Origin: Desulfobacca acetoxidans DSM 11109
GTDB taxonomy: Bacteria; Desulfobacterota; Desulfobaccia; Desulfobaccales; Desulfobaccaceae
NCBI RefSeq assembly: GCF_000195295.1
Contig: NC_015388.1
Span: 2,914,001 to 2,978,000, forward strand
DNA: 64,000 bases
Direction: 5' to 3'
Shown here: one piece after another, positions 1 through 64,000 of the stretch
How positions within the stretch are numbered: position 1 is the first letter of the stretch
Layout of the letters: every line of letters starts with the position of its first letter
Translations under genes and position numbers: made by a program
Notes under the pieces: model-generated
Told to the model about the DNA's origin: nothing
Seen by the model: only the letters and a program-made list of their open reading frames with translations
Database searches by the model: none

Positions 1-67
1 TGCCTAGATATTTCTGCAGAGTCCTGGCCTTGGCCGGGGATTCAACGATGAGTAATGATTTGGTCAT
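1..67 (-). CDS. topA: DNA topoisomerase I, N-terminal fragment (cut by window edge)
   Basis: The reverse strand from 67 reads MTKSLLIVESPAKARTLQKY, the hallmark N-terminus of type IA topoisomerase (Toprim domain, with the catalytic Glu in the IVESPAKA motif). Only 22 codons lie in the window and the gene continues beyond base 1. It follows dprA on the same strand after a gap of about 110 bp. The dprA-topA order is very common in bacteria, which supports both calls. TopA relaxes negative supercoils. Confidence 0.9.
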   Translation of the reverse strand, partial: MTKSLLIVESPAKARTLQKYLG

Positions 68-178
68 ATAGTATCACTTAAATTTTAAACATTTATGAAG
101 CACCGGTGCTCCCGCCGGTATCCCGACGCCCGGATGCCTCCACTATTATTTAACCGAAAACGGCGGATTATATGGCTC

Positions 179-1285
179 TTAGTCGGCCAGGAGAAAAAAC
201 TTCCCGGGCAGTTCCCGCACCAATCCCTGAAGTTCCAACAGGGTCAGGCGGCTCATAACCTCTCCGGCGGCCAGCCCCGAGGTTCGAATAAGGTCATCCA
301 ACTGCACCGGAGCGTTGCTTAAGTGGGCAATGATCGGGTCTTCAATCCGGGCGGACGGGGTCGGGACCTTGGCCTCGGCCATCATAGGGCTGCTCCGGTG
401 CAAGGTAGTAAACTCATCAAGGATATCCGCTGCCGACTGAACTAATTTGGCGCCCTGTTGAATCCAACGATGCGGTCCGATACTCCCCGGCGAGTCGATG
501 GGACCCGGAACGGCAAAGACCTCTCGTCCCTGTTCCAGCGCATAATGAGCCGTAATATGAGCACCGCTCTGGCTGCCGGCCTCCACCACCACCACGCCGC
601 GAGACAGGCCGCTGATGATCCGGTTGCGAATCGGAAAATTTCTCCCTTCGGGCGCCGCCCCCAGAGGAAATTCGCTAACCAAAGCCCCGTTCTCGCTAAT
701 CTGCTGATATAATGCTTTATTTTCTTGTGGATAAATAACGTCTAAACCACAGCCCAAAACCGCCAGCGTGCGGCCGCCGGAGTCTAAAGCCCCCTGATGG
801 GCGGCAGTATCGATCCCCCGAGCCAGACCGCTGACAATGGTAACCTGATGTCGGCTGAGTTCAACAGCCAGCCGATGGCTGGTGCGGCGGCCATAATAAC
901 TCGGTTTGCGGCTGCCGATGATGGCTATGCCTGTCTCATCGGCCGGGCTGAGAGACCCTCTGACGTAAATAAACGGCGGGGCATAAGGAATATCCCGCAG
1001 CAGCACCGGAAACCGCACGTCCGAAAAGGTTATTACCTCCCCGCCCAATCTGACCAAGTGCTCCAGGGCGGCATCCCAGCGAGGCCAATCGTTGAAGTCG
1101 CAAATGGCCTGAGCTATGGCCGGACTGACCCCCTTGACCTGAATCAGCTCCTCATAAGGCGCTTGAAACACCAGGTCCGGGGAAGTAAAGCGCTTGAGCA
1201 GGCGGTGAAAGATCACTACCCCTAGTCCTGGTATGGAACGGAGGGCCATCCAGATTACCGTGCTGGCCGGTTCCACCATAGTCAA
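179..1285 (-). CDS. dprA: DNA-processing protein DprA (Smf)
   Basis: 368 aa. A helical N-terminal region with a helix-hairpin-helix-like segment is followed by the DprA Rossmann-like domain. Visible motifs are GSRKPSYYGRR, VSGLARGIDTAAH, GCGLDVIYP, SEFPLGA and FPIRNRIISGLS, then a C-terminal winged-helix-like region. DprA binds incoming single-stranded DNA and loads RecA in natural transformation. The first possible start is TTG (1285), overlapping the TGA of the upstream GTPase gene as TTGA; an ATG at 1279 is an alternative. It lies between the GTPase gene and topA and is probably co-transcribed with them. Confidence 0.95.
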   Translation of the reverse strand: MTMVEPASTVIWMALRSIPGLGVVIFHRLLKRFTSPDLVFQAPYEELIQVKGVSPAIAQAICDFNDWPRWDAALEHLVRLGGEVITFSDVRFPVLLRDIPYAPPFIYVRGSLSPADETGIAIIGSRKPSYYGRRTSHRLAVELSRHQVTIVSGLARGIDTAAHQGALDSGGRTLAVLGCGLDVIYPQENKALYQQISENGALVSEFPLGAAPEGRNFPIRNRIISGLSRGVVVVEAGSQSGAHITAHYALEQGREVFAVPGPIDSPGSIGPHRWIQQGAKLVQSAADILDEFTTLHRSSPMMAEAKVPTPSARIEDPIIAHLSNAPVQLDDLIRTSGLAAGEVMSRLTLLELQGLVRELPGKFFLLAD

Positions 1286-3531
1286 CCGACCTGAGAGGCG
1301 GCAGCCGCCAGGGCGGCGCTGGCAGTTTCAAGCTGCTCCAGGCGCCGGGCTAGATCAACTAACTGCTGACGCCGCTCCGCTTTCTGATGGCTTTGTTCCG
1401 TGAGAGCCTCCTGGAAACCCTCAAAATCCAACAACAGCGCCGTCAGCGATGATTTCAGGGCACTTTCCTGACTCTGGGCCAGATGCTCCAGCAAGGGAAA
1501 GAAGTAGCGGAATTTTAATCCCTCGTTATAATCCAGGAGGCTGGCTGCCATTTCCCCCAGGGTCTGAGTTTTGATGGTTTGCAGCGCATCCGCCAGAGAG
1601 GCCCGGAGGCGGTCCGGCTTCGGTTTGGACGCCTGCTTGCGCCAGAGTTTTTTCAGACGCCCGAGGGCTTCGCCCACCAGGTTGATCCCGAAGCGCAGCA
1701 GGGCTTCGCTGCGGATCCGCCAACTGAGGCTGATCTCCAGAGAAAACAACTTGGGCTGGAGGGCTTCGGGTTTGGTCCACGGACTTGTTGCAACTCGCGG
1801 AGCCGTGGCCGGGATGCCCAAGCCCTCGATCTCCTGATAATAGAGGTTGAGGGCGTCTTGCAGGGGACTCAAGAGCGGCTCCAAAACCTGGGTCAGCCGC
1901 TTTTGCAGCCACTCTTCTTGCAATCTGATAAAATCCAGGATTTTCAGGTTAATCTCTTCCGTCAAAAACAATAGCAAGCGCTGCTGAAAAGTTTGATAAA
2001 CCAGATAAACCCCGGACATAAAGGCGGAAACCTGCTCACCGATCTCCAGGGTCTCCAGGCTGCCCTCATAGTTCTCAATAAAACGGGTTATAATAGGACC
2101 AATATCCCCATGCCGGAAGTCAAAAAATCTATCCAACCGCTGCCGCAGCTCAAGTTTAAGTTCTTGCACCCCCCCCTGCATCGCTGATCCCAGGCTGGAC
2201 ATCAGGCTTTCCAGTGGCCACCGCCGCCGTTCCAGGCGCTCACGGGCCGTCTGGAAGGCGGCGACGTTGTCACTGAGAAAAGCATTCTGCAGCGCAATCC
2301 ATTCTCTCACTCCTTGGGAGACGGTTTGCAGTTGTCCCAGACTGCCGGAGAGGAGCAGCCTCGTCTGCCGGTTGGCCAACATCTCCCGAAGATACCCTTC
2401 AAATCGGGCCGCCTCGTTCCGGGAAAATTCCGTGCTAGCGGCGTCGCTTTCCCAGGTCAGGAGCTTGCCCAAGTCCTTGGGAGTGAGGGATACACCCTGT
2501 TGCTTCAGGCGATTTAACAGATTATCCAAAGCAGAAAAAGCAAAGACTGGCGGTTCGGCTTGAAAGGCCGCCAGTTCCCGCTGCCAGCGCTGAACCAACT
2601 TCTGAGCCGCCGTTGCATCTTCCAGTTCGTTCAGGTCCAGGTTGATCACAAAAACACAGTTATCCCACAAACGCATCCGCTTCAAGTCGGTCAGGAACTT
2701 GTAATCCGCCTGACGCAGCCCCACCCGCGAGCTGATGACGTAAATGACCAGGTCAGCGCCGATGAGATAGTTCTGCACCTGGGCCAAATGCTGGGGGATC
2801 GGGGAGTCGCTGCCCTGACAATCTCCCAACTCCATTCCCTGGGCCGGCCAGGGAAATGGCGCCGTCAGGCGGGCATCCCGGAGATACACCGCTAAAGCTT
2901 CGTGGGCCACCATCTGCTGGTGCCTAACCACCTGGTCTTCGCTGAGCTCCAGCCTCTGTCTGCCTTCATCCAAAAATTCCTGGATAGAGGAATAGCCTTC
3001 CAGAAAAGATTGCACCAGGACATAATTCTTATCCATCATATCCTGGCTGAGGAGCTGGTCTTGATTGACCTGGGCCAGGACGCCGACCAACAGTTCCCGG
3101 TCCGCCTGACGTCGGATATCGAAAGCCCCCTTTCTCTCCAGCAGCATAGGGCTGGGAAAGAAGCTCAGGGCGCTGTTGAGTTCGCCATTAACCTCCTCCC
3201 AATTCTTGAAGAGCAGCAAGGCCTGGAGACGGCTGCCCGATTCGACCCGGGTGATCATCGCCGTGACGATGCCCGCTCCTCGCTTGAGCAGGTCCCGACC
3301 CAGCAGGGAATTGATCAATGTGCTCTTCCCCGATTTGACCGTCCCCACCACCGCCACTCGGCAACGGTCTTCGCTGAAATGAGTCTGCAGATTCTCCAGA
3401 ATCCGGCGCCAATGTTCCGCCTGCTGGGTACCGCCGGGGAAAAGAGCGGCCAACTCCAGGATGAGCGCGCTCAACACCTCGACCTGGCCGCTAAGGTTTG
3501 TCTTCACATCAATTGTTCGGGGATCGTGCAC
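1282..3531 (-). CDS. dynamin-like GTPase (bacterial dynamin superfamily)
   Basis: 749 aa with a GTG start. The P-loop GTVKSGKS (residues 63-70) precedes the typical dynamin-family TLINSLLG. A G3-like DCQG lies in the stretch before the hydrophobic YLIGADLVIYVISS, and a G4-like NLD in FVINLDLNE. The rest is long, helical and Gln/Glu/Arg/Leu-rich, as in bacterial dynamin-like proteins that remodel or tether membranes. It overlaps dprA by 4 bp and follows yajC by 73 bp. Its cellular role cannot be read from sequence. A link to yajC or dprA is only positional. Confidence 0.8.
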   Translation of the reverse strand: MHDPRTIDVKTNLSGQVEVLSALILELAALFPGGTQQAEHWRRILENLQTHFSEDRCRVAVVGTVKSGKSTLINSLLGRDLLKRGAGIVTAMITRVESGSRLQALLLFKNWEEVNGELNSALSFFPSPMLLERKGAFDIRRQADRELLVGVLAQVNQDQLLSQDMMDKNYVLVQSFLEGYSSIQEFLDEGRQRLELSEDQVVRHQQMVAHEALAVYLRDARLTAPFPWPAQGMELGDCQGSDSPIPQHLAQVQNYLIGADLVIYVISSRVGLRQADYKFLTDLKRMRLWDNCVFVINLDLNELEDATAAQKLVQRWQRELAAFQAEPPVFAFSALDNLLNRLKQQGVSLTPKDLGKLLTWESDAASTEFSRNEAARFEGYLREMLANRQTRLLLSGSLGQLQTVSQGVREWIALQNAFLSDNVAAFQTARERLERRRWPLESLMSSLGSAMQGGVQELKLELRQRLDRFFDFRHGDIGPIITRFIENYEGSLETLEIGEQVSAFMSGVYLVYQTFQQRLLLFLTEEINLKILDFIRLQEEWLQKRLTQVLEPLLSPLQDALNLYYQEIEGLGIPATAPRVATSPWTKPEALQPKLFSLEISLSWRIRSEALLRFGINLVGEALGRLKKLWRKQASKPKPDRLRASLADALQTIKTQTLGEMAASLLDYNEGLKFRYFFPLLEHLAQSQESALKSSLTALLLDFEGFQEALTEQSHQKAERRQQLVDLARRLEQLETASAALAAAASQVG

Positions 3532-3604
3532 GGTCAGCTTTCCGCACCTGAGGTTGAGGAATTGTCTATTGATTTAACGAACAGTTGCCAGCAGCACCTT
3601 CGAC

Positions 3605-6201
<2,597 letters not shown>

Positions 6202-6210
6202 TAAAAGGGG

Positions 6211-6241
6211 ATTATAAACCTAAAAGAACATGAAAAGTCAA
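6211..6241 (-). promoter_or_regulatory. probable sigma-70 promoter of queA-tgt-yajC
   Basis: On the minus strand TTGACT (6241-6236) and TATAAT (6216-6211) are separated by 19 bp. This spacing is slightly long but the -10 is perfect. The predicted start site is about 6204, three bases before the queA ATG, suggesting a leaderless or near-leaderless message. Confidence 0.45.
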
Positions 6242-6327
6242 TAACGAAAATGTTATACTTAACTATCGCTGCAATCCTGGCATACGATCATCCTGGCGGT
6301 GGAACTCTCTGCCGCGTCGAGGCCGTT

Positions 6328-6507
6328 ATGATTAATATCCCCTTATGTGTTTTTTGTAAGAATTTCCATAAGCATACCCTTGAGATGGACACCATGACCT
6401 GCAAAGCGTTCCCGGATGGCATTCCCTTTATCATCCTCAGCAACGAAATGCCTCATTATGACCTGTGGGAAGAACAGGTGGAGGATTGCGTGTACGAACC
6501 GGAATAG
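6328..6507 (+). CDS. small Cys-containing conserved protein, possible metal binder
   Basis: 59 aa beginning MINIPLCVFCKNFHK. Seen: CxxC near the N-terminus, a third Cys in MTCKAFPDGIP, and a fourth in EDCVYEPE. The pattern CxxC...CxAFPxGIPxxI...H...FEP resembles a family of small uncharacterised bacterial proteins, recalled rather than searched. The frame is open upstream to an ATG at 6250, but GAGG five bases before the ATG at 6328 and the family-like N-terminus decide the start. Function unknown. Divergent from queA. Confidence 0.7.
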   Translation: MINIPLCVFCKNFHKHTLEMDTMTCKAFPDGIPFIILSNEMPHYDLWEEQVEDCVYEPE

Positions 6508-6544
6508 CCCAAGAATTCTATCCCTCGGATTAGTCCAAAATATC

Positions 6545-6573
6545 TTGACAGGGCCTTTACGAAACCTTATCAT
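6545..6573 (+). promoter_or_regulatory. strong sigma-70 promoter of the Cys-rich peptide unit
   Basis: A perfect TTGACA (6545-6550) and TATCAT (6568-6573) are separated by exactly 17 bp. The predicted start is about 6580, leaving a leader of about 67 nt before the peptide ATG at 6647. It is among the best-looking promoters in the window. Confidence 0.7.
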
Positions 6574-6646
6574 ATAGGCAATCTGTTGCACGAAGTAACA
6601 GTTACCGGCTTTTTAACCTCAAATACTCCAAGAAGGAGAAAAGATC

Positions 6647-6709
6647 ATGAAGATCATAAAAGTGGCCAAATCTGCCCGCGGTCTGTGCAAGTGTAAAAAA
6701 GCCTGCTAA
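6647..6709 (+). CDS. 20-residue Cys-rich basic peptide
   Basis: ATG (6647) to TAA (6707-6709) encodes MKIIKVAKSARGLCKCKKAC: 20 aa, six Lys and one Arg, no acidic residue, three Cys as CxC plus a C-terminal Cys. A good Shine-Dalgarno AGAAGGAG lies 8 nt before the ATG. A consensus promoter (6545-6573) and a hairpin terminator (6736-6758) bracket it as a unit of about 180 nt. It could be a secreted or modified peptide, a small metal-binding peptide, or a Cys-codon leader peptide. I know no family for it. That it is a real translated gene is inference from the signals around it. Confidence 0.6.
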   Translation: MKIIKVAKSARGLCKCKKAC

Positions 6710-6735
6710 CGGATCTAAAATCCAAACACTGCCAA

Positions 6736-6758
6736 AGGACGCTTCGGCGTCCTATTTT
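6736..6758 (+). terminator. Rho-independent terminator of the peptide unit
   Basis: Perfect 7-bp stem AGGACGC/GCGTCCT closed by a TTCG tetraloop (6743-6746), followed by ATTTT. The UUCG loop makes the hairpin especially stable. It lies 27 bp after the peptide stop. Confidence 0.8.
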
Positions 6759-6776
6759 AATAAGCAGTCGGGCAGA

Positions 6777-7292
6777 AATGATATCGCAGTCCGGCCACCA
6801 GGGCAATCCTTGAACTTCTCAAATCAGAAGGATGACGTCCTGATATTGACACAGACAGGATTGGAGATTATAATTACACTCAAATAAAGCAAGCCGTTGA
6901 TTCCCCCCATATATTAATCAGCTCAGAATAACTAGGAAAGATACTCTGTTTTTCAAGGTGTGTTTATTCATTTAAGAACCGACGCCAGGAAAGACAACCA
7001 GGGTGCCATTGTTTGTGTCCTTGTCAACGGATAACGTGGCTTTTAGGCGCCAACGCTTGGCTATCTCAAGATACACCGGATAACCTTGAGGAGGAGGGCA
7101 ACCCGGTCTAAACTTGGTGGCGCTAAATCTATACCAACGAGAGTTTCAGGGAGCGAGGCTGAAATGAGGTTTTACCGGATAGCGGCTGCTGTCATCTTGA
7201 ATGCCGTGAAGTATCTTAACTTCTTGGCAATCTAATTTCTTCTCGAAACTTGAAACCCACAACTATATAGGCACAAGGAGTTTTGTGAGACT
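6777..7292. other. intergenic stretch before the polysaccharide locus
   Basis: No convincing intact gene. It holds a decayed minus-strand reading frame (6972-7145). An imperfect inverted repeat (TGCCGTGAAGT and ACTTCTTGGCA, about 7201-7230) lies some 60 bp before the aminotransferase ATG and could be a leader hairpin. The motif TCTCGAAACTTGAAACC near 7245 recurs in variant form near 10185 and, inverted, near 63585. The SD for the next gene is ACAAGGAG. Confidence 0.4.
6972..7145 (-). pseudogene. decayed reading-frame remnant
   Basis: Between a stop at 7146-7148 and TAA at 6972-6974 the minus strand encodes 57 sense codons without a Met, including QGYPVYLEIAKRWRLKATL and SVDKDTNNGTLVVFPGVGS. 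The composition looks like real protein rather than noise, but there is no start and upstream frames are broken. Probably the 3' end of a lost gene. Family not recognised. Confidence 0.3.
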
Positions 7293-8420
7293 ATGTCAGA
7301 TAAAATTGACTTTATCGACCTGAAGACCCAACAACAGAAGATCTATCCCTCTTTAATGAACCGGATTCAGCGGGTCCTGGAACATGGCCAGTATATCATG
7401 GGCCCCGAGATCAAGGAATTGGAAGAGAAGCTGGCGGCCTATGTGGGAGTCAAGCATGCCGTTACCTGTTCCTCCGGCACCGATGCCCTGCTAATGCCCC
7501 TCATGGCTTATGGTGTGGGGCCGGGTGATGCGATTTTTACCTCACCTTTTACCTTTATCGCTACCGCCGAAGTCATTCAGATACTCGGGGCCACCCCGGT
7601 TTTTGTTGATATCGATCCCCGAACCTTTAATATGAATCCTGAGTTATTGGCCCAGGCTATCGCGAACCTGGCAAAGAACCCCGGAACCGCCCATCTCAAA
7701 CCCAAAGGCGTCATGCCGGTGGATCTCTTCGGCCAGCCTGCCGATTATGACCAGATAAATGCCATCGCCCGGCAACACGGCCTCTTTGTCCTCGAAGACG
7801 CCGCCCAATCTTTCGGTGCTACCTATAAGGGCCGAAAAGCGTGCTCCCTGGCGGACTGTGCGGCAACCTCCTTTTTCCCGGCCAAGCCCCTGGGCTGCTA
7901 TGGCGATGGCGGTGTGGTCTTTACTGATAGTGCTGAGCTCGCCGATACCCTGCGTTCCATTAGGGTGCACGGCAAAGGCAAGGATAAGTATGACAATATC
8001 CGCATCGGTCTCAATGGCCGGATGGATACCCTGCAGGCCGCTATTGTCCTGGCAAAGATGGAAGTATTCGCGCAGGAAGTAATCGACCGCCAGAAAGTGG
8101 CCGAACGATATAGCCGGTTGCTTCAAGATATAGTAAAAGTTCCCTTTGTGGCGCCTGAGTGTACCTCGGTCTGGGCTCAGTACTCGGTCTTGAGCGATCG
8201 CAAGGCCCAGTTACAGCAAAAACTCAAAGACGCCGGCGTGCCTACCGCCGTCTATTACCCTTTGCCCCTGCATTTACAAGGCGCCTTTGCCCATCTCGGA
8301 TGTCAGCCCGGCGATTTTCCGGTAAGTGAAGAATCCTCCAGATTGATCTTCAGTCTGCCCATGCACCCCTACCTGAGCGATACCATTCAGGACCGGATCA
8401 TTTCGGCCTTTAAAGGATGA
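7293..8420 (+). CDS. DegT/DnrJ/EryC1/StrS sugar aminotransferase (WbpE-like)
   Basis: 375 aa PLP enzyme of fold type I that makes an amino sugar nucleotide. Seen: CSSGTDALLMPL near residue 60, SPFTFIATAE, FVDIDPRTFNMNP, EDAAQSFGA (169-177) stacking the cofactor, SFFPAKPLGCYGDGG with the Schiff-base Lys198, and GLNGRMDTLQAAI. It resembles WbpE-type transaminases that aminate a UDP-3-keto-GlcNAc uronic acid. The neighbouring WbpI-like epimerase gene fits such a pathway, but WbpA, WbpB and WbpD homologues are not in the window. Substrate therefore inferred. SD ACAAGGAG. Confidence 0.9.
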   Translation: MSDKIDFIDLKTQQQKIYPSLMNRIQRVLEHGQYIMGPEIKELEEKLAAYVGVKHAVTCSSGTDALLMPLMAYGVGPGDAIFTSPFTFIATAEVIQILGATPVFVDIDPRTFNMNPELLAQAIANLAKNPGTAHLKPKGVMPVDLFGQPADYDQINAIARQHGLFVLEDAAQSFGATYKGRKACSLADCAATSFFPAKPLGCYGDGGVVFTDSAELADTLRSIRVHGKGKDKYDNIRIGLNGRMDTLQAAIVLAKMEVFAQEVIDRQKVAERYSRLLQDIVKVPFVAPECTSVWAQYSVLSDRKAQLQQKLKDAGVPTAVYYPLPLHLQGAFAHLGCQPGDFPVSEESSRLIFSLPMHPYLSDTIQDRIISAFKG

Positions 8421-8703
8421 AAGATTCGCACAAGACATAAATTCCAAGGTCTTGCGATGAGTTCACTCTACCATTAATGTATATCATGCTAGCATTACCC
8501 TGCAAATCCCCCCGTCTTGAGGGGAGAGACTCAAGGCGAGGGGGGAGACGGACTTTTTTTACGAGTTCACATGTTCTCCCGAACACAACGAAGCACAAAA
8601 ACAGAGACGTAGAGGCGTAGAGGCGTAGGGTAGGCATTGCCCACCCTACAAATACATTCTGTTTTTATACAAGTTCATTTGTTAATAAAGTGGATCAAAT
8701 CCC
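8421..8703. repeat. intergenic stretch with dispersed-repeat fragments
   Basis: No gene. It contains a copy of the recurring motif CATGTTC...GAACACAACGAAGCA (8572-8602), found again at about 25745, 28980, 57100, 58715, 60670 and 61310. It also has a hairpin, GTAGGGTAGG...CCCACCCTAC (8626-8650), and a purine-rich tract around 8515-8550. Such fragments are the flanking arms of the repeat families described elsewhere in this window. Confidence 0.5.
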
Positions 8704-9864
8704 GTGAAATTGATTTCTATCATCGGCGCCCGTCCCCAGTTTATCAAAGTCGCACCTCTGGTGCCCGTCCTCGCTCAAACGGGGCTCAATCATCAACTGG
8801 TACATACCGGACAACACTATGATTATGAGATGTCCAAGATCTTCTTTGATGAACTGGGCCTGCCCGAACCGGCCTACCATCTGGGGGTAGGATCAGGCAG
8901 TCACGGGAGCCAAACCGGCGAAATACTGAAACGCACTGAAGCTGTCCTCATTCAGGAGAAACCGGACTGGGTCCTGGTCTATGGAGACACCAACTCGACC
9001 CTGGCCGGTTCCCTGGCGGCAGTCAAACTCCATCTTCCCCTGATCCATATAGAGGCCGGGCTGCGCAGTTTCAACCGGCGCATGCCCGAAGAGATTAATC
9101 GTCTGCTTACCGATCATATCTCGACCCTGCTTTCCTGCCCTACCGAAACGGCAGTAAACAACCTGAGGGCGGAAGGATTTACCAATATTATCAATGAGGG
9201 GCACCTTATTCCCGCTTCTTTCCCGAACGGCGCCTCGATACCTGCTGCCCCCGCAGTCGCCAATACCGGGGACGTTATGTACGATGCCTATCTTCTCTGC
9301 CGGGAGATCGCTGCCCAACACGACAATGCTCTGGAGCAATTTGACCTCATTCCGCAGGAGTACTTCCTGGCTACAGTCCATCGGGCGGAAAATACTGACG
9401 ACCCCACCTTGTTGGAACATATTATTAATGCCTTCTGCATCCTGAGCCAACATTTTCCGGTAATCTGGCCGGTTCATCCACGCACGAAGAAGTCCTTGCT
9501 TGAATCGGGCCTGAATGATATAAATAAACAATTTTCCCGTTTACACCTCATCAAACCTTTAGGCTACTTTGAGATGCTCAACTTGGAGCGCCACGCCCGA
9601 GCCATCCTGACCGATTCCGGCGGCGTCCAAAAAGAAGCTTTCTTTGCCCGCGTCCCTTGCATCACCCTGCGGCCGGAAACAGAATGGCTGGAAACCGTCA
9701 CGGGCGGGTTTAATGTCTTGGCTGGAGCGGATACCGAGATGATTGTTTCCCTGGCCTTGAAACCTCGCAATCTTGATCAACATTACCAACCCTATGGAAA
9801 TGGCGACGCAGGCAAAAAGGTCCTTGCCTGTATGTCAGTATGGTCCGGAAAACATGCTTGCTAA
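8704..9864 (+). CDS. UDP-GlcNAc 2-epimerase, non-hydrolysing (WecB/WbpI family)
   Basis: 386 aa. Family signatures: IIGARPQFIKVAPL, LVHTGQHYDYEMS, VYGDTNSTLAG, HIEAGLRSFNRRMPEEINR with catalytic acids, ATVHRAENTDD with catalytic His, HPRTKKSL, and LTDSGGVQKEAFF. Overall closer to WbpI-like enzymes than the second copy at 19288. An unusual insert of about 20 residues (around GHLIPASFPNGAS) precedes the conserved GDVMYDAY. The C-terminal tail after NGDAGKKVL is atypical. Probable product: a ManNAc-type sugar nucleotide for the polysaccharide. Confidence 0.92.
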   Translation: MKLISIIGARPQFIKVAPLVPVLAQTGLNHQLVHTGQHYDYEMSKIFFDELGLPEPAYHLGVGSGSHGSQTGEILKRTEAVLIQEKPDWVLVYGDTNSTLAGSLAAVKLHLPLIHIEAGLRSFNRRMPEEINRLLTDHISTLLSCPTETAVNNLRAEGFTNIINEGHLIPASFPNGASIPAAPAVANTGDVMYDAYLLCREIAAQHDNALEQFDLIPQEYFLATVHRAENTDDPTLLEHIINAFCILSQHFPVIWPVHPRTKKSLLESGLNDINKQFSRLHLIKPLGYFEMLNLERHARAILTDSGGVQKEAFFARVPCITLRPETEWLETVTGGFNVLAGADTEMIVSLALKPRNLDQHYQPYGNGDAGKKVLACMSVWSGKHAC

Positions 9865-10213
9865 TCTTCCCGGCGTCTTCCTTAAATTCCGGGAAATGAC
9901 TTTTTGCCAGCCCATTAGGTGTTGGAATTTTATAGATTAAAATTGACATTTATTAAGAAAAGCTCCATATATAATGATGTTTTATTTATTATTATAATTT
10001 TTTAATTTAATATATTTAAAAGTTTTTCATCCTGGTTTAGAAAAACATTAGCGTCATCCATATCTATCGGATAACTGATTGTCTTGTTTTCAAAAGTACC
10101 TGCGAACCGCGAAGATCGCCTCTAGCAGGTCACTGTTTGCTGCGACCCCGGCAGATTTTGTTAGAGGCTCAGTTAATCTCAAAACTCAAATTTGAAACTC
10201 GAAACTAAATTCC
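9865..10213. other. AT-rich leader region upstream of the Wzz-like gene
   Basis: No gene seen. TTGACA at 9943-9948 with AT-rich -10 candidates (CATATA 9966-9971 or TATATA 9968-9973) could start transcription toward 10214, with a leader of about 230 nt. A possible long stem CCTCTA...TAGAGG brackets about 10119-10167. No Shine-Dalgarno sequence is visible before the ATG at 10214. Confidence 0.35.
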
Positions 10214-11485
10214 ATGAATGAATTAATCAAAAATCCCCCAAATGCCGATGAAGAAGTACATTTATTGGATTATATTATTGTGCTGGCTAAATACAGCCGC
10301 ATGATCATCTATACCAGCGCCATCATGTCTATCCTCACCTTGGGGTATCTGTTAACTCAGCCCAATCAATATACTGCGACGGCTACTATCCTTCCGCCTC
10401 AACAGAATTCCACCCTCAGTGCCCATGTCTTGGACAGTTTGGGGATTTCTAGTAACCCGGCCAGTGCGGTTGGAGGCTTCGGCCGCATGAGCGCCATTTT
10501 AGGCCTTAAATCACCTGGTGATCTGTATGTCGGCATGTTAAAGGGCCTTACCATTAGCGACCGGATCATTGCCAGGTTTAATCTCAGAGAAGTGTACGAA
10601 CAGAAATATATCGAGGGTACCAGAAGACAATTGGCGGCCCGGACGGATATCAAAGCCGGCAAAGAAGGCCTCATTACCATCAGCGCTACCGACGAAAGTC
10701 CCCAAAAAGCCGCTGAAATGGCCAACGCCTTTGTTGAGGAATTGGATAAGTTGCAGCAGGAAATGTCTATCAACGACGCCCGAAATCAATTTGCCTTCCT
10801 GGAAAAGGAAAGGGTCCAGGCCAGTCTCAATCTGACTCGCGCCGAGGAGGAGCTCCGGACCTTCAGCGAAAGCTCCAGTATCGTCCAGATAGATACCCAG
10901 GCCAAGGGCGTCATCGAATATATCACCCAATTACGGGCGGCTATCGATGCCAAAGAAGTCCAGATTCAAGTCGTCCGCCAGAGTGCGACCCCATCCAATT
11001 ATGATCTGATCCGTTTGGAAACCGAGTTGGCGGGGTTGAAGGAAAAACTACGGGCTGCCGAAATCAACGCCGAAAAAAAATGCGAGGGGGATATCTGCAT
11101 CACCGCCGGCAAGATGCCGAACCTGGGCCTGGAATACTTCCGACTCTATCGAGAGGTAAAATACCAGGAAGCCCTCTATCAAATGTTCTCCAAAATGGTG
11201 GAATTGGCCCGCATGGACGCCGCCCGCAACACCGTGGTGAGCACCGTCCATTTCGTCGACCGAGCCAAACCACCCGACCTGAAATCCAAACCCAAAAGGT
11301 TGCTGACTTCAATCTTGGTCGGCATTATCACATTTATCATCATGGTGTTCGTGGCTTTTGGAAGAGAATATTGGCAAAAGGCTTCACAGATGGAATCTGC
11401 CCGCCTGCATGAGTTATCTTCCTGTCTTCAACCCTGGCGGCAGAAAGTAAACCGGATTTTGTCATTTTTACGGATCAAGAGATAA
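10214..11485 (+). CDS. Wzz-type polysaccharide chain-length/co-polymerase protein
   Basis: 423 aa. A short cytoplasmic N-terminus with DEEVHLLDYIIVLAKYSRMI leads into TM1 (about residues 32-50). A periplasmic domain with TATATILPPQ and coiled-coil stretches follows, then TM2 (LLTSILVGIITFIIMVFVAF) and a short tail. No Walker motifs, so it is the Wzz/GNVR part without a BY-kinase. Such proteins set chain length of Wzy-made polymers, matching the Wzx- and Wzy-like genes downstream. Stop and next start overlap as TAATG. Confidence 0.85.
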   Translation: MNELIKNPPNADEEVHLLDYIIVLAKYSRMIIYTSAIMSILTLGYLLTQPNQYTATATILPPQQNSTLSAHVLDSLGISSNPASAVGGFGRMSAILGLKSPGDLYVGMLKGLTISDRIIARFNLREVYEQKYIEGTRRQLAARTDIKAGKEGLITISATDESPQKAAEMANAFVEELDKLQQEMSINDARNQFAFLEKERVQASLNLTRAEEELRTFSESSSIVQIDTQAKGVIEYITQLRAAIDAKEVQIQVVRQSATPSNYDLIRLETELAGLKEKLRAAEINAEKKCEGDICITAGKMPNLGLEYFRLYREVKYQEALYQMFSKMVELARMDAARNTVVSTVHFVDRAKPPDLKSKPKRLLTSILVGIITFIIMVFVAFGREYWQKASQMESARLHELSSCLQPWRQKVNRILSFLRIKR

Positions 11486-12942
11486 TGGGCACGCATATGA
11501 TGACCAGATGTTTAGATATTATCCTGTCTTTGGTAGGCATCCTGCTGCTGCTGCTGATGCTGCCGTGGTTGGCGATTATGATCAAACTTGATACCCCGGG
11601 TCCGGTCTTCTATCTCTGTAACCGGGTCGGGAAAGACGGCAAGATATTCAAGATGTTCAAGTTTCGCACCATGCATGAAACTCCGGTACAATTGGGGCCG
11701 AGCGTATCCGCCCACGGCGATCCCCGGGTCACGACCGTGGGGCGAATTCTCCGCCGCCTCAAATTAAATGAGTTCCCTCAATTCATTAATGTCTTCAAAG
11801 GGGAAATGACCTTGGTTGGCCCCCGTCCGGAATCCCCGGATCTGGCAGAGGCCTATCCGAGGGAGGCCAGAAAAATATTTTCGGTAAAACCTGGTCTGGT
11901 GGGGCCAAACCAGATACTGGGGCGCAATGAGGAAGAGTGGTATCCTCCCGGCGTGGACCATAAGCGGTATTATATCGACCATATTTTGCCTAAGAAACTT
12001 CCTCTGGATCTGCAGTACATTAATGATAAATCCTTTTTCAAGGACCTGAAATATATCTTTCTCGGGCTCATGGCAACCATGACCGGAGCTCTCCGGCGCC
12101 AACATCTGGCTGACAATCGCTGCCAGCTCTGCATGTTGATTACCGACGTCTGCCTCTGCCTCTGCTCTTTCTTTCTGGCTCATCTTTTGCGCTATGAAGG
12201 TTTTTCCCTCGGCAGCAACTACAACCAACTCCTAAAACTCCTTCCCTGGGTAGTTGTCCTGCGCCTGCCGGTATTTATCTATTTCGGTTTTTACCATACC
12301 CTGGTCAGGTATTTGACCATTTTTGATCTGAAAAAAGTCTTTACCGGCCTGGTTGTCTCCAGCATCCTGCTGGCGACGTTTGCGTTCTTCGCCGGACTGG
12401 CCAACAACGGTTACGCCCGCGGTGTCTTTCTCATCGACTGGTTCTGTCTCACCACCCTGATGATCGCTTACAGACTGCTGCTAAAGATGTTATATCAGGG
12501 AAATAAGGCCAAAAGCGAGGCCTCCGGCAATAACCGGAAACATATTCTAATCTGGGGCGCCGGGGATGCCGGGGAACTGTGCCTGCGCTATCTTTTAAAT
12601 GAAATCAATCCCACCTATGACATCGTTGGTTTTATTGATGACGATCTCAAGAAAAGGGGCAAAAAAATCCGAGGAGTCCCCGTATTGGGAGACCGCCATC
12701 ACCTAGATATCCTACGACAATTGTATCAGGTCCAGGAGGTCATCGTCGCCATCTACGCCGCTGATCCTTACGAACTACAGCGGATTTACGCCACCTGCCA
12801 AAATCTCGGATTAAAAACCAGGTGGTTTCGACTCGATGCCAAGGTGGTCGCCAAACCCGATTTCTTCATCGTCAATCATAATAATACCTTTACTCGTGCT
12901 GTTCCTTCTTTCGACCGTCTGGCAACCGCAAGTAAGTCATAG
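11485..12942 (+). CDS. phosphoglycosyltransferase fused to WbpM/FlaA1-type N-terminal half
   Basis: 485 aa. Residues 1 to about 200 are a monotopic bacterial sugar transferase (WcaJ/PglC superfamily): one hydrophobic segment, KMFKFRTM, RRLKLNEFPQFINV, GEMTLVGPRPE and KPGLVGPNQI. It would transfer a sugar-1-phosphate to undecaprenyl phosphate. From about 210 the chain continues with several TM helices and a Rossmann-like domain (LIWGAGDAGELCLRYL, VGFIDDD, GVPVLGD), which is the non-catalytic N-terminal half of WbpM/FlaA1/CapD dehydratases. The catalytic SDR domain is absent and a matching one is encoded at 13862. Start overlaps the Wzz-like stop. Confidence 0.88.
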   Translation: MGTHMMTRCLDIILSLVGILLLLLMLPWLAIMIKLDTPGPVFYLCNRVGKDGKIFKMFKFRTMHETPVQLGPSVSAHGDPRVTTVGRILRRLKLNEFPQFINVFKGEMTLVGPRPESPDLAEAYPREARKIFSVKPGLVGPNQILGRNEEEWYPPGVDHKRYYIDHILPKKLPLDLQYINDKSFFKDLKYIFLGLMATMTGALRRQHLADNRCQLCMLITDVCLCLCSFFLAHLLRYEGFSLGSNYNQLLKLLPWVVVLRLPVFIYFGFYHTLVRYLTIFDLKKVFTGLVVSSILLATFAFFAGLANNGYARGVFLIDWFCLTTLMIAYRLLLKMLYQGNKAKSEASGNNRKHILIWGAGDAGELCLRYLLNEINPTYDIVGFIDDDLKKRGKKIRGVPVLGDRHHLDILRQLYQVQEVIVAIYAADPYELQRIYATCQNLGLKTRWFRLDAKVVAKPDFFIVNHNNTFTRAVPSFDRLATASKS

Positions 12943-12958
12943 AAACAAAGGAGAGACT

Positions 12959-13690
12959 ATGCGTGCAGTTATCCTGGCCGGCGGCAAAGGCATCCGGTTG
13001 GCCCCTTTAACCGAAGTTTTTCCCAAGCCTTTGGTACCCGTCGGCGGCATGCCCATCATGGAAATTGTCATCCGGCAGCTAAAATTCCATGGATTTACCC
13101 GGATAACCCTGGCCGTAGGCTATCTGGCCGATTTAATCCAGGCCTATTTCCAAGATGGATCAAAGTGGGGAGTGTCAATCACTTACTCCCGGGAAGCTAC
13201 TCCCCTCGGCACCGCCGGCCCCCTGGCCCTCATCGACGACCTTAACGAGACCTTCCTGGTGATGAACGCAGACGTGCTCACCTCCCTCGATTATCTCGAT
13301 TTAATCAATTTCCACCGGTCCCATGGCGGAATTGCTACCATCGGCACCAATAAAAAGCATGTAAAAATCGACCTCGGGGTAATTGTTACCAACGGCTTAC
13401 ACACTATCCAGGATTACATCGAGAAACCCACCACCGATTATCAAGTTAGTATGGGTGTCTATATTTTTGAACCCCGGGTCCTCGATTTCATCCGGGGAAA
13501 AGGCTACCTGGATTTCCCCGACTTGGTCAAAACGCTCCTCAAAGCCGGCCTGCCCATAAAATCCTACCCTTTCCAGGGCTACTGGATGGATATCGGCCGA
13601 CACGACGACTACGCCCAGGCCTCAGAAGAATTTTTACAGATGAAAGACGTCGTCCTGCCCGGATTGCAATGCGAAACATCGTCCAGCTAA
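12959..13690 (+). CDS. sugar-phosphate nucleotidyltransferase
   Basis: 243 aa. MRAVILAGGKGIRLAPLTEV with FPKPLVPVGGMP is the nucleotide-binding signature of RmlA/GMP/CDP-type pyrophosphorylases. MNADVL holds the metal-binding Asp, and VIEKP-like DYIEKPT and GYWMDIG follow. It activates a sugar-1-phosphate to an NDP-sugar; nucleotide and sugar cannot be told. The frame is open upstream to 12836, but AAAGGAG before the ATG at 12959 and the family N-terminus fix the start. It is short because the LbH tail is absent. Confidence 0.9.
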   Translation: MRAVILAGGKGIRLAPLTEVFPKPLVPVGGMPIMEIVIRQLKFHGFTRITLAVGYLADLIQAYFQDGSKWGVSITYSREATPLGTAGPLALIDDLNETFLVMNADVLTSLDYLDLINFHRSHGGIATIGTNKKHVKIDLGVIVTNGLHTIQDYIEKPTTDYQVSMGVYIFEPRVLDFIRGKGYLDFPDLVKTLLKAGLPIKSYPFQGYWMDIGRHDDYAQASEEFLQMKDVVLPGLQCETSSS

Positions 13691-13861
13691 GTCACCAGCA
13701 AAATCCGACAATCATTTGCCGGCAGCACATGATTTCTAGTGCAGCACAGGCTTTCTAACCTGGGCGGAATGTGTTTTCTGACTAAACACCTGAAGCCGGA
13801 AACTTTTTCCCCCATTAAGGCGGCTATCCACAACCCCGAAAAAACTTTTTAGGTTAAACCC
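13691..13861. repeat. intergenic gap with a degenerate palindrome of repeat family B
   Basis: GCACAGGCTTTCTAACCTGGGC (13743-13765 area) is a decayed copy of the GCACAGGCT...AGCCTGTGC hairpin that recurs at 28725, 31780, 33575, 33703 and 54815. No other feature seen. Confidence 0.4.
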
Positions 13862-14926
13862 ATGAACATTGCGGATTTCTATAAAAATAAGAATATTCTT
13901 ATCACCGGCGCCGCCGGCACCGTGGGCCGCGAGCTTATCAGGCAGTTGATCAACTACCAGCCTGGCGAACTCAGACTGATGGATAACAATGAATCGGAAA
14001 TGTTCTTCCTCATGGAGGAATACCGAACCTCAAATATCTTCTGCTTCCTGGGCGACATTCGAGACCGCGATAAAATCGAAAAGTTGGCCAAAGACGTCGA
14101 TATCATCATTCATACGGCCGCCTTTAAACACGTCATTCTCTCCGAAATAAACCCCTTCGATGCCGTGCAGACGAATATTATGGGCGTGCAGAATATTATC
14201 AAGGCCGCCTCGGCCAGAAAAGTCAAATACGTCCTGTTTACCAGCAGCGATAAGGCGGTCAATCCTACCAATGTCATGGGAACTTCCAAGCTCATGGGCG
14301 AACGCCTCATCACCGCCGCCAATGCCTTCGATTCCCCCAGGACGGCTGTGTTCTCCAGCACCAGGTTTGGCAATGTCCTGGGCTCCCGCGGCTCGGTGGT
14401 GCCGCTTTTTATGAAACAGATACGGCAGGGGGGGCCGGTCACCCTTACCGATAAGCGCATGACCCGGTTTATTATGACCGTGGCCGAGTCCGCCAACTTA
14501 GTCCTGCAATCCCTTACCCTGGCCCGCGGCGGCGAGGTATTCGTTACCAAGATGCCGGTAGCCCGTATCCCTGACCTGGCCGAAGTCCTAATCGAACTCC
14601 TGGCCCCGAAATACGGTTATGCCCCTGAAGACATTAAAATCATCGAAATAGGCATCAAACCCGGTGAAAAATTATATGAAGAGCTTATGAGCGAAGAAGA
14701 AATGCACCGCTCCCTGGAGCTGAAAGACATGTTCGTGGTTACTCCGGCCTTTAAATCCGTGTATCAGATTACCTTTGAGTATCCGGATACCATATCGCCG
14801 CAGGTCCGCAAGCCATATGCCTCATCCGGTGAATCAGCCTTAATAAAAGAGGCGATAAAAGATTATCTGGTCACTAATCAGGTTCTGGAAGCGGTCGAAT
14901 CAGGATTGTATCGGGGGACGATATGA
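13862..14926 (+). CDS. UDP-sugar 4,6-dehydratase catalytic domain (WbpM/CapD-type SDR)
   Basis: 354 aa extended SDR. NAD-binding GAAGTVGR (residues 17-23), GDIRDRD, TAAFKHV, then TSSDKAVNPTNVMGTSK, in which the usual YxxxK Tyr is replaced by Met139 with Lys143. This Ser-Met-Lys arrangement is typical of the WbpM/PglF/CapD branch. Those proteins normally carry four TM helices and a Rossmann domain in front, and here that half is fused to the phosphoglycosyltransferase at 11485. Likely product: UDP-4-keto-6-deoxy-HexNAc. The stop overlaps the next start as ATGA. Confidence 0.9.
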   Translation: MNIADFYKNKNILITGAAGTVGRELIRQLINYQPGELRLMDNNESEMFFLMEEYRTSNIFCFLGDIRDRDKIEKLAKDVDIIIHTAAFKHVILSEINPFDAVQTNIMGVQNIIKAASARKVKYVLFTSSDKAVNPTNVMGTSKLMGERLITAANAFDSPRTAVFSSTRFGNVLGSRGSVVPLFMKQIRQGGPVTLTDKRMTRFIMTVAESANLVLQSLTLARGGEVFVTKMPVARIPDLAEVLIELLAPKYGYAPEDIKIIEIGIKPGEKLYEELMSEEEMHRSLELKDMFVVTPAFKSVYQITFEYPDTISPQVRKPYASSGESALIKEAIKDYLVTNQVLEAVESGLYRGTI

Positions 14927-16071
14927 AAGTATTGATCTTGGGTGCGGATGGCTATCTGGGATGGCCCACCTGTATGTACTTTTCTCAGCGCAACCACGAG
15001 GTTATCGGCGTTGATAATTATTTCCGCCGCCAGGCTGGCATGGAATTGGATTGCGAATCCTTGATCCCCACCCCCAATCTAAACCGCCGGGCCAAAATCT
15101 GGCAGGAACTCACCGGTAAAAAGATAGATATACAGATTGGCGATGTAACGCATTATCCCTTTCTACTGTCTCTGATGCGCCAGTATACCCCGGACGTCGT
15201 TATCCATTACGCCGAGCAGCCCTCCGCTCCCTACTCCATGATCGATCACGAGAAGGCGGTGTTCACAGTCCAGAATAACCTCATCAGCACCCTGAATATC
15301 GCTTATGCCATTAAGGCAGTCAACCTCGATTGCCATCTGATCAAAATCGGGACCATGGGGGAATACGGCACCCCCGACATCGATATCGAAGAAGGATGGC
15401 TAGAGATTGAACACAAAGGGCGAAAGGACAGGTTTCTTTTCCCCCGGCAGGCCAGCTCCCTGTATCACACTACCAAAATTCAAGACACCGATCTCTTATG
15501 GTTTTACGTCCGAACCTGGGGTCTCCGGGTCACCGATCTCATGCAGGGCCCCGTCTACGGCATCAAGACTGAAGAGAGCGAGCTTGATGAAAATCTGCTG
15601 ACCATTTTTAACTACGACGAAGTTTTTGGAACTGTTTTAAACAGATTTATCGTCCAGGCCATTGCCGGGTATCCCCTCACTGTTTTCGGCAAAGGCGAAC
15701 AGATCCGAGGTTTTATCAATATCAAGGATACCATGCAGTGCGTCTATCTGGCGGCCGCCAATCCTGCGGCAAGCGGTGAACTGAGAATCTTCAACCAGGT
15801 GACCGAAACCTTTTCAATCAACCAGTTGGCTGATAAAGTAAAAAATACGGGGTTAACATTGGGCTATAATGTTGAAATTGCCCACATCGAAAACCCGAGA
15901 GTCGAAAAAGAAAAACACTATTATAATCCTACATATACCGGATTATTAGAGATAGGTTTAGAGCCGCATTATCTTACCGAGGAGGTGTTGATTGATTTGT
16001 TTAATATAGTTTCAAATTATCAAAATGCCATAAATGTTGATACAATATTTAGAGGTGTTAAATGGAATTAG
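14923..16071 (+). CDS. UDP-sulfoquinovose synthase-like SDR (SQD1/SqdB/Agl3 family)
   Basis: 382 aa. GADGYLGWP (NAD binding), VDNYFRRQ, HYAEQPSAPYSM, IGTMGEYGTPDIDIEEG with Thr144, SLYHTTK with Tyr181 and Lys185, DLMQGPVYGI, RGFINIKDT and FNQVTE all match the SQD1 family. The Thr-Tyr-Lys positions fall one residue from those I recall for Arabidopsis SQD1 (145/182/186). SQD1 makes UDP-sulfoquinovose from UDP-glucose and sulfite. In a polysaccharide locus it would supply a sulfonated sugar for the surface glycan rather than a lipid. Role inferred. Confidence 0.85.
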   Translation: MKVLILGADGYLGWPTCMYFSQRNHEVIGVDNYFRRQAGMELDCESLIPTPNLNRRAKIWQELTGKKIDIQIGDVTHYPFLLSLMRQYTPDVVIHYAEQPSAPYSMIDHEKAVFTVQNNLISTLNIAYAIKAVNLDCHLIKIGTMGEYGTPDIDIEEGWLEIEHKGRKDRFLFPRQASSLYHTTKIQDTDLLWFYVRTWGLRVTDLMQGPVYGIKTEESELDENLLTIFNYDEVFGTVLNRFIVQAIAGYPLTVFGKGEQIRGFINIKDTMQCVYLAAANPAASGELRIFNQVTETFSINQLADKVKNTGLTLGYNVEIAHIENPRVEKEKHYYNPTYTGLLEIGLEPHYLTEEVLIDLFNIVSNYQNAINVDTIFRGVKWN

Positions 16072-16110
16072 TGGTTTTTTATCAACTATTATAATATGAA
16101 TAATAGTTTT

Positions 16111-16132
16111 ATATATATATATATATATATAT
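16111..16132. repeat. AT dinucleotide microsatellite
   Basis: About eleven AT units in the 158-bp gap before the Wzx-like gene. It marks the abrupt change to AT-rich DNA and could vary by slippage. It could also affect expression of the downstream genes. Confidence 0.7.
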
Positions 16133-16229
16133 AATATCCCCATAAGCGCACGCCGTGATTTTAAGGTATATCCAGCCGTTTTATAAATAATGTCCGCCGG
16201 ACTTTAATGGTTTACCTTTTGCTCTAAAA

Positions 16230-17498
16230 ATGACCTCTTTATATACTAAGCCACATTTATCTTTTAATAAATTAATATTAAGCGATTTCTATCGCTTATT
16301 TCCAGGTATACTATCTGAATTACTCGGCGGTTTTATTCTTTCCACATTATTGGTGAAATATTTATCTCCAGAGTCTATGGGTATATACACATTGTTATGG
16401 ATTGCCCAAACCCAGATATCAGCTCTATCAACCGGGTGGTTACTAAACTCCATCATCCGCTTTCTTCCGGAAAATCCATATTATCTAAGATATTTTATCA
16501 ACATCTCTTTAAGCACTATTATATTATTAGGATTTATGTGTTTGGTTATAATTCCCATTACATTAATTCTATTGAGAGACTATTTTCAATTTAATTATTT
16601 ATTTTGGACAGCATTGCTCCTGTGCCTTTCATCTTTATATCAGCTTTTCCAAGGAATTTTGCGCGGATTATTCAATCAAGTCATATATAGTACAAACGCT
16701 TTTTTTTTAATATCTATTAAATTAATATTATTAGTAATTTTATTCCAATTTTTCAACAATCGACTTAAAATAACATTTATCATACTTGCTTTAAGTCATT
16801 TACCTTTAATAATATGGCAATATTATAATTTAATAAAGTTATCCTATTACAATAATATTAATAACATATCAATTACCAAACGAACTTTAATAAATAAAAG
16901 TTTTAATTATGGTATCCCACTATCGCTATCATATTTCATAATATTGTTCTTGCAAAGTGGTGATAGATATATCTTATCAGCATTACTAAGCTTAAAGGAT
17001 ATTGGTATTTATTCTTTTTGGATGAGTATTGGATTACAAATTAGCAGAAGCCTATATGGATTTATTTTTATGATTATTAATCCACGTCTTTTCCAAATAT
17101 ACCATACAAAACCATCTAAAACTAATTCCTATGTAAGATTTATGTCATTGATATATATATTTATACTGGGTCCCTTTTTGCTATTAATATCATTTTGTCT
17201 CCCATATTTTTACGAATATATCAAAGCAGATATACAGTACACTTCTCATTCTCATTTACTATTATTTAGTATTGGTATGGGCTTTTTTTCAGGATTGGCA
17301 CAACTATTGGGAAAACGCTTTGAATTTGAAAAAGATACTTTAATATTTGTTTTTGCATCTCTCGTAGGTGTGATTGTCATGGTCTTTGGAATCTTTTTTT
17401 TAGTTCCTTCTTTCGGTTTAAACGGCGCCGGGGTATCTAGTCTAATGGGTTTTGTAATCTATTTTTTAATAATATTTTTTACATCTATCATTAAATAA
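16230..17498 (+). CDS. Wzx-type polysaccharide flippase
   Basis: 422 aa, almost entirely hydrophobic, with about 12 predicted TM helices. The MATE/PST-like opening (LSFNKLILSDFYRLFPGILSELLGGFILSTLLVKYLSPESMGIYTL) is typical of oligosaccharide-lipid flippases. It would move the undecaprenyl-linked repeat unit across the inner membrane. The coding DNA is very AT-rich with many TTA and ATA codons, unlike the genes on either side. No clear SD. Low conservation of the family makes the subfamily uncertain. Confidence 0.8.
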   Translation: MTSLYTKPHLSFNKLILSDFYRLFPGILSELLGGFILSTLLVKYLSPESMGIYTLLWIAQTQISALSTGWLLNSIIRFLPENPYYLRYFINISLSTIILLGFMCLVIIPITLILLRDYFQFNYLFWTALLLCLSSLYQLFQGILRGLFNQVIYSTNAFFLISIKLILLVILFQFFNNRLKITFIILALSHLPLIIWQYYNLIKLSYYNNINNISITKRTLINKSFNYGIPLSLSYFIILFLQSGDRYILSALLSLKDIGIYSFWMSIGLQISRSLYGFIFMIINPRLFQIYHTKPSKTNSYVRFMSLIYIFILGPFLLLISFCLPYFYEYIKADIQYTSHSHLLLFSIGMGFFSGLAQLLGKRFEFEKDTLIFVFASLVGVIVMVFGIFFLVPSFGLNGAGVSSLMGFVIYFLIIFFTSIIK

Positions 17499-17515
17499 GT
17501 AACTTAATTTACCTA

Positions 17516-18853
17516 ATGTTTATGTTATTTTTTGATTTATTGATTATTATTTTAAATTGTGTGCTCAGTGCATACTTTGCCCTGAAACGGGTCAGGCAGG
17601 GTAATATAACTTTCTTATATTACGGTCTAAATTTATTTTTCCTCGGAATCCCAAATCTTTTTTCAGATTATTTTAATATAGATTATAAATGGTTTTTATC
17701 CTCAGGAATAACTTATTATGTATTTGATATAAATACAAGGATATTTGCAAATATTATAAATATTATAGTACTATTATCTTTTTATTTTGGCGAACAATTG
17801 ATGGTTAAGCGAAATATATTTGGCATAAAAATGCCCAATTTTGCTTTTTCATACAATATCAAATTTATTTCGATTCTTAAATGGCTCTCTCTATTCTTTG
17901 CAATTATTGGCTTTGTCTTATTATTTTCAGCTAAAGGAGTTTCTTTTTCAGAAGTAAGCACCCTATTTTCTGCAAAGATGCGTATGCAACATAAAATCCC
18001 GGAATCCTGGATTGGGGCTGTATTAGGTGCACAATTATTATCTTTTCTTATGGTGTACAATTACATATCTTTGTATGAAAAAAGAAGAATATATTTCATT
18101 ATCGGGGTTTTTTTAGTATTTGCCATTATAGCCTCGACAGGAACTAGGAGTTATTTTTTATTTTTTTTAGGTCCATTTTTCTATTATTACATTAAAAATT
18201 ATAAATTAACTAATAATCAATTGTTTTTATTATTTGGTTTTTTCATCTTTGCCCCTTTTGTTTCGGAAATTATAAGACAATGGAGGTATTCAGAAGTAAG
18301 AAATATTAAATCTCTTTTTGATGTATTAAGTAAATTAGATTTTGAATTGTTTATGTCTTATCCAGTTTCTGAAATAAACAACTATGTTTTTTCATTATAT
18401 AATGCAGTAAACCTGTACCCGGCAAGTTATGATTGGCTTTACGGAAATACTTATATTAATATATTATTTTTCTGGCTGCCTTCAGGAACATTACCCGGTT
18501 TTAAAATTGATACCATTTATTATTTTGCAGATGCAGTTTTAGGTATAACTAATTCATATATTGATAGAATAAGTATGCATCCTTCCTTTCCTGGCGATTG
18601 TTATATAAATTTTGGATATTTCTTTTTTATTCCTGCATTTATATGGGGTATAATTTATGGAATATTATATTTAGCAGGAAAAACAAATAAGATAATAGAA
18701 ATTATCGCTGGTGCAACTTCTGGAATGTACTTAGTTTACTTATTTCGAGGAAGTATATATTATGGATTATTTCAAATAATATCCATTATATTGTTTGTAT
18801 TCTCTTGTTACATAATTTTATATATTGGACATTATATTAAAATAAGAACATAG
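17516..18853 (+). CDS. Wzy-like O-antigen/oligosaccharide repeat-unit polymerase
   Basis: 445 aa with about 12 TM helices and a larger loop near residues 280-365 (SEVRNIKSLFDVLSK, FELFMSYPVSEINNYVFSLY). This layout is usual for Wzy polymerases. It would polymerise flipped repeat units in the periplasm, with the Wzz-like protein setting length. It follows the flippase gene by 17 bp and shares its AT-rich composition. The call rests on topology and position, as Wzy sequences are poorly conserved. Confidence 0.7.
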   Translation: MFMLFFDLLIIILNCVLSAYFALKRVRQGNITFLYYGLNLFFLGIPNLFSDYFNIDYKWFLSSGITYYVFDINTRIFANIINIIVLLSFYFGEQLMVKRNIFGIKMPNFAFSYNIKFISILKWLSLFFAIIGFVLLFSAKGVSFSEVSTLFSAKMRMQHKIPESWIGAVLGAQLLSFLMVYNYISLYEKRRIYFIIGVFLVFAIIASTGTRSYFLFFLGPFFYYYIKNYKLTNNQLFLLFGFFIFAPFVSEIIRQWRYSEVRNIKSLFDVLSKLDFELFMSYPVSEINNYVFSLYNAVNLYPASYDWLYGNTYINILFFWLPSGTLPGFKIDTIYYFADAVLGITNSYIDRISMHPSFPGDCYINFGYFFFIPAFIWGIIYGILYLAGKTNKIIEIIAGATSGMYLVYLFRGSIYYGLFQIISIILFVFSCYIILYIGHYIKIRT

Positions 18854-19287
18854 AGGAAAAGTATTATTTATAATAAAGAATTATTATCACGGACATAAAG
18901 TAGAGTGCAATTAAGAGACCTCTTCCAGTTTGGTGGAAGAGGGTTTTGATGATTGTTAAGGCGAAAAATGTATTGGTCCCAATAATAAGCTGGTAATCGA
19001 CTTGGTGTTATTTCAACTGAAAAAATATATTTTTAAAGATATTATTTTTTTGATCCTGATAAGTGTTACAAGTATCTAGAATAACCTGATAAGGTGAGAC
19101 TCTTGTAAAATTAAAATTTCTCCCGGTTGCCATTCTAAGCATGGCGAGTAATCTATCGATATTATAATGTTAATACCCTTAACTACCTTAAGAATAAAAA
19201 CCGCTGATGTGCAGGTGATTCGGATGCGAACTATTTTTATCAAAGCCTGGCTGTATACGGTCATAGAAAATATTCGGAGGTTAAATA
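18854..19287. other. AT-rich intergenic stretch after the Wzy-like gene
   Basis: No convincing gene. A 62-codon minus-strand frame (19076-19264) lacks coding character. The only clear structure is the hairpin at 18919-18946. GGAGG 7 bases before 19288 is the ribosome-binding site of the next gene. Confidence 0.4.
18919..18946 (+). terminator. probable Rho-independent terminator after Wzx-Wzy
   Basis: Perfect 9-bp stem CCTCTTCCA/TGGAAGAGG with a 6-nt loop, followed by GTTTT. It lies 66 bp past the Wzy-like stop. The T-tract is short, so strength is uncertain. Confidence 0.55.
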
Positions 19288-20448
19288 ATGTCTAATAACA
19301 AATTAAAAATTTTATCGAAAAGAAATTTAACTGACGAGATCTGTGTGATTGTCGGCACTAGACCGGGAATTATAAAAATGAGCCCTATAATTAAAGAAAT
19401 AGAAAAGCAAAACATCCCAGGATTTACTATTCACACCGGTCAACATTACTCCTATGAGATGGATCGAAAATTTTTCGAGGATTTGGAGTTATCTCAACCG
19501 CGTCACCACCTGACCTCATCTCCTCCGGGTAGCCTCCATGGTGAGCAAACAGCACATATGCTCAAGGGAATTGAAGCGGTCCTAGTACAAGAAAAACCAA
19601 AAATTGTTCTCGTTTGCGGAGACGCCAACACGAACCTTGCAGGGGCCCTGGCCGCCCGCAAACTCCAAATCGAAGTGGGGCATGTAGAATCGGGATTGCG
19701 TAGTAATGACTGGAGGATGCCAGAGGAACATAATCGAATTATTATCGACCATATTTCTGAATATCTGTTTGCTCCGACCAAACAGACCAAGGATAATCTT
19801 ATACAAGATAATGTGAAAGGAAGTATCTACATAACCGGCAATACTATTGTCGATGCCCTCAGCGAGCATATTGACCTAGCCCGACGCAAAAGTAATATCT
19901 TGCAGGAATTAAATATTCAGGAAAATAATTATGGGGTAATTACCTGCCATCGTGAAGAGAACGTTGATGACCTGGCGAATATGAATAATATCATCGAGAG
20001 CCTCCTATTAACAGCCCAAGACATCAAAATGCCATTAATATTTCCGGTGCATCCAAGGACGAAAAATCGTTTACAACACTTCGATCTATGGTTAAAAATA
20101 AATTCTTCTCCAAGCCTGCGATTAACCGACCCATTCGGCTATCTAGACTTTTTGTCATTGTTAAATAACGCCAGTTTTGTTATGACAGACAGCGGCGGCA
20201 TCCAGGAAGAAAGTTGCGTTTTGAAAGTCCCTTGTATCACGTTAAGAGAAAACACTGAACGCCAGGAGACCATTGCCGTCGGTTCGAACATCATTGCTGG
20301 CACTGGCAGTGATCATGTATTGGCAGCGGTCCAGCAGAGTCTTAGCAAGAAAAAAGATTGGCTTAACCCATACGGCGACGGCAAAGCAGCCAAACGTATC
20401 GTCGATGTCTGCCAAGGCAAAAAAATTGATGAATGGACGGGGAGTTAG
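19288..20448 (+). CDS. UDP-GlcNAc 2-epimerase, non-hydrolysing, second divergent copy
   Basis: 386 aa. IVGTRPGIIKMSPIIKEI, HTGQHYSYEMDRKFFEDL, HVESGLRSNDWRMPEEHNR, CHREENVDD, HPRTKNRL and MTDSGGIQEES show the WecB fold with all catalytic positions. It differs from the copy at 8704 in almost every motif and belongs to another subfamily, so a recent duplication is unlikely. The SD GGAGG is good. Two epimerases imply two ManNAc-type precursors, or one of them acting on a modified UDP-HexNAc. Confidence 0.9.
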   Translation: MSNNKLKILSKRNLTDEICVIVGTRPGIIKMSPIIKEIEKQNIPGFTIHTGQHYSYEMDRKFFEDLELSQPRHHLTSSPPGSLHGEQTAHMLKGIEAVLVQEKPKIVLVCGDANTNLAGALAARKLQIEVGHVESGLRSNDWRMPEEHNRIIIDHISEYLFAPTKQTKDNLIQDNVKGSIYITGNTIVDALSEHIDLARRKSNILQELNIQENNYGVITCHREENVDDLANMNNIIESLLLTAQDIKMPLIFPVHPRTKNRLQHFDLWLKINSSPSLRLTDPFGYLDFLSLLNNASFVMTDSGGIQEESCVLKVPCITLRENTERQETIAVGSNIIAGTGSDHVLAAVQQSLSKKKDWLNPYGDGKAAKRIVDVCQGKKIDEWTGS

Positions 20449-20527
20449 AAATTGCAAAAATAACATTGAAATAATCTATTACCGGATGCTCATATATTTG
20501 TTTTATGTATAAGGGGTTTTTAATATA

Positions 20528-21730
20528 ATGGGTTTGCTCGATAAACAGGTACTTCTGATAATCTTCGCTCCTTTATTGGCGCCCCGGCATGTTTTAATGT
20601 TGAAATCGCTTAAAGCTCGAGGCTGGCAAATATCAGTCATTGCCTGGGACAGGAAAGGAAATGCTGCTAGTCCCAAAGAATACAACGATATAATTGATCG
20701 ATGGATCTGGATCCACCTCCCGGTCAAGGATTGGGGGTTCAAATTAATTCCCAAGCTCCCGCATTTTTATGCCAGGGTCTGGCAAGCCTATAAATCCTTA
20801 GGGAAACCTCAAGTTTCTATTCTTACCCATATTTTCTTATTACCCCTGGTATTTATATTATCAGGCACCAAAATCTATGACGCCTATGAAATGTATGCCT
20901 TGGAAATGTCCTTTTATTTTGGAGCCCATGCTCAGAAAGTATTGCCATTCTGGCAAACTCTTGAAGGTTTGTTGGTGAAGAAATTTGACGGCGTTTATAC
21001 TTTGGATTCTCGGCAAAGCTGGCTGGAAAATTTTTATAAAAAATGGAATGATCGGGTACAGGTTATTTGGAATGTACCATCTAAAATAGACGAACCCGAC
21101 CTTGGTGAAGTGAATTCCCTTAGAGATGAATTTTTTGGGAAAAAAGTCATCACCTACGTTGGTGGATTGGCACGCGACAAGGGTTTGAGGGCCGCTCTAG
21201 AGGTCGCTGCTCTGGCAAAGCAAAAACATCCCGATGCCCTGTTTTTGTTTATTGGTTCGATGCAAGACGACCCGGACGAGATAAATTCTTTGGTACAACG
21301 CTTTGAGCTTGAGAATAACACCCGCTTTATAAATTGGTTGCCTTATCGTAAAATGTTGGCTTATCTGGCGCATAGCCTGATAGGTATAGCCCTTCACCAA
21401 CCGGGCCGAAATTATCAATACGTTTCGTGCGGCACGGGCCGTAAGTTTATCACTTATATGCAGGCCGGCATTCCAATTATCGCGCCAACTTTAGGGGAAA
21501 TCGGGCTCATCGTGCAAAAAGAAGGATGCGGCATATTGGTAGACACCACCAACAATTTCCAAGTGGCTAATACTATAACTTATTTACTCGACCATCCCGG
21601 AGAAGCCGACCTGATGGGAAATAAAGGCAGGAAAGCCTTTTTGGAAAAATACTGTTGGGAACTAGAAGAGCAGAAATTTCTTAATTTCTATTACGATTTG
21701 TTAAATAATAAAAAACACTTGCATGGTTAA
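20528..21730 (+). CDS. glycosyltransferase, GT-B fold (GT4-like)
   Basis: 400 aa. The N-terminal half has LLAPRHVLMLKSLKARGWQ and IYDAYEMYALE. The C-terminal nucleotide-sugar domain has ITYVGGLARDKGL, LFLFIGSMQDD, FINWLPYRKMLAYLAHS and GRKFITYMQAGIPIIAPTLGEIG, where the E-x7-E-like signature is relaxed. It would add one sugar of the repeat unit on the cytoplasmic face. Donor and acceptor unknown. Confidence 0.85.
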   Translation: MGLLDKQVLLIIFAPLLAPRHVLMLKSLKARGWQISVIAWDRKGNAASPKEYNDIIDRWIWIHLPVKDWGFKLIPKLPHFYARVWQAYKSLGKPQVSILTHIFLLPLVFILSGTKIYDAYEMYALEMSFYFGAHAQKVLPFWQTLEGLLVKKFDGVYTLDSRQSWLENFYKKWNDRVQVIWNVPSKIDEPDLGEVNSLRDEFFGKKVITYVGGLARDKGLRAALEVAALAKQKHPDALFLFIGSMQDDPDEINSLVQRFELENNTRFINWLPYRKMLAYLAHSLIGIALHQPGRNYQYVSCGTGRKFITYMQAGIPIIAPTLGEIGLIVQKEGCGILVDTTNNFQVANTITYLLDHPGEADLMGNKGRKAFLEKYCWELEEQKFLNFYYDLLNNKKHLHG

Positions 21731-21767
21731 ATAATATGCATAAAGTTCCAATATAGTTGACCACTTA

Positions 21768-23009
21768 ATGATACCAATCAAAAGTATTTATTTATCCATA
21801 TCAATCCCAATAATACTATTAAATATTTATTGGGTATTTCTTCCGCAAAAAGGCTATTGTGAAAACTTCGACAGGTCTTGGTTAATTGCAAAATTTACTG
21901 AACTGGATTTGGCTTTAAATAATGGTGAGGGATTTAGCAAAGATACTAATGAGGAAGGAAAACTTGCTTGGGCGGAAAGTCACCTGCTTGAAGCCTATAT
22001 TGAGATGTACCAGGCAACGGGTAATTTCTTATGGCTGGATAAATTTCTTAATCATGCCAAACGCGTGCTTAACTCTAACGATTATGCCAGAGGGATTAAA
22101 GATTATAAAGGTAGAAGCTTATACGGCTGGAGCGCCCAAAGGCCCGTTCACCCAATTGGCTGGAAACCGGGGAATAAAATAGATTTAACTTTAGTTAACA
22201 AACCACGCGTTGTATTTTGGGTCCATTCCGGAATGATTTGCTACCCTTTAATAAAATTTAGCCTGTTGGCAAAATATGATAATTTACCGAATAAATATAG
22301 TAGGGAATCTGATAAGATAGTTTCATTTGTAGAAAAAGCAATGCAAGAATTTAATTACAAATGGAGATATAACGATAACTTACAGGAAGGATATTATGTA
22401 TTTGACAATGAACCAGTATATGGTAACCCGACATCGGGTTTGCCTGAAAATAAAATTACTAAAGAATATAGATCGTCTATAAATAGTGACTTGGCATTGG
22501 GAAAAGTTTTTATAATATTATATCAGGTTACAAATAATACAGAATATTATCTAAAAGCTAAAGCATTGGCAAATAAATTTAAAAAGCAACTCGTTGTTAA
22601 AGGTAATTATTATATATGGAAATATAGGTATGCAGAAGATCAGGGACTTTCTAAAGTTTATGAAGATATTTCTCATGGTGGAACCGATATAACCTTTGCT
22701 TACGATGCCTACAATGCTGATATTGTTTTTAATATCGATGATATTAAACTATTTTCACATACCTACATAAATATGTATAAAAATGGCAGATTCTCAACCT
22801 ATGTTTCCGGTGAGGGGGATAAACCAGATTATAGTTTAACATCAGCAAGATGGCTTGATTTAAGTACCGTTAATCCGGAAGTATTTAATATTGGTTTTAA
22901 TTATTTAACAAACCATATAAAAAACATTAATCGAGACCATCCGGTCGCATTGTTGGGTATTTCAAAATTATTGAAGTATGGAAATAATTTAAAACAATCA
23001 GCTAATTGA
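21768..23009 (+). CDS. secreted protein of unknown function, predicted alpha/alpha-toroid
   Basis: 413 aa. A hydrophobic signal segment (IYLSISIPIILLNIYWVFL) precedes KGYCEN, suggesting export. The mature part is helical with repeated aromatic-rich motifs (WAESHLLEAYIEMYQATGNFLWLDKFLNHAKRVL is one helix pair, YEDISHGGTDITFAYDAY another), as in (alpha/alpha)n-barrel glycan lyases, epimerases and hydrolases. AT-rich, no SD seen. Inside the polysaccharide locus it may process or release the polymer. I cannot name a family or catalytic residue. Confidence 0.6.
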   Translation: MIPIKSIYLSISIPIILLNIYWVFLPQKGYCENFDRSWLIAKFTELDLALNNGEGFSKDTNEEGKLAWAESHLLEAYIEMYQATGNFLWLDKFLNHAKRVLNSNDYARGIKDYKGRSLYGWSAQRPVHPIGWKPGNKIDLTLVNKPRVVFWVHSGMICYPLIKFSLLAKYDNLPNKYSRESDKIVSFVEKAMQEFNYKWRYNDNLQEGYYVFDNEPVYGNPTSGLPENKITKEYRSSINSDLALGKVFIILYQVTNNTEYYLKAKALANKFKKQLVVKGNYYIWKYRYAEDQGLSKVYEDISHGGTDITFAYDAYNADIVFNIDDIKLFSHTYINMYKNGRFSTYVSGEGDKPDYSLTSARWLDLSTVNPEVFNIGFNYLTNHIKNINRDHPVALLGISKLLKYGNNLKQSAN

Positions 23010-23059
23010 TTAAGGATTCAATTTTCTATTTTCGCCGATTATCAGACAGGGCTATGTTA

Positions 23060-24931
23060 ATGTGTGGAATTGCTGGATTTATCTCAAATAATAATAACAA
23101 CTTGGAATTGTCCCAAGCCGAGTCAATTCAAAAACATCGGGGACCGGATGCCAGTGGGTGCCTGTATCTCCAGGTCGGCGACTGGCATATCGGCTTGGCC
23201 CATCAGCGGTTGTCAATCATAGACTTATCCGACGCCGGCAATCAACCCATGGCTGCCGCCGACGGACAGTCCTGGATCATTTATAACGGCGAAGTCTATA
23301 ATTATCTGGAAATTCGCGCCGAGTTGGAGCAGGCGGGGCTTCAATTCCACAGCACTTCCGACACAGAGGTCATTTTGGCGGCCCTGCAGTACTGGGGGCC
23401 GGAAAAGGCCTTGCCCAAATTCAATGGCATGTGGGCCTTTGCCTATCTCGATGGACCCCACAACCGGCTGATCCTGTCCCGTGATCGTGTCGGAGTGAAA
23501 CCGCTCTACTATTTCTTCTCGGAACGGCAACTGTATTTCGCTTCCGAAATAAAAACTATTCTAACCATGGTCGGGGGTAGGTTCTCCCTCAATTATCAAG
23601 TCATTGGCAAATACCTCCTGCAATCACTCCTGGAGACGGATAATCAGACTTTTTTTGCCGGTATCGCAAAAGTTCCGGCCGCGCATCTGGTTGAAATCGA
23701 CCTTGCCTCCCCCTCCCTCTCCCTTACTTTTAAACCATATTGGCGGCTGCATTTCGCAGAACCTCCGAACGATGCCGGAGAGGGAATCCTAAAGGAGGTG
23801 CAAGACCTGTTCTTTGACGCGGTGCGCCTGCGGTTGCGCAGTGATGTACCTTTGGGGATCCTCCTCTCCGGCGGGGTGGATTCTTCGGCCATTGCAGTAG
23901 CCATGCAGCAGGTTTTGGGCCCGGGGGCGAACCTGAATCTGCTGTCGGCGGTCAGCCGGGACCACCGGTTTGATGAGTCGCAATATATCGATATCGTCGC
24001 CCGACGTTTGGATCAGCCGGTACATAAGGTCATGCTGGACTTCCAGCCCTCCCAGGCTTTTGATTATCTCGAAAAAGTGTGCTGGTTTAACGACGAACCG
24101 GTCTATAGCTTTGCCGTGGTGTCCCAGTATCTCCTTATGCAAAAAGCCAAAGAGTTGGGCATAACCGTCGTCTTGAGCGGCCAGGGCGGCGATGAACTGC
24201 TGTGCGGCTATAAGAAATACCTCGGTTTCTATATCCAATCTTTATTACGCCAGGGACATATTCCCACGGCTTTGAAGACCTTCTGGTCTTTCTGGCGTCA
24301 GGATACGGTTCTCGGGCAGTTCTCCATAATGGAGGCCAAAAGGTACCTCCCCTCTTTCCTGCGGCCCCAGGAACTGAATATTGCCGGGGAGAAATTAAAA
24401 GACTTTCAACCGGAAATACTCGGACTGTCAAACAATATGACCCTGCAGGAACGGCAGGCCCTTGACTACCAGCGATTTTCCATACCAATCCTCACCCACT
24501 TTGAGGATCGCATGTCCATGGCTTGGGCCCGCGAATTACGGGAGCCTTTCCTTGATTACCGCCTGATAGAGAAAATAATCCCTCTGCCGCCCCGCTACAA
24601 ACTACGGCACGGCTGGACCAAGTATATTTTTCGCCAGGCCATGGCGCCGTTTCTACCCCCCGAAATTACCTGGCGAAAAGATAAACAGGGATTCGTCAAT
24701 CCGCAGAGCGAATGGCTGAAACACGAGCTGCGTCCCGGCGTCCTCGATTATTTTGGCCAAGACAGCCTGATGTTTAAACTCGGCCTGGTTAACCACGATA
24801 ACCTGAGGCAAAAATACCGCGCCTATTGTCAGCAGTCGGCTCTGAAAGGCAATATCTGGCTGATAGATATCTTTAACCCCTTGGCTTTGGAAATCTGGCT
24901 GCGAAAATTCCATGATTTTATTCAGCTATAA
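23060..24931 (+). CDS. glutamine-dependent asparagine synthetase-type amidotransferase
   Basis: 623 aa. The frame opens earlier (23006), but the N-terminal nucleophile Cys must follow the initiator Met, so the ATG at 23060 (MCGIAGFIS) is the start. Class II glutaminase motifs: KHRGPDASG, HQRLSIID, YNGEVYNY. The synthetase domain has the PP-loop SGGVDSS (270-276) and SGQGGDELLCGYKKY. In polysaccharide loci such enzymes (WbpS type) often amidate uronic acids, which fits the WbpE/WbpI-like genes here. Ordinary Asn synthesis cannot be excluded. Confidence 0.9.
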   Translation: MCGIAGFISNNNNNLELSQAESIQKHRGPDASGCLYLQVGDWHIGLAHQRLSIIDLSDAGNQPMAAADGQSWIIYNGEVYNYLEIRAELEQAGLQFHSTSDTEVILAALQYWGPEKALPKFNGMWAFAYLDGPHNRLILSRDRVGVKPLYYFFSERQLYFASEIKTILTMVGGRFSLNYQVIGKYLLQSLLETDNQTFFAGIAKVPAAHLVEIDLASPSLSLTFKPYWRLHFAEPPNDAGEGILKEVQDLFFDAVRLRLRSDVPLGILLSGGVDSSAIAVAMQQVLGPGANLNLLSAVSRDHRFDESQYIDIVARRLDQPVHKVMLDFQPSQAFDYLEKVCWFNDEPVYSFAVVSQYLLMQKAKELGITVVLSGQGGDELLCGYKKYLGFYIQSLLRQGHIPTALKTFWSFWRQDTVLGQFSIMEAKRYLPSFLRPQELNIAGEKLKDFQPEILGLSNNMTLQERQALDYQRFSIPILTHFEDRMSMAWARELREPFLDYRLIEKIIPLPPRYKLRHGWTKYIFRQAMAPFLPPEITWRKDKQGFVNPQSEWLKHELRPGVLDYFGQDSLMFKLGLVNHDNLRQKYRAYCQQSALKGNIWLIDIFNPLALEIWLRKFHDFIQL

Positions 24932-24945
24932 GGGAGTCTCGACCT

Positions 24946-25545
24946 ATGCCTCCAAGACCAATCATGACCAGGAAAATATCGCCAACCGATATGCCGGCAG
25001 TTGCCGCCATTCATAAAGCAGCCTACCTGACTGATCATTTCTCGGCCCACTTTACCAATACCCTGCTGGAAAACATGTATGCCGAACTCTGCCGGGAAAA
25101 CCCCTTTTCCCTGATAGCAACTGACAGTTCCGGCCAGGTGCTCGGCTTCGTCGTCGGCCACTTCGCTGAACAGGTCGGCCGGGCTCGAAAAAACTTCGTC
25201 GCCGCCAACTATCTGGCCATCGCCGCCGCCTCCCTGCTCCACCCACTGGCTCTGCTCAATAAAGCCAAAACACGACTGAGGGCACTATTTAACCGGGAAA
25301 GTAGTCCTAGTCAGGCCAGAATGCGTTTGACTTCTATCGCCGTATCTCCGAACAGTCAAAAACGCGCCGTCGGCAGAGCGCTCCTGGACGCATTTGAAGA
25401 TAACTTAAGACAACAGGGAATTTTTAGATATGGTTTATCAGTAAAAGGAAACAATCAGCCGGCGGTTCGGTTTTATCAAAAGAATGGCTTTATCGAAGAA
25501 AGCAGGACGCCGGACGGCAGCATCTATTATATAAAAAATTTGTAA
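24946..25545 (+). CDS. GNAT-family N-acetyltransferase
   Basis: 199 aa. MTRKISPTDMPAVAAIHKAAY opens a GNAT fold. The acetyl-CoA site is seen as LTSIAVSPNSQKRAVGRALLDAFEDNLRQ, and VKGNNQPAVRFYQKNGF is the RimI-like C-terminal motif. An insert around residues 85-115 is hydrophobic and basic. It lies 14 bp after the amidotransferase gene, so it may acetylate an amino sugar of the same glycan. Substrate not determinable. Confidence 0.85.
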   Translation: MPPRPIMTRKISPTDMPAVAAIHKAAYLTDHFSAHFTNTLLENMYAELCRENPFSLIATDSSGQVLGFVVGHFAEQVGRARKNFVAANYLAIAAASLLHPLALLNKAKTRLRALFNRESSPSQARMRLTSIAVSPNSQKRAVGRALLDAFEDNLRQQGIFRYGLSVKGNNQPAVRFYQKNGFIEESRTPDGSIYYIKNL

Positions 25546-25551
25546 TACTTC

Positions 25552-25805
25552 AGCTATCTGAGATAATAGATCAGGAACATGGTTGGCGGTGCCCACCCTA
25601 CAGCACCACAGCATCGACAGACCCGTCTGTAGGGGCGAATCTTGTATTCGACCCAAGCAACTGAAGTGTTACGGTGGTGCAGGCTTTCCAGCCGGTACGC
25701 TGATGCACAGGCCAGGAGGCCTATGCCACCAATTATTCTTTCATATTTCGTTGTGTTCTTGAAAACATGAGGACTTGTATTTGTCCCAAACAACTGAAGT
25801 GTTAC
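25552..25805. repeat. repeat A, copy 1 (254 bp)
   Basis: Identical to 28785-29038 except for one base (T at the CGAATCTTGTATT site here, G in the other copy). It contains a GGGGCGAATCTTGTATTCG hairpin of the kind tandemly arrayed at 54.9-56.1 kb, a degenerate GCAGGCTTTCCAGCC palindrome of family B, and CAACTGAAGTGTTAC twice. It is a direct repeat flanking a glycosyltransferase and a radical SAM gene. The remaining 85 bp before 25891 hold nothing recognised. Confidence 0.9.
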
Positions 25806-25890
25806 AAAAATTTATTACAATCATCGGCGGAACCGGAATGAACCATATCGGCAAATATTTTAAACCTCAATTGCCAGAAGGCCCTGAGCC

Positions 25891-27099
25891 ATGCGCCTGG
25901 TAATCTTAACGCAATATTATTTTCCGGAAATCGGCGCCCCTCAAGTCAGGTTGAAGGAAATGGTACGCGCCCTGCACCACTTGGGGCATGAAGCGGAAAT
26001 AGTTACGGCCCTGCCTAACTATCCCTCAGGAAGGATATTCCCAAAATATCGAGGCAAATTGTATGTTCGGGAAAGCATCGAAGGCGCCCCCGTCCATCGC
26101 ATCTGGCTCTATGCCGCCACCGGCGCCGGGATCAAGCGTCTTCTGAACTACTTCTCCTTTGCCTTTACCTCCCTCATCGCTCTCTGGCGGGTCCGCCGTC
26201 CGGATATCGTCTTTGTTGAATCGCCTCCACTGTTTCTCGCCATCCCCGCCGTATTCATGAAATGGCTCTGGCGGGCCAAGATGATCTTTAATGTCTCCGA
26301 TCTCTGGCCGGATTCAGTCCGGGAAATGGGCATCATTCAGGATAAACGCCTCCTGCGCCTCGCCGAAAAACTGGAAAAATGGTCGTACCACCATGCCTTT
26401 AAAGTTTCTGCAGTAACCGAAGGCATCCGCCGCGGAATTATCGCCAAGGGCATAGCCGCTGGAAAATTAGTATTCTTGCCCAACGGGGTTGATACCGGCC
26501 TGTTCCGGCCCAACCAACCGGATAGAGACCTTGCCCGGAGTTTGGGGCTGGATGGCAAAAAGATAATTCTCTATGCCGGCCTGTTAGGATATGCCCAAGG
26601 GCTGGAAACTATACTGGAAACTGCAAAATTACTGCACGATCAAAAAGATCTCGTCTTTGTCTTCTTGGGAGATGGGCCGGAAAAACCCAGACTACAGGAC
26701 CTGGCAAAAAAGTATCTTTTGGACAATGTTTTATTTTTCGAGGCAGCCCCATTGCCCTATGTCGCCCGGTTATATTCCTTTGCCTTTGCCGGCATCGCCG
26801 TTTTACGCAACCTGCCGCTTTTCAACGGCGCCCGCCCCAGCAAGGTCTTTCCAATTATGGCTTCCGGCATCCCGGTGGTGTACGGCGGCGCCGGAGAAGG
26901 GGCGCAATTGATTGAAAATGCCCGGGCGGGACTGGTGGCCCCCCCCGAGAACCCCGAGGCTTTGGCTCAGGCCATCAGGCAATTATTGCATGATCCGAAG
27001 CTGGCCCAGGAGCTGGGAAAAAATGGGCGAAAATTCGCCGAAGAAAATTTGAACTGGGTGTCCCTGGTGAAAAACTGGACTGACCAGCTCCGTCAATAA
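25891..27099 (+). CDS. glycosyltransferase family 4 (WbuB-like)
   Basis: 402 aa GT-B enzyme. MRLVILTQYYFPEIGAPQVRLKEM, PNYPSGRIFPKYRGK, VSDLWPDSVREMGI and FLPNGVDTGLF are typical of WbuB/FnlB-like transferases. The C-terminal domain carries ILYAGLLGYAQGLETIL, VFLGDGPEKPRL, PSKVFPIMASGIPVVYGG and the EGA-type end. It would add an amino sugar such as FucNAc-type residues (inference by similarity). It is separated from the rest of the polysaccharide locus by repeat A. Confidence 0.9.
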   Translation: MRLVILTQYYFPEIGAPQVRLKEMVRALHHLGHEAEIVTALPNYPSGRIFPKYRGKLYVRESIEGAPVHRIWLYAATGAGIKRLLNYFSFAFTSLIALWRVRRPDIVFVESPPLFLAIPAVFMKWLWRAKMIFNVSDLWPDSVREMGIIQDKRLLRLAEKLEKWSYHHAFKVSAVTEGIRRGIIAKGIAAGKLVFLPNGVDTGLFRPNQPDRDLARSLGLDGKKIILYAGLLGYAQGLETILETAKLLHDQKDLVFVFLGDGPEKPRLQDLAKKYLLDNVLFFEAAPLPYVARLYSFAFAGIAVLRNLPLFNGARPSKVFPIMASGIPVVYGGAGEGAQLIENARAGLVAPPENPEALAQAIRQLLHDPKLAQELGKNGRKFAEENLNWVSLVKNWTDQLRQ

Positions 27100-27114
27100 G
27101 ATAAGTTCCCAGAA

Positions 27115-28650
27115 ATGGTCGTATATCATACTATGCTGCGGCAGGCGGTTTGTCAGAAATTTTGTGAGTATTATAAGCCTCACAAGGATGAGGCGGAAAA
27201 ATGTCTGGCCTATGCCTGGCTCTCGGCCTGGCAGCAACTCGAGCCGGCCCTGCTGCCAGCCCTGACAGCGATCTCGGTCAATCCCGATCTGCCTCAACCT
27301 GTCCCCCAAATACTACCGGAGGTAGTCTGTTCCCGCTGTGCCTTTCGACGCCACGGCTGCGACTTTGCCAAGGCGCTTGCGGAGGCGGCGCCGTGCGGCG
27401 GGCTGCGGGCCCTGGCGGCGCTGTTAGAGAGCGGCTGGCTGGCGGCGGCGGATCTGGCAAAGATCTGGGAGCAGGTATTGCCGCAGTTGTATCTCCGGTT
27501 GGCGGAGCATGTCTCGCTGAGATATCCGGAGACCCCGCATCTCTACGACCGACTGAGTGACGAGTTGTACGAAGTCAACGATGCCGGGTTTGACTGGCTG
27601 ACCCGCGGCGACGGAACCACGCCGGGTCTGGCGGTTCTGGCCGACCGGGAGTTCTTGGATTTTCTGCTGGCCGAATCGATGCTCGCCGGTTGTGCCGCGC
27701 CCTCCCCCCGAACCCTCCGTTGGCGCCGCTCCCCCATACCGTCCCTGCGTTACCTGGAACTGATGATCACGGAGCGCTGCAACCTGCGTTGTCGGCACTG
27801 CTATTTAGGGGAGGTGGGGGAGGCCGAGTTGCCGTTGGACGCGGTGCTCCAGACCTTGCAGGAATTTCAGGAGATGCAGGGACTCAGGGTCCTGCTCTCG
27901 GGCGGCGAGCCGCTCATGCACCGCCATTGGCAGGAATTAAACAACCATCTGCCAGAGTTCGAACTCCGCTTTGTGCTGTTGAGCAATGGCCTGTTGTTGA
28001 CTGATAAGGTAATTGAAGCGTTGCGGGTGCACGAGGTACAGCTCAGTCTGGACGGTCTGGAACCGGGCCATGACCTGCTGCGCGGCCCCGGAACCTGGAA
28101 GAAAACCGTTGATCGGATGCAGGCCCTGCAAAGCGCCGGTTTTGAAGTTTCGGTGGCTACCATGATCCACCGGGGCAATGTGGCTGAGTTGGCCGAAATG
28201 AGCCGCTGGCTGCAACAGGCGGAGGTGCGGGAGTGGAATCTCGATATCCCCTGCCTCAGCGGACGGTTGGCGGAGAATCAGGACCTCTGGGTTGAGCCCA
28301 CTGAGGCGGCGAAATTCCTGGATCTGGGCTTTGGCGGCTCGGATCACGGCGCTACCGGTGATTTTGCCTGCGGCCGGCATCTGGCGGCGGTCTTGCCAAA
28401 CGCAACGGTGGCCAAGTGCGGGCTATATCGCGATCAACCGCTCGGCAAGCTCTCGGAAGGCCTGGAGACCTGTTGGCTGCGGTTGTTGCATTTACACCTG
28501 AGCGTTCTCGACTGCGCCCCCTGCCCCTATGTACATGACTGCCGGGGGGGCTGCCGCTTCCGGGCGGGCGGCGGCCTGGGGCCGGACCCGGTGATGTGTG
28601 CCCGGTATGGCATTGATCCCACGCAATACTTTAGCCCGCTTTATTCATGA
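27115..28650 (+). CDS. radical SAM/SPASM protein with Cys-rich N-terminal domain
   Basis: 511 aa. The 4Fe-4S/SAM motif CNLRCRHC has Cys222, Cys226 and Cys229, followed by LSGGEPL. A C-terminal SPASM-like set (ACGRH, KCGLY, CAPCPYVHDCRGGC, MCARYG) should bind auxiliary clusters. The N-terminal third has further Cys (13, 17, 30, then CSRC...GCDF at 72-82 and PCGG). HLYDRLSDELYEVNDAGFDW (142-161) resembles a PqqD-like peptide-recognition segment. Such enzymes mostly modify peptides, but no precursor gene is adjacent. The last six codons and stop lie inside repeat B. Confidence 0.85.
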   Translation: MVVYHTMLRQAVCQKFCEYYKPHKDEAEKCLAYAWLSAWQQLEPALLPALTAISVNPDLPQPVPQILPEVVCSRCAFRRHGCDFAKALAEAAPCGGLRALAALLESGWLAAADLAKIWEQVLPQLYLRLAEHVSLRYPETPHLYDRLSDELYEVNDAGFDWLTRGDGTTPGLAVLADREFLDFLLAESMLAGCAAPSPRTLRWRRSPIPSLRYLELMITERCNLRCRHCYLGEVGEAELPLDAVLQTLQEFQEMQGLRVLLSGGEPLMHRHWQELNNHLPEFELRFVLLSNGLLLTDKVIEALRVHEVQLSLDGLEPGHDLLRGPGTWKKTVDRMQALQSAGFEVSVATMIHRGNVAELAEMSRWLQQAEVREWNLDIPCLSGRLAENQDLWVEPTEAAKFLDLGFGGSDHGATGDFACGRHLAAVLPNATVAKCGLYRDQPLGKLSEGLETCWLRLLHLHLSVLDCAPCPYVHDCRGGCRFRAGGGLGPDPVMCARYGIDPTQYFSPLYS

Positions 28651-28786
28651 TATTTTGAAAAAGATAGCTAACTCATTTTAATGCCATGGATTAACAGGCT
28701 TACCTGAAATACAGACTGTTTTTTTGCACAGGCTGGAAAGCCTGTGCCACCGGGTATATGGGATTTTGGTGAATTATCCGGGTTAG
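28630..28786 (+). repeat. repeat B, copy 1 (157 bp)
   Basis: Inverted copy of 33668-33824, with two mismatches over 157 bp. The core is a GCACAGGCT GGAA AGCCTGTGC palindrome (28725-28746) next to GCCACCGGGTATATGGG. Its first 21 bases are the last six codons and stop of the radical SAM gene. It abuts repeat A copy 2, forming a composite of about 409 bp. Confidence 0.9.
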
Positions 28787-29038
28787 CTATCTGAGATAAT
28801 AGATCAGGAACATGGTTGGCGGTGCCCACCCTACAGCACCACAGCATCGACAGACCCGTCTGTAGGGGCGAATCTGGTATTCGACCCAAGCAACTGAAGT
28901 GTTACGGTGGTGCAGGCTTTCCAGCCGGTACGCTGATGCACAGGCCAGGAGGCCTATGCCACCAATTATTCTTTCATATTTCGTTGTGTTCTTGAAAACA
29001 TGAGGACTTGTATTTGTCCCAAACAACTGAAGTGTTAC
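28785..29038. repeat. repeat A, copy 2 (254 bp)
   Basis: Direct copy of 25552-25805 with a single substitution. Together with repeat B copy 1 it fills the whole gap between the radical SAM and cupin genes. Near-identity over 254 bp means recent duplication or gene conversion. It provides a substrate for deletion of the 3.2 kb between the copies. Confidence 0.9.
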
Positions 29039-29065
29039 GATCCCACTACATTCAGGAGATAAGAT

Positions 29066-29410
29066 ATGGTAAAAGTGTATGATTTACTGACCAGGGCCAA
29101 AGCCGAAGCTGGAGAAACGGTATTGGGCACAACCGATCTGGAGACCGAGGCCTGTTATCTGCTCTATGGCATCCTTGACCCCGGCGCCAAGGGCCGGGTG
29201 TTGAATCCGGGTCCGGGACATGAAGAGATCATCTGCATCGTCGCCGGGCTGGCGACCCTCATCGGCCCGGATGGCCCCCAGGATCTCAGGATCGGGGAGG
29301 CCTTCTATCTCAAGGGCGATGTCGTCTACACCCTGGAGAACCATCAAAAGGCCCCGGTGGTCTATATTGCCGCCGGCGGGCATACTCCGGGAGAACACCA
29401 TCATCACTAA
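29066..29410 (+). CDS. small cupin-domain protein
   Basis: 114 aa single cupin. NPGPGHEEIICIVAGLATLIGPDGPQDLRIGEAFYLKGDVVYTLEN fits cupin motifs 1 and 2, with a reduced set of His ligands (GHEE). The chain ends in GEHHHH, a natural His-rich tail that could bind a metal. The SD CAGGAG is well placed. Function unknown; it follows the radical SAM gene but is separated from it by 415 bp of repeats. Confidence 0.8.
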   Translation: MVKVYDLLTRAKAEAGETVLGTTDLETEACYLLYGILDPGAKGRVLNPGPGHEEIICIVAGLATLIGPDGPQDLRIGEAFYLKGDVVYTLENHQKAPVVYIAAGGHTPGEHHHH

Positions 29411-29478
29411 TCAGGAGCAGGAACCCGCCTGAGGCGCGAGGTGTAAGGTGGAAGAGACGCCGAACCAGGGAGTCAGTC

Positions 29479-30324
29479 ATGGTTGAGACGCTGAAGATAT
29501 CCCCCCAACGGGATTTCAGTAAATTTGATCGACCGGAGATACTCCAGGTCCTGTTTCATCCCCGGCCGGAATTAGGCGGCCTGTTCGGGGGCGGAGGCGG
29601 CATGGGGCAGGATATCCTGATCCCGGTAGCCGACGGCCTGAAGATCGGGGGCAGGCTGCATCTGGGCGGCCAGGACCATCCCAATATCCTGTTCTTCCAC
29701 GGCAACGGTGAGATTGTGGCCGATTACGACGAACTGGGGCCGTTCTATAACCGCCTGGGCATTAATTTTTTGCCGGTGGATTACCGGGGATACGGCCGCT
29801 CCGGTGGCCAGCCCACAATTTCGGCCATGATGCAGGATTGTCATCCGATTCTGAAGTATATTGAGGACTGGCTGCGAGAACACGGCTACACCGGTCCGCT
29901 GCTGGTCATGGGGCGGTCTCTGGGAAGCGCCTCGGCCCTCGAGTTGGCAGCCAACTATTCGGAGAGATTGGCCGGCCTCATCCTCGAAAGCGGCTTTGCC
30001 TTTGCCGGGCCGCTCCTCAGGCTCCTGGGGGTCGATCCGGACGCCATCGGGTTTCAGGAGGAGGCCGGGTTTAATCATATCGCCAAGATAGAGACCTGGC
30101 AGAAACCGCTGCTGGTCATTCACGCCGAGTTTGATCACATCATCCCCTTAAGCGACGGCCGGGCGTTGTATGACGCCTGTCCGGCCACCGACAAGACGTT
30201 CGTGAAGATTCCCGGCGCCAACCACAATGACCTGTTTTACCGGGGAATGGAACAGTATCTGACGGCCCTCACCTTATTTGTCAAAAAAGCAAGCTCTGGC
30301 AAAAAGGGAGATATCTTTAAATAA
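29479..30324 (+). CDS. alpha/beta-hydrolase-fold protein
   Basis: 281 aa. LFFHGNGE forms the oxyanion-hole region, VDYRGYGRSGG follows, the nucleophile elbow is MGRSLGSASA, a late Asp lies in HAEFDHIIPL, and His in PGANHNDLFY completes the triad. Resembles the BEM46/YqkD-type serine hydrolases; substrate unknown. It ends convergently with the next gene, with an 8-bp overlap of coding ends. The N-terminal 40 residues are poorly conserved-looking. Confidence 0.88.
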   Translation: MVETLKISPQRDFSKFDRPEILQVLFHPRPELGGLFGGGGGMGQDILIPVADGLKIGGRLHLGGQDHPNILFFHGNGEIVADYDELGPFYNRLGINFLPVDYRGYGRSGGQPTISAMMQDCHPILKYIEDWLREHGYTGPLLVMGRSLGSASALELAANYSERLAGLILESGFAFAGPLLRLLGVDPDAIGFQEEAGFNHIAKIETWQKPLLVIHAEFDHIIPLSDGRALYDACPATDKTFVKIPGANHNDLFYRGMEQYLTALTLFVKKASSGKKGDIFK

Positions 30325-31447
30325 CCTGGGGTTGATGACCGAAGAGTCCGGAGAGGCGGCGATAGCGCCCGTATGAGACAGGGGTGGTAAGGGATTGCGC
30401 CACGTAGAGTTCCGAGGCATTTGGGTGAAAGATGGCGCTGGTGACATCGCCGGGATTAGCGACCAGGGGGTCGGCAAGGATGTGTTGAGCCTGAACTATA
30501 TCGATGGGTCCATCGCTGAGGAGTTGTTGCATCTGGCGATCCCGCGCGAAGCTATACTCGTCCGAGAAGCAGTAGAGGGGTAGAGGCGAGAACGGCGGAC
30601 GGCGGAAGGCCTTGCCCTTCAAAGCCTGCATGGCCGGGGATTGATAGTGGTTAGTGGCGGTCAGGATGTTGTTGACCGGCAGGCGGACGGCTGTATGGCG
30701 GGAGGAGGTCTCCAGCAGCAGGGCGTCGTGGGGCGCAGTTAGCAGCAGATTGTTGCCGATAGTTCCCGGCTGGCTGGCGATACGGGCGGCAACGCCGAGA
30801 AGAGAATCATGATCTTGTAAGCCTAAACGGTTGCGCAAGGCCGTCGGGACGCCGGCCAGAGAAGTTTCGCGGGAGGAAGCAGTCAGCTGCGCCAGGGCAA
30901 TCCGAGAGGCGTTCATTCCGGTACAGACGCCGATATATCCCGGCCAGGCCACTGAGATAAGGGGCTGTCCGGCCGATGGCGACAGCATAAAGACCGTGTT
31001 CAGGCGGCACATAGACTGGGTGAATAAGGGGTAGTCCAGATTCCGGGCCAGAATAAATTCCGGCGGTTGATTCCCCCCCAGAGACGCGGCAAAGGTAGAG
31101 CAGCGGGGGATATTATTGAGCAGGTCATCGATGACGTTGATCAACACAATGAGGCTGAGATGTACCCGAGCTCCCTCGGCTATGGCGCTCATCTCCTCCC
31201 AGAAGGGTTGAGGAATAAAAGGCCGCAGACGCCAGGCGGCGAGGCAGGCAAGCAGGTAGAGCGGCAGGGCGCCTACTCCTAAAGAGAGTCTACTCAGATA
31301 AGACAGGAACTGGCGGCGAAGGTGTTTGATCTGCGGCCCGAGCATCTGTCCGTGAGAAAAGCCCAGAGTCGCAGGAGGGCCGCTGAGGCGGACGATCTGG
31401 AGGCCGGGTTCACGTAAAACAAACGAATCCGATAAATTGTACTTCAT
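30317..31447 (-). CDS. C45-like Ntn hydrolase/acyltransferase family protein
   Basis: 376 aa from the ATG at 31447 (MKYNLSDSFVLREPG). RLSGPPATLGFSHGQMLGPQIKHLRRQFL is the family opening. IPRCSTFAAS carries the candidate N-terminal-nucleophile Cys that becomes active after self-cleavage, and ILARNLDYPLF, GMNASRIALAQ and TNHYQSP follow. The frame is open through the tRNA upstream, but those 57 codons are a tRNA read as protein, so the start must be internal; the ATG at 31471 is an alternative. No good SD. Substrate unknown. Confidence 0.75.
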   Translation of the reverse strand: MKYNLSDSFVLREPGLQIVRLSGPPATLGFSHGQMLGPQIKHLRRQFLSYLSRLSLGVGALPLYLLACLAAWRLRPFIPQPFWEEMSAIAEGARVHLSLIVLINVIDDLLNNIPRCSTFAASLGGNQPPEFILARNLDYPLFTQSMCRLNTVFMLSPSAGQPLISVAWPGYIGVCTGMNASRIALAQLTASSRETSLAGVPTALRNRLGLQDHDSLLGVAARIASQPGTIGNNLLLTAPHDALLLETSSRHTAVRLPVNNILTATNHYQSPAMQALKGKAFRRPPFSPLPLYCFSDEYSFARDRQMQQLLSDGPIDIVQAQHILADPLVANPGDVTSAIFHPNASELYVAQSLTTPVSYGRYRRLSGLFGHQPQVI

Positions 31448-31547
31448 GCAGAGAGATTCTCCGATAACCATGAAACGGCGGTGAGAAAAAACGGCTCTAA
31501 CGCTGAGGGAAATAATAAAAAAGCAGAGAATGGGAGCCAGATAAAAA

Positions 31548-31624
31548 TGGTCGGGACGACTGGATTTGAACCAGCGACCCCAGCGTCCCGAACGCTGTGC
31601 TCTACCAGGCTGAGCCACGTCCCG
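31548..31624 (-). tRNA. tRNA-Pro (CGG anticodon)
   Basis: 77 nt on the minus strand. Acceptor CGGGACG/CGTCCCG with discriminator A and encoded CCA (31550-31548). D-arm GGCTCAGCCTGGTAGAGC; anticodon stem CAGCG/CGCTG around loop TTCGGGA, giving CGG; T-arm with GGTTCAAATCC. It reads CCG codons. A T-run follows the CCA. Confidence 0.95.
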
Positions 31625-31826
31625 ACTGCTTAAATTCTATCCAAGATTCAGCCTGACGGCAAGAAAAAATTACAAACGACCGGCAGAGACGGCCTTGTCT
31701 CCCCGGTGATCCTGTGATACATACAATGTAATTATCATTCTTTTCAAAAGCACCCACAAATCATGAAAATCATTTGACGGTGGCACAGGCTTTCTAGCCT
31801 GTGTAAAAATTATTTTCTAAATAACC
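31625..31826. repeat. gap with a family B palindrome
   Basis: GGTGGCACAGGCTTTCTAGC...CTGTG (31778-31806) is another copy of the family B core hairpin, 20 bp before the substrate-binding protein gene. No other feature seen. Confidence 0.5.
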
Positions 31827-33509
31827 ATGCGGTTGTTTGCCCGAATGAGATGTACTACCCGACGGAAAGCGCTATCCGGCCAATCCGTGCTCATGTTATG
31901 CCTGTTGGCGGGTATGGCGCTGCTGCTCGGCTGCCAACAGGGCAGCGAGAGCCCGCCGCCTCCTGTCGGGCGGGATACCGGCCCGGCCTACGGCGACCTT
32001 TTTATCGACGGCTCCATCGGCGATGCCAGCACCCTGATCCCGCCTCTGGCGTCGGATTCGGCTTCCCATGGAATCGCCTCCCTGGTTTATAACGGTCTGG
32101 TAAAATACAACGGCGACCTACAGTTGGTGGGAGACCTGGCCGAAAGTTGGGAGATCTCCCCGGACGGGCTGACCATTACCTTTTCCTTGCGCCGGGGCGT
32201 TCGGTGGCATGACGGCGCTCCTTTCACCGCCCAGGACGTCTTATTCACCTACCAGCTCATGGTAGATCCGAAGACACCCACGGCCTACTCCGGCGACTAT
32301 AAACAGGTGCGCCGGGCTGAAGCCCCGGACGATTACACCTTCCGGGTCACCTACCCCAGACCTTTTGCTCCGGCGCTCGGGAGTTGGGGTCTGGCCATTC
32401 TTCCTAAACACCTTCTTAGCGGCCAGGATATCACCCGATCCCCTTTAAGCCGGCATCCCATCGGCACCGGCCCATATAGATTCAAGTCATGGAAGACTCA
32501 GGACCGGATTGTCCTGACCTCTAACCCTGATTACTTTGCCGGTCGACCCTATTTAAATGGCTATATCTCCATGGTAAAACCGGATCAGGCCACTATCTTT
32601 TTGGAGCTGAAGGCTGGCAATATCGACCGCATGGGGTTGACCCCGCTCCAGTATCTAAGGCAGACGGAATACCCGCGTTTTGCCAAAATGTATAATAAAT
32701 ATAAATATACTGCCTTTGCCTACACCTATTTGGGCTACAATCTGGAAGATCCCAAGTTTAAGGATCGACGGGTGCGGCAGGCCTTGACTTCGGCCATTAA
32801 CAAACAGGAGATCATTGACGGGGTGCTCCTCGGATTGGGGGTACCGGCCGTCGGCCCATACAAACCTGAAACTTGGTTTGCTAATCCTGATGTTCCCACT
32901 TTTCCCTATAACCCCGAAAAGGCCAAGACCCTGCTGGCCGAAGTTGGCTGGCGGCTGAATGCCCACGGAGTGCAGGAAAAAGACGGCCAGCCCTTTGCCT
33001 TTACTATCCTTACCAATCAGGGAAACGAAGTACGGGTGCGTACCGCTGAGATCATCCAACGGCGACTCAAGGAGGTGGGTATCCAGGTTAACATCCGCAC
33101 GGTGGAATGGGCGGCATTCCTGAAGGAATTCATCGAAAAGGGGCGTTTCGAGGCGGTACTGTTAGGCTGGACCACCGGCCAGGATCCCGACGTCTATGAC
33201 ATCTGGCATTCCTCCAAGAGCAGGCCGGGCGAATTAAATTTTATCCACTATCATAATCCCGAAGTCGACAGGCTCCTGGATCAGGGACGCCACACCTTTG
33301 ACCAGACCAAGAGAAAAGCCTGCTACTTCCGCTTTCAGGAGATTCTGGCGGAAGACCAGCCTTATACCTTCCTGTTTGTACCCGAGGCCCTGCCGGCAAT
33401 CAGCCAACGCTTTCGGGGAATCAAACCGGCGCCGGCGGGAATAGACTATAATTTTGTGGAATGGTACGTTCCCCTGGGAGATCAGAAGTATAGATTTAGC
33501 CTGGAGTAA
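31827..33509 (+). CDS. ABC transporter peptide-binding lipoprotein (OppA/DppA family)
   Basis: 560 aa SBP_bac_5 protein. The N-terminus has a basic stretch, a hydrophobic core and the lipobox LLGC (MLCLLAGMALLLGCQQ), so it should be a lipid-anchored periplasmic protein. Family motifs: LVYNGLVKYNGDLQLVGDLAESWEISPDGLTITFSLR, WHDGAPFTAQDV, YNLEDPKFKDRRVRQALTSAINKQEI and GWTTGQDPD. It binds oligopeptides or similar ligands. No permease or ATPase gene is adjacent, so it is an orphan receptor or uses a transporter encoded elsewhere. Confidence 0.92.
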   Translation: MRLFARMRCTTRRKALSGQSVLMLCLLAGMALLLGCQQGSESPPPPVGRDTGPAYGDLFIDGSIGDASTLIPPLASDSASHGIASLVYNGLVKYNGDLQLVGDLAESWEISPDGLTITFSLRRGVRWHDGAPFTAQDVLFTYQLMVDPKTPTAYSGDYKQVRRAEAPDDYTFRVTYPRPFAPALGSWGLAILPKHLLSGQDITRSPLSRHPIGTGPYRFKSWKTQDRIVLTSNPDYFAGRPYLNGYISMVKPDQATIFLELKAGNIDRMGLTPLQYLRQTEYPRFAKMYNKYKYTAFAYTYLGYNLEDPKFKDRRVRQALTSAINKQEIIDGVLLGLGVPAVGPYKPETWFANPDVPTFPYNPEKAKTLLAEVGWRLNAHGVQEKDGQPFAFTILTNQGNEVRVRTAEIIQRRLKEVGIQVNIRTVEWAAFLKEFIEKGRFEAVLLGWTTGQDPDVYDIWHSSKSRPGELNFIHYHNPEVDRLLDQGRHTFDQTKRKACYFRFQEILAEDQPYTFLFVPEALPAISQRFRGIKPAPAGIDYNFVEWYVPLGDQKYRFSLE

Positions 33510-33543
33510 TTACTTCCAGTAAAAGTTGGCGGTTTCCGGTTTC

Positions 33544-33667
33544 CCCGGATAATTCAACTGCATAGCATCTGAGTGGTGGCACAGGCTTCCTATCCTGTGC
33601 AAAGAACCGTCTGTTTTTTGATCAAATCTTTTAATCTATGATATTTCAATAGCTTAATCATACTTTT
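33544..33667 (-). repeat. repeat B, diverged copy
   Basis: A decayed minus-oriented copy of repeat B, with GGTGGCACAGGCTTCCTATC...GTGC near 33574-33600. It lies directly before, and in tandem with, the well-preserved copy at 33668-33824. Confidence 0.6.
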
Positions 33668-33824
33668 CTAACCCGGATAATTCATCAAAATCCCATATAC
33701 CCGGTGGCACAGGCTTTCCAGCCTGTGCAAAAAAACAGTCTGTATTTCAGGTAAGCCTGTTAATCTATGGCATTAAAATGAGTTAGCTATCTTTTTCAAA
33801 ATATCATGAATAAAGCGGGCTAAA
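33668..33824 (-). repeat. repeat B, copy 2 (157 bp, inverted)
   Basis: Reverse complement of 28630-28786 with two mismatches. Here it is not at the end of a gene, although it includes the same 21 bases that encode FSPLYS-stop in the radical SAM gene. With copy 1 it forms a 5-kb-spaced inverted pair that could invert the segment between. Confidence 0.9.
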
Positions 33825-33849
33825 CCGCCTAAATAAAGCCGGTAAAGAA

Positions 33850-33885
33850 AAATTCCGCAGAGGTCTCGACGTCAGACTCCTGCGG
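33850..33885 (-). terminator. Rho-independent terminator of the CGGC-protein gene
   Basis: On the minus strand a stem built on CCGCAG/CTGCGG (33885-33880 with 33860-33855), plus the inner pairs GTCT/AGAC, is followed by AATTTTTC. It lies about 60 bp past the stop of the CGGC gene. A second possible hairpin, CACCTG...CAGGTG (33911-33931), lies between. Confidence 0.65.
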
Positions 33886-33946
33886 AGGAAGAAGATAAAT
33901 GCCAACGGCTCACCTGCGCATGGATCAGGTGCCGAAAGGTGCGTCA

Positions 33947-34291
33947 TTAATGGTATTCATGGGTCCCTAAAACGACCGAAATCCCGGTTTTCCCCTGGAT
34001 AAGCTTGGAGATTTCTTCAGGGGAGCTGTATGGACATCCCGGTTTGGCGTTGGCAAAGCAAGAACTGAGATAGATAGTATCCGGTTTCATGTCGGCTAAC
34101 TTAATAGCCATGCCCACATTGGAGACCAGACTGCGGCCTGGGCAGCTACATTTGACGAAGGCCGTGACTTGCACCGGTTCGGTGAATTTGCCCTCACCCA
34201 GCGTAGCTGCCTTAAGACAACGCCATTCCCCTGGACAACCGTAACCGCTGTCCATATAGGATCCACAGCCGACGATCATAACCTTTTTCAT
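33947..34291 (-). CDS. CGGC domain-containing protein
   Basis: 114 aa. Conserved Cys positions MIVGCGSYMDSGYGCPGEWRC, FVKCSCPGRSL, LSSCF and KPGCPY match the CGGC domain (putative metal-binding, common in anaerobes). The SD AAAGGAG precedes the ATG by 7 nt. It is a single gene with its own terminator. Biochemical function unknown. Confidence 0.85.
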   Translation of the reverse strand: MKKVMIVGCGSYMDSGYGCPGEWRCLKAATLGEGKFTEPVQVTAFVKCSCPGRSLVSNVGMAIKLADMKPDTIYLSSCFANAKPGCPYSSPEEISKLIQGKTGISVVLGTHEYH

Positions 34292-35066
34292 GAAAATCTC
34301 CTTTCGTTGTGATTATTGGCGGCGCTGGTCCGCCGCGCAAAACAACGGGTTTTCGGCTTCACCCGAAAATGCCCCCCATAATGCTGCTATTTAATCATAT
34401 GTTCATTATAAAAGCAAATGACTTATCCGGCTTTATTCATGACTTTTGGAAAAATAAAACCAACTTATTGATATTCAGGAGATTAAAAGACATATGAGAG
34501 AAACGGACTGTTTTGGCACCGGCTGGGCAGCCTGTGCCACCCGGTATGTGGGTTTCGACAAATTATCCGGATTATGATCCCTTGGCAAAATAGGTAGTAC
34601 TTCAGTTGTTTGAGGTAAATACCAGATTCACCCCCCACGGATGGGCCTGTCAGTACCGCAGCGCTTTAGTGGGCACCGCCCACGGCCCATTGTTTTCATA
34701 TAAATTTTTTCTCATCGACCATGTTCAACATCAGCGGCGGCCATGGGCCGCCCTATCTTATTCTCGATATTTTACTGGCAATTTACTCTTAGGGCGGGAT
34801 GCGCCCGCCGTCTTTACAAGCTACCACGTCCAGATGCAAAAACTAAAGCGGACATTATTGCATATATTTCTGATATAATAAAAAGTCTATGCAAAATGCC
34901 TGTTTTTGCAATCTAAACGCAGAAAATAATCTTTTCTGGCTCCAAGTTACAACTTGGGAACGAGAGAGAAAAATAGTTTTGCAGGAACCTCATATACTTA
35001 CAAGCTCCTGATGGATGATTCATTGAGTGGACCTACATCCTGTGACAACTGACTGCTGGCTAGGCG
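34292..35066. repeat. 775-bp gene-free stretch filled with repeats
   Basis: Contains a diverged plus-oriented repeat B (34423-34577, with CACCGGCTGGGCAGCCTGTGCC at its core) and a fragment related to the end of repeat A (34596-34640). Repeat C copy 1 follows (34691-34820). A palindromic element near 34941-34960 (CCAAGTTACAACTTGG) is a motif I recall from many bacterial genomes. No gene is credible. The expected korD/korA genes are not here. Confidence 0.7.
34691..34820 (+). repeat. repeat C, copy 1
   Basis: About 130 bp sharing CATGTT(A/C)AAC, GGGCCGCC, a variable TCGATATTTTACTGGC segment, GCAATTTACTC and a terminal AGGGCGGG..GCGCCCGCC hairpin with 50088-50178 (inverted), 57174-57320 and 58790-58936. 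It is the most diverged of the four. Confidence 0.75.
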
Positions 35067-35909
35067 ATGGCTGAGACAACCAAGCTTATTTATAAATACC
35101 TGCGCCATGACAAGAAGTTTCCCCACGTCTGGTGTCCGGGGTGTGGCAATGGCATAGTCCTGGGCGCCTTGATCCGGGCCATTGACCGGTCCGGCTATAC
35201 GAAAGATGACATTGTCCTGGTGTCCGGCATCGGCTGCGCTGGCCGTATGCCGGTGTATGTGGACTTCAACACCCTGCACACCACGCACGGACGGGCCTTG
35301 ACTTTTGCCACCGGGGTAAAGCTGGCAAATCCCCGGTTGCAGGTGATTGTCGTTATGGGGGATGGCGACGCCACCGCTATCGGCGGCAACCATTTTATTC
35401 ATGCCGCCCGGCGCAATATCAATCTGACAGCCCTGATTGTCAATAACAGCACGTATGGCATGACCGGCGGACAGTATTCCCCTACCACGCCCTATGGGGC
35501 CTTGGCTACCACGGCTGTCTTTGGCACGATTGAGCATCCTCTGTCCATTGCCGAACTGGCGGTGGCTGCTGGAGCCGCATATGTGGGTCGCAGCACCGTG
35601 TTCCATGCCAACCTCTTGGATCAGTTGATTGAAGCCGGCATCCGCAAACGGGGGTTTGCAGTCATTGAAGCGATCAGCCACTGTCCGACTCTCTATGGCC
35701 GCAAAAATAAGTTAGGCGGTCCGGTGGAAATGTTAAACTGGCAGAAGGCTGTGGCCGTGCCGGTGGAAAAGGCGAAAACCATGACTGCTGCGGAACTGGT
35801 CGGCAAGATTACGATCGGAACCTTGATTGATCGTGATCTGCCGGTTTATACTAAGGAATTACGCCGGATCCGAGATGCGGCCAGAGATGCCGGAGGTGTA
35901 CAGATTTAG
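35067..35909 (+). CDS. korB: 2-oxoacid:ferredoxin oxidoreductase, beta (TPP-binding) subunit
   Basis: 280 aa. WCPGCGNGIVLGALIRAI, SGIGCAGRMPVYVDF, THGRALTFATGVKLANP and VVMGDGDATAIGGNHFIHAARRN with NNSTYGMTGGQYSPTTP are the thiamine-diphosphate and Mg signatures of KorB/VorB. It decarboxylates a 2-oxoacid, most likely 2-oxoglutarate, with reduced ferredoxin formed. The gamma subunit is encoded at 37970 but no alpha or ferredoxin-like delta subunit is in the window, which is unusual. The stop overlaps the next GTG start by one base. Confidence 0.92.
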   Translation: MAETTKLIYKYLRHDKKFPHVWCPGCGNGIVLGALIRAIDRSGYTKDDIVLVSGIGCAGRMPVYVDFNTLHTTHGRALTFATGVKLANPRLQVIVVMGDGDATAIGGNHFIHAARRNINLTALIVNNSTYGMTGGQYSPTTPYGALATTAVFGTIEHPLSIAELAVAAGAAYVGRSTVFHANLLDQLIEAGIRKRGFAVIEAISHCPTLYGRKNKLGGPVEMLNWQKAVAVPVEKAKTMTAAELVGKITIGTLIDRDLPVYTKELRRIRDAARDAGGVQI

Positions 35910-37957
35910 TGTTACCGTATATTCTCTTTCTGCTCATTTTTTTCCTGTCAGGAAGCAGCCCGGTTTCAGGGCAGGTCGATCCGGATAAAAATGGTAGTCT
36001 CGGCCAGCTCAGCCTCGCGGAGAAGTGGATTGTCCAGCAAGTTTCTTCCGGTAAGGTGGCCGATCTACAACAGCATTTTGGTCAGGGGGAAAAATTCCGG
36101 CAGGTTCGGGCCCGTTTTTTGGTAAAGCTCCTTACGGACGGTTTGGAGGGAGTAAGAATTCCCTATCCGGGTATAAGGATTATGCAGGCCGTCGTTACCG
36201 GGTCGTTCGATTTAGAAAATGCCGAGGTCAATCATTGGGTAGAATTGTTGGACTGCCGGTTTCAGGGAGAGGTTAATTTCAGGGATTGTCTGTTTAAAAA
36301 GGGGCTTACTCTCAGCCGGGATCAGTTTGCTCAGAAGGTCGAGATGCAGCGGCTGCGGGTTTTGCTCAGCGCCAACATATCGGAATCGATCTTTCAGCAG
36401 CCACTCGATTTATGGCGGGCTCAGATCGGCGGCGTTTTGATTGCCGACGGCCTGAGAAGCGAGGATGCGTCGACGGGAGCGAATTTCAGTTCCATGACGG
36501 TATCCCAGGCGGTCTTTTTTCGAAAAGCGGTCTTTATGGGTCCGGTGAATTTTTCGGGTTCCAAGATCGGAGATGTGGGTCTGTTTATCGGTACCGCCTT
36601 TGCCGGACCGGTCGATTTTTTTGGGGCCGAAATCGGCAGCCAACTAGTAATCATGCAGGGGCAGTTTAGGGCGGCGGCGAATTTCGGCAACGTCCATGTG
36701 GGTTCCCAATTCATTGCCGATGGGGCCAGGTTTCACCACCCTTCCGAGCCGGTCAATTTTAACGGCCTGCGGGTGTCGCATTCGGCGGCATTTCGGGGAA
36801 CGGCCTTTGCCGGGCCGGTGAATTTCGTGACTGCGGCAATAGGCAGCGAATTGCAGTTTGACGGCGCCAGATTCGAAAACACCAGCCAGGAAGTGAATTT
36901 TAACAACCTTAAAGTCTCCCAACACGCCTTCTTTCGAGGAGCAAACTTCCATGGACCGGTAGATTTCATCGGCGCCGATATCGGGGGTGAATTTGTCGCG
37001 ATCAAAAGCCGATTTCTCTGTCCTTCCCAAGCGGTCAATCTTAAAGAGATAAAGGTTGGGGCGACGGCCTATTTCTGGGAGGCAACCTGTTCAGGTGGAA
37101 TAGATCTCTCCGGGGCAAAATTGCTTAATGCCACCATCGGCTTTGCGGCTGAAAATTCCGGGTCAATAATTGGACTGACGTTAGAAAATGCCGTCGTTGA
37201 GCGGGTGTTGAAGATTGAGCATATCCAGATCGGCCAGCTTGCAGCTAGAAAACTAACGGTCAAAGACGGCGCCTATCTGACCGGCGTGAGGTTTCAGGAA
37301 AAGGCCGACCTGCGAGAAACTTCTTTTAGCCTCTTAAATTTCCAGGAAGTTGCCTGGCCCGACAGAGATGATAGTCTGTGGTTGGAAGGGATGACCTATC
37401 AGTCGGTAAGCGCCGGTGAAGGAGGCGATGACTGGAAGGTGCTTTTGGCCTGGTTGGACCAGGGCCGCTATGACTCCCGAAATTATAACCTCCTGGAGAC
37501 GTTTTTCAAACAAGGGGGACATAAAGACCGGGCGGATGCAGTCTTTATCCAGGGAAAGCGCCGACAGGTTCAAGAAAAATGGTGGCGGCCGGATAATCTT
37601 GCCACTTTGTTTTTCTGGGACCTGTTAGCCGGATATGGCCGTAGACCGGAACGAACTTTCTGGATCAGTCTGGTCATCGTCTTTATAGGCATGCTGGTGT
37701 TTGATGAAAGAAGTTTTGACCCGACCTTCGTCAGCCAATGGAACTGGCTGCGGCAGGAGGGGAAGGCGAAAACCGTAGTATTTCGATTTTTCCTAAGCCT
37801 AGATCAATTCCTGCCGGGCATTGATCTCGGGCTGGCCAAACTTTGGCAGTTATCTCAGATATCTTTTAGGGAACTGGTTTACTACCATTTTCACAAAATT
37901 TCCGGCTGGATCCTCATTCCCATAGGTCTGGCGGCGATTTACTCCCAGTTCAAGTAA
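35909..37957 (+). CDS. pentapeptide-repeat-like membrane protein between korB and korC
   Basis: 682 aa, GTG start overlapping the korB stop (TAGTG). The N-terminus (MLPYILFLLIFFLSGSSPVSGQ) is a signal peptide. Residues of about 130-480 carry regular repeats of the type AxFxGPVNFxGAxIGxxFxxxGAxF, predicting a right-handed beta-helix. The C-terminus has a TM helix (FWISLVIVFIGMLVF) and a last one (GWILIPIGLAAIY). So a large periplasmic beta-helix is anchored near its C-terminus. Function unknown. Its place inside an enzyme operon is notable. Confidence 0.75.
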   Translation: MLPYILFLLIFFLSGSSPVSGQVDPDKNGSLGQLSLAEKWIVQQVSSGKVADLQQHFGQGEKFRQVRARFLVKLLTDGLEGVRIPYPGIRIMQAVVTGSFDLENAEVNHWVELLDCRFQGEVNFRDCLFKKGLTLSRDQFAQKVEMQRLRVLLSANISESIFQQPLDLWRAQIGGVLIADGLRSEDASTGANFSSMTVSQAVFFRKAVFMGPVNFSGSKIGDVGLFIGTAFAGPVDFFGAEIGSQLVIMQGQFRAAANFGNVHVGSQFIADGARFHHPSEPVNFNGLRVSHSAAFRGTAFAGPVNFVTAAIGSELQFDGARFENTSQEVNFNNLKVSQHAFFRGANFHGPVDFIGADIGGEFVAIKSRFLCPSQAVNLKEIKVGATAYFWEATCSGGIDLSGAKLLNATIGFAAENSGSIIGLTLENAVVERVLKIEHIQIGQLAARKLTVKDGAYLTGVRFQEKADLRETSFSLLNFQEVAWPDRDDSLWLEGMTYQSVSAGEGGDDWKVLLAWLDQGRYDSRNYNLLETFFKQGGHKDRADAVFIQGKRRQVQEKWWRPDNLATLFFWDLLAGYGRRPERTFWISLVIVFIGMLVFDERSFDPTFVSQWNWLRQEGKAKTVVFRFFLSLDQFLPGIDLGLAKLWQLSQISFRELVYYHFHKISGWILIPIGLAAIYSQFK

Positions 37958-37969
37958 GCGGGTGGGCCA

Positions 37970-38560
37970 GTGGAACGATATGAAGTGCGTCTGAGCGGCT
38001 CCGGTGGACAGGGGATTATCACTGCCGGCATTATCCTGGCGGAAGCTGCCGGGGTCTATGAAGGTAAGGAGGTCTGCCAGACACAGGCCTATGGCCCGGA
38101 GGCGCGAGGCGGGGCCTCCAAGGCCGAGGTCGTCATCAGCGATAGTGAGATTGATTATCCCAAGGTAATCAAACCGGACATTGTCCTGGCCATGAATCAG
38201 CAGGCCTGCGATACCTATTGCTACGATCTCAAGCCCGGGGGTCTCCTCATCATCGACGCCACGCTGGTGAAAGACATACCCATCCCCTGGGTCATTGCCC
38301 TGCCCTTCACCCAGATTGCCCGGCAGGAATGCGGGAAGGAGATGGTGGCCAACATTGTCGCGCTCGGGGCGCTGGTCAAGATTTCCGGAGTAGTTTCTTT
38401 GGAAAGCCTAGAAATGGCGGTTCTGGCTCGGGCCCCAACCGGCACAGCGGAACTAAACCGCCAGGCCCTGGCTTCGGGGGTAGCGGCGGCGGAGCAGCTT
38501 TTATCCAAAAGGCTCCCGCATTGTTTGGAGGAAGCCCCAAATCCCTTGGCACGGGAGTAA
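37970..38560 (+). CDS. korC: 2-oxoacid:ferredoxin oxidoreductase, gamma subunit
   Basis: 196 aa, GTG start with GGGTGGG upstream. [45 protein letters not shown] and PDIVLAMNQ are the gamma-subunit signatures. Pairs with korB to form part of the complex. The gap of 12 bp after the beta-helix gene suggests a single transcript of all three. Confidence 0.92.
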
Positions 38561-38628
38561 ATTTAGCAGTACAATGGTACCTGTGTGCAGTGCACTATGA
38601 AAAAGCCGATGAGCAGAGAGGGCTGACC

Positions 38629-39696
38629 ATGATACAGGAGCTTATTTTTAAGGCTGTAAACCGGCAGGATTTAACCGCTTCCGAGATGACCGAGGCCATG
38701 GAGACAATCATGACCGGCCAGGCCACCGATGCCCAGATCGGAGCCTTTATCACCGCCTTGCGGATGAAGGGGGAGACGGTAACCGAGATCACCGCCGCCG
38801 CTCAGGTCATGCGCGCCAAGGCCACCCGTATTCCGATAAGCGATACCTTGATTGACCTGGACCGCGATGAGATCAATATCGATCGGGAGACTATAGTAGA
38901 TACGGTGGGTACCGGGGGTGACGCCACTAATACCTTCAATGTCTCCACTACGACCGCCTTTGTCGTCGCCGGGGCCGGTCTGAAGGTAGCCAAACACGGC
39001 AACCGAGCGGTCTCCAGCCGCTGCGGGTCCGCCGATGTTATTGAGGCCCTCGGGATTAATCTCGCCCTAACCCCGGAGCAGGTAGGAGAATGTGTCCGGG
39101 AGGTGGGCATCGGTTTTCTCTTTGCGCCGCAGTTGCATGGGGCCATGCGCTACGCCATCGGTCCCCGGCGGGAGATTGGCATCCGTACCATTTTTAACGT
39201 CTTGGGGCCGCTCACCAACCCGGCCGGTGCCAATATCTTGGTAGTCGGGGTATATGAGGCCCGGTTGACCGAACTATTGGCGGGTGTCCTCCTGAATCTG
39301 GGAACAGATAGCGCCTTCGTGGTGTATGGCGAGGGGTCATTCGATGAGATCAGCATTACCGGGCCGACCCGCGTGAGCCAGTTGCAGCATGGTCAGATTA
39401 AGACATACACTATTACGCCGGAGGAATTCGGCCTGCGGCGGGGGGTTCTGAATGATATCCGGGGAGGCGATGTTTTCGAAAACGCCAAGATCGTGCGGCG
39501 GGTCCTGGCTGGAGAACCGAGCCCCAAACAGGATATGGTGGCCCTGAACGCCGCCGCCGCCTTCATCGCCGCCGGGCTGACGCCGGATTTTGGCGCCGGC
39601 CTGACATTGGCCAGAGAGGTGATCACCTCCGGTCGGGCCCAGGCCAAGTTAGACGCCCTGATCGCCAAGAGTAAATCTTTTGAGAGGTCGGCATGA
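38629..39696 (+). CDS. trpD: anthranilate phosphoribosyltransferase
   Basis: 355 aa. Second step of tryptophan synthesis. [18 protein letters not shown] binds PRPP, with [53 protein letters not shown] and GEGSFDEIS following. The frame is open upstream into korC (38218), but those residues are a shadow. The ATG at 38629 with AGAGAGGG upstream starts the family sequence ([10 protein letters not shown]). Overlaps trpC by 4 bp. The 68-bp gap after korC contains no clear attenuator. Confidence 0.95.
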
Positions 39697-40481
39697 AGGA
39701 CTTCCTGGAGCGCATCGTTGCCGCCAAGCTTCAAGAGAATGCCCGGTTGCGGGAGACGACGTCGCTGAAAGATTTACGCTCCCGTTGGGAGCGTCGACCG
39801 GAGGTCTTAAGTCTTAAAGCAGCTCTGGATCAGGCCCTCTTTCCGGCTATTATTGCCGAAATCAAGAAGGCCTCGCCTTCTAAGGGAGTGCTGCGCCCCG
39901 ACCTGGATCATATCGACCTGGCCTGTGCCTATCAAACAGCCGGCGCCGCCGGTATCTCGGTACTCACGGAGCGCCAGTTCTTTCAGGGAAGCCCCGATTT
40001 TTTGGCGGAACTACGCCCCCTGATCGGTATTCCGTTGCTGCGCAAGGACTTTATCCTGGAACCGGTGCAGGTGTATGAATCTGCTGCCCTGGGGGCCGAT
40101 GCCCTGCTGCTCATTGCGGCCTGCCTGCCGCCGGGGGCTTTGCGGGCGCTGCTCCTGCTCACCGAATCCCTCGGCATGCAGGCCCTGGTGGAGGTCTTTA
40201 GCGCTGCGGAAATGCAGCTGGCTTTGGAGGTGGGAGCCACCCTCATCGGGATCAATCACCGAAATCTGCACACCTTCGAGGTAGATATGAACCGCGCCCT
40301 GGAGTTGGCCCCCCTGGCTCCGGCTGACGTTACCTTAGTGGCCGCCTCGGGGCTGAACTGCCGGGCCGACCTGGAGCGCTTCCGCGGCAGCGGCATCAAG
40401 GCCTTTCTCATCGGCGAAACCTTGGTACGAGCGCCGGATCCAGGGGAAAAGCTTAGAGAGTTGTTGGGGGATAACCGCTAG
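39693..40481 (+). CDS. trpC: indole-3-glycerol-phosphate synthase
   Basis: 262 aa TIM barrel. [61 protein letters not shown] and [10 protein letters not shown] are the classic motifs, with the catalytic Lys and Glu present. It makes indole-3-glycerol phosphate from CdRP. Starts with ATGA overlap with trpD. Confidence 0.96.
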
Positions 40482-40566
40482 CGGAATCTTTGGCCGCCAG
40501 ACAAAAAGGATCATTGCCCCGGCCCTCACAAGATCGCAAGGTCACAGAATAATCTGAAAGGACAGC

Positions 40567-40881
40567 ATGATGAAAACCATGATTATTATCTCTTCCGATG
40601 TCGGCGAGACCATCTATAATGCCATGCGTCTGGCAAATGTGGCCGTCAAGAAGGGTGACGAGGTCAGCGTCTTCATGCTGGGACAGGGCGTCTGTTTCGA
40701 GCAGAGCAGCTCGCCGCAATTTGATGTGATGGGTGAGATCAATCACTTTACCGGCGATTTTTACGTTTGAGGGGTCTGTCTCAAATCCCACGGCTTGGTG
40801 GGATCAGGATCATGCCCTATAGCCTGGATGGATGACCTGTACGAATTGATCTCGGAAGCAGACAAAGTCTTGACCTTTTAA
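40567..40881 (+). CDS. DsrE-family protein, probable selenoprotein (UGA at 40768 read as Sec)
   Basis: The start at 40567 has AAAGGA upstream. Read to the first stop the product is 67 aa, ending HFTGDFYV-TGA. The same frame continues GVCLKSHGLVGSGSCPIAWM, then DDLYELISEADKVLTF and TAA (40879-40881), which is exactly the remaining C-terminal part of DsrE-like proteins. Their members have ACGxCLKSRG here, so the TGA replaces the conserved Cys and gives a UxxC motif (Sec68, Cys71). A hairpin with a 6-nt loop lies 21 nt after the UGA, as in bacterial SECIS elements. Predicted 104-aa small sulfur-transfer or redox protein, inside the trp operon. Confidence 0.85.
40771..40804 (+). promoter_or_regulatory. 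SECIS-like hairpin downstream of the UGA codon
   Basis: A perfect 7-bp stem ATCCCAC/GTGGGAT (40785-40791 with 40798-40804) closes the loop GGCTTG, 21 nt downstream of the TGA at 40768-40770. Bacterial SECIS hairpins sit immediately 3' of the UGA with an apical loop at about this distance and a G in the loop. It lies within the continuing reading frame. Confidence 0.65.
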
Positions 40882-40920
40882 AATTATAGAGGGGCCCGCA
40901 ACCGCCTAAAGACCACTTCC

Positions 40921-41613
40921 ATGACGCGCGTTAAAATCTGTGGCATAACGAATCCGGAGGACGCCATTTTGGCCGCCAACCTGGGCGCCCAGGCTTTGGG
41001 ATTTATCTTTTATCTTAGGAGTCCTCGCTCCATCTCCCCGGAGGCGGCGCGCAACATCGTGGCCCAATTGCCGCCCCTGGTGCTCAGCGTCGGGGTATTT
41101 GTCAACGAGGAGCTAACTACTGTTAAAGCGGTGGCCGAACGGGTCCGCCTGGATTGGGTACAACTGCATGGGGAGGAGCCGCCTGAGTATTGCCGGGAAC
41201 TGCAATGCTCGGTTATGAAGGCGATCCAGGTTAAAGACGCAGGCTCTCTGATGCAGATGCGGCACTATCTGGGGAGTGTCCGCGCCTTTCTGCTGGATAC
41301 CTATAAGTCCGGTCAGCGCGGCGGCACCGGTATACATTTCGACTGGTCATTGGCCCGGCAGGCCAAAGAGTACGGCCCCATCGTATTGGCCGGCGGGCTC
41401 AATGCGGAAAACGTCGCCGCGGCCATTCGAGAGGCCGCCCCGCCGGCAGTCGACGTTGCCAGCGGCGTGGAAGCCTCGCCGGGCAGGAAAGATCCTGACA
41501 AGCTGCGGGCCTTTTTTCAGGCTGTAGCCGCAGCAACTGCGGGGCAAGAAAACTGGCCCGGCTCCGGGCCAGATGAAACTTCACGCGCCGTTGCGGAACC
41601 TGTTCGACGATAA
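40921..41613 (+). CDS. trpF: phosphoribosylanthranilate isomerase
   Basis: 230 aa. [12 protein letters not shown] with the catalytic Cys, [62 protein letters not shown] with catalytic Asp, and [10 protein letters not shown] followed by [16 protein letters not shown]. The Trp-pathway role is certain. A tail of about 25 residues after FFQAVAAA (rich in Gly, Pro and Glu) exceeds the usual length and is probably unstructured. Confidence 0.95.
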
Positions 41614-41648
41614 AAATATTTACCAGTAAAACTTTTCGGAGGTTTTCA

Positions 41649-42830
41649 TTGTTACCTGATAAACAAGGTCATTTCGGTCAGTACGGGGGCCGTTTTGTAC
41701 CGGAGACATTGATGCCGGCCCTTTTGGAATTAGAAGAGGCCTATGGCCGCATCAAACGGGACCCGGATTTTAAAAAAGAACTGGCCGGATTGTTGAAAGA
41801 TTACGTCGGGCGGCCATCGCCGCTCTATTTTGCCAAACACCTGACCGCCGAGTTAGGCGGACCAAAGGTGTATTTAAAACGGGAGGACCTCAATCACACC
41901 GGCGCCCACAAGATCAATAACACCCTGGGGCAGGGATTGTTGGCGCAGCGGATGGGCAAAAAGCGGGTCATCGCCGAGACCGGGGCTGGCCAACACGGCG
42001 TCGCCACGGCCACGATCGCCGCCCTCTTGGGCATGGAGTGCGATATCTACATGGGAACGGAGGACATCCGCCGACAGCGGCTGAACGTTATCCGCATGAA
42101 ACTGTTGGGCGCCCGAGTCATACCGGTAGAGTCCGGCAGTTGCACCCTCAAGGATGCTATGAACGAGGCCATTCGGGATTGGGTGACCAATGTGCGGCAC
42201 ACCCACTACGTTATCGGATCCGTGGCCGGGCCCCATCCGTATCCCCGCCTGGTGCGCGACTTCCAGTCGATCATCGGCCAGGAGGCCAAGGCCCAGATAC
42301 GGCAACAGGAAGGGCGGTTGCCGGATTGCCTGGTAGCCTGCGTGGGCGGCGGCAGCAACTCCATGGGGCTGTTTTATCCGTTCTTAAAGGACCCGGTACG
42401 ATTCATCGGCGTTGAGGCCGCCGGCCACGGCATCGAGACGGGGCGGCACTCGGCAACCCTGGTCGCCGGCAGCGTCGGCGTTTTGCACGGGGCCTGCAGC
42501 TACCTCCTCCAGGATCCCTGGGGCAACATCTGCGAAGCGCACTCACTGGCACCGGGACTGGATTATCCTGGTGTCGGACCGGAACATTCTTATTTCAAGG
42601 ATACCGGCCGGGCGCAGTATGTGGCCATCGACGACGAAGAAACCCTGCAGGGTTTCAAACTGCTTTCTCAGACCGAAGGCATTCTGCCAGCCCTGGAAAG
42701 CTCCCATGCCGTGGCTTACGTCCAGAAGGCGGCTAAGGATTTTAAAAAAGATGAAATTGTCATCATCAACCTTTCCGGCCGGGGAGACAAAGACGTAGAA
42801 GCGGTGGCCGAGATTCTGGAGAAGATATGA
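41649..42830 (+). CDS. trpB: tryptophan synthase beta chain
   Basis: 393 aa. TTG start with GGAGG 6 nt upstream. [46 protein letters not shown] with the PLP Lys, [22 protein letters not shown] and [17 protein letters not shown] identify the classical TrpB1 type. Condenses indole with serine. The stop overlaps trpA as ATGA. Confidence 0.97.
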
Positions 42831-43618
42831 AAAAGATCAACGCCATGTTTAAACGGCTGGCGGCAATGGGAGGAAAGGCCCTCATACCCTATATTACCGC
42901 GGGGGATCCAGATCTGAAGACGACCCATGACCTGGTATTGGAAATGGCCCGGAGAGGCGCCGATCTCATTGAACTGGGTATCCCATTCTCCGATCCACTG
43001 GCCGACGGCCCTACCATCCAGGCCGCCTGCCAACGGGCCCTCAAACAGGAGGTCAACCTGACCAAAATCTTAACGCTGGTACAATCGCTCCGCCAGGATA
43101 CCGACATACCCCTGGTGCTCATGGGGTATTATAACCCCATCCTTTCTTATGGGCTGGCGCGGCTGGCCCGCGACGCTGCCGAAATCGGGGTGAACGGCTT
43201 TATCATCCCGGATCTCCCAGGCGAAGAGGCCAGAGATTGGCATCGCGCCGCCTGCGACGCGGGGGTGGCGCCCATTTATCTGGCCGCACCTACCAGCGGT
43301 CCCAGCCGCATCCGGAAGATCGGCGCCTTGACGCGAGGCTTTCTGTACTATGTCTCAGTGACGGGTATTACCGGCGCCCGGGCGGGCCTGCCCGATGACC
43401 TCAAAACCTCTCTGGCGGAGGTGCGCAGCCTGATCAAGTGCCCCCTGGCGGTCGGGTTTGGCATCTCTACACCGGAGCAGGTCCGGGACCTGGCTCCATA
43501 TGTAGACGGCATTGTGGTGGGCAGCGCTATTGTGCAACGGATTGCCTGCCGGACAGGTCGAGAGGTAGTGCAAGATATCGGCGACTTTGTGGCTGAGCTA
43601 AAGGCGCCATTGCGATAG
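42827..43618 (+). CDS. trpA: tryptophan synthase alpha chain
   Basis: 263 aa. [30 protein letters not shown] with the catalytic Glu, [26 protein letters not shown] with catalytic Asp, [12 protein letters not shown] and [11 protein letters not shown]. Cleaves indole-3-glycerol phosphate and channels indole to TrpB. Last gene of the trpDC-selenoprotein-trpFBA run. Confidence 0.97.
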
Positions 43619-43701
43619 GCCAGCGGGGATAAGCAGGTTTTATAGGCTTCCGGTATTCAATTAATAAGGTGTCATTTTCCGAGCATCGGGATAGACACAC
43701 C

Positions 43702-43730
43702 AAAAACGGGCGGGAGATATCTCCCGCCCG
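43702..43730 (-). terminator. Rho-independent terminator, minus strand
   Basis: A perfect 24-bp palindrome (43707-43730, half-site CGGGCGGGAGAT) is followed on the minus strand by TTTTTG. It lies 60 bp past the stop of the minus-strand gene at 43790. With no T-run on the plus strand it probably acts mainly for that gene, though the hairpin may also protect the trp transcript end. Confidence 0.8.
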
Positions 43731-43789
43731 ATCTGGGTTAGGTTAAGGTAAGGAGAACAGGAGAACTGCAGACAACGCGCCTACGGGGG

Positions 43790-44143
43790 CTACTTCTTTT
43801 CAGCCTGGGGTACCTCCATTTCGGCTTTTTTATCGGGCGCCACGGGAGTTTTGAGACCGGCGCCGGTCTTTTGGCCTACATCCTCGGAAGCTTCCTTGCA
43901 TTTTCCGGCTTTATCGCGCTTGTGTTTTTTTACCCTCAGAGCCTTTTCAGCCTTCTTGGCCTCGGGGGCAGCTACTTTGGTCGCCTCGGGGGCGGCTGGG
44001 GTTTGAATCGCCTGCGGGGCGGTTTCAGTTACCTTCTGAACCGGGGCCGGAGCCGGTTTATCGACGGCAGGCTGAGCTTGAACCGCCGCTGTCAGGCCAA
44101 GGGCGAACACGAGGGCGGTGGTGGTACTGACCAATTTCTTCAT
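43790..44143 (-). CDS. exported Ala/Pro/Lys-rich protein of unknown function
   Basis: 117 aa. A clear signal peptide (MKKLVSTTTALVFALGLTAAVQA, cleavage about residue 23) is followed by a low-complexity chain rich in Ala, Pro, Lys and Val (repeats like AAPEAT/AAPEAK), a basic stretch VKKHKRDKAGKCK with one Cys, and a Lys-rich end. Probably periplasmic and disordered. Monocistronic with its own promoter-like sequence and terminator. Confidence 0.75.
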   Translation of the reverse strand: MKKLVSTTTALVFALGLTAAVQAQPAVDKPAPAPVQKVTETAPQAIQTPAAPEATKVAAPEAKKAEKALRVKKHKRDKAGKCKEASEDVGQKTGAGLKTPVAPDKKAEMEVPQAEKK

Positions 44144-44194
44144 GATATCTGTTTTCCTTTTTTTACTTTAATCTAAGCGCCAACCGGCGCTTGT

Positions 44195-44222
44195 TTTATC
44201 TCTAATGCAATGAGCTTGCCAA
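44195..44222 (-). promoter_or_regulatory. possible promoter of the exported Ala/Pro/Lys-rich gene
   Basis: Minus strand TTGGCA (44222-44217) and GATAAA (44200-44195) with a 16-bp spacer. A perfect hairpin AAGCGCC/GGCGCTT (44175-44192) lies at the predicted start site. The rest of the gap from 44223 to 44530 shows no gene; there is only a weak GAGG...CCTC hairpin before GTTTTT near 44400. Confidence 0.35.
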
Positions 44223-44530
44223 AGTAGAAAATAATTTTATATGTGAGTTATTTCAGATACATATAGATTGCCACAAAAACCTGCCTCCTAAATATCAGAC
44301 TCAAGCGCGCTTTGAAATTGAAAAAGGCCTTGCCTCGGATTACCGATCCTGCTCAGATTGATAAAAACGTCAGACTTCTGATAAACTGAGGCGATTTTTT
44401 ACCTCGTTTTTGAGAAAGTCAGTAAACTTGCGAGACCGGTCAAGGGGTTGAAAAGGGCAAAAAGGCCGTTTTAAGGGGAAAGGGATAAAGAAAAAGAGAT
44501 GAGGGGAGAGATGAGAAAACTCAGTAGAAG

Positions 44531-44558
44531 TTGACTAATACAAAAGGTTTGGTAGAAT
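44531..44558 (+). promoter_or_regulatory. possible promoter giving a leaderless mRNA
   Basis: TTGACT (44531-44536) and TAGAAT (44553-44558) are 16 bp apart. The expected start site falls at 44565-44566, on the ATG of the next gene, which has no Shine-Dalgarno sequence. Confidence 0.45.
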
Positions 44559-44565
44559 AGCACCC

Positions 44566-45330
44566 ATGTCGTATCTCACGCCGCCGGAGAGCGAGGAGGC
44601 GGTGATCACCCCTCGGCGCGGCGGAACCGAAGCACCGGTTGCGCCGCGCACCCTCATGACTTTCACCCGTCCGGACTATTTTGAGGTCTGCCGTCTGGCC
44701 CAGGCCAAGGGACAGGCCCGGACTTTTGCCGATTGCCCGGTTCGGGAGGGATGTTGGCAGGGCGAGGCCATTACCTTAGCAGGGCCTGTCTTAGGGGCGC
44801 CGTTCGCGGTGATGGTTTTGGAGAAGCTCCTCGCCCTGGGAGCCCGGATAGTGATAGCTTTGGGTTGGTGTGGGTCGCTGCGCCCTGAGGTTACGATCGG
44901 GGAGCTGGTTCTCCCCGAGAGGGCTTATAGTGAAGAGGGAACCTCGGCACATTATCCCGGAGCAGACCTGGAACCTCGGCCAGATTTGCGATTATTTCAA
45001 AGCCTTAACGAACAATTACTTCAATCCGCGGCAACGTTTCATACCGGTCAAGTCTGGACTACCGATGCTATCTACCGGGAAACCAAATATAAGGTTGAGA
45101 CCTACGGCGCCAGGGGTATGCTGGCGGTAGAGATGGAGATGTCGGCCCTGTTCAACGTGGCCCAATATCGCGGCGCGGCGCTTGCCGGACTTCTAGTGGT
45201 CTCGGACGAATTATTCAACTTGAAATGGCGCCATGGCGCTCGGCAGGAGGTTTTCCAGCAGAGTCGGCGGTTGGCGGCCGCAGTGGCCTTAGATGCTCTC
45301 GCTTCCTTTCAAACAGTTGCCACAGCCTAA
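44566..45330 (+). CDS. nucleoside phosphorylase-family protein
   Basis: 254 aa of the PNP/UDP phosphorylase superfamily. APFAVMVLEKLLALGARIVIALGWCGSL, IGELVLPERAYSEEGTS, VWTTDAIYRET, and GMLAVEMEMSALFNVA, which holds the nucleoside-binding Glu-Met-Glu. Predicted to cleave a nucleoside or related thionucleoside with phosphate. The specific substrate cannot be told. The ATG at 44566 lacks an SD. Confidence 0.85.
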   Translation: MSYLTPPESEEAVITPRRGGTEAPVAPRTLMTFTRPDYFEVCRLAQAKGQARTFADCPVREGCWQGEAITLAGPVLGAPFAVMVLEKLLALGARIVIALGWCGSLRPEVTIGELVLPERAYSEEGTSAHYPGADLEPRPDLRLFQSLNEQLLQSAATFHTGQVWTTDAIYRETKYKVETYGARGMLAVEMEMSALFNVAQYRGAALAGLLVVSDELFNLKWRHGARQEVFQQSRRLAAAVALDALASFQTVATA

Positions 45331-45485
45331 GACAGGCGCGGCCAACGGTTCACCGGGTGGATATGAGAATGCCCGGAGTTAGCGGCTTTCTGCTCATCGC
45401 CGGCCGCCATCGGGACCGGAAAGTGGAGCACCCCCCTGCCCTTGGCCTGACCAGCAGTGGATACCATGTTTGAGGTTATATCATC

Positions 45486-46331
45486 GTGTACCTAAAATTC
45501 TGGGGAACGCGAGGCTCTATTCCTGCCCCAGGTTCGGATACGGTTGAGTTCGGCGGTAACACCTCCTGTGTGGAAATAGTGAGCGAACAGGGAAGGCGGC
45601 TGGTAATCGACGCCGGAACCGGCATCCGGGCCCTGGGGGACGAGCTGGTGCAATCCGGTCGACCGGTGCGTCTGACCCTGTTGTTGACCCATACTCACTG
45701 GGACCATATATTGGGGATGGCATTTTTCCGGCCGGTCTATCTGGATAACACCGATATCACCATTGACGGCTGTCCCAAGGCATTCTGGGGATTGGCTAAA
45801 GTCTTCGATGATCGCAAGGGCAACGGTTACTTCCCGGTGGCCTTTGATGAATTAAAGGCCAATATTCGCCATTCCGAAAGGATCGCCAATGGGCCTTTGC
45901 AGGTCGGAGACCTAACCGTGGAAGGGATCGAAATCAATCATCCCCAGGGCGGCATGGGTTTTAAGGTGATGGAACACAACCGCTGCATGGTTTTCCTGAC
46001 CGATAACGAACTCAGGTCGGATGCCCCGGTTGGGAGACGGCCGCAGGATTTCGCCCACTTTGCCCGGGGGTGCGACCTGTTGATTCACGACGCCCAATAT
46101 CTTCCGGAAGAGATTGCCGACCGCCGAGGTTGGGGCCATTCCACCTATGTGGAGGCTGTGGAGTTGGCTTTGCAGGCCGGAACCCGGCGTCTGCTCCTCT
46201 TTCACCATGATCCCGCTCGAACCGACCACCAGATGCGGGAGATTGAGGCCAAGGCCAGAGAATTGGTAAAAGCTAACGGGGCCGATCTCGACGTCGCCGC
46301 AGCTCGGGAAGGCGAGGTCATATATGTTTGA
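45486..46331 (+). CDS. metallo-beta-lactamase-fold hydrolase
   Basis: 281 aa, GTG start. FWGTRGSIPAPG and TSCVEI, then THTHWDH (residues 68-74) as the HxHxDH di-metal motif, FLTDNE, DLLIHDAQY and a late GHSTYVEAVELA...LLLFHHDP. Resembles the RNase Z-like/PdeB-type cyclic phosphodiesterase branch. Exact substrate unknown. The coding end overlaps aroK by 8 bp, so it is translationally coupled to the shikimate genes. The 155 bp upstream hold nothing recognised. Confidence 0.88.
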   Translation: MYLKFWGTRGSIPAPGSDTVEFGGNTSCVEIVSEQGRRLVIDAGTGIRALGDELVQSGRPVRLTLLLTHTHWDHILGMAFFRPVYLDNTDITIDGCPKAFWGLAKVFDDRKGNGYFPVAFDELKANIRHSERIANGPLQVGDLTVEGIEINHPQGGMGFKVMEHNRCMVFLTDNELRSDAPVGRRPQDFAHFARGCDLLIHDAQYLPEEIADRRGWGHSTYVEAVELALQAGTRRLLLFHHDPARTDHQMREIEAKARELVKANGADLDVAAAREGEVIYV

Positions 46332-46884
46332 TCAACCTTTGGATAGTTTTTATAATATTGTTCTGATCGGCTTCCGGGCGGCGGGTAAGACCACCGTTGG
46401 CCGCAGGCTGGCGGAACTATTGAACCGACCGTTTTATGATCTGGACCAGGTTCTGGAGCAGGAGGCCGGTGAGACCATCGCCCGCCTCGTTGCCCAAGAA
46501 GGCTGGCCTGCCTTCCGCCGTCGGGAAAAGGCCCTGGTAGAGCGCTTTGCCTCTCAAAAAGGATTAGTCCTGGCCACAGGGGGCGGAGTCATCCTGGACC
46601 CGGAAAACACCACCCGACTGAAGGCCTCCGGCCGGCTTGTTTGGCTTAAAACAGCCCCGGAGACTATCAGGGCACGACTGCGCCGCAGTCAGCCGGAGCA
46701 CGCGGCCCGTCCCGGTCTGACCGATAAAGGCACCCTGAATGAAATTGACGAGGTGCTGGTCAGTCGGACGCCCTTGTATCAGGCTGCAGCCGAGGCCATC
46801 ATAGAGACCGATGCACTTACTGCGGATGAGATAACGCAACGCCTTTTGATCTTAATAAAGTCTTGGGAGCAATCAAAGCCTTGA
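46324..46884 (+). CDS. aroK: shikimate kinase
   Basis: 186 aa P-loop kinase. IGFRAAGKTTVGRRLAELL (Walker A), FYDLDQVLEQEAGETIARLV with the shikimate-binding Asp, FRRREKALVERF, LATGGGVIL and the lid RPGLTDKGTLNEIDEVLVSRTPLY. Phosphorylates shikimate at O3. Its TGA overlaps the TTG start of aroC. Confidence 0.94.
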   Translation: MFDQPLDSFYNIVLIGFRAAGKTTVGRRLAELLNRPFYDLDQVLEQEAGETIARLVAQEGWPAFRRREKALVERFASQKGLVLATGGGVILDPENTTRLKASGRLVWLKTAPETIRARLRRSQPEHAARPGLTDKGTLNEIDEVLVSRTPLYQAAAEAIIETDALTADEITQRLLILIKSWEQSKP

Positions 46885-47942
46885 GCGGCAATACCTTTGG
46901 CAGAATTTTTCGGGTCACTACGTGGGGAGAGTCGCATGGCCCGGCCCTGGGAGCGGTGATCGACGGCTGTCCGCCGCGGCTGCCCCTGACCACAGCCGAT
47001 ATTGCCGTCGAGTTGGCCAAACGCCGGCCTGGCGGGGGACTGGCCAGCACCACGCGCCGGGAGCCGGATGCGGTGGAAATCTTATCGGGCGTCTTTGCCG
47101 ACCAGACTACCGGCACGCCCATCAGCCTTATTATTTATAATAAAGATGCCAAAATTGAGGCCTATGAGCCCCTGAAAGAGATCTTCCGTCCCGGTCACGG
47201 TGATTTTACCTATCAGGCGAAGTACGGCATCAGGGATTATCGGGGCGGCGGTCGGTCTTCGGCGCGAGAGACTGCCGCCCGAGTAGCCGCCGGCGCCGTG
47301 GCCCAAAAAGTTCTGGATACCGGTGGCATCAGGGTGTTGGCCTACACCCTTGAGTTGGGAGGAGTGCGGGCTCAAACGTTTGATTGGACCGAAATAGACC
47401 AAAATCAATTTTATTGTCCGGATTCCGAAGCGGCTGCCTCCATGGCGGCAAGGGTGCAGGATATCAAAAAACAGGGAGATTCATTGGGAGGGATTGTGGA
47501 AGTGAGAGTACAGGGGTGTCCGGCAGGATTAGGAGAACCGGTGTTTGACAAATTAGATGCGGTACTGGCCCAGGCGGTCATGTCTATCGGAGCCGTCAAG
47601 GGCGTAGAGATTGGCGCCGGGTTTGCCGCCGCCCGCCTGACCGGCTCGGAACATAACGACCCTCTGACTCCTAAAGGTTTTGTCAGCAACAACGCCGGGG
47701 GTATCCTGGCAGGCATCAGCAATGGCGATGAGATTATTGTCCGGGCGGCAGTGAAACCCATTCCCTCCATTGCCAAGCTACAGCAGACTATTGATCAACA
47801 CGGCCAACCGCAGACCATCAGCATCGCCGGCCGCCATGACATCAGCGCCATCCCCCGCATCACGCCCGTCATCGCCGCCATGGTGAAATTGACCCTGGCA
47901 GACTTCCTCCTGCGGCAGAAAGCGGTCACATGCAGCCGGTAA
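46881..47942 (+). CDS. aroC: chorismate synthase
   Basis: 353 aa from the TTG at 46881, giving (M)SGNTFGRIFRVTTWGESHGPA as in the family. The frame also opens at a TTG at 46863, adding six unlikely residues. KRRPGGG-like RRPGGGLAST, RPGHGDFTYQAKYGIRDYRGGGRSSARETAARVAAGAVA, SIGAVKGVEIG and AGGILAGISNGDEI are all present. FMN-dependent conversion of EPSP to chorismate, the branch point for Trp, Tyr and Phe. Overlaps tyrA by 13 bp. Confidence 0.95.
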   Translation: MSGNTFGRIFRVTTWGESHGPALGAVIDGCPPRLPLTTADIAVELAKRRPGGGLASTTRREPDAVEILSGVFADQTTGTPISLIIYNKDAKIEAYEPLKEIFRPGHGDFTYQAKYGIRDYRGGGRSSARETAARVAAGAVAQKVLDTGGIRVLAYTLELGGVRAQTFDWTEIDQNQFYCPDSEAAASMAARVQDIKKQGDSLGGIVEVRVQGCPAGLGEPVFDKLDAVLAQAVMSIGAVKGVEIGAGFAAARLTGSEHNDPLTPKGFVSNNAGGILAGISNGDEIIVRAAVKPIPSIAKLQQTIDQHGQPQTISIAGRHDISAIPRITPVIAAMVKLTLADFLLRQKAVTCSR

Positions 47943-48721
47943 TCGGCATCATCGGCGGCCTGGGGCAGATGGGCCGATGGTTCCGGCGTTTTTTTGAGAG
48001 CCAGGGGCTGACGGTACTCATCGGTGAACCGGGGATAAACCCTACCTGCGCCGAGGTGGCTGCTCAGGTAGATATCGTAGTCATTTCCGTCCCGTTGCAC
48101 CTGACCGAAGCCGTTATCCGGGAACTCGCCCCCCATATCCGGCCGGAGGCTCTGCTGACTGATCTGACCTCCCTGAAACAGGGACCGATGGCAGCCATGC
48201 TGGACCATTTTGCCGGAGAAGTGGTAGGAACTCACCCCCTCTTCGGCCCGGGGGAAAAATCCCTCGAGGGGCAGACCATTGTTGTCTGTCCCGGAAGGGG
48301 GGACCGATGGGTACCCTGGCTGGAAGATCTCTACCGGCAGGCCGGGGCCCGTCTGGAGGTCTCCACCCCGGAAGAACACGACCGCACCATGTCCTTGGTG
48401 CAGGGTCTGACCCATTTCACTCTCATCACCCTCGGGACTACCTTTCGGAAATTAAACGCTGATATCGATCGCATGGAACTGCTGGCCACGCCCACCTTCC
48501 GGGCGGTGTATGACCAGGTGTATCATCTGGTCAACCAAAATTTTCCGCTGTATGCCTATATTCAGCTCATGAATCGACAGAATGAGGCCACTCATGCGGC
48601 CTTTGAAGAGGCGGTGCGGCAGTTGCGGCAGATTGTCCTGGCCAGGGACGCCGACGCCCTGGTTCAGGTGCTGGAGGAAAATCAGCGTTACTTTGAAAAG
48701 TGGAAACAACCCTCATCGTAG
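47930..48721 (+). CDS. tyrA: prephenate dehydrogenase
   Basis: 263 aa. IIGGLGQMGRWFRRFF is the NAD(P)-binding loop, then VVISVPL, DLTSLKQGPMAAML, GTHPLFGPG with the catalytic His and HDRTMSLVQGLTHF. No chorismate-mutase domain and no ACT domain, so it is the monofunctional core. Oxidatively decarboxylates prephenate toward tyrosine. It completes the aroK-aroC-tyrA run. Confidence 0.92.
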   Translation: MQPVIGIIGGLGQMGRWFRRFFESQGLTVLIGEPGINPTCAEVAAQVDIVVISVPLHLTEAVIRELAPHIRPEALLTDLTSLKQGPMAAMLDHFAGEVVGTHPLFGPGEKSLEGQTIVVCPGRGDRWVPWLEDLYRQAGARLEVSTPEEHDRTMSLVQGLTHFTLITLGTTFRKLNADIDRMELLATPTFRAVYDQVYHLVNQNFPLYAYIQLMNRQNEATHAAFEEAVRQLRQIVLARDADALVQVLEENQRYFEKWKQPSS

Positions 48722-48817
48722 GGGCTGATCACCATATTGCCTGATTATCAGTGTTGCCCTGAAATACCTTGACCGCCTGGGCAAACCTCTACACCCGCAT
48801 GTTTTCCGAGGATTATA

Positions 48818-50095
48818 ATGCTAGACCTAAAATTCATCCGCACCCACCTGGGAGAAGTCAAACAGGCTTTGATTCACCGGGGACAGGAATTTCTGCTGGA
48901 AGATTTTGAAGCCCTGGATGAGATACGGCGGCTGCTGCTGGGCCAGGTGGAAGACCGGCGCCGGGAGCGCAACGCCCTTTCAGAAGAAGTCGGCCGATTG
49001 AAGAAGGCCAAACAAGACGCTGCCGCCTTGATGGAGCGGGTACGGGAGATCAATCAGGAGATCAAGGACCTGGAACTCGACCTGCGGGATAAGGAATCGG
49101 CCGTACAGGATTTTCTGCTGAACCTGCCCAATCTGCCCCATTCCTCGGTTCCGGTAGGGTCCACGAGTGACGACAATCCGGTAGTGAAACGCTGGGGGGA
49201 ACCGCCGGTCTTTGGTTTTCCGGCCCGGCCGCATTGGGAGATAGGAGAATATCTGGGCATTTTAGATTTTGAAACCGCAGCCAAGATCACCGGAGCCCGT
49301 TTCGCCCTCCTGAAAGGCCCGGCTTCACGCCTGGAGCGGGCTCTGATCAATTTCATGCTCGACCTGCATACCCAAAAACATGGCTATCTGGAGGTCTGGC
49401 CGCCATTTATTATCAACCGGGCCAGCGCCCAGGGGACGGGGCAGTTGCCGAAATTTAAAGAAGATCTCTTTAAACTTGAGGACTGGGATTACTATCTGAC
49501 ACCCACTGCCGAAGTACCGGTGACCAATATCCATCGCGACGAAATCTTGGCGGAAGAAGCTCTTCCCATTTCTTATACCGCCTATACCCCTTGTTTCCGT
49601 TCTGAAGCCGGTTCTCACGGTAAGGACGTCAGGGGATTGATTCGCCAGCACCAGTTCGACAAGGTGGAGTTGGTGAAATTTACCGCTCCCGAGTCTTCGT
49701 ATGAGGCACTGGAAAAGCTCTTGTCTGACGCCGAGGAGGTGCTGCAAGAGTTGGAACTGCCCTATCAGGTGGTGGTCCTGTGCACCGGCGATATGGGCTT
49801 CGCCGCCGCCAAGACCTATGATATCGAGGTCTGGCTGCCAGGACAGGGATTGTATCGGGAAATTTCCTCCTGCAGCAATTTCGAGGCCTTCCAGGCCAGG
49901 CGGGCTAATATCCGTTTCCGCCGCCGGGGCGCCAAAGGCACGGACCTGGTACACACCCTGAACGGCTCGGGCCTGGCAGTGGGCCGCACCTTGGTGGCTA
50001 TCCTGGAAAATTATCAGCAAGCGGACGGCAGTGTGGTCATACCTCACAAGCTGCGCCCTTATATGGGGGGTATGGAGGTTATTCGCAGCTCTTAA
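48818..50095 (+). CDS. serS: seryl-tRNA synthetase
   Basis: 425 aa class II synthetase. The N-terminal coiled-coil arm (about residues 30-100) binds tRNA-Ser. [33 protein letters not shown] (motif 2), [17 protein letters not shown] and [20 protein letters not shown] (motif 3) are intact. SD GAGG upstream. The last Ser codon and stop coincide with the edge of repeat C copy 2. Confidence 0.97.
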
Positions 50096-50178
50096 AGACG
50101 GCGGGCGCGGCCCGCCCTATGAGTAAATTGCCAATAAATTATCGATAATGGGATAAGGCAGCCCATGACCGCCGCTTA
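50088..50178 (-). repeat. repeat C, copy 2 (inverted)
   Basis: Reverse complement of the distal part of the copies at 57174-57320 and 58790-58936, starting GCTCTTAAAGACGGCGGGCG. It supplies the last codon and TAA stop of serS. Its GGCGGGCGCGGCCCGCC hairpin could serve as the serS transcript end. Confidence 0.8.
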
Positions 50179-50231
50179 CGATTTTAATCCTCCGATCCCA
50201 ATCCGCGGCGGAGAAGACTTGGATTCCTGAC

Positions 50232-51374
50232 CTACCTTCCCTTCACCTTCTCGTTGGGTTTAAACGGTCCGCCGGTTACGATCGTGGCCGCGGCGCCGTT
50301 GTTGCCCAGGACATCCGTCACCTTGAGCTCGCCCTGAATGATATCGGCAGTGTAACCAAGGCTCGCCTGGGTCTGGGGATTGATGATCTCCTTGCCTGGC
50401 TGGACCACGGCCAACAAACTCCCCGGTTTCAAACCGGAGTTGTTGCCGACGTTTAAAAAGACCTTGCCCTCTTTCATGAACTCTATCCGGCCGAACCAAT
50501 CCAGCCCTCGAATCTGATCCGCCAGCAGCCCGGCATCCTTGCGCACCGCGGTATAGGCGGCATCGATAGTGAGGGCGCCAGGAGGGGATGCCTCGGGGAG
50601 GGCCTTGACTTGCGAGCCCAGAAAAGTTTCATAGACTTCCATGACTAGATAGCCGGAGCTGTCCCGGGTACCGGGCGGGATGACCTGGGTGATAATAATC
50701 CCCTGGACGCCCAGGGCATCTCCCAAGGCCTGAATATTGTGCCGGGCGGCCAACTTGCTGCCGGTAACCTTGGTCAGAGCTTCCTTGGTCGCCTCTTCGT
50801 TGATCACCGTGAGGTCCTTCTGCCGCTGCAGCTCGGCCCGCAAGCCGTTGGCCAGGGTCAGATTGATACCGTCATATCCTTTGGGCGTTTCCGAAAGAGC
50901 CGGGATCACCGCCACGGCGCGGCCTGTGTAAGGACTGGTGGATTTTACGCGGGAAGCGTAGAGCACGCCACCCTGACCCTGCTCCCGCAAGATACGCTCT
51001 ACTTCCTGGCGTACCATCTCCTGCAGCTTTTCCGGTGGGATGCCCGTTCCGGCCTTGCCCTTTTCCTTGGAAATATATTTAGCCACGCTCTTAGCCAGGC
51101 TGACTTGCAGACCCTCAAACTCGGTGCCTTTCTCAGCATAGATGTATTCCGGCTGCTCCGGATAAATCAGGTAGTAGGGGTTGCGGCTGCGGACAAAGGT
51201 CTTATTGTCGATCACGACGGTCTCCTGGCTGACTTCCGCCGGATACTCCTCATCTTCATCCTCCTGAGTGATGCCGACCATTTTTTTCATCTTGCCGCAG
51301 CCGGTGACGAGGAGGAATAGAGTAGTGAACACAATTACCCAGAAACTGGCCCGAGCTATCCATGATTGGTGCAT
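50232..51374 (-). CDS. putative lipoprotein with FlgT-C-like terminal domain
   Basis: 380 aa. Signal peptide with lipobox LVTGC (residues 22-26), then an acidic stretch (EDEDEEYPAE), a helical PPEKLQEMVRQEVERILREQ, a central alpha/beta part (RAVAVIPALSETPKGYDGINLTLANGLRAELQRQ, like the TolB/LpoB-type fold), and an end (VFLNVGNNSGLKPGSLLAVV with KVTDVLGNNGAAATIV) resembling the FlgT C-terminal domain. Envelope-located. No flagellar genes are nearby, so a flagellar role is doubtful. Confidence 0.7.
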   Translation of the reverse strand: MHQSWIARASFWVIVFTTLFLLVTGCGKMKKMVGITQEDEDEEYPAEVSQETVVIDNKTFVRSRNPYYLIYPEQPEYIYAEKGTEFEGLQVSLAKSVAKYISKEKGKAGTGIPPEKLQEMVRQEVERILREQGQGGVLYASRVKSTSPYTGRAVAVIPALSETPKGYDGINLTLANGLRAELQRQKDLTVINEEATKEALTKVTGSKLAARHNIQALGDALGVQGIIITQVIPPGTRDSSGYLVMEVYETFLGSQVKALPEASPPGALTIDAAYTAVRKDAGLLADQIRGLDWFGRIEFMKEGKVFLNVGNNSGLKPGSLLAVVQPGKEIINPQTQASLGYTADIIQGELKVTDVLGNNGAAATIVTGGPFKPNEKVKGR

Positions 51375-51403
51375 GCTGAAACTCCATCAAACTGTAATGT
51401 AAC

Positions 51404-51438
51404 AAAAAAAGCCCACAGGCATGATATCCCGCGGGCTT
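51404..51438 (-). terminator. Rho-independent terminator of the proximal porin gene
   Basis: Stem AAGCCC(GC)...GGGCTT on the minus strand (51438-51433 with 51414-51409), followed by seven T. It lies 24 bp after the porin stop. Confidence 0.8.
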
Positions 51439-51461
51439 AGGGAAGTCAACAGGTTTTCGGG

Positions 51462-52874
51462 TTAGAAAAAGAAGGTACCGACGAACAACAGCCGGTGGTT
51501 CTCTCCATAATTATCCAGATTAGACCCTTGAAGCCGGTTCTGATAATAATCGGTCCGGGCATACGTATACTCGGCGCCGAACTTCAAGGCCTTAATGGGT
51601 TGATACCACAGAGTCAAATAGTAATGCTGATTCAATTTGGGCGGGTCGGCCTGCCTGGAGGTGCCGATCCAGCGGTCCCGGTCTATGTTAAAGATTTTGT
51701 TCATACCCCACAGGACGGTCGTATACCACTGGTTGGTGAAATAATATTGCAACTGCACGAAACCGCCGAACTGCTGCGCCAGTTGCCGATCTCCAACCCA
51801 CCGATTGTTAACTGCATCAAAAGTAACAAAATTCATATAGGAGGTATTGTTGGGAACCCCCTCTTTCTCGAGATCCAGTCCGGCGCCGACATACCAGTGG
51901 GTCAGCAGCGACATGGTCCCGGCCAGGTTCTGAGTAGTTGTGGTAATGATCGGCAGGAAGAGGCTGCTATTCACCACCCAGTGATTGAGATATTGCTGGT
52001 CCCGCTGCTCCACATTGACAGTATTAAAATTATTCTGCCCAAACATGACACCGCGGTTGTCGGTGGTGCCGACGAGCGCGCCGACGAAGGGGCGATACCG
52101 CAGACGCTGCCAGGCCGCCGCCACAAACGCCGAAACACCCCGCGGCCGGCCATAGAAGGGGGCCTTGCCGTAGAGATCCTGTTCGTATTTGACGCGGCCA
52201 GTGAATCGCGGAGTCTCTGAGGATTCGCCCGGGTAAGCGTTATTGGCGGTCCATTGATCGGACGCGAGTTGAATGCCATCCGGGCCGTTGCCGGGGTTGG
52301 CGATAGAGGCGGCCACCTCAAAAATGCCCATGAACTTCTGCTTCACGCAGATCTGCGGCTCCCGGAACCAGATGATACCAGGAATTCCAGCCGTGCCGGG
52401 CTTGGCGACTTCCGGCGGATCATCAGACAACAGAGACCAGTATTGTCCAAGCATCAGCTCGGTTTCCGGCCAATTAAGCCGAAACATGGCATGCCGCAAC
52501 CGCGGGCGGGCCTTGTGAGGCGAGGCCCAGCCACCACCGGGAGTGCCTGTCATAATATATTCGTTGCCGCCCCCGTCAAAATCCCATTCAATGAAGCCCG
52601 TGGTCTTGGCACCCCAGAGCTGCGGGCCTTTGATAGTGAAGTTCATCCGAATACGCTCGGCTGAAAATCTCAGCCGGCCATGTTGGTTGTTGGGATCGTT
52701 GTTACGCGAGACAAGCTGTGAAAGGTTGTTGTTCATCTGGGTGGAGTCCCAGATGCCGTACAGGGCGATAAAACCGCCGAGGGTAAAATCGGCGGCGGCC
52801 TGAACGCCTACGGGTACCGCCAGGAGCAAGGCGGTGAGAAGCGCCGCTCCTTTCCATTGTTTCCAGGTACGCAT
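51462..52874 (-). CDS. outer-membrane porin-like protein (paralogue 1)
   Basis: 470 aa. A signal peptide (ALLTALLLAVPVGVQAAA) precedes ADFTLGGFIALYGIWDSTQ. The mature part shows alternating beta-strand pattern rich in Trp, Tyr, Gly and Asn, with FTIKGPQLWGAKTTGFIEWDFDG and a C-terminal strand ending LLFVGTFFF, where the final Phe is an outer-membrane insertion signal. Homologous throughout to the gene at 53067. Solute specificity unknown. Confidence 0.82.
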   Translation of the reverse strand: MRTWKQWKGAALLTALLLAVPVGVQAAADFTLGGFIALYGIWDSTQMNNNLSQLVSRNNDPNNQHGRLRFSAERIRMNFTIKGPQLWGAKTTGFIEWDFDGGGNEYIMTGTPGGGWASPHKARPRLRHAMFRLNWPETELMLGQYWSLLSDDPPEVAKPGTAGIPGIIWFREPQICVKQKFMGIFEVAASIANPGNGPDGIQLASDQWTANNAYPGESSETPRFTGRVKYEQDLYGKAPFYGRPRGVSAFVAAAWQRLRYRPFVGALVGTTDNRGVMFGQNNFNTVNVEQRDQQYLNHWVVNSSLFLPIITTTTQNLAGTMSLLTHWYVGAGLDLEKEGVPNNTSYMNFVTFDAVNNRWVGDRQLAQQFGGFVQLQYYFTNQWYTTVLWGMNKIFNIDRDRWIGTSRQADPPKLNQHYYLTLWYQPIKALKFGAEYTYARTDYYQNRLQGSNLDNYGENHRLLFVGTFFF

Positions 52875-53010
52875 ATTCTCCCCTCTTATTTAATAAAATT
52901 CCCCGCTTTCTCCCCGCGGGGGCTGTTGCCATTTGAGCGCCATGGCAACGGTAAACGTAAACGCATCTTAACATACTTTTAACCAAAAGTTAACAACCTT
53001 TTTTTATAAA

Positions 53011-53047
53011 AAAAAGCCCTGCAGGGTGTCCCCCCAGGGCTTTTTTT
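53011..53047 (-). terminator. Rho-independent terminator of the distal porin gene
   Basis: GCCCTG/CAGGGC stem (53016-53021 with 53035-53040) flanked by A-runs and T-runs on both sides, so it can work in both directions. It lies 20 bp past the stop of the porin at 53067. It shows that the two porins are separate transcription units. Confidence 0.85.
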
Positions 53048-53066
53048 CAACTTTGTCAGCAACGGC

Positions 53067-54476
53067 TTAGAAATAGAAGAAGCCGCAGAACATCATCCGG
53101 TGGTTTTCGCCGTAATCAGAGATTTGGCTGTTAGTAGTCCTTTTCTGGAAGTAATCGGTGCGGACGTAAGTATATTCCAGACCGAACTTCAAGGCCTTGA
53201 TGGGCTGATACCACAGGGTGGCATAATAGTGCTGGTTGGTCTTGACCGGGTCGTTGGCGGTGGTGTCACCGATCCAGCGGTCCTGATCAACTCCGAAAGC
53301 CCGGTTGATACCCCAGACTATGTTCGTATACCACTGGTTGGTAAAATAGTACTGAGCCTGGACATAACCACCAAACCGCTGCACGAGCTGCCGATCGCCG
53401 ATGAGAGGATTAGCGGCAACGCCGGCCCCGGAAACATAATTCAAGTATGAGGCTGTGGTAGCAAAATCTTCAAAGTAGCCGTCCAACCCCGCGCCTACCC
53501 ACCATTGGGTCAGCAAGGAGGCGGTTCCGGCCAGATTTTTGGTGGTAGTCGGAATAACCGGAATGAAGACGCTACCTTCCACCAACCAATGATTGAGATA
53601 CTGCTGGTCTCTGGATGAGACATAGGCTGCGGTAAAATTGTTATTGCCGAATACCTGCCCATTTGCAGCTGCAGCCGGGTCAGCAGCGAATCTGCGGAAA
53701 CGTTCCCGCCACCAGGCGCCGCCGACGCGCACCGAGAAGGGCCGCGGGGCACCCCAGAAGGCGGCCTTGCCCCAAAGATCAGCATCATATTTCACGCGGG
53801 CCACGATCTTAGGAGTTTCGGAAGATTCACAACTATACGGGTTTGTGCCAGCCTGGGTGCCGTTTACCTGTAAACCCCAGAGGCCGTTGGTGGGTTGGGC
53901 CAGAGCGAAGGAGGCGGTCATTTTGCCGGGTCCAATGCCAAACATCTGGCTGATGCGGATCTGCGGCTCCCGCAAGAAGGGCTGACCGGCGGTGGTGCAG
54001 GCGCCGAAGTTGGCCGTCTCCGGCACTTCTTCGGTGAGCAGCGACCAGTACTGACCCATCATCAATTCGGTTTCCGGCCAGTTCAACCGGAACATGGCAT
54101 GCCGCAGGCCGATGCGGGCCTTGTGGGGTGAAGCCCAACCGCCGCCGGGAGTTCCAGTCATGATATATTCATTAGAATGATTGTCGAAATCCCACTCGAT
54201 AAAGCCGGTGGTCGTCGCGCCCCACAGCTTCGGCCCCTTGATAGTGAAGTTCATCCGGGTGTTTTCGGCGGTGAACTTCAGGCGGCCGTGCTGGAAGTTG
54301 GCGTCATTGTTGCGGGAAATAAACTGCAGCAGGTTTTTATTTACCTGGGTGGAGTCCCAGATGGTCTCCATCTTGATGTAGCCGCCCAGGGTGAAATCCG
54401 CCGCCCCAAAAGCGGACAGGGGCAACATCATCCCCACCGCCACCATCAGGGCTATAAACATTCTCTTTTTCATCAT
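53067..54476 (-). CDS. outer-membrane porin-like protein (paralogue 2)
   Basis: 469 aa. A signal peptide (MFIALMVAVGMMLPLSAFGA) precedes ADFTLGGYIKMETIWDSTQ. It has the same beta-barrel plan as its neighbour, with FTIKGPKLWGATTTGFIEWDFDN, MTGTPGGGWASPHKARIGLRHAMFRL and a last strand ending MMFCGFFYF. SD AAGGGGGG precedes the ATG. The strong promoter upstream suggests an abundant major porin. Tandem duplication with its neighbour is clear, although loops differ. Confidence 0.83.
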   Translation of the reverse strand: MMKKRMFIALMVAVGMMLPLSAFGAADFTLGGYIKMETIWDSTQVNKNLLQFISRNNDANFQHGRLKFTAENTRMNFTIKGPKLWGATTTGFIEWDFDNHSNEYIMTGTPGGGWASPHKARIGLRHAMFRLNWPETELMMGQYWSLLTEEVPETANFGACTTAGQPFLREPQIRISQMFGIGPGKMTASFALAQPTNGLWGLQVNGTQAGTNPYSCESSETPKIVARVKYDADLWGKAAFWGAPRPFSVRVGGAWWRERFRRFAADPAAAANGQVFGNNNFTAAYVSSRDQQYLNHWLVEGSVFIPVIPTTTKNLAGTASLLTQWWVGAGLDGYFEDFATTASYLNYVSGAGVAANPLIGDRQLVQRFGGYVQAQYYFTNQWYTNIVWGINRAFGVDQDRWIGDTTANDPVKTNQHYYATLWYQPIKALKFGLEYTYVRTDYFQKRTTNSQISDYGENHRMMFCGFFYF

Positions 54477-54873
54477 TCCCCCCTTAATTGTTAAAGGTTA
54501 ACCTTTTCCCCTTTCAGGTTAGCACACCTTCGCTTCCGTCAAGCACTTGATTCGCTTTACGTTTTTCTTATCCCCCCCTTCTCCCTCATAATCACTATGA
54601 TTAGATATATTCATTGCTTAGCGCTAATATAGGGCAATGCCCTGATTTTGTCAACAAAAAAATCGCCAAAAAGACAGGATTGAATATAATCTTTAATGTC
54701 GGCCAGCAGGTAAAATAACTTGAAATAATTCCGCTCTCTAGTATACTGAAGATGCTATCGTCATTTTTCCAAAAACACCACACACCCGCAAACAATAAAA
54801 AGGATTATTGGTAGCGCAGGTTTCCAGCCTGTGCAAATGATATTTTCTCACTACCCGGGCTGTTTTTTTATTT
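54477..54873. other. upstream region of the distal porin gene
   Basis: Holds the promoter at 54626-54654 and a leader of about 140 nt. Beyond it lies a decayed family B palindrome (GCGCAGGTTTCCAGCCTGTGC, 54815-54835). No gene seen; the 64-codon frame at 54601-54795 overlaps the promoter and lacks coding character. Confidence 0.5.
54626..54654 (-). promoter_or_regulatory. strong promoter of the distal porin gene with palindromic spacer
   Basis: Minus strand TTGACA (54654-54649), 17-bp spacer, TATATT (54631-54626). The spacer contains AGGGCATTGCCCT, a 6+6 inverted repeat around a central base. A protein bound between -35 and -10 would block or reshape the promoter, so it is a candidate operator. 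Confidence 0.65.
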
Positions 54874-56137
54874 TTAAGACGTCGATTTTATTGTAGGGGT
54901 GAATCTTGTATTCATCCCCCTACGGCCGCCGATCAATGGTGGGGTGAATCTTGTATTCACCCCCCTTCGGCCGCCGATCAATGGTGGGGTGAATCTTGTA
55001 TTCACCCCCCTTCGGCCGCCGATCAATGGTGGGGTGAATCTTGTATTCACCCCCCTACGGTTGCTGAACACTGGGGGAGACGAATCTTTTATTCGACATC
55101 AGGGCGGGCGAACACAAGGTTCGCCCCTACAGCGGACAATGGGTTTTTTTATTTTTAAGACGTCGATTTTATTGTAGGGGTGAATCTTGTATTCATCCCC
55201 CTTCGGCCGCCGATCAATGGTCGGGTGAATCTTGTATTCATCCCCCTACGGCCGCCGATCAATGGTGGGGTGAATCTTGTATTCATCACCCTTCGGTTGT
55301 TGAACACTGGGGGGACGAATCTTTTATTCGACATCAGGGCGGGCGAACACAAGGTTCGCCCCTACAGCGGACAATGGGTTTTTTTATTCTTAAGACGTCG
55401 ATTTTATTGTAGGGGTGAATCTTGTATTCATCCCCCTACGGCCGCCGATCAATGGTGGGGTGAATCTTGTATTCATCACCCTACGGTTGCTGAACACTGG
55501 GGGGACGAATCTTTTATTCGACACCCAGGGCGGGCGAACACAAGGTTCGCCCCTACAGCGGACAATGGGTTTTTTTATTCTTAAGACGTCGATTTTATTG
55601 TAGGGGTGAATCTTGTATTCACCCCCCTTCGGCCGCCGATCAATGGTGGGGTGAATCTTGTATTCATCACCCTTCGGTTGCTGAACACTGGGGGGACGAA
55701 TCTTTTATTCGACACCAGGGCGGGCGAACACAAGGTTCGCCCCTACAGCGGACAATGGGTTTTTTTATTTTTAAAACGTCGATTTATTGTAGGGGTGAAT
55801 CTTGTATTCACCCCCCTTCGGCCGCCGATCAATGGTGGGGTGAATCTTGTATTCATCACCCTTCGGTTGCTGAACACTGGGGGGACGAATCTTTTATTCG
55901 ACACCAGGGCGGGCGAACACAAGGTTCGCCCCTACAGCGGACAATGGGTTTTTTTATTCTTAAGACGTCGATTTTATTGTAGGGGTGAATCTTGTATTCA
56001 TCCCCCTTCGGCCGCCGATCAATGGTGGGGTGAATCTTGTATTCACCCCCCTACGGTTGCTGAACACTGGGGGAGACGAATCTTTTATTCGACACCAGGG
56101 CGGGCGAACACAAGGTTCGCCCCTACAGCGGACAATG
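54874..56137. repeat. nested tandem array of hairpin repeats (1.26 kb)
   Basis: Six higher-order units start TTAAGACGTCGATTTTATTG (with small variants) at 54874, 55155, 55390, 55581, 55771 and 55960. Each holds a GGGGTGAATCTTGTATTCAC hairpin module of about 46 bp repeated 4, 3, 2, 2, 2 and 2 times. Each then has one GACGAATCTTTTATTCGAC hairpin and one GGGCGAACACAAGGTTCGCCC hairpin, ending CTACAGCGGACAATGG. Later units are about 190 bp. All hairpins are variants of one stem with loop CTTGT or its complement. Long frames across it on both strands are repeat artefacts. Confidence 0.95.
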
Positions 56138-56288
56138 GAGAACTTGAAAAGCATCATTCCTGCGTGGCGATATCTTTCTGCTGTATAACTTATTATTATT
56201 GCTTGTTAACACGAGGGGCGGAAGGCGCCGCGCTTTGCCGCCCGGCAGATTATTTCTATATTCTAAGGCATTAATATTGAAACACCAT

Positions 56289-57059
56289 ATGATCTATTTC
56301 ATATTATTGTGTTTCTGTCTATCTGAGAGCCCAGTTTTGGCCGGAGAGGGGCAGTCGGGGTTGACAGGTCCAACCGGCGGCCAAATGCTGGCGTTGAGAG
56401 CCACCACCGACCCTGTTCCAGAGCTTTTGGCCACTCAGGTGCGGATCTATATCTATCAGAACCACACGCGCCTCTGGCTTCCCCCGGAGGCAATGCTGCC
56501 CTTGAGTTTAGATGGTTCGGCGATAAAAAATGTGGTCAACAAGTCTCATCTGGCGAAGTTAGTCCAGAAGCTTGCCGGTCGCCAGGGGGTCGATCCTCTC
56601 CTGGTATTGGCTGTCATTCGCCGGGAGTCGGGGTTTAACTCTCTGGCAGTATCTCCTAAGGGCGCCATGGGGTTGATGCAGCTCATGCCTGAGACCGCAG
56701 CCCAACTCGGAGTGGAGGACCCGTTTAATATCGAACAGAATCTTACGGGTGGCATCCGCTTTCTGAAGCTCTGCCTGAACCGCTTCAACCAGAACGTCGT
56801 CCTCGCCCTGGCAGCCTACAATGCCGGTCCGGAGCGGGTGGACCAATACCAGGGGTTGCCGCCGTTTGCCGAGACCCAAAATTTCGTCAGCTTGGTTATG
56901 CAGGATTACTGCGGCGAACCTGTTAATCTGGCCCGATTCCGCCAGCCAGCGGCAAGTCCGGTCTTGGCCACACCCCTTGAAATCGCCAAAACTCATAAAC
57001 CTCGCAAATTGCTCTCCCTGCCATTTTTCAGCCGGCCGCCGCTGCTGGTAACCGAATAA
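56289..57059 (+). CDS. lytic transglycosylase (SLT domain)
   Basis: 256 aa. The start chosen is the ATG at 56289, giving a signal peptide (MIYFILLCFCLSESPVLAG). Earlier in-frame ATGs lie in the GC-rich gap after the repeat array. SLT motifs: VDPLLVLAVIRRESGFNSLAVSPKGAMGLMQLMPETA with the catalytic Glu in RRES, GGIRFLKLCLNRF and LALAAYNAGPERV. It cleaves peptidoglycan in the periplasm. The first 90 mature residues include a short hydrophilic region of unknown role. Confidence 0.9.
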   Translation: MIYFILLCFCLSESPVLAGEGQSGLTGPTGGQMLALRATTDPVPELLATQVRIYIYQNHTRLWLPPEAMLPLSLDGSAIKNVVNKSHLAKLVQKLAGRQGVDPLLVLAVIRRESGFNSLAVSPKGAMGLMQLMPETAAQLGVEDPFNIEQNLTGGIRFLKLCLNRFNQNVVLALAAYNAGPERVDQYQGLPPFAETQNFVSLVMQDYCGEPVNLARFRQPAASPVLATPLEIAKTHKPRKLLSLPFFSRPPLLVTE

Positions 57060-57097
57060 GATTTTTCAGGGGGTCCGGACTCACCCAAAAAGTCATC

Positions 57098-57320
57098 ATG
57101 TTTAAAAATCACCACGAAGCATGAAAACAGAATCGTGAGCTGCTCCCAATAATGTTTTTTCGGCTCACCGCTCGCTGTTTTTAGATAAATTTTTTCTCAA
57201 CAACCATGTTAAACCTAATCGGCGGCCAGGGGCCGTCCTATCCCATTATCGACAATTTATCGGCAATTTACTCATAGGGCGGGCCGCGCCCGCCGTCTTT
57301 AAGAGCACTGTTTTCATATA
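57098..57320 (+). repeat. repeats D and C (copy 3), composite
   Basis: Starts with the CATGTTT...CACGAAGCATGAAAACAG motif (family D), passes through GCTCACCGCTCGCTGTTTTT and continues into repeat C with a GGCGGGCCGCGCCCGCC hairpin. The same composite recurs at 58713-58936. The remaining gap to 57475 has a perfect hairpin CGCAGACC CGGA GGTCTGCG (57382-57401) but no gene. Confidence 0.8.
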
Positions 57321-57475
57321 ATAATTTCTGCTTGAGAGGCCCAAAACTCCAAGTCTGCTCGTATCAGGTTCTCCTCATAACGCAGACCCGGAGGTCTGCG
57401 CTATTAATCATTTCAACCGGAAATCAGAAAACAACAACTTAACTAGCCAGTACTCGGAACTCAGGTTCACCGCTT

Positions 57476-58705
57476 ATGCCGATGGATAACACTTCGCAGC
57501 CGGAAAAAGAAGAGGCTGTGATTTCGACTGTCTCCCCCCAGCAGCCATCACCATCTCCTCCCATGGGTGATAATTTCCCCAGCCAGTTCGCCAAGACCTT
57601 CTTCGGGGTGCTCACCGTTGTTATCCTGTATTTTTCCTATCTGATCGTAAAGCCCTACCTGGTGGAGATTTTTCTGGCTTTGGTCCTCTTTTTTATCAGT
57701 AAACCGCTCTACCAGGCAATCCTCGGGTTCTGCCGCGGCTGGCGCGGCATCAGTTCGGCTTTGACCTGTCTCCTATTGGCCCTCTTCATCATCCTGCCCA
57801 TTCTCATGTTGGCCGGCATCATCGCCAGCCAGGCGCTGGATTTGTATAACCTTATCAGCGCCGGCCTGCACAGCGGGACCTTATGGCAGGTTCTGACCAA
57901 AAAATTGGCCTTTTTGGAAGACTATGCCAAGCATCTAAACCTCCCGGTAAATTTAGAAAATCTCAAAATTGAAGAAGTCATCCGTACCGCCCTGATCAGC
58001 GCCAGCCAATTCATTTATAACAACAGCATCGGTCTGGTCAAAGGCTTTACCACTTTCCTCTTCAGCCTGCTGTTGATCCTCTTTATCACTTTCTTCTGTT
58101 TCCTGGAAGGAGACGATTTCATCGATGAGATCAAGCGGTTGTCGCCGTTGGATCAGGCGCATAATGATGAGATTTTAGGCGACGTCGAGAATACTATCAG
58201 GGCCACTATCCGGGGGACGGTTATTGTAGCAATTATTCAAGGAATCCTGGGGGGCCTGGGCTTCTTCTGTTTCGGGGTACCCCGGGCCGCTTTTTGGGGA
58301 ACCGTCATGATTCCGGCTTCGGTAATACCGGTGATCGGCGCGGCTATTATCTGGTTGCCGGCCGCGCTCTTCCTGTTTTTTCAGGGTCATATCTGGCAAA
58401 GCTTAGGAATGGTTTTATGGGGTGGGGTCTTTATCGGCTCTATTGATAACCTGGTCAAACCGTATCTTATGAAGGGGGCGCGTCAGACCCCCACTATTTT
58501 TACCTTATTCGCCATAATGGGGGGCATCACCTATTTCGGCATGATCGGTTTTATTCTGGGACCGTTGATTCTCTCTTTCCTGTTGTCGGTATTGGAGATC
58601 TATCGCAAGACAATCCTCATCAGAAGTCAAACACCTCCATCGAATGCAGCCCTGCCGATTGCCGAGTCATCCGCCGCAACTCCGGGAAACAACGATACCA
58701 TATAA
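57476..58705 (+). CDS. AI-2E transporter-family (PerM/TqsA-like) membrane protein
   Basis: 409 aa. A hydrophilic Pro/Ser-rich N-terminus (about 35 residues) is followed by two TM helices, a long helical loop (about 125-185), and five or more further TM helices. VFGVPRAAFWGTVM-like FCFGVPRAAFWGTVMIPASVIPVIGAAIIWLPAA and GVFIGSIDNLVKPYLMKGARQTPTIFTLFAIMGGITYFGMIGFILGPLIL are the family signature. Transport substrate unknown; family members export signals or ions. Confidence 0.9.
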   Translation: MPMDNTSQPEKEEAVISTVSPQQPSPSPPMGDNFPSQFAKTFFGVLTVVILYFSYLIVKPYLVEIFLALVLFFISKPLYQAILGFCRGWRGISSALTCLLLALFIILPILMLAGIIASQALDLYNLISAGLHSGTLWQVLTKKLAFLEDYAKHLNLPVNLENLKIEEVIRTALISASQFIYNNSIGLVKGFTTFLFSLLLILFITFFCFLEGDDFIDEIKRLSPLDQAHNDEILGDVENTIRATIRGTVIVAIIQGILGGLGFFCFGVPRAAFWGTVMIPASVIPVIGAAIIWLPAALFLFFQGHIWQSLGMVLWGGVFIGSIDNLVKPYLMKGARQTPTIFTLFAIMGGITYFGMIGFILGPLILSFLLSVLEIYRKTILIRSQTPPSNAALPIAESSAATPGNNDTI

Positions 58706-58712
58706 ATTGTCA

Positions 58713-58936
58713 TGTTCCGGTGATCACAACGAAGCATAAAAACAGAATCGCGGCGGCTGCTCACAATAATGCTTTTTGCTCACCGCTCACTGTTTTCATA
58801 CAGAATTTTTTCTCATCGACCATGTTAAACCTAAGCAACGGCCAGGGGCCGCCTTATCCCATGATCGATAATTTATTGGCAATTTACTCATAGGGCGGGT
58901 TGCGCCCGCCGCCTTTAAGAGGACTGTTTTCATACA
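58713..58936 (+). repeat. repeats D and C (copy 4), composite
   Basis: Same arrangement as 57098-57320: CACAACGAAGCATAAAAACAG, GCTCACCGCTCACTGTTTTC, CATGTTAAACC, GGGCCGCC, and a GGCGGGTTGCGCCCGCC hairpin, ending in GACTGTTTTCATAC. The two composites flank the AI-2E transporter gene as direct repeats. Confidence 0.85.
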
Positions 58937-59002
58937 AAAGGCTGGAGCAGAGTAGGCCCCAGCCTGATGACGCATCTCTAGCCGCAGAAGCAAACCGAGA
59001 CT

Positions 59003-59812
59003 TTACTCCCCTTCTCCGATAAAATTTTTCTTCAGATCGGCGAAATTCAACTGGCTCTGGGAGAAGGCGGCCCGGCTTTCAAGTTGCTCGATCTCCTGCT
59101 GGACCAAGGTCCTATCCAGATGGCGATCCTCATGAATCAGTTGGCAGTATTCTTCATACAACTCCTGCTTCAATTCTTCGGAAAACAATCCCGGCTTGCC
59201 CAAATCTTCTTCTAAACCGAAGACATTGTCCAAGAGATAGAAATACGTCGCCCGGGCTTCGGATAACCGGCCCATCTGAGCCAAGCGGTCTGCTTTCTCC
59301 TGCGCCAGGCGAAGCTTTTCTTCCAGCTCACCGGTCTCCGCGGCGCCAGTCGGTCCGACCTGGCCGATAATAGAATCGATGCTCTCCAAGATGGTATCCA
59401 GATCCGGGCTTTCCTCTTTAAGAAGCTCCCTGGATTCCAATACCTTATCAGCTAACTCCAAAATTATCTTGATCAGTTCACTTTTGGAATACTGTTTCAA
59501 CTGGTCTCTTAAAGCGGTTCGATCTAAAAAACTCTCCGGCTTGTCAAGCCAGGCCGCCAACACTGCCAAGGCGCAGACACACCAACCCTCGCCTTCATGC
59601 TGGCAGGTGCAGGTGCTCTGTAACCCTCCATCGATAATTGACACGGCGGCAGTACACCAATTCTCATTATTCTGAACCGCCGCCTCCAGACGGTCGGGGG
59701 TTCGAAAACGGAAATGTACCTGTTTTTGGCGGACCAACTCCTGCGCCGCCAGCCACTGTTCTTCTGACCCCAACCGCTGTATTTTATCTGCATCAAGTTC
59801 TTCAAAACGCAT
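59003..59812 (-). CDS. SWIM-zinc-finger-like protein
   Basis: 269 aa. FRFRTPDRLEAAVQNNENWCTAAVSI precedes STCTCQHEGEGWCVCALAVLAAW, a CxCx7CxC pattern (Cys68, 70, 78, 80) like the SWIM motif CxCxnCxH but with Cys for His. The C-terminal two thirds are helical and acidic, with a coiled-coil-like ELEEKLRLAQEKADRLAQMG and YCQLIHEDRHLDRT. SWIM domains bind DNA or protein. Probably a conserved protein of unknown function. No operon partner is evident. Confidence 0.7.
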   Translation of the reverse strand: MRFEELDADKIQRLGSEEQWLAAQELVRQKQVHFRFRTPDRLEAAVQNNENWCTAAVSIIDGGLQSTCTCQHEGEGWCVCALAVLAAWLDKPESFLDRTALRDQLKQYSKSELIKIILELADKVLESRELLKEESPDLDTILESIDSIIGQVGPTGAAETGELEEKLRLAQEKADRLAQMGRLSEARATYFYLLDNVFGLEEDLGKPGLFSEELKQELYEEYCQLIHEDRHLDRTLVQQEIEQLESRAAFSQSQLNFADLKKNFIGEGE

Positions 59813-59921
59813 AAATAATTCCCTTTAGTCTCAACTTTACCAGTTAAGTTTATATCTGCTTCTTGCAAAAGGCAATTCGAATATAGGCTTAAAGAAATTT
59901 TTTTTGAAATAATTTCTTGGA

Positions 59922-60581
59922 TTAGAAGCGGAAATTTCGGCTGCGGTCAAAAAGGCGGTTGAGTCGTTTCTCTAATTCTAACCGGAATCCTTCCAAGGCC
60001 TTGCCCCGCGCATCCGGAGGAACCCACACTGGCTCTCCGAATAAAAGCGCTACCCGACTGAACGGCCATATCAGCTCAAATCGATCCCAGGTGTTTAGAA
60101 CAGTTTTCCTTTCGCTGGCCACGGCTACCGGCAGGACAGGAACCCCAGCCTCCCGGCCCAACACCGCTACCCCCTTTTGTACCCGGTGACAGGGTCCGCG
60201 GGAGCCATCGGCGATAATGCCGCCAGACTGTCCCCGGCGTATGAGACCGGCCATCTTTTTCAAGGCCGCCAGGCCACCTTTATTGCGGGAGCCTGAGAGA
60301 ATCATGGCCCCAAACCTCTCGGCGATGCGGCCCACCAGCTCGCCGTCATAACTGGGGCTGGCCAGCAGCACTATCTTTCGGGGCCGATCTCGAAAATGGT
60401 AAAATACATAGGCAAGCTGGCCGTGCCAACAGGTATAGAGTATCGGGTGGCCTTGGGCTTCGAGTTCGGCTTCCGCTTTCGGGTTGATTATAATGTGAGA
60501 ACAACTACCGAAGATGCTCATCATGACTGCTCTCGCAATAGGTGGCACGAGCCGCAGCCATAAGGGATGACGTAGTTTCAT
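59922..60581 (-). CDS. DUF374/lysophospholipid acyltransferase-like protein
   Basis: 219 aa from the ATG at 60581 (MKLRHPLWLRLVPPIARA). The frame runs 22 codons further, but that part is repeat D read as protein. ILYTCWHGQLAYVFYHF carries the HxxxxD-like region (WHGQ), and ASPSYDGELVGRIAERFGAMILSGSRNKGGLAALKKM with GIIADGSRGPCHRVQKGVAVLGREAGVPVLPVAVA is the DUF374 signature. Members are thought to acylate lipid A or phospholipid precursors. Confidence 0.85.
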   Translation of the reverse strand: MKLRHPLWLRLVPPIARAVMMSIFGSCSHIIINPKAEAELEAQGHPILYTCWHGQLAYVFYHFRDRPRKIVLLASPSYDGELVGRIAERFGAMILSGSRNKGGLAALKKMAGLIRRGQSGGIIADGSRGPCHRVQKGVAVLGREAGVPVLPVAVASERKTVLNTWDRFELIWPFSRVALLFGEPVWVPPDARGKALEGFRLELEKRLNRLFDRSRNFRF

Positions 60582-60690
60582 ATGAAAACAGTGAACAGTG
60601 GGCGGTGAGCGGTGAGCAGAAAAAGCATTATTGTGAACAGCTGCCACGGCTTAGTTTTCATGCTTCGTTGTGCTCCTTGGAACATGAAAA
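60582..60690 (-). repeat. repeat D (inverted copy)
   Basis: Minus-strand copy of the family D motifs: CATGTTCCAAGGAGCACAAC, CGAAGCATGAAAAC, then GCTCACCGCTCACCGCCC and CACTGTTCACTGTTTTCAT. It ends at the start codon of the acyltransferase gene, so it forms its upstream region and probably its leader. Confidence 0.7.
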
Positions 60691-60701
60691 TTCAGATGAA
60701 A

Positions 60702-61094
60702 TTAAAGAAGCTTCTTGCCCTGGGGCAGGCGCTCTAATTTTGCCAGGATTTTTTCCGTATAAATGCCATGCTCCTCTAATAGGGGAGACGTTTTCCGGAT
60801 CAGGTTCAACTTCATGGTAAGGAAATTCAACCGCCGCATCTGATTTAATTTCTCCTTCTCATCGGGCATGTTGGCCATCATGTCCTGCAAAGTAAGTATC
60901 TCTTTCTGCAATTGCAGCTCAGGGGGCAGGCAGTCCGCCATCTTCAATATCTTGTAAGGCATCCGCAGCTCTGCCGGAATCTGGCTGTCGTCCTCTAATT
61001 TCAAGGGCCGCCCCTTGCCCACCAGATTGTTAAAAACCCCCTCTTGGATGGCCTCCAAGATACGGTTTTCAGCTATTTTCTCTAAGAAAAACAA
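60702..61094 (-). CDS. DUF1992 (DnaJ-homologue C28-like) protein
   Basis: 130 aa. TTG start with AAGGAG 7 nt upstream. EKIAENRILEAIQEGVFNNLVGKGRPLKLEDDSQIPAELRMPYKILKMADCLPPELQLQKEI is the DUF1992 signature, with its invariant GxGxPL and PxELRMxxKIL. Cytoplasmic and helical; function unknown. Confidence 0.88.
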   Translation of the reverse strand: MFFLEKIAENRILEAIQEGVFNNLVGKGRPLKLEDDSQIPAELRMPYKILKMADCLPPELQLQKEILTLQDMMANMPDEKEKLNQMRRLNFLTMKLNLIRKTSPLLEEHGIYTEKILAKLERLPQGKKLL

Positions 61095-61530
61095 TATCTC
61101 TCTCCTTACAGAGAAAAACCTGCTACCCGGAAGTTCCGAGTTCCGAATTTTGAGAAGAGATTATCATATCCATATGAGATTCTTGCAAAACTCTGGTTAT
61201 GGGGTTATGGTCATTCTGAGTGCAGCGAAGAATCTAATGGTTTTATAGACTTAAGATCCTGTACTTCGTTCAGGATGACTAAAAAGCTATTTGGCAAAAG
61301 TCTCCATAAGTTGAGGAACACAACGAAGCATGAACGCAGAACTGGGGCAACTGCTCACCACCCGCTCCCACCGCTCATCGTTGGTTCTAGGAATCGCCTA
61401 GGTGCTTTTTTTTTGCCTTAGCATCTGATAAAATATAAACAATATTAAGTTTTCAGGAAGGAATAAAAACGCTCCGCAATAAAATCGCGGGTCCCTAGAA
61501 AACTTAAGAAATTGATTATTCGGAGATGAT
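61095..61530. repeat. repeat-rich leader region of the ThiC-family gene
   Basis: 61210-61279 is a palindromic element GTCATTCTGAGTGCAGCGAA...TCAGGATGAC of a kind widespread in bacteria. 61305-61385 is a family D fragment (GAACACAACGAAGCATGAAC). A CTAGG/CCTAG hairpin with a long T-run follows near 61388-61415. I looked for a TPP riboswitch and saw no CTGAGA/ACCTGATCTGG-type core. Confidence 0.6.
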
Positions 61531-62805
61531 ATGACCCAAAGGGAAACAGCCCTGGCCGGCCATTTGACGCCGGCAATGATAGCCGCAGCTCAGAAAGAGG
61601 GAATGCCGCCGGAATTCATCCGAACCGGCTTGGCCCAAGGAACCCTCGCCATTCCGGCTAATGTGGGCCACCACAATCTGGACCCCATTGCCATCGGCAC
61701 CGGCGTCCGGGTGAAGATCAATGCCAACCTCGGCGCCTCGCCCCACGACATCAGTCTGGCCAAAGAGAGAGAAAAACTGGCCGCCGCCATCCGTTACGGC
61801 GCCCATACAGTGATGGACCTGTCCACCGGCGGCGACCTGAATGCTATCCGCACGACCCTGTTAAGCGAGTGCCCGTTGCCTTTCGGCACGGTGCCGGTAT
61901 ACCAGGTCATGGCCGAGGCCAAACGACTGGACGATATTACCGCCGACCACCTTCTCGAGGCCGTCCGACTTCAGGCCCAGCAGGGGGTTGATTTTGTTAC
62001 AGTTCATTGTGGCGTCACCCGCAAGGCCCTGCCATTGCTGAAAAATCGGGTTACTGGCGTAGTCTCCCGCGGCGGCGCCTTCCTGGTCGCCTGGATGCGC
62101 CGGTTCGGCCGGGAAAACCCGCTCTTCGAGCGGTTTGATGAACTTCTGGACATCGCCCGCACCTATGACGTCACCCTCAGTCTGGGGGACGGCTTGCGGC
62201 CCGGATGTCTGGCCGACGCCAACGACAGGGCCCAGTTCCACGAGTTGAGAGTGTTGGGTCAGTTGACCCAGCGGGCTTGGGCCGCCGGAGTCCAGGTGAT
62301 CATCGAAGGTCCCGGACACGTCCCCTTACACCTTATCAAAAAAAACATCCGCCTGCAGCAGAAGTACTGCCATGGCGCCCCCTTCTATGTCCTGGGACCG
62401 CTGGTCACCGATGTTGCTGCCGGATATGACCACATCGCCGGAGCTATTGGCGGAACTTTGGCCGCCAGCCTGGGGGCTGCCTTTCTCTGCTATGTCACCC
62501 CCGCTGAACACCTCAAACTGCCCGAGGTTCAGGACGTCATCGACGGCGTCATCGCCTCCCGGATTGCCGCTCACGCTGCCGATATTGCCCGGGGGCTGCC
62601 CGGCGCCGCAGACTGGGACCTGAAAATCTCCCAAGCCCGCCGCGCCCTGGATTGGGAAACCCAGATCGGCCTCTCAGTCAATCCCGACAAAGCCAGGCAA
62701 TATCGTCTGTCCAGCCGCGCCAAGGATGATCAATGTACTATGTGCGGCCGATTCTGCGCCATGAAGGTCTTTGATGAACGCTTCGATGAAAGGGAAAAAG
62801 ACTGA
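61531..62805 (+). CDS. ThiC-family radical SAM enzyme (ThiC or BzaF-like)
   Basis: 424 aa short form. IPANVGHHNLDPIAIGTGVRVKINANLG, TVMDLSTGGDL, TVPVYQV, FVTVHCGVTRKALPLL, VSRGGAFLVAWM, SLGDGLRPGCLADAND, IEGPGHVPLHLI, LGPLVTDVAAGYDHI and the C-terminal CTMCGRFCAMKV (CxxCxxxxC cluster motif). It converts aminoimidazole ribotide to the thiamine pyrimidine, or to hydroxybenzimidazole if BzaF-like. The lack of a visible TPP riboswitch leaves both open. SD GGAGATGAT. Confidence 0.88.
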   Translation: MTQRETALAGHLTPAMIAAAQKEGMPPEFIRTGLAQGTLAIPANVGHHNLDPIAIGTGVRVKINANLGASPHDISLAKEREKLAAAIRYGAHTVMDLSTGGDLNAIRTTLLSECPLPFGTVPVYQVMAEAKRLDDITADHLLEAVRLQAQQGVDFVTVHCGVTRKALPLLKNRVTGVVSRGGAFLVAWMRRFGRENPLFERFDELLDIARTYDVTLSLGDGLRPGCLADANDRAQFHELRVLGQLTQRAWAAGVQVIIEGPGHVPLHLIKKNIRLQQKYCHGAPFYVLGPLVTDVAAGYDHIAGAIGGTLAASLGAAFLCYVTPAEHLKLPEVQDVIDGVIASRIAAHAADIARGLPGAADWDLKISQARRALDWETQIGLSVNPDKARQYRLSSRAKDDQCTMCGRFCAMKVFDERFDEREKD

Positions 62806-62933
62806 TAGGACTGCCAGCCTCTAAAAGATGCCAGCGCCGGTCCGATTAAAAATCGATTCCCCTTCACTGAACGGCTGGAGGGGTCTTACTCCCAGGGCCG
62901 CGATACCGGAAAGCGATACCTATCCCGCTCCCA

Positions 62934-63575
62934 TTATTGGGCCATCGGGTTGGGTTCAATCGCTTTGCGGTTCTTGACCCGCCGTCGCCACCAGAAGACA
63001 TAGGCCGCCGCCCCAACGACGCCCGCCGCCACTACGACAATGTCCAGGGTGTGAGAATAATGATGAATGATCTCCCAATGTTCCTTTAATTTCAACCCCA
63101 GATAGGCCAGAAACATATTCCAGATGGCGGCCCCAATGGTAGTGTAAACCAGAAATGGCGTTAGGTTCATCTTCCCCAAACCCGCCGGGATAGAGATCAG
63201 GTGGCGGACGATGGGAATGAAACGGGAGATGAAAATGGTCCGGCTGCCGTAGCGGCGGAAAAATGCCTCGGTCCATTCCAGGTGGTGCGGATTCAGCATG
63301 AGATAACGGCCAAAACGCAGAACCACAATCTCGCCTTTGCGTCCCATCCAATACGACGCCAGCGAACCTATGATAGATCCCAGAGTGCTTGCCGCCATCA
63401 CCCCTAACAGGGTAAATTCGCCGGTGTAAATCAAAAATCCGGCGAATGGCATGACCATTTCGCTGGGAACCGGAGCGATCATGCTCTCGAGGGCCATCAG
63501 GACAAAGACGCCGGTATAACCCAAAAAAGAGATGAGCTCCGTGATATAGTGTAGTAATGTTTCGGTTAGACCCAT
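62934..63575 (-). CDS. DedA-family membrane protein
   Basis: 213 aa. FLGYTGVFVLMALESMIAPVPSEMVMPFAGFLIYTGE carries the E...P.PSE signature, then LGSIIGSLASYWMGRKGE, and RRYGSRTIFISRFIPIVRHLISIPAGLGKMN is the conserved RF-P-R-----AG motif. The C-terminus has one TM helix and a basic tail. DedA proteins move or scramble lipids (undecaprenyl phosphate or phosphatidylethanolamine) and affect envelope homeostasis. Single gene, close to the ThiC-family gene but convergent. Confidence 0.92.
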   Translation of the reverse strand: MGLTETLLHYITELISFLGYTGVFVLMALESMIAPVPSEMVMPFAGFLIYTGEFTLLGVMAASTLGSIIGSLASYWMGRKGEIVVLRFGRYLMLNPHHLEWTEAFFRRYGSRTIFISRFIPIVRHLISIPAGLGKMNLTPFLVYTTIGAAIWNMFLAYLGLKLKEHWEIIHHYSHTLDIVVVAAGVVGAAAYVFWWRRRVKNRKAIEPNPMAQ

Positions 63576-63648
63576 ATGAAGTTTCGAGTTTCAAGTTTCA
63601 ACTAGGAATATGAAGGAATCCAAACCAACTTCAGATATCTCCTCTTCC

Positions 63649-64000
63649 CTATTCCCTCACCCCTAATTCCTGCCGACGGATGTTATCCTCCACCCGCTCC
63701 TGTAAATGTTGTAGTCCGGCGCTGATCCGCACCGGATAGTTAGGTGGATCTTGAAGGATTTTGTACTGTGTCGGCAACTGCTCAAATTCACGTAAAAATA
63801 ATTCCCGAGAGGCGCTCAGCGGCGGCAGGGGTGCCAGCGGCCGTCCCTGGGTCATCACCGGCTGCAACAGCGGCTTGGCTTGGGAAAAAGATTCTTCCCG
63901 CAGTCCGATGACGTCCTCTGCCATCTGCCCTTGGTGCTCATAAAAACGGAAGAGCTGTTTTTTATCAACGTAGGTGACTTTGCCGGTAGACAGTTTCATC
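63649..64000 (-). CDS. nicotinate phosphoribosyltransferase, C-terminal part (cut by window edge)
   Basis: The last 117 residues or so of a gene that starts beyond base 64000. KLSTGKVTYVDKKQLFRFYEHQGQ, GLREESFSQAKPLLQPVMTQGRPLAPLPPLSASRELFLREFEQLP and YPVRISAGLQHLQERV match the tail of bacterial NAPRTase (PncB). The Met at the edge is internal, not a start. The enzyme makes nicotinate mononucleotide in NAD salvage. Confidence 0.75.
   Translation of the reverse strand, partial: MKLSTGKVTYVDKKQLFRFYEHQGQMAEDVIGLREESFSQAKPLLQPVMTQGRPLAPLPPLSASRELFLREFEQLPTQYKILQDPPNYPVRISAGLQHLQERVEDNIRRQELGVRE

Follow-up and report, generated by a model that had tools for sequence, protein, structure and literature searches.

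Within the window, by which we mean the whole 64,000-nucleotide stretch of Desulfobacca acetoxidans DSM 11109 DNA analysed here (contig NC_015388.1, positions 2,914,001 to 2,978,000), a short DsrE-like frame is interrupted by an in-frame TGA codon, and the question that this locus raises is whether the codon ends a stub or is read as selenocysteine (Sec) within a longer protein. D. acetoxidans DSM 11109 is a sulfate reducer with a genome of 3,282,536 bases (PMC3156406), present as one contig in the assembly. Judged from its sequence, the apparently truncated gene almost certainly encodes a complete small sulfur-handling protein, the "stop" being read as selenocysteine at the reactive site. The features of the gene are the following:

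40557 to 40563, forward strand: probable Shine-Dalgarno sequence AAAGGAC, proposed from the sequence, its spacing suiting the ATG at 40570 better than that at 40567.
40567 to 40881, forward strand: DsrE-like selenoprotein gene, predicted product of 104 aa with Sec68, or of 103 aa with Sec67 from the ATG at 40570.
40768 to 40770, forward strand: UGA codon, predicted selenocysteine and first residue of U-G-V-C, TGC or TGT in distant homologues.
40777 to 40779, forward strand: Cys71 of UGVC (TGT), presumed resolving cysteine, unchanged across the three alignments A1, A2 and A3.
40813 to 40815, forward strand: Cys83 (TGC), third conserved cysteine, present in 80/80 members of the window's clade.

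The frame contains one internal stop only, the TGA at 40768-40770, and runs on past it, as the original prediction had claimed, for 36 sense codons to a TAA at 40879-40881. Translation of the TGA as a residue gave the sequence ...GDFYV-U-GVCLKSHGLVGSGSCPIAWMDDLYELISEADKVLTF, and the read-through protein matched the Pfam DsrE profile PF02635 over its entire length (positions 1-116 of 116, E 5.7e-10, 39.8 bits against a gathering score of 22.7). This end-to-end match confirmed that the continuation supplies the missing half of a DsrE-like domain and that the predicted Sec-Gly-Val-Cys motif, U68-G-V-C71, lies within a PF02635 protein. The residue numbering held in part: Sec is residue 68 when counted from the ATG at 40567, but the natural product probably has it at residue 67, because the second ATG (40570) is where the homologues start and is also better spaced from AAAGGAC. 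Residue numbers given throughout follow the Sec68 numbering (start 40567).

The conservation of the TGA codon was evaluated among relatives of increasing distance. In the class to which the window belongs (29 genomes), a single TGA stood at this codon in each of three relatives with 73-81% identity, and it recurred in more remote members (31-36% identity). Across a 395-genome sample of the phylum, a homologue was detected in 85 genomes (E 1e-8), at least one TGA-bearing copy occurring in 64 of those. A scan of named genomes, carried out with search patterns that left the Sec codon itself out, returned TGA at the Sec codon in 80/80 close homologues and Cys in 0/80, with Cys at +3 and the third Cys at +15 after the UGA in all 80; nearly all these loci come from sulfate-reducing or deltaproteobacterial-type organisms, as judged by title. 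Since TGA stands at the exact codon in every one of these close homologues, its conservation is far beyond chance. The opposite pattern, a normal Cys codon in close relatives together with decay in D. acetoxidans, was absent.

The genes for selenocysteine synthesis and insertion, which the original prediction had singled out as the ones to look for (selA, selB, selC and selD), were found as a full set in the D. acetoxidans genome. Both selA (603 bits) and selB (384 bits, match spanning positions 1-580 of 581) scored above cut-off, the tRNA-Sec returned 80.5 bits with the anticodon UCA assigned by ARAGORN, and selD was present with its own in-frame UGA near the N-terminus (VRAAGUAAKIPP), the genome therefore containing at least one further selenoprotein gene. 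The selD gene (G000:C1:557612-558529, minus strand; locus L029) shows a strong, long hairpin just 3' of its UGA. Gene content thus indicates that D. acetoxidans is able to decode UGA as Sec. In the 395-genome sample, selA occurred in 64/64 genomes with a TGA-bearing homologue versus 355/395 overall, a co-occurrence with P ~6e-4 under a simple draw that ignores kinship. In a Desulfobacca relative of the same genus whose assembly is 90% complete (G025), neither the DsrE-like gene nor selA was found, a pattern that suggests joint loss of the gene and of the Sec trait; the incomplete assembly is an alternative explanation.

Selection on the two halves of the gene was compared in moderately diverged pairs, which gave dN/dS values of 0.06 upstream of the UGA, 0.08 downstream and 0.04 past the hairpin described below, ratios that are approximate, the synonymous sites of such pairs being almost saturated. 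The low values after the UGA therefore place the downstream half under protein-level constraint. Synonymous sites were also informative on the RNA element expected just 3' of the UGA:

40785 to 40804, forward strand: SECIS-like hairpin with a 7-bp stem, ATCCCAC/GTGGGAT, and loop GGCTTG, examined by synonymous freezing, covariation and folding.

The hairpin was found as originally described, the loop standing 21 nt 3' of the TGA, and in relatives it mostly reads ATCCCAC-GGTCTG-G(T/A)GGGAT, the loop being GGTCTG in most homologues. Relative synonymous entropy was 0.27 of the maximum in codons +5 to +12, compared with 0.85 before and 0.88 after, and the near-frozen codons comprised TCC (67/68 Ser), CAC (74/77 His), GGT (69/76 Gly), GAG (47/47 Glu) and GGA (68/70 Gly); this freezing was confined to the hairpin. 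In the window's clade (49 sequences) 88.9% of the stem cells were paired, about half of the members lacking the inner A-U pair (columns 23-32), while in a second Sec clade (19 sequences) 97.4% of the cells were paired and C-G, A-U and G-C all occurred at the stem base. In the two clades the stem covariation score was above 500/500 shuffles and above every slid register. The hairpin stands just 3' of the UGA and carries a G in a small apical loop, as bacterial SECIS elements do. Where it lies, how its loop reads and how its stem covaries all agree with such an element, and the conserved hairpin, with its compensatory changes, is read as a SECIS. The GGUCU loop presumably resembles that of E. 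coli fdhF. A search of Rfam gave no match over the SECIS hairpin. The minimum free energy of the isolated hairpin was unremarkable (z -1.5 for the window, -1.5 to +0.3 for the members tested), and folding energy was rejected as SECIS evidence, being too weak.

These data bear on the possibility that the gene is a pseudogene or the product of a sequencing error, in which a nonsense mutation struck what had been a Cys codon and the half beyond it is now in decay. TGA is indeed one base away from TGC and TGT, and some homologues are visibly broken: L026 (G010) has an extra TAG, L028 (G026) is truncated, and L127 and L129 have extra stops, all attributable to recent decay or to assembly errors in draft genomes. 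However, a decaying gene is difficult to reconcile with a TGA kept in every close homologue and in copies from 64 genomes of the phylum, with purifying selection past the UGA, with synonymous sites frozen over the hairpin and with Sec machinery in the same genome. Pseudogene and sequencing error were therefore rejected on the conserved TGA and the dN/dS values, and we consider them extremely improbable.

The UGA might instead act as a regulatory stop, the main functional protein being the 66-67 aa N-terminal product and read-through being rare or selenium-regulatory. Bacterial SECIS read-through is often incomplete and varies with selenium supply, which would suit such a scheme. Yet the stub would end before Sec68, Cys71 and Cys83 and would miss the final helix and strand of the fold, dN/dS is as low downstream as upstream, and the Cys homologues make the full-length protein, so that a regulatory stop appears very unlikely and insertion of Sec at the UGA is the preferred reading.

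The residue that replaces Sec elsewhere in the family was then identified. The original prediction had relied on CGxC relatives with Cys aligned to the UGA, and these were found among distant homologues of the same phylum, where the codon is TGC or TGT, within CGTC, CGKC or CGLC motifs; haloarchaeal homologues also present CGTC, with Cys at the UGA position. Cys-form loci include L027, L033, L034 and some among L141-L152. From the sequences compared, the window's clade is apparently fixed for Sec. As codes in which UGA is reassigned occur in other lineages, the codon might be read as Trp or another standard residue through a suppressor or a changed code. Against this, 41/80 close-homologue genes end in TGA, and UGA therefore keeps its stop meaning elsewhere; moreover, the residue at the UGA position is Cys in the non-UGA homologues examined, and tRNA-Sec, SelA and SelB are present. 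A changed genetic code was rejected because UGA still ends genes and Cys stands at the aligned position, and such a decoding is scarcely credible next to selenocysteine.

Sec and Cys forms may also occur side by side: at L145 (G268:C77:15800-17200) one genome has a DsrE gene of the Cys form (CGTC) directly beside one of the Sec form (UGVC). Multi-copy sets were also observed in G395, G325 and G152, and G407 holds four TGA-bearing copies. The Cys homologue L141 (G171:C41), placed in the tree next to a Sec clade with a UGKC motif, carries CTTCC-GAGGCCT-GGAAG 3' of its TGC codon; this sequence may be a SECIS left over from a Sec-to-Cys change, which folding alone does not show.

As regards the genomic setting, the gene lies inside a trp operon between two flanking genes:

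39693 to 40481, forward strand: trpC, the 5' neighbour, same arrangement in L064.
40921 to 41613, forward strand: trpF, the 3' neighbour, same arrangement in L064.

The predicted order trpD-trpC-[gene]-trpF-trpB-trpA was right, and the suspicion that a copy in this setting is unusual was borne out, the setting being restricted to the genus Desulfobacca: trp genes surround only the gene of the window and L064, from another Desulfobacca genome. The trp position is lineage-specific and says little on function, and we rejected a functional connection with tryptophan synthesis on the finding that L064 alone among the 80 named loci has trp genes nearby. No clear conserved neighbours were found around the named loci and none points to a partner, so the reaction is a guess from fold and motif. 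By eye, a DnaJ-like protein occurs at six loci and an ArsR-type regulator at 15, at varied distances, and L076 and two further named loci have a SelD/YedF-type gene pair within ~1.5 kb.

The fold was modelled. An AlphaFold model based on an alignment of 30 sequences, with Sec entered as Cys, reached a pLDDT of 94.9, and its nearest solved folds were the DsrE/DsrF-like protein 3mc3 (VIA Z 16.0) and YchN, 1jx7 (15.0), followed by TusD, 2d1p (13.1), and DsrEFH, 2hy5_B (12.9). On this model we are confident in predicting a DsrE/YchN/TusD fold; searching the PDB with this one sequence gave no match. Sec68 aligned with Cys78 of the YchN CKTC motif and also with Cys78 of TusD, the latter alignment (hhalign probability 20%, E 0.001) being weak on its own; the TusD query matched PDB 2d1p_A over all 128 residues. 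In DsrE, Cys78 binds sulfane sulfur and passes it to DsrC; in DsrE/TusD it is the sulfur-transfer residue that carries a persulfide, and the DsrE authors proposed position 78 as the active site for the whole superfamily (PMC3397948).

These observations suggest a mechanism in which the hairpin just 3' of the UGA would recruit SelB with Sec-tRNA-Sec, selenocysteine would be inserted at position 68 and ribosomes would complete a protein of 103-104 aa. Sec68 would thus occupy the site of Cys78 in YchN and TusD and, by homology, also in DsrE. The likely chemistry would be a Sec68/Cys71 selenenylsulfide redox couple; alternatively, a selenium-bound sulfane-sulfur carrier might take up sulfur and hand it on, and Cys83 might serve as a third thiol. 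Because Sec68 aligns with the Cys78 site, the role is most likely that of a redox-active or sulfur-carrying Sec68/Cys71 pair, and by analogy the protein might act in persulfide reduction, in sulfur carriage or as a thiol oxidoreductase. Taken as a whole, that the gene encodes a DsrE/YchN-fold selenoprotein, with Sec68 specified by SelB and the hairpin, a full length of 103-104 aa and, as the likely chemistry, a Sec68/Cys71 couple or a sulfur carrier, is a reading in which we place very high confidence. All the computational checks listed in the original prediction came out in its favour, and of its refuting conditions that sequence could address none held.

With this locus, a sequenced type strain gains a well-supported selenoprotein, whose clade is widespread in sulfate-reducing bacteria, where ordinary gene callers are expected to truncate its members at the UGA. 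The selenocysteine occupies the position of the persulfide-bearing residue of DsrE/TusD, which makes it testable whether a selenium-bound intermediate moves or reduces sulfane sulfur in sulfate reducers. It also raises the question of why Cys is never seen in the clade, though Cys relatives exist, one of them beside a Sec copy. A broader proposal, which we put forward only tentatively, is that, in this phylum-wide DsrE-fold clade of sulfate reducers, Sec has permanently taken the DsrE/TusD persulfide site and the protein, linked to dissimilatory sulfur metabolism, carries sulfane sulfur on selenium or reduces persulfides.

Finally, we compared the protein with known systems. UxxC DsrE-like selenoproteins have been described from the Sargasso Sea, from Desulfovibrio vulgaris and from GOS data (PMC1088965, PMC1794560, PMC2398784) and are listed in reviews of 2022 and 2026 (PMC9312934, PMC13188914). 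The kind is therefore known, as the original prediction had suggested, the family dating from 2005-2006 (PMC1088965, PMC1794560, PMC13188914). The Desulfobacca protein shares with that family PF02635, a UxxC motif with Sec first and a SECIS directly downstream. In a tree of 56 proteins, built on few columns and lacking an outgroup root, the window's clade formed one branch (25 sampled members, support 99/94) apart from the UGKC clade, with Cys proteins in between. The UGKC clade, which prevails in the class that includes the Desulfohalobiaceae genome L098 and fills most Desulfovibrio-like genomes, differs from the window's clade, where the motif is UGVC, a third Cys is present (CPIxWMDDL) and the loop before the motif is three residues shorter. 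The published D. vulgaris protein and the published reference WP_014524487.1, neither of which is in the tree, presumably belong to the UGKC clade. The UGVC clade with the third Cys may be distinct, new and previously undescribed, and the gene is an added member of a known selenoprotein family, possibly from an undescribed clade. No paper treating D. acetoxidans together with selenoproteins was found among the open-access papers searched.

Among proteins with Cys at the site, the C-terminal DsrE-like domain of YedF has been reported to carry a CGXC redox motif (PMC5322559). The Desulfobacca protein resembles YedF (TIGR03527) in this motif but is devoid of the N-terminal SirA domain and scored 12.8 bits against a cut-off of 110. 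TusD/DsrE of the TusBCD and DsrEFH complexes (2d1p, 2hy5) share the fold and an essential Cys78 aligned with Sec68, whereas they lack a second Cys at +3, exceed the Desulfobacca protein in length and act in a hetero-hexamer with TusBC or DsrFH, whose genes were not found adjacent to the Desulfobacca gene. E. coli YchN (1jx7) resembles the protein over the whole length of the fold (Z 15.0, 104 residues, 2.3 A), with its CKTC aligned to UGVC; it differs in having Cys (C78) in place of Sec, in being slightly longer and in sharing 22% identity.
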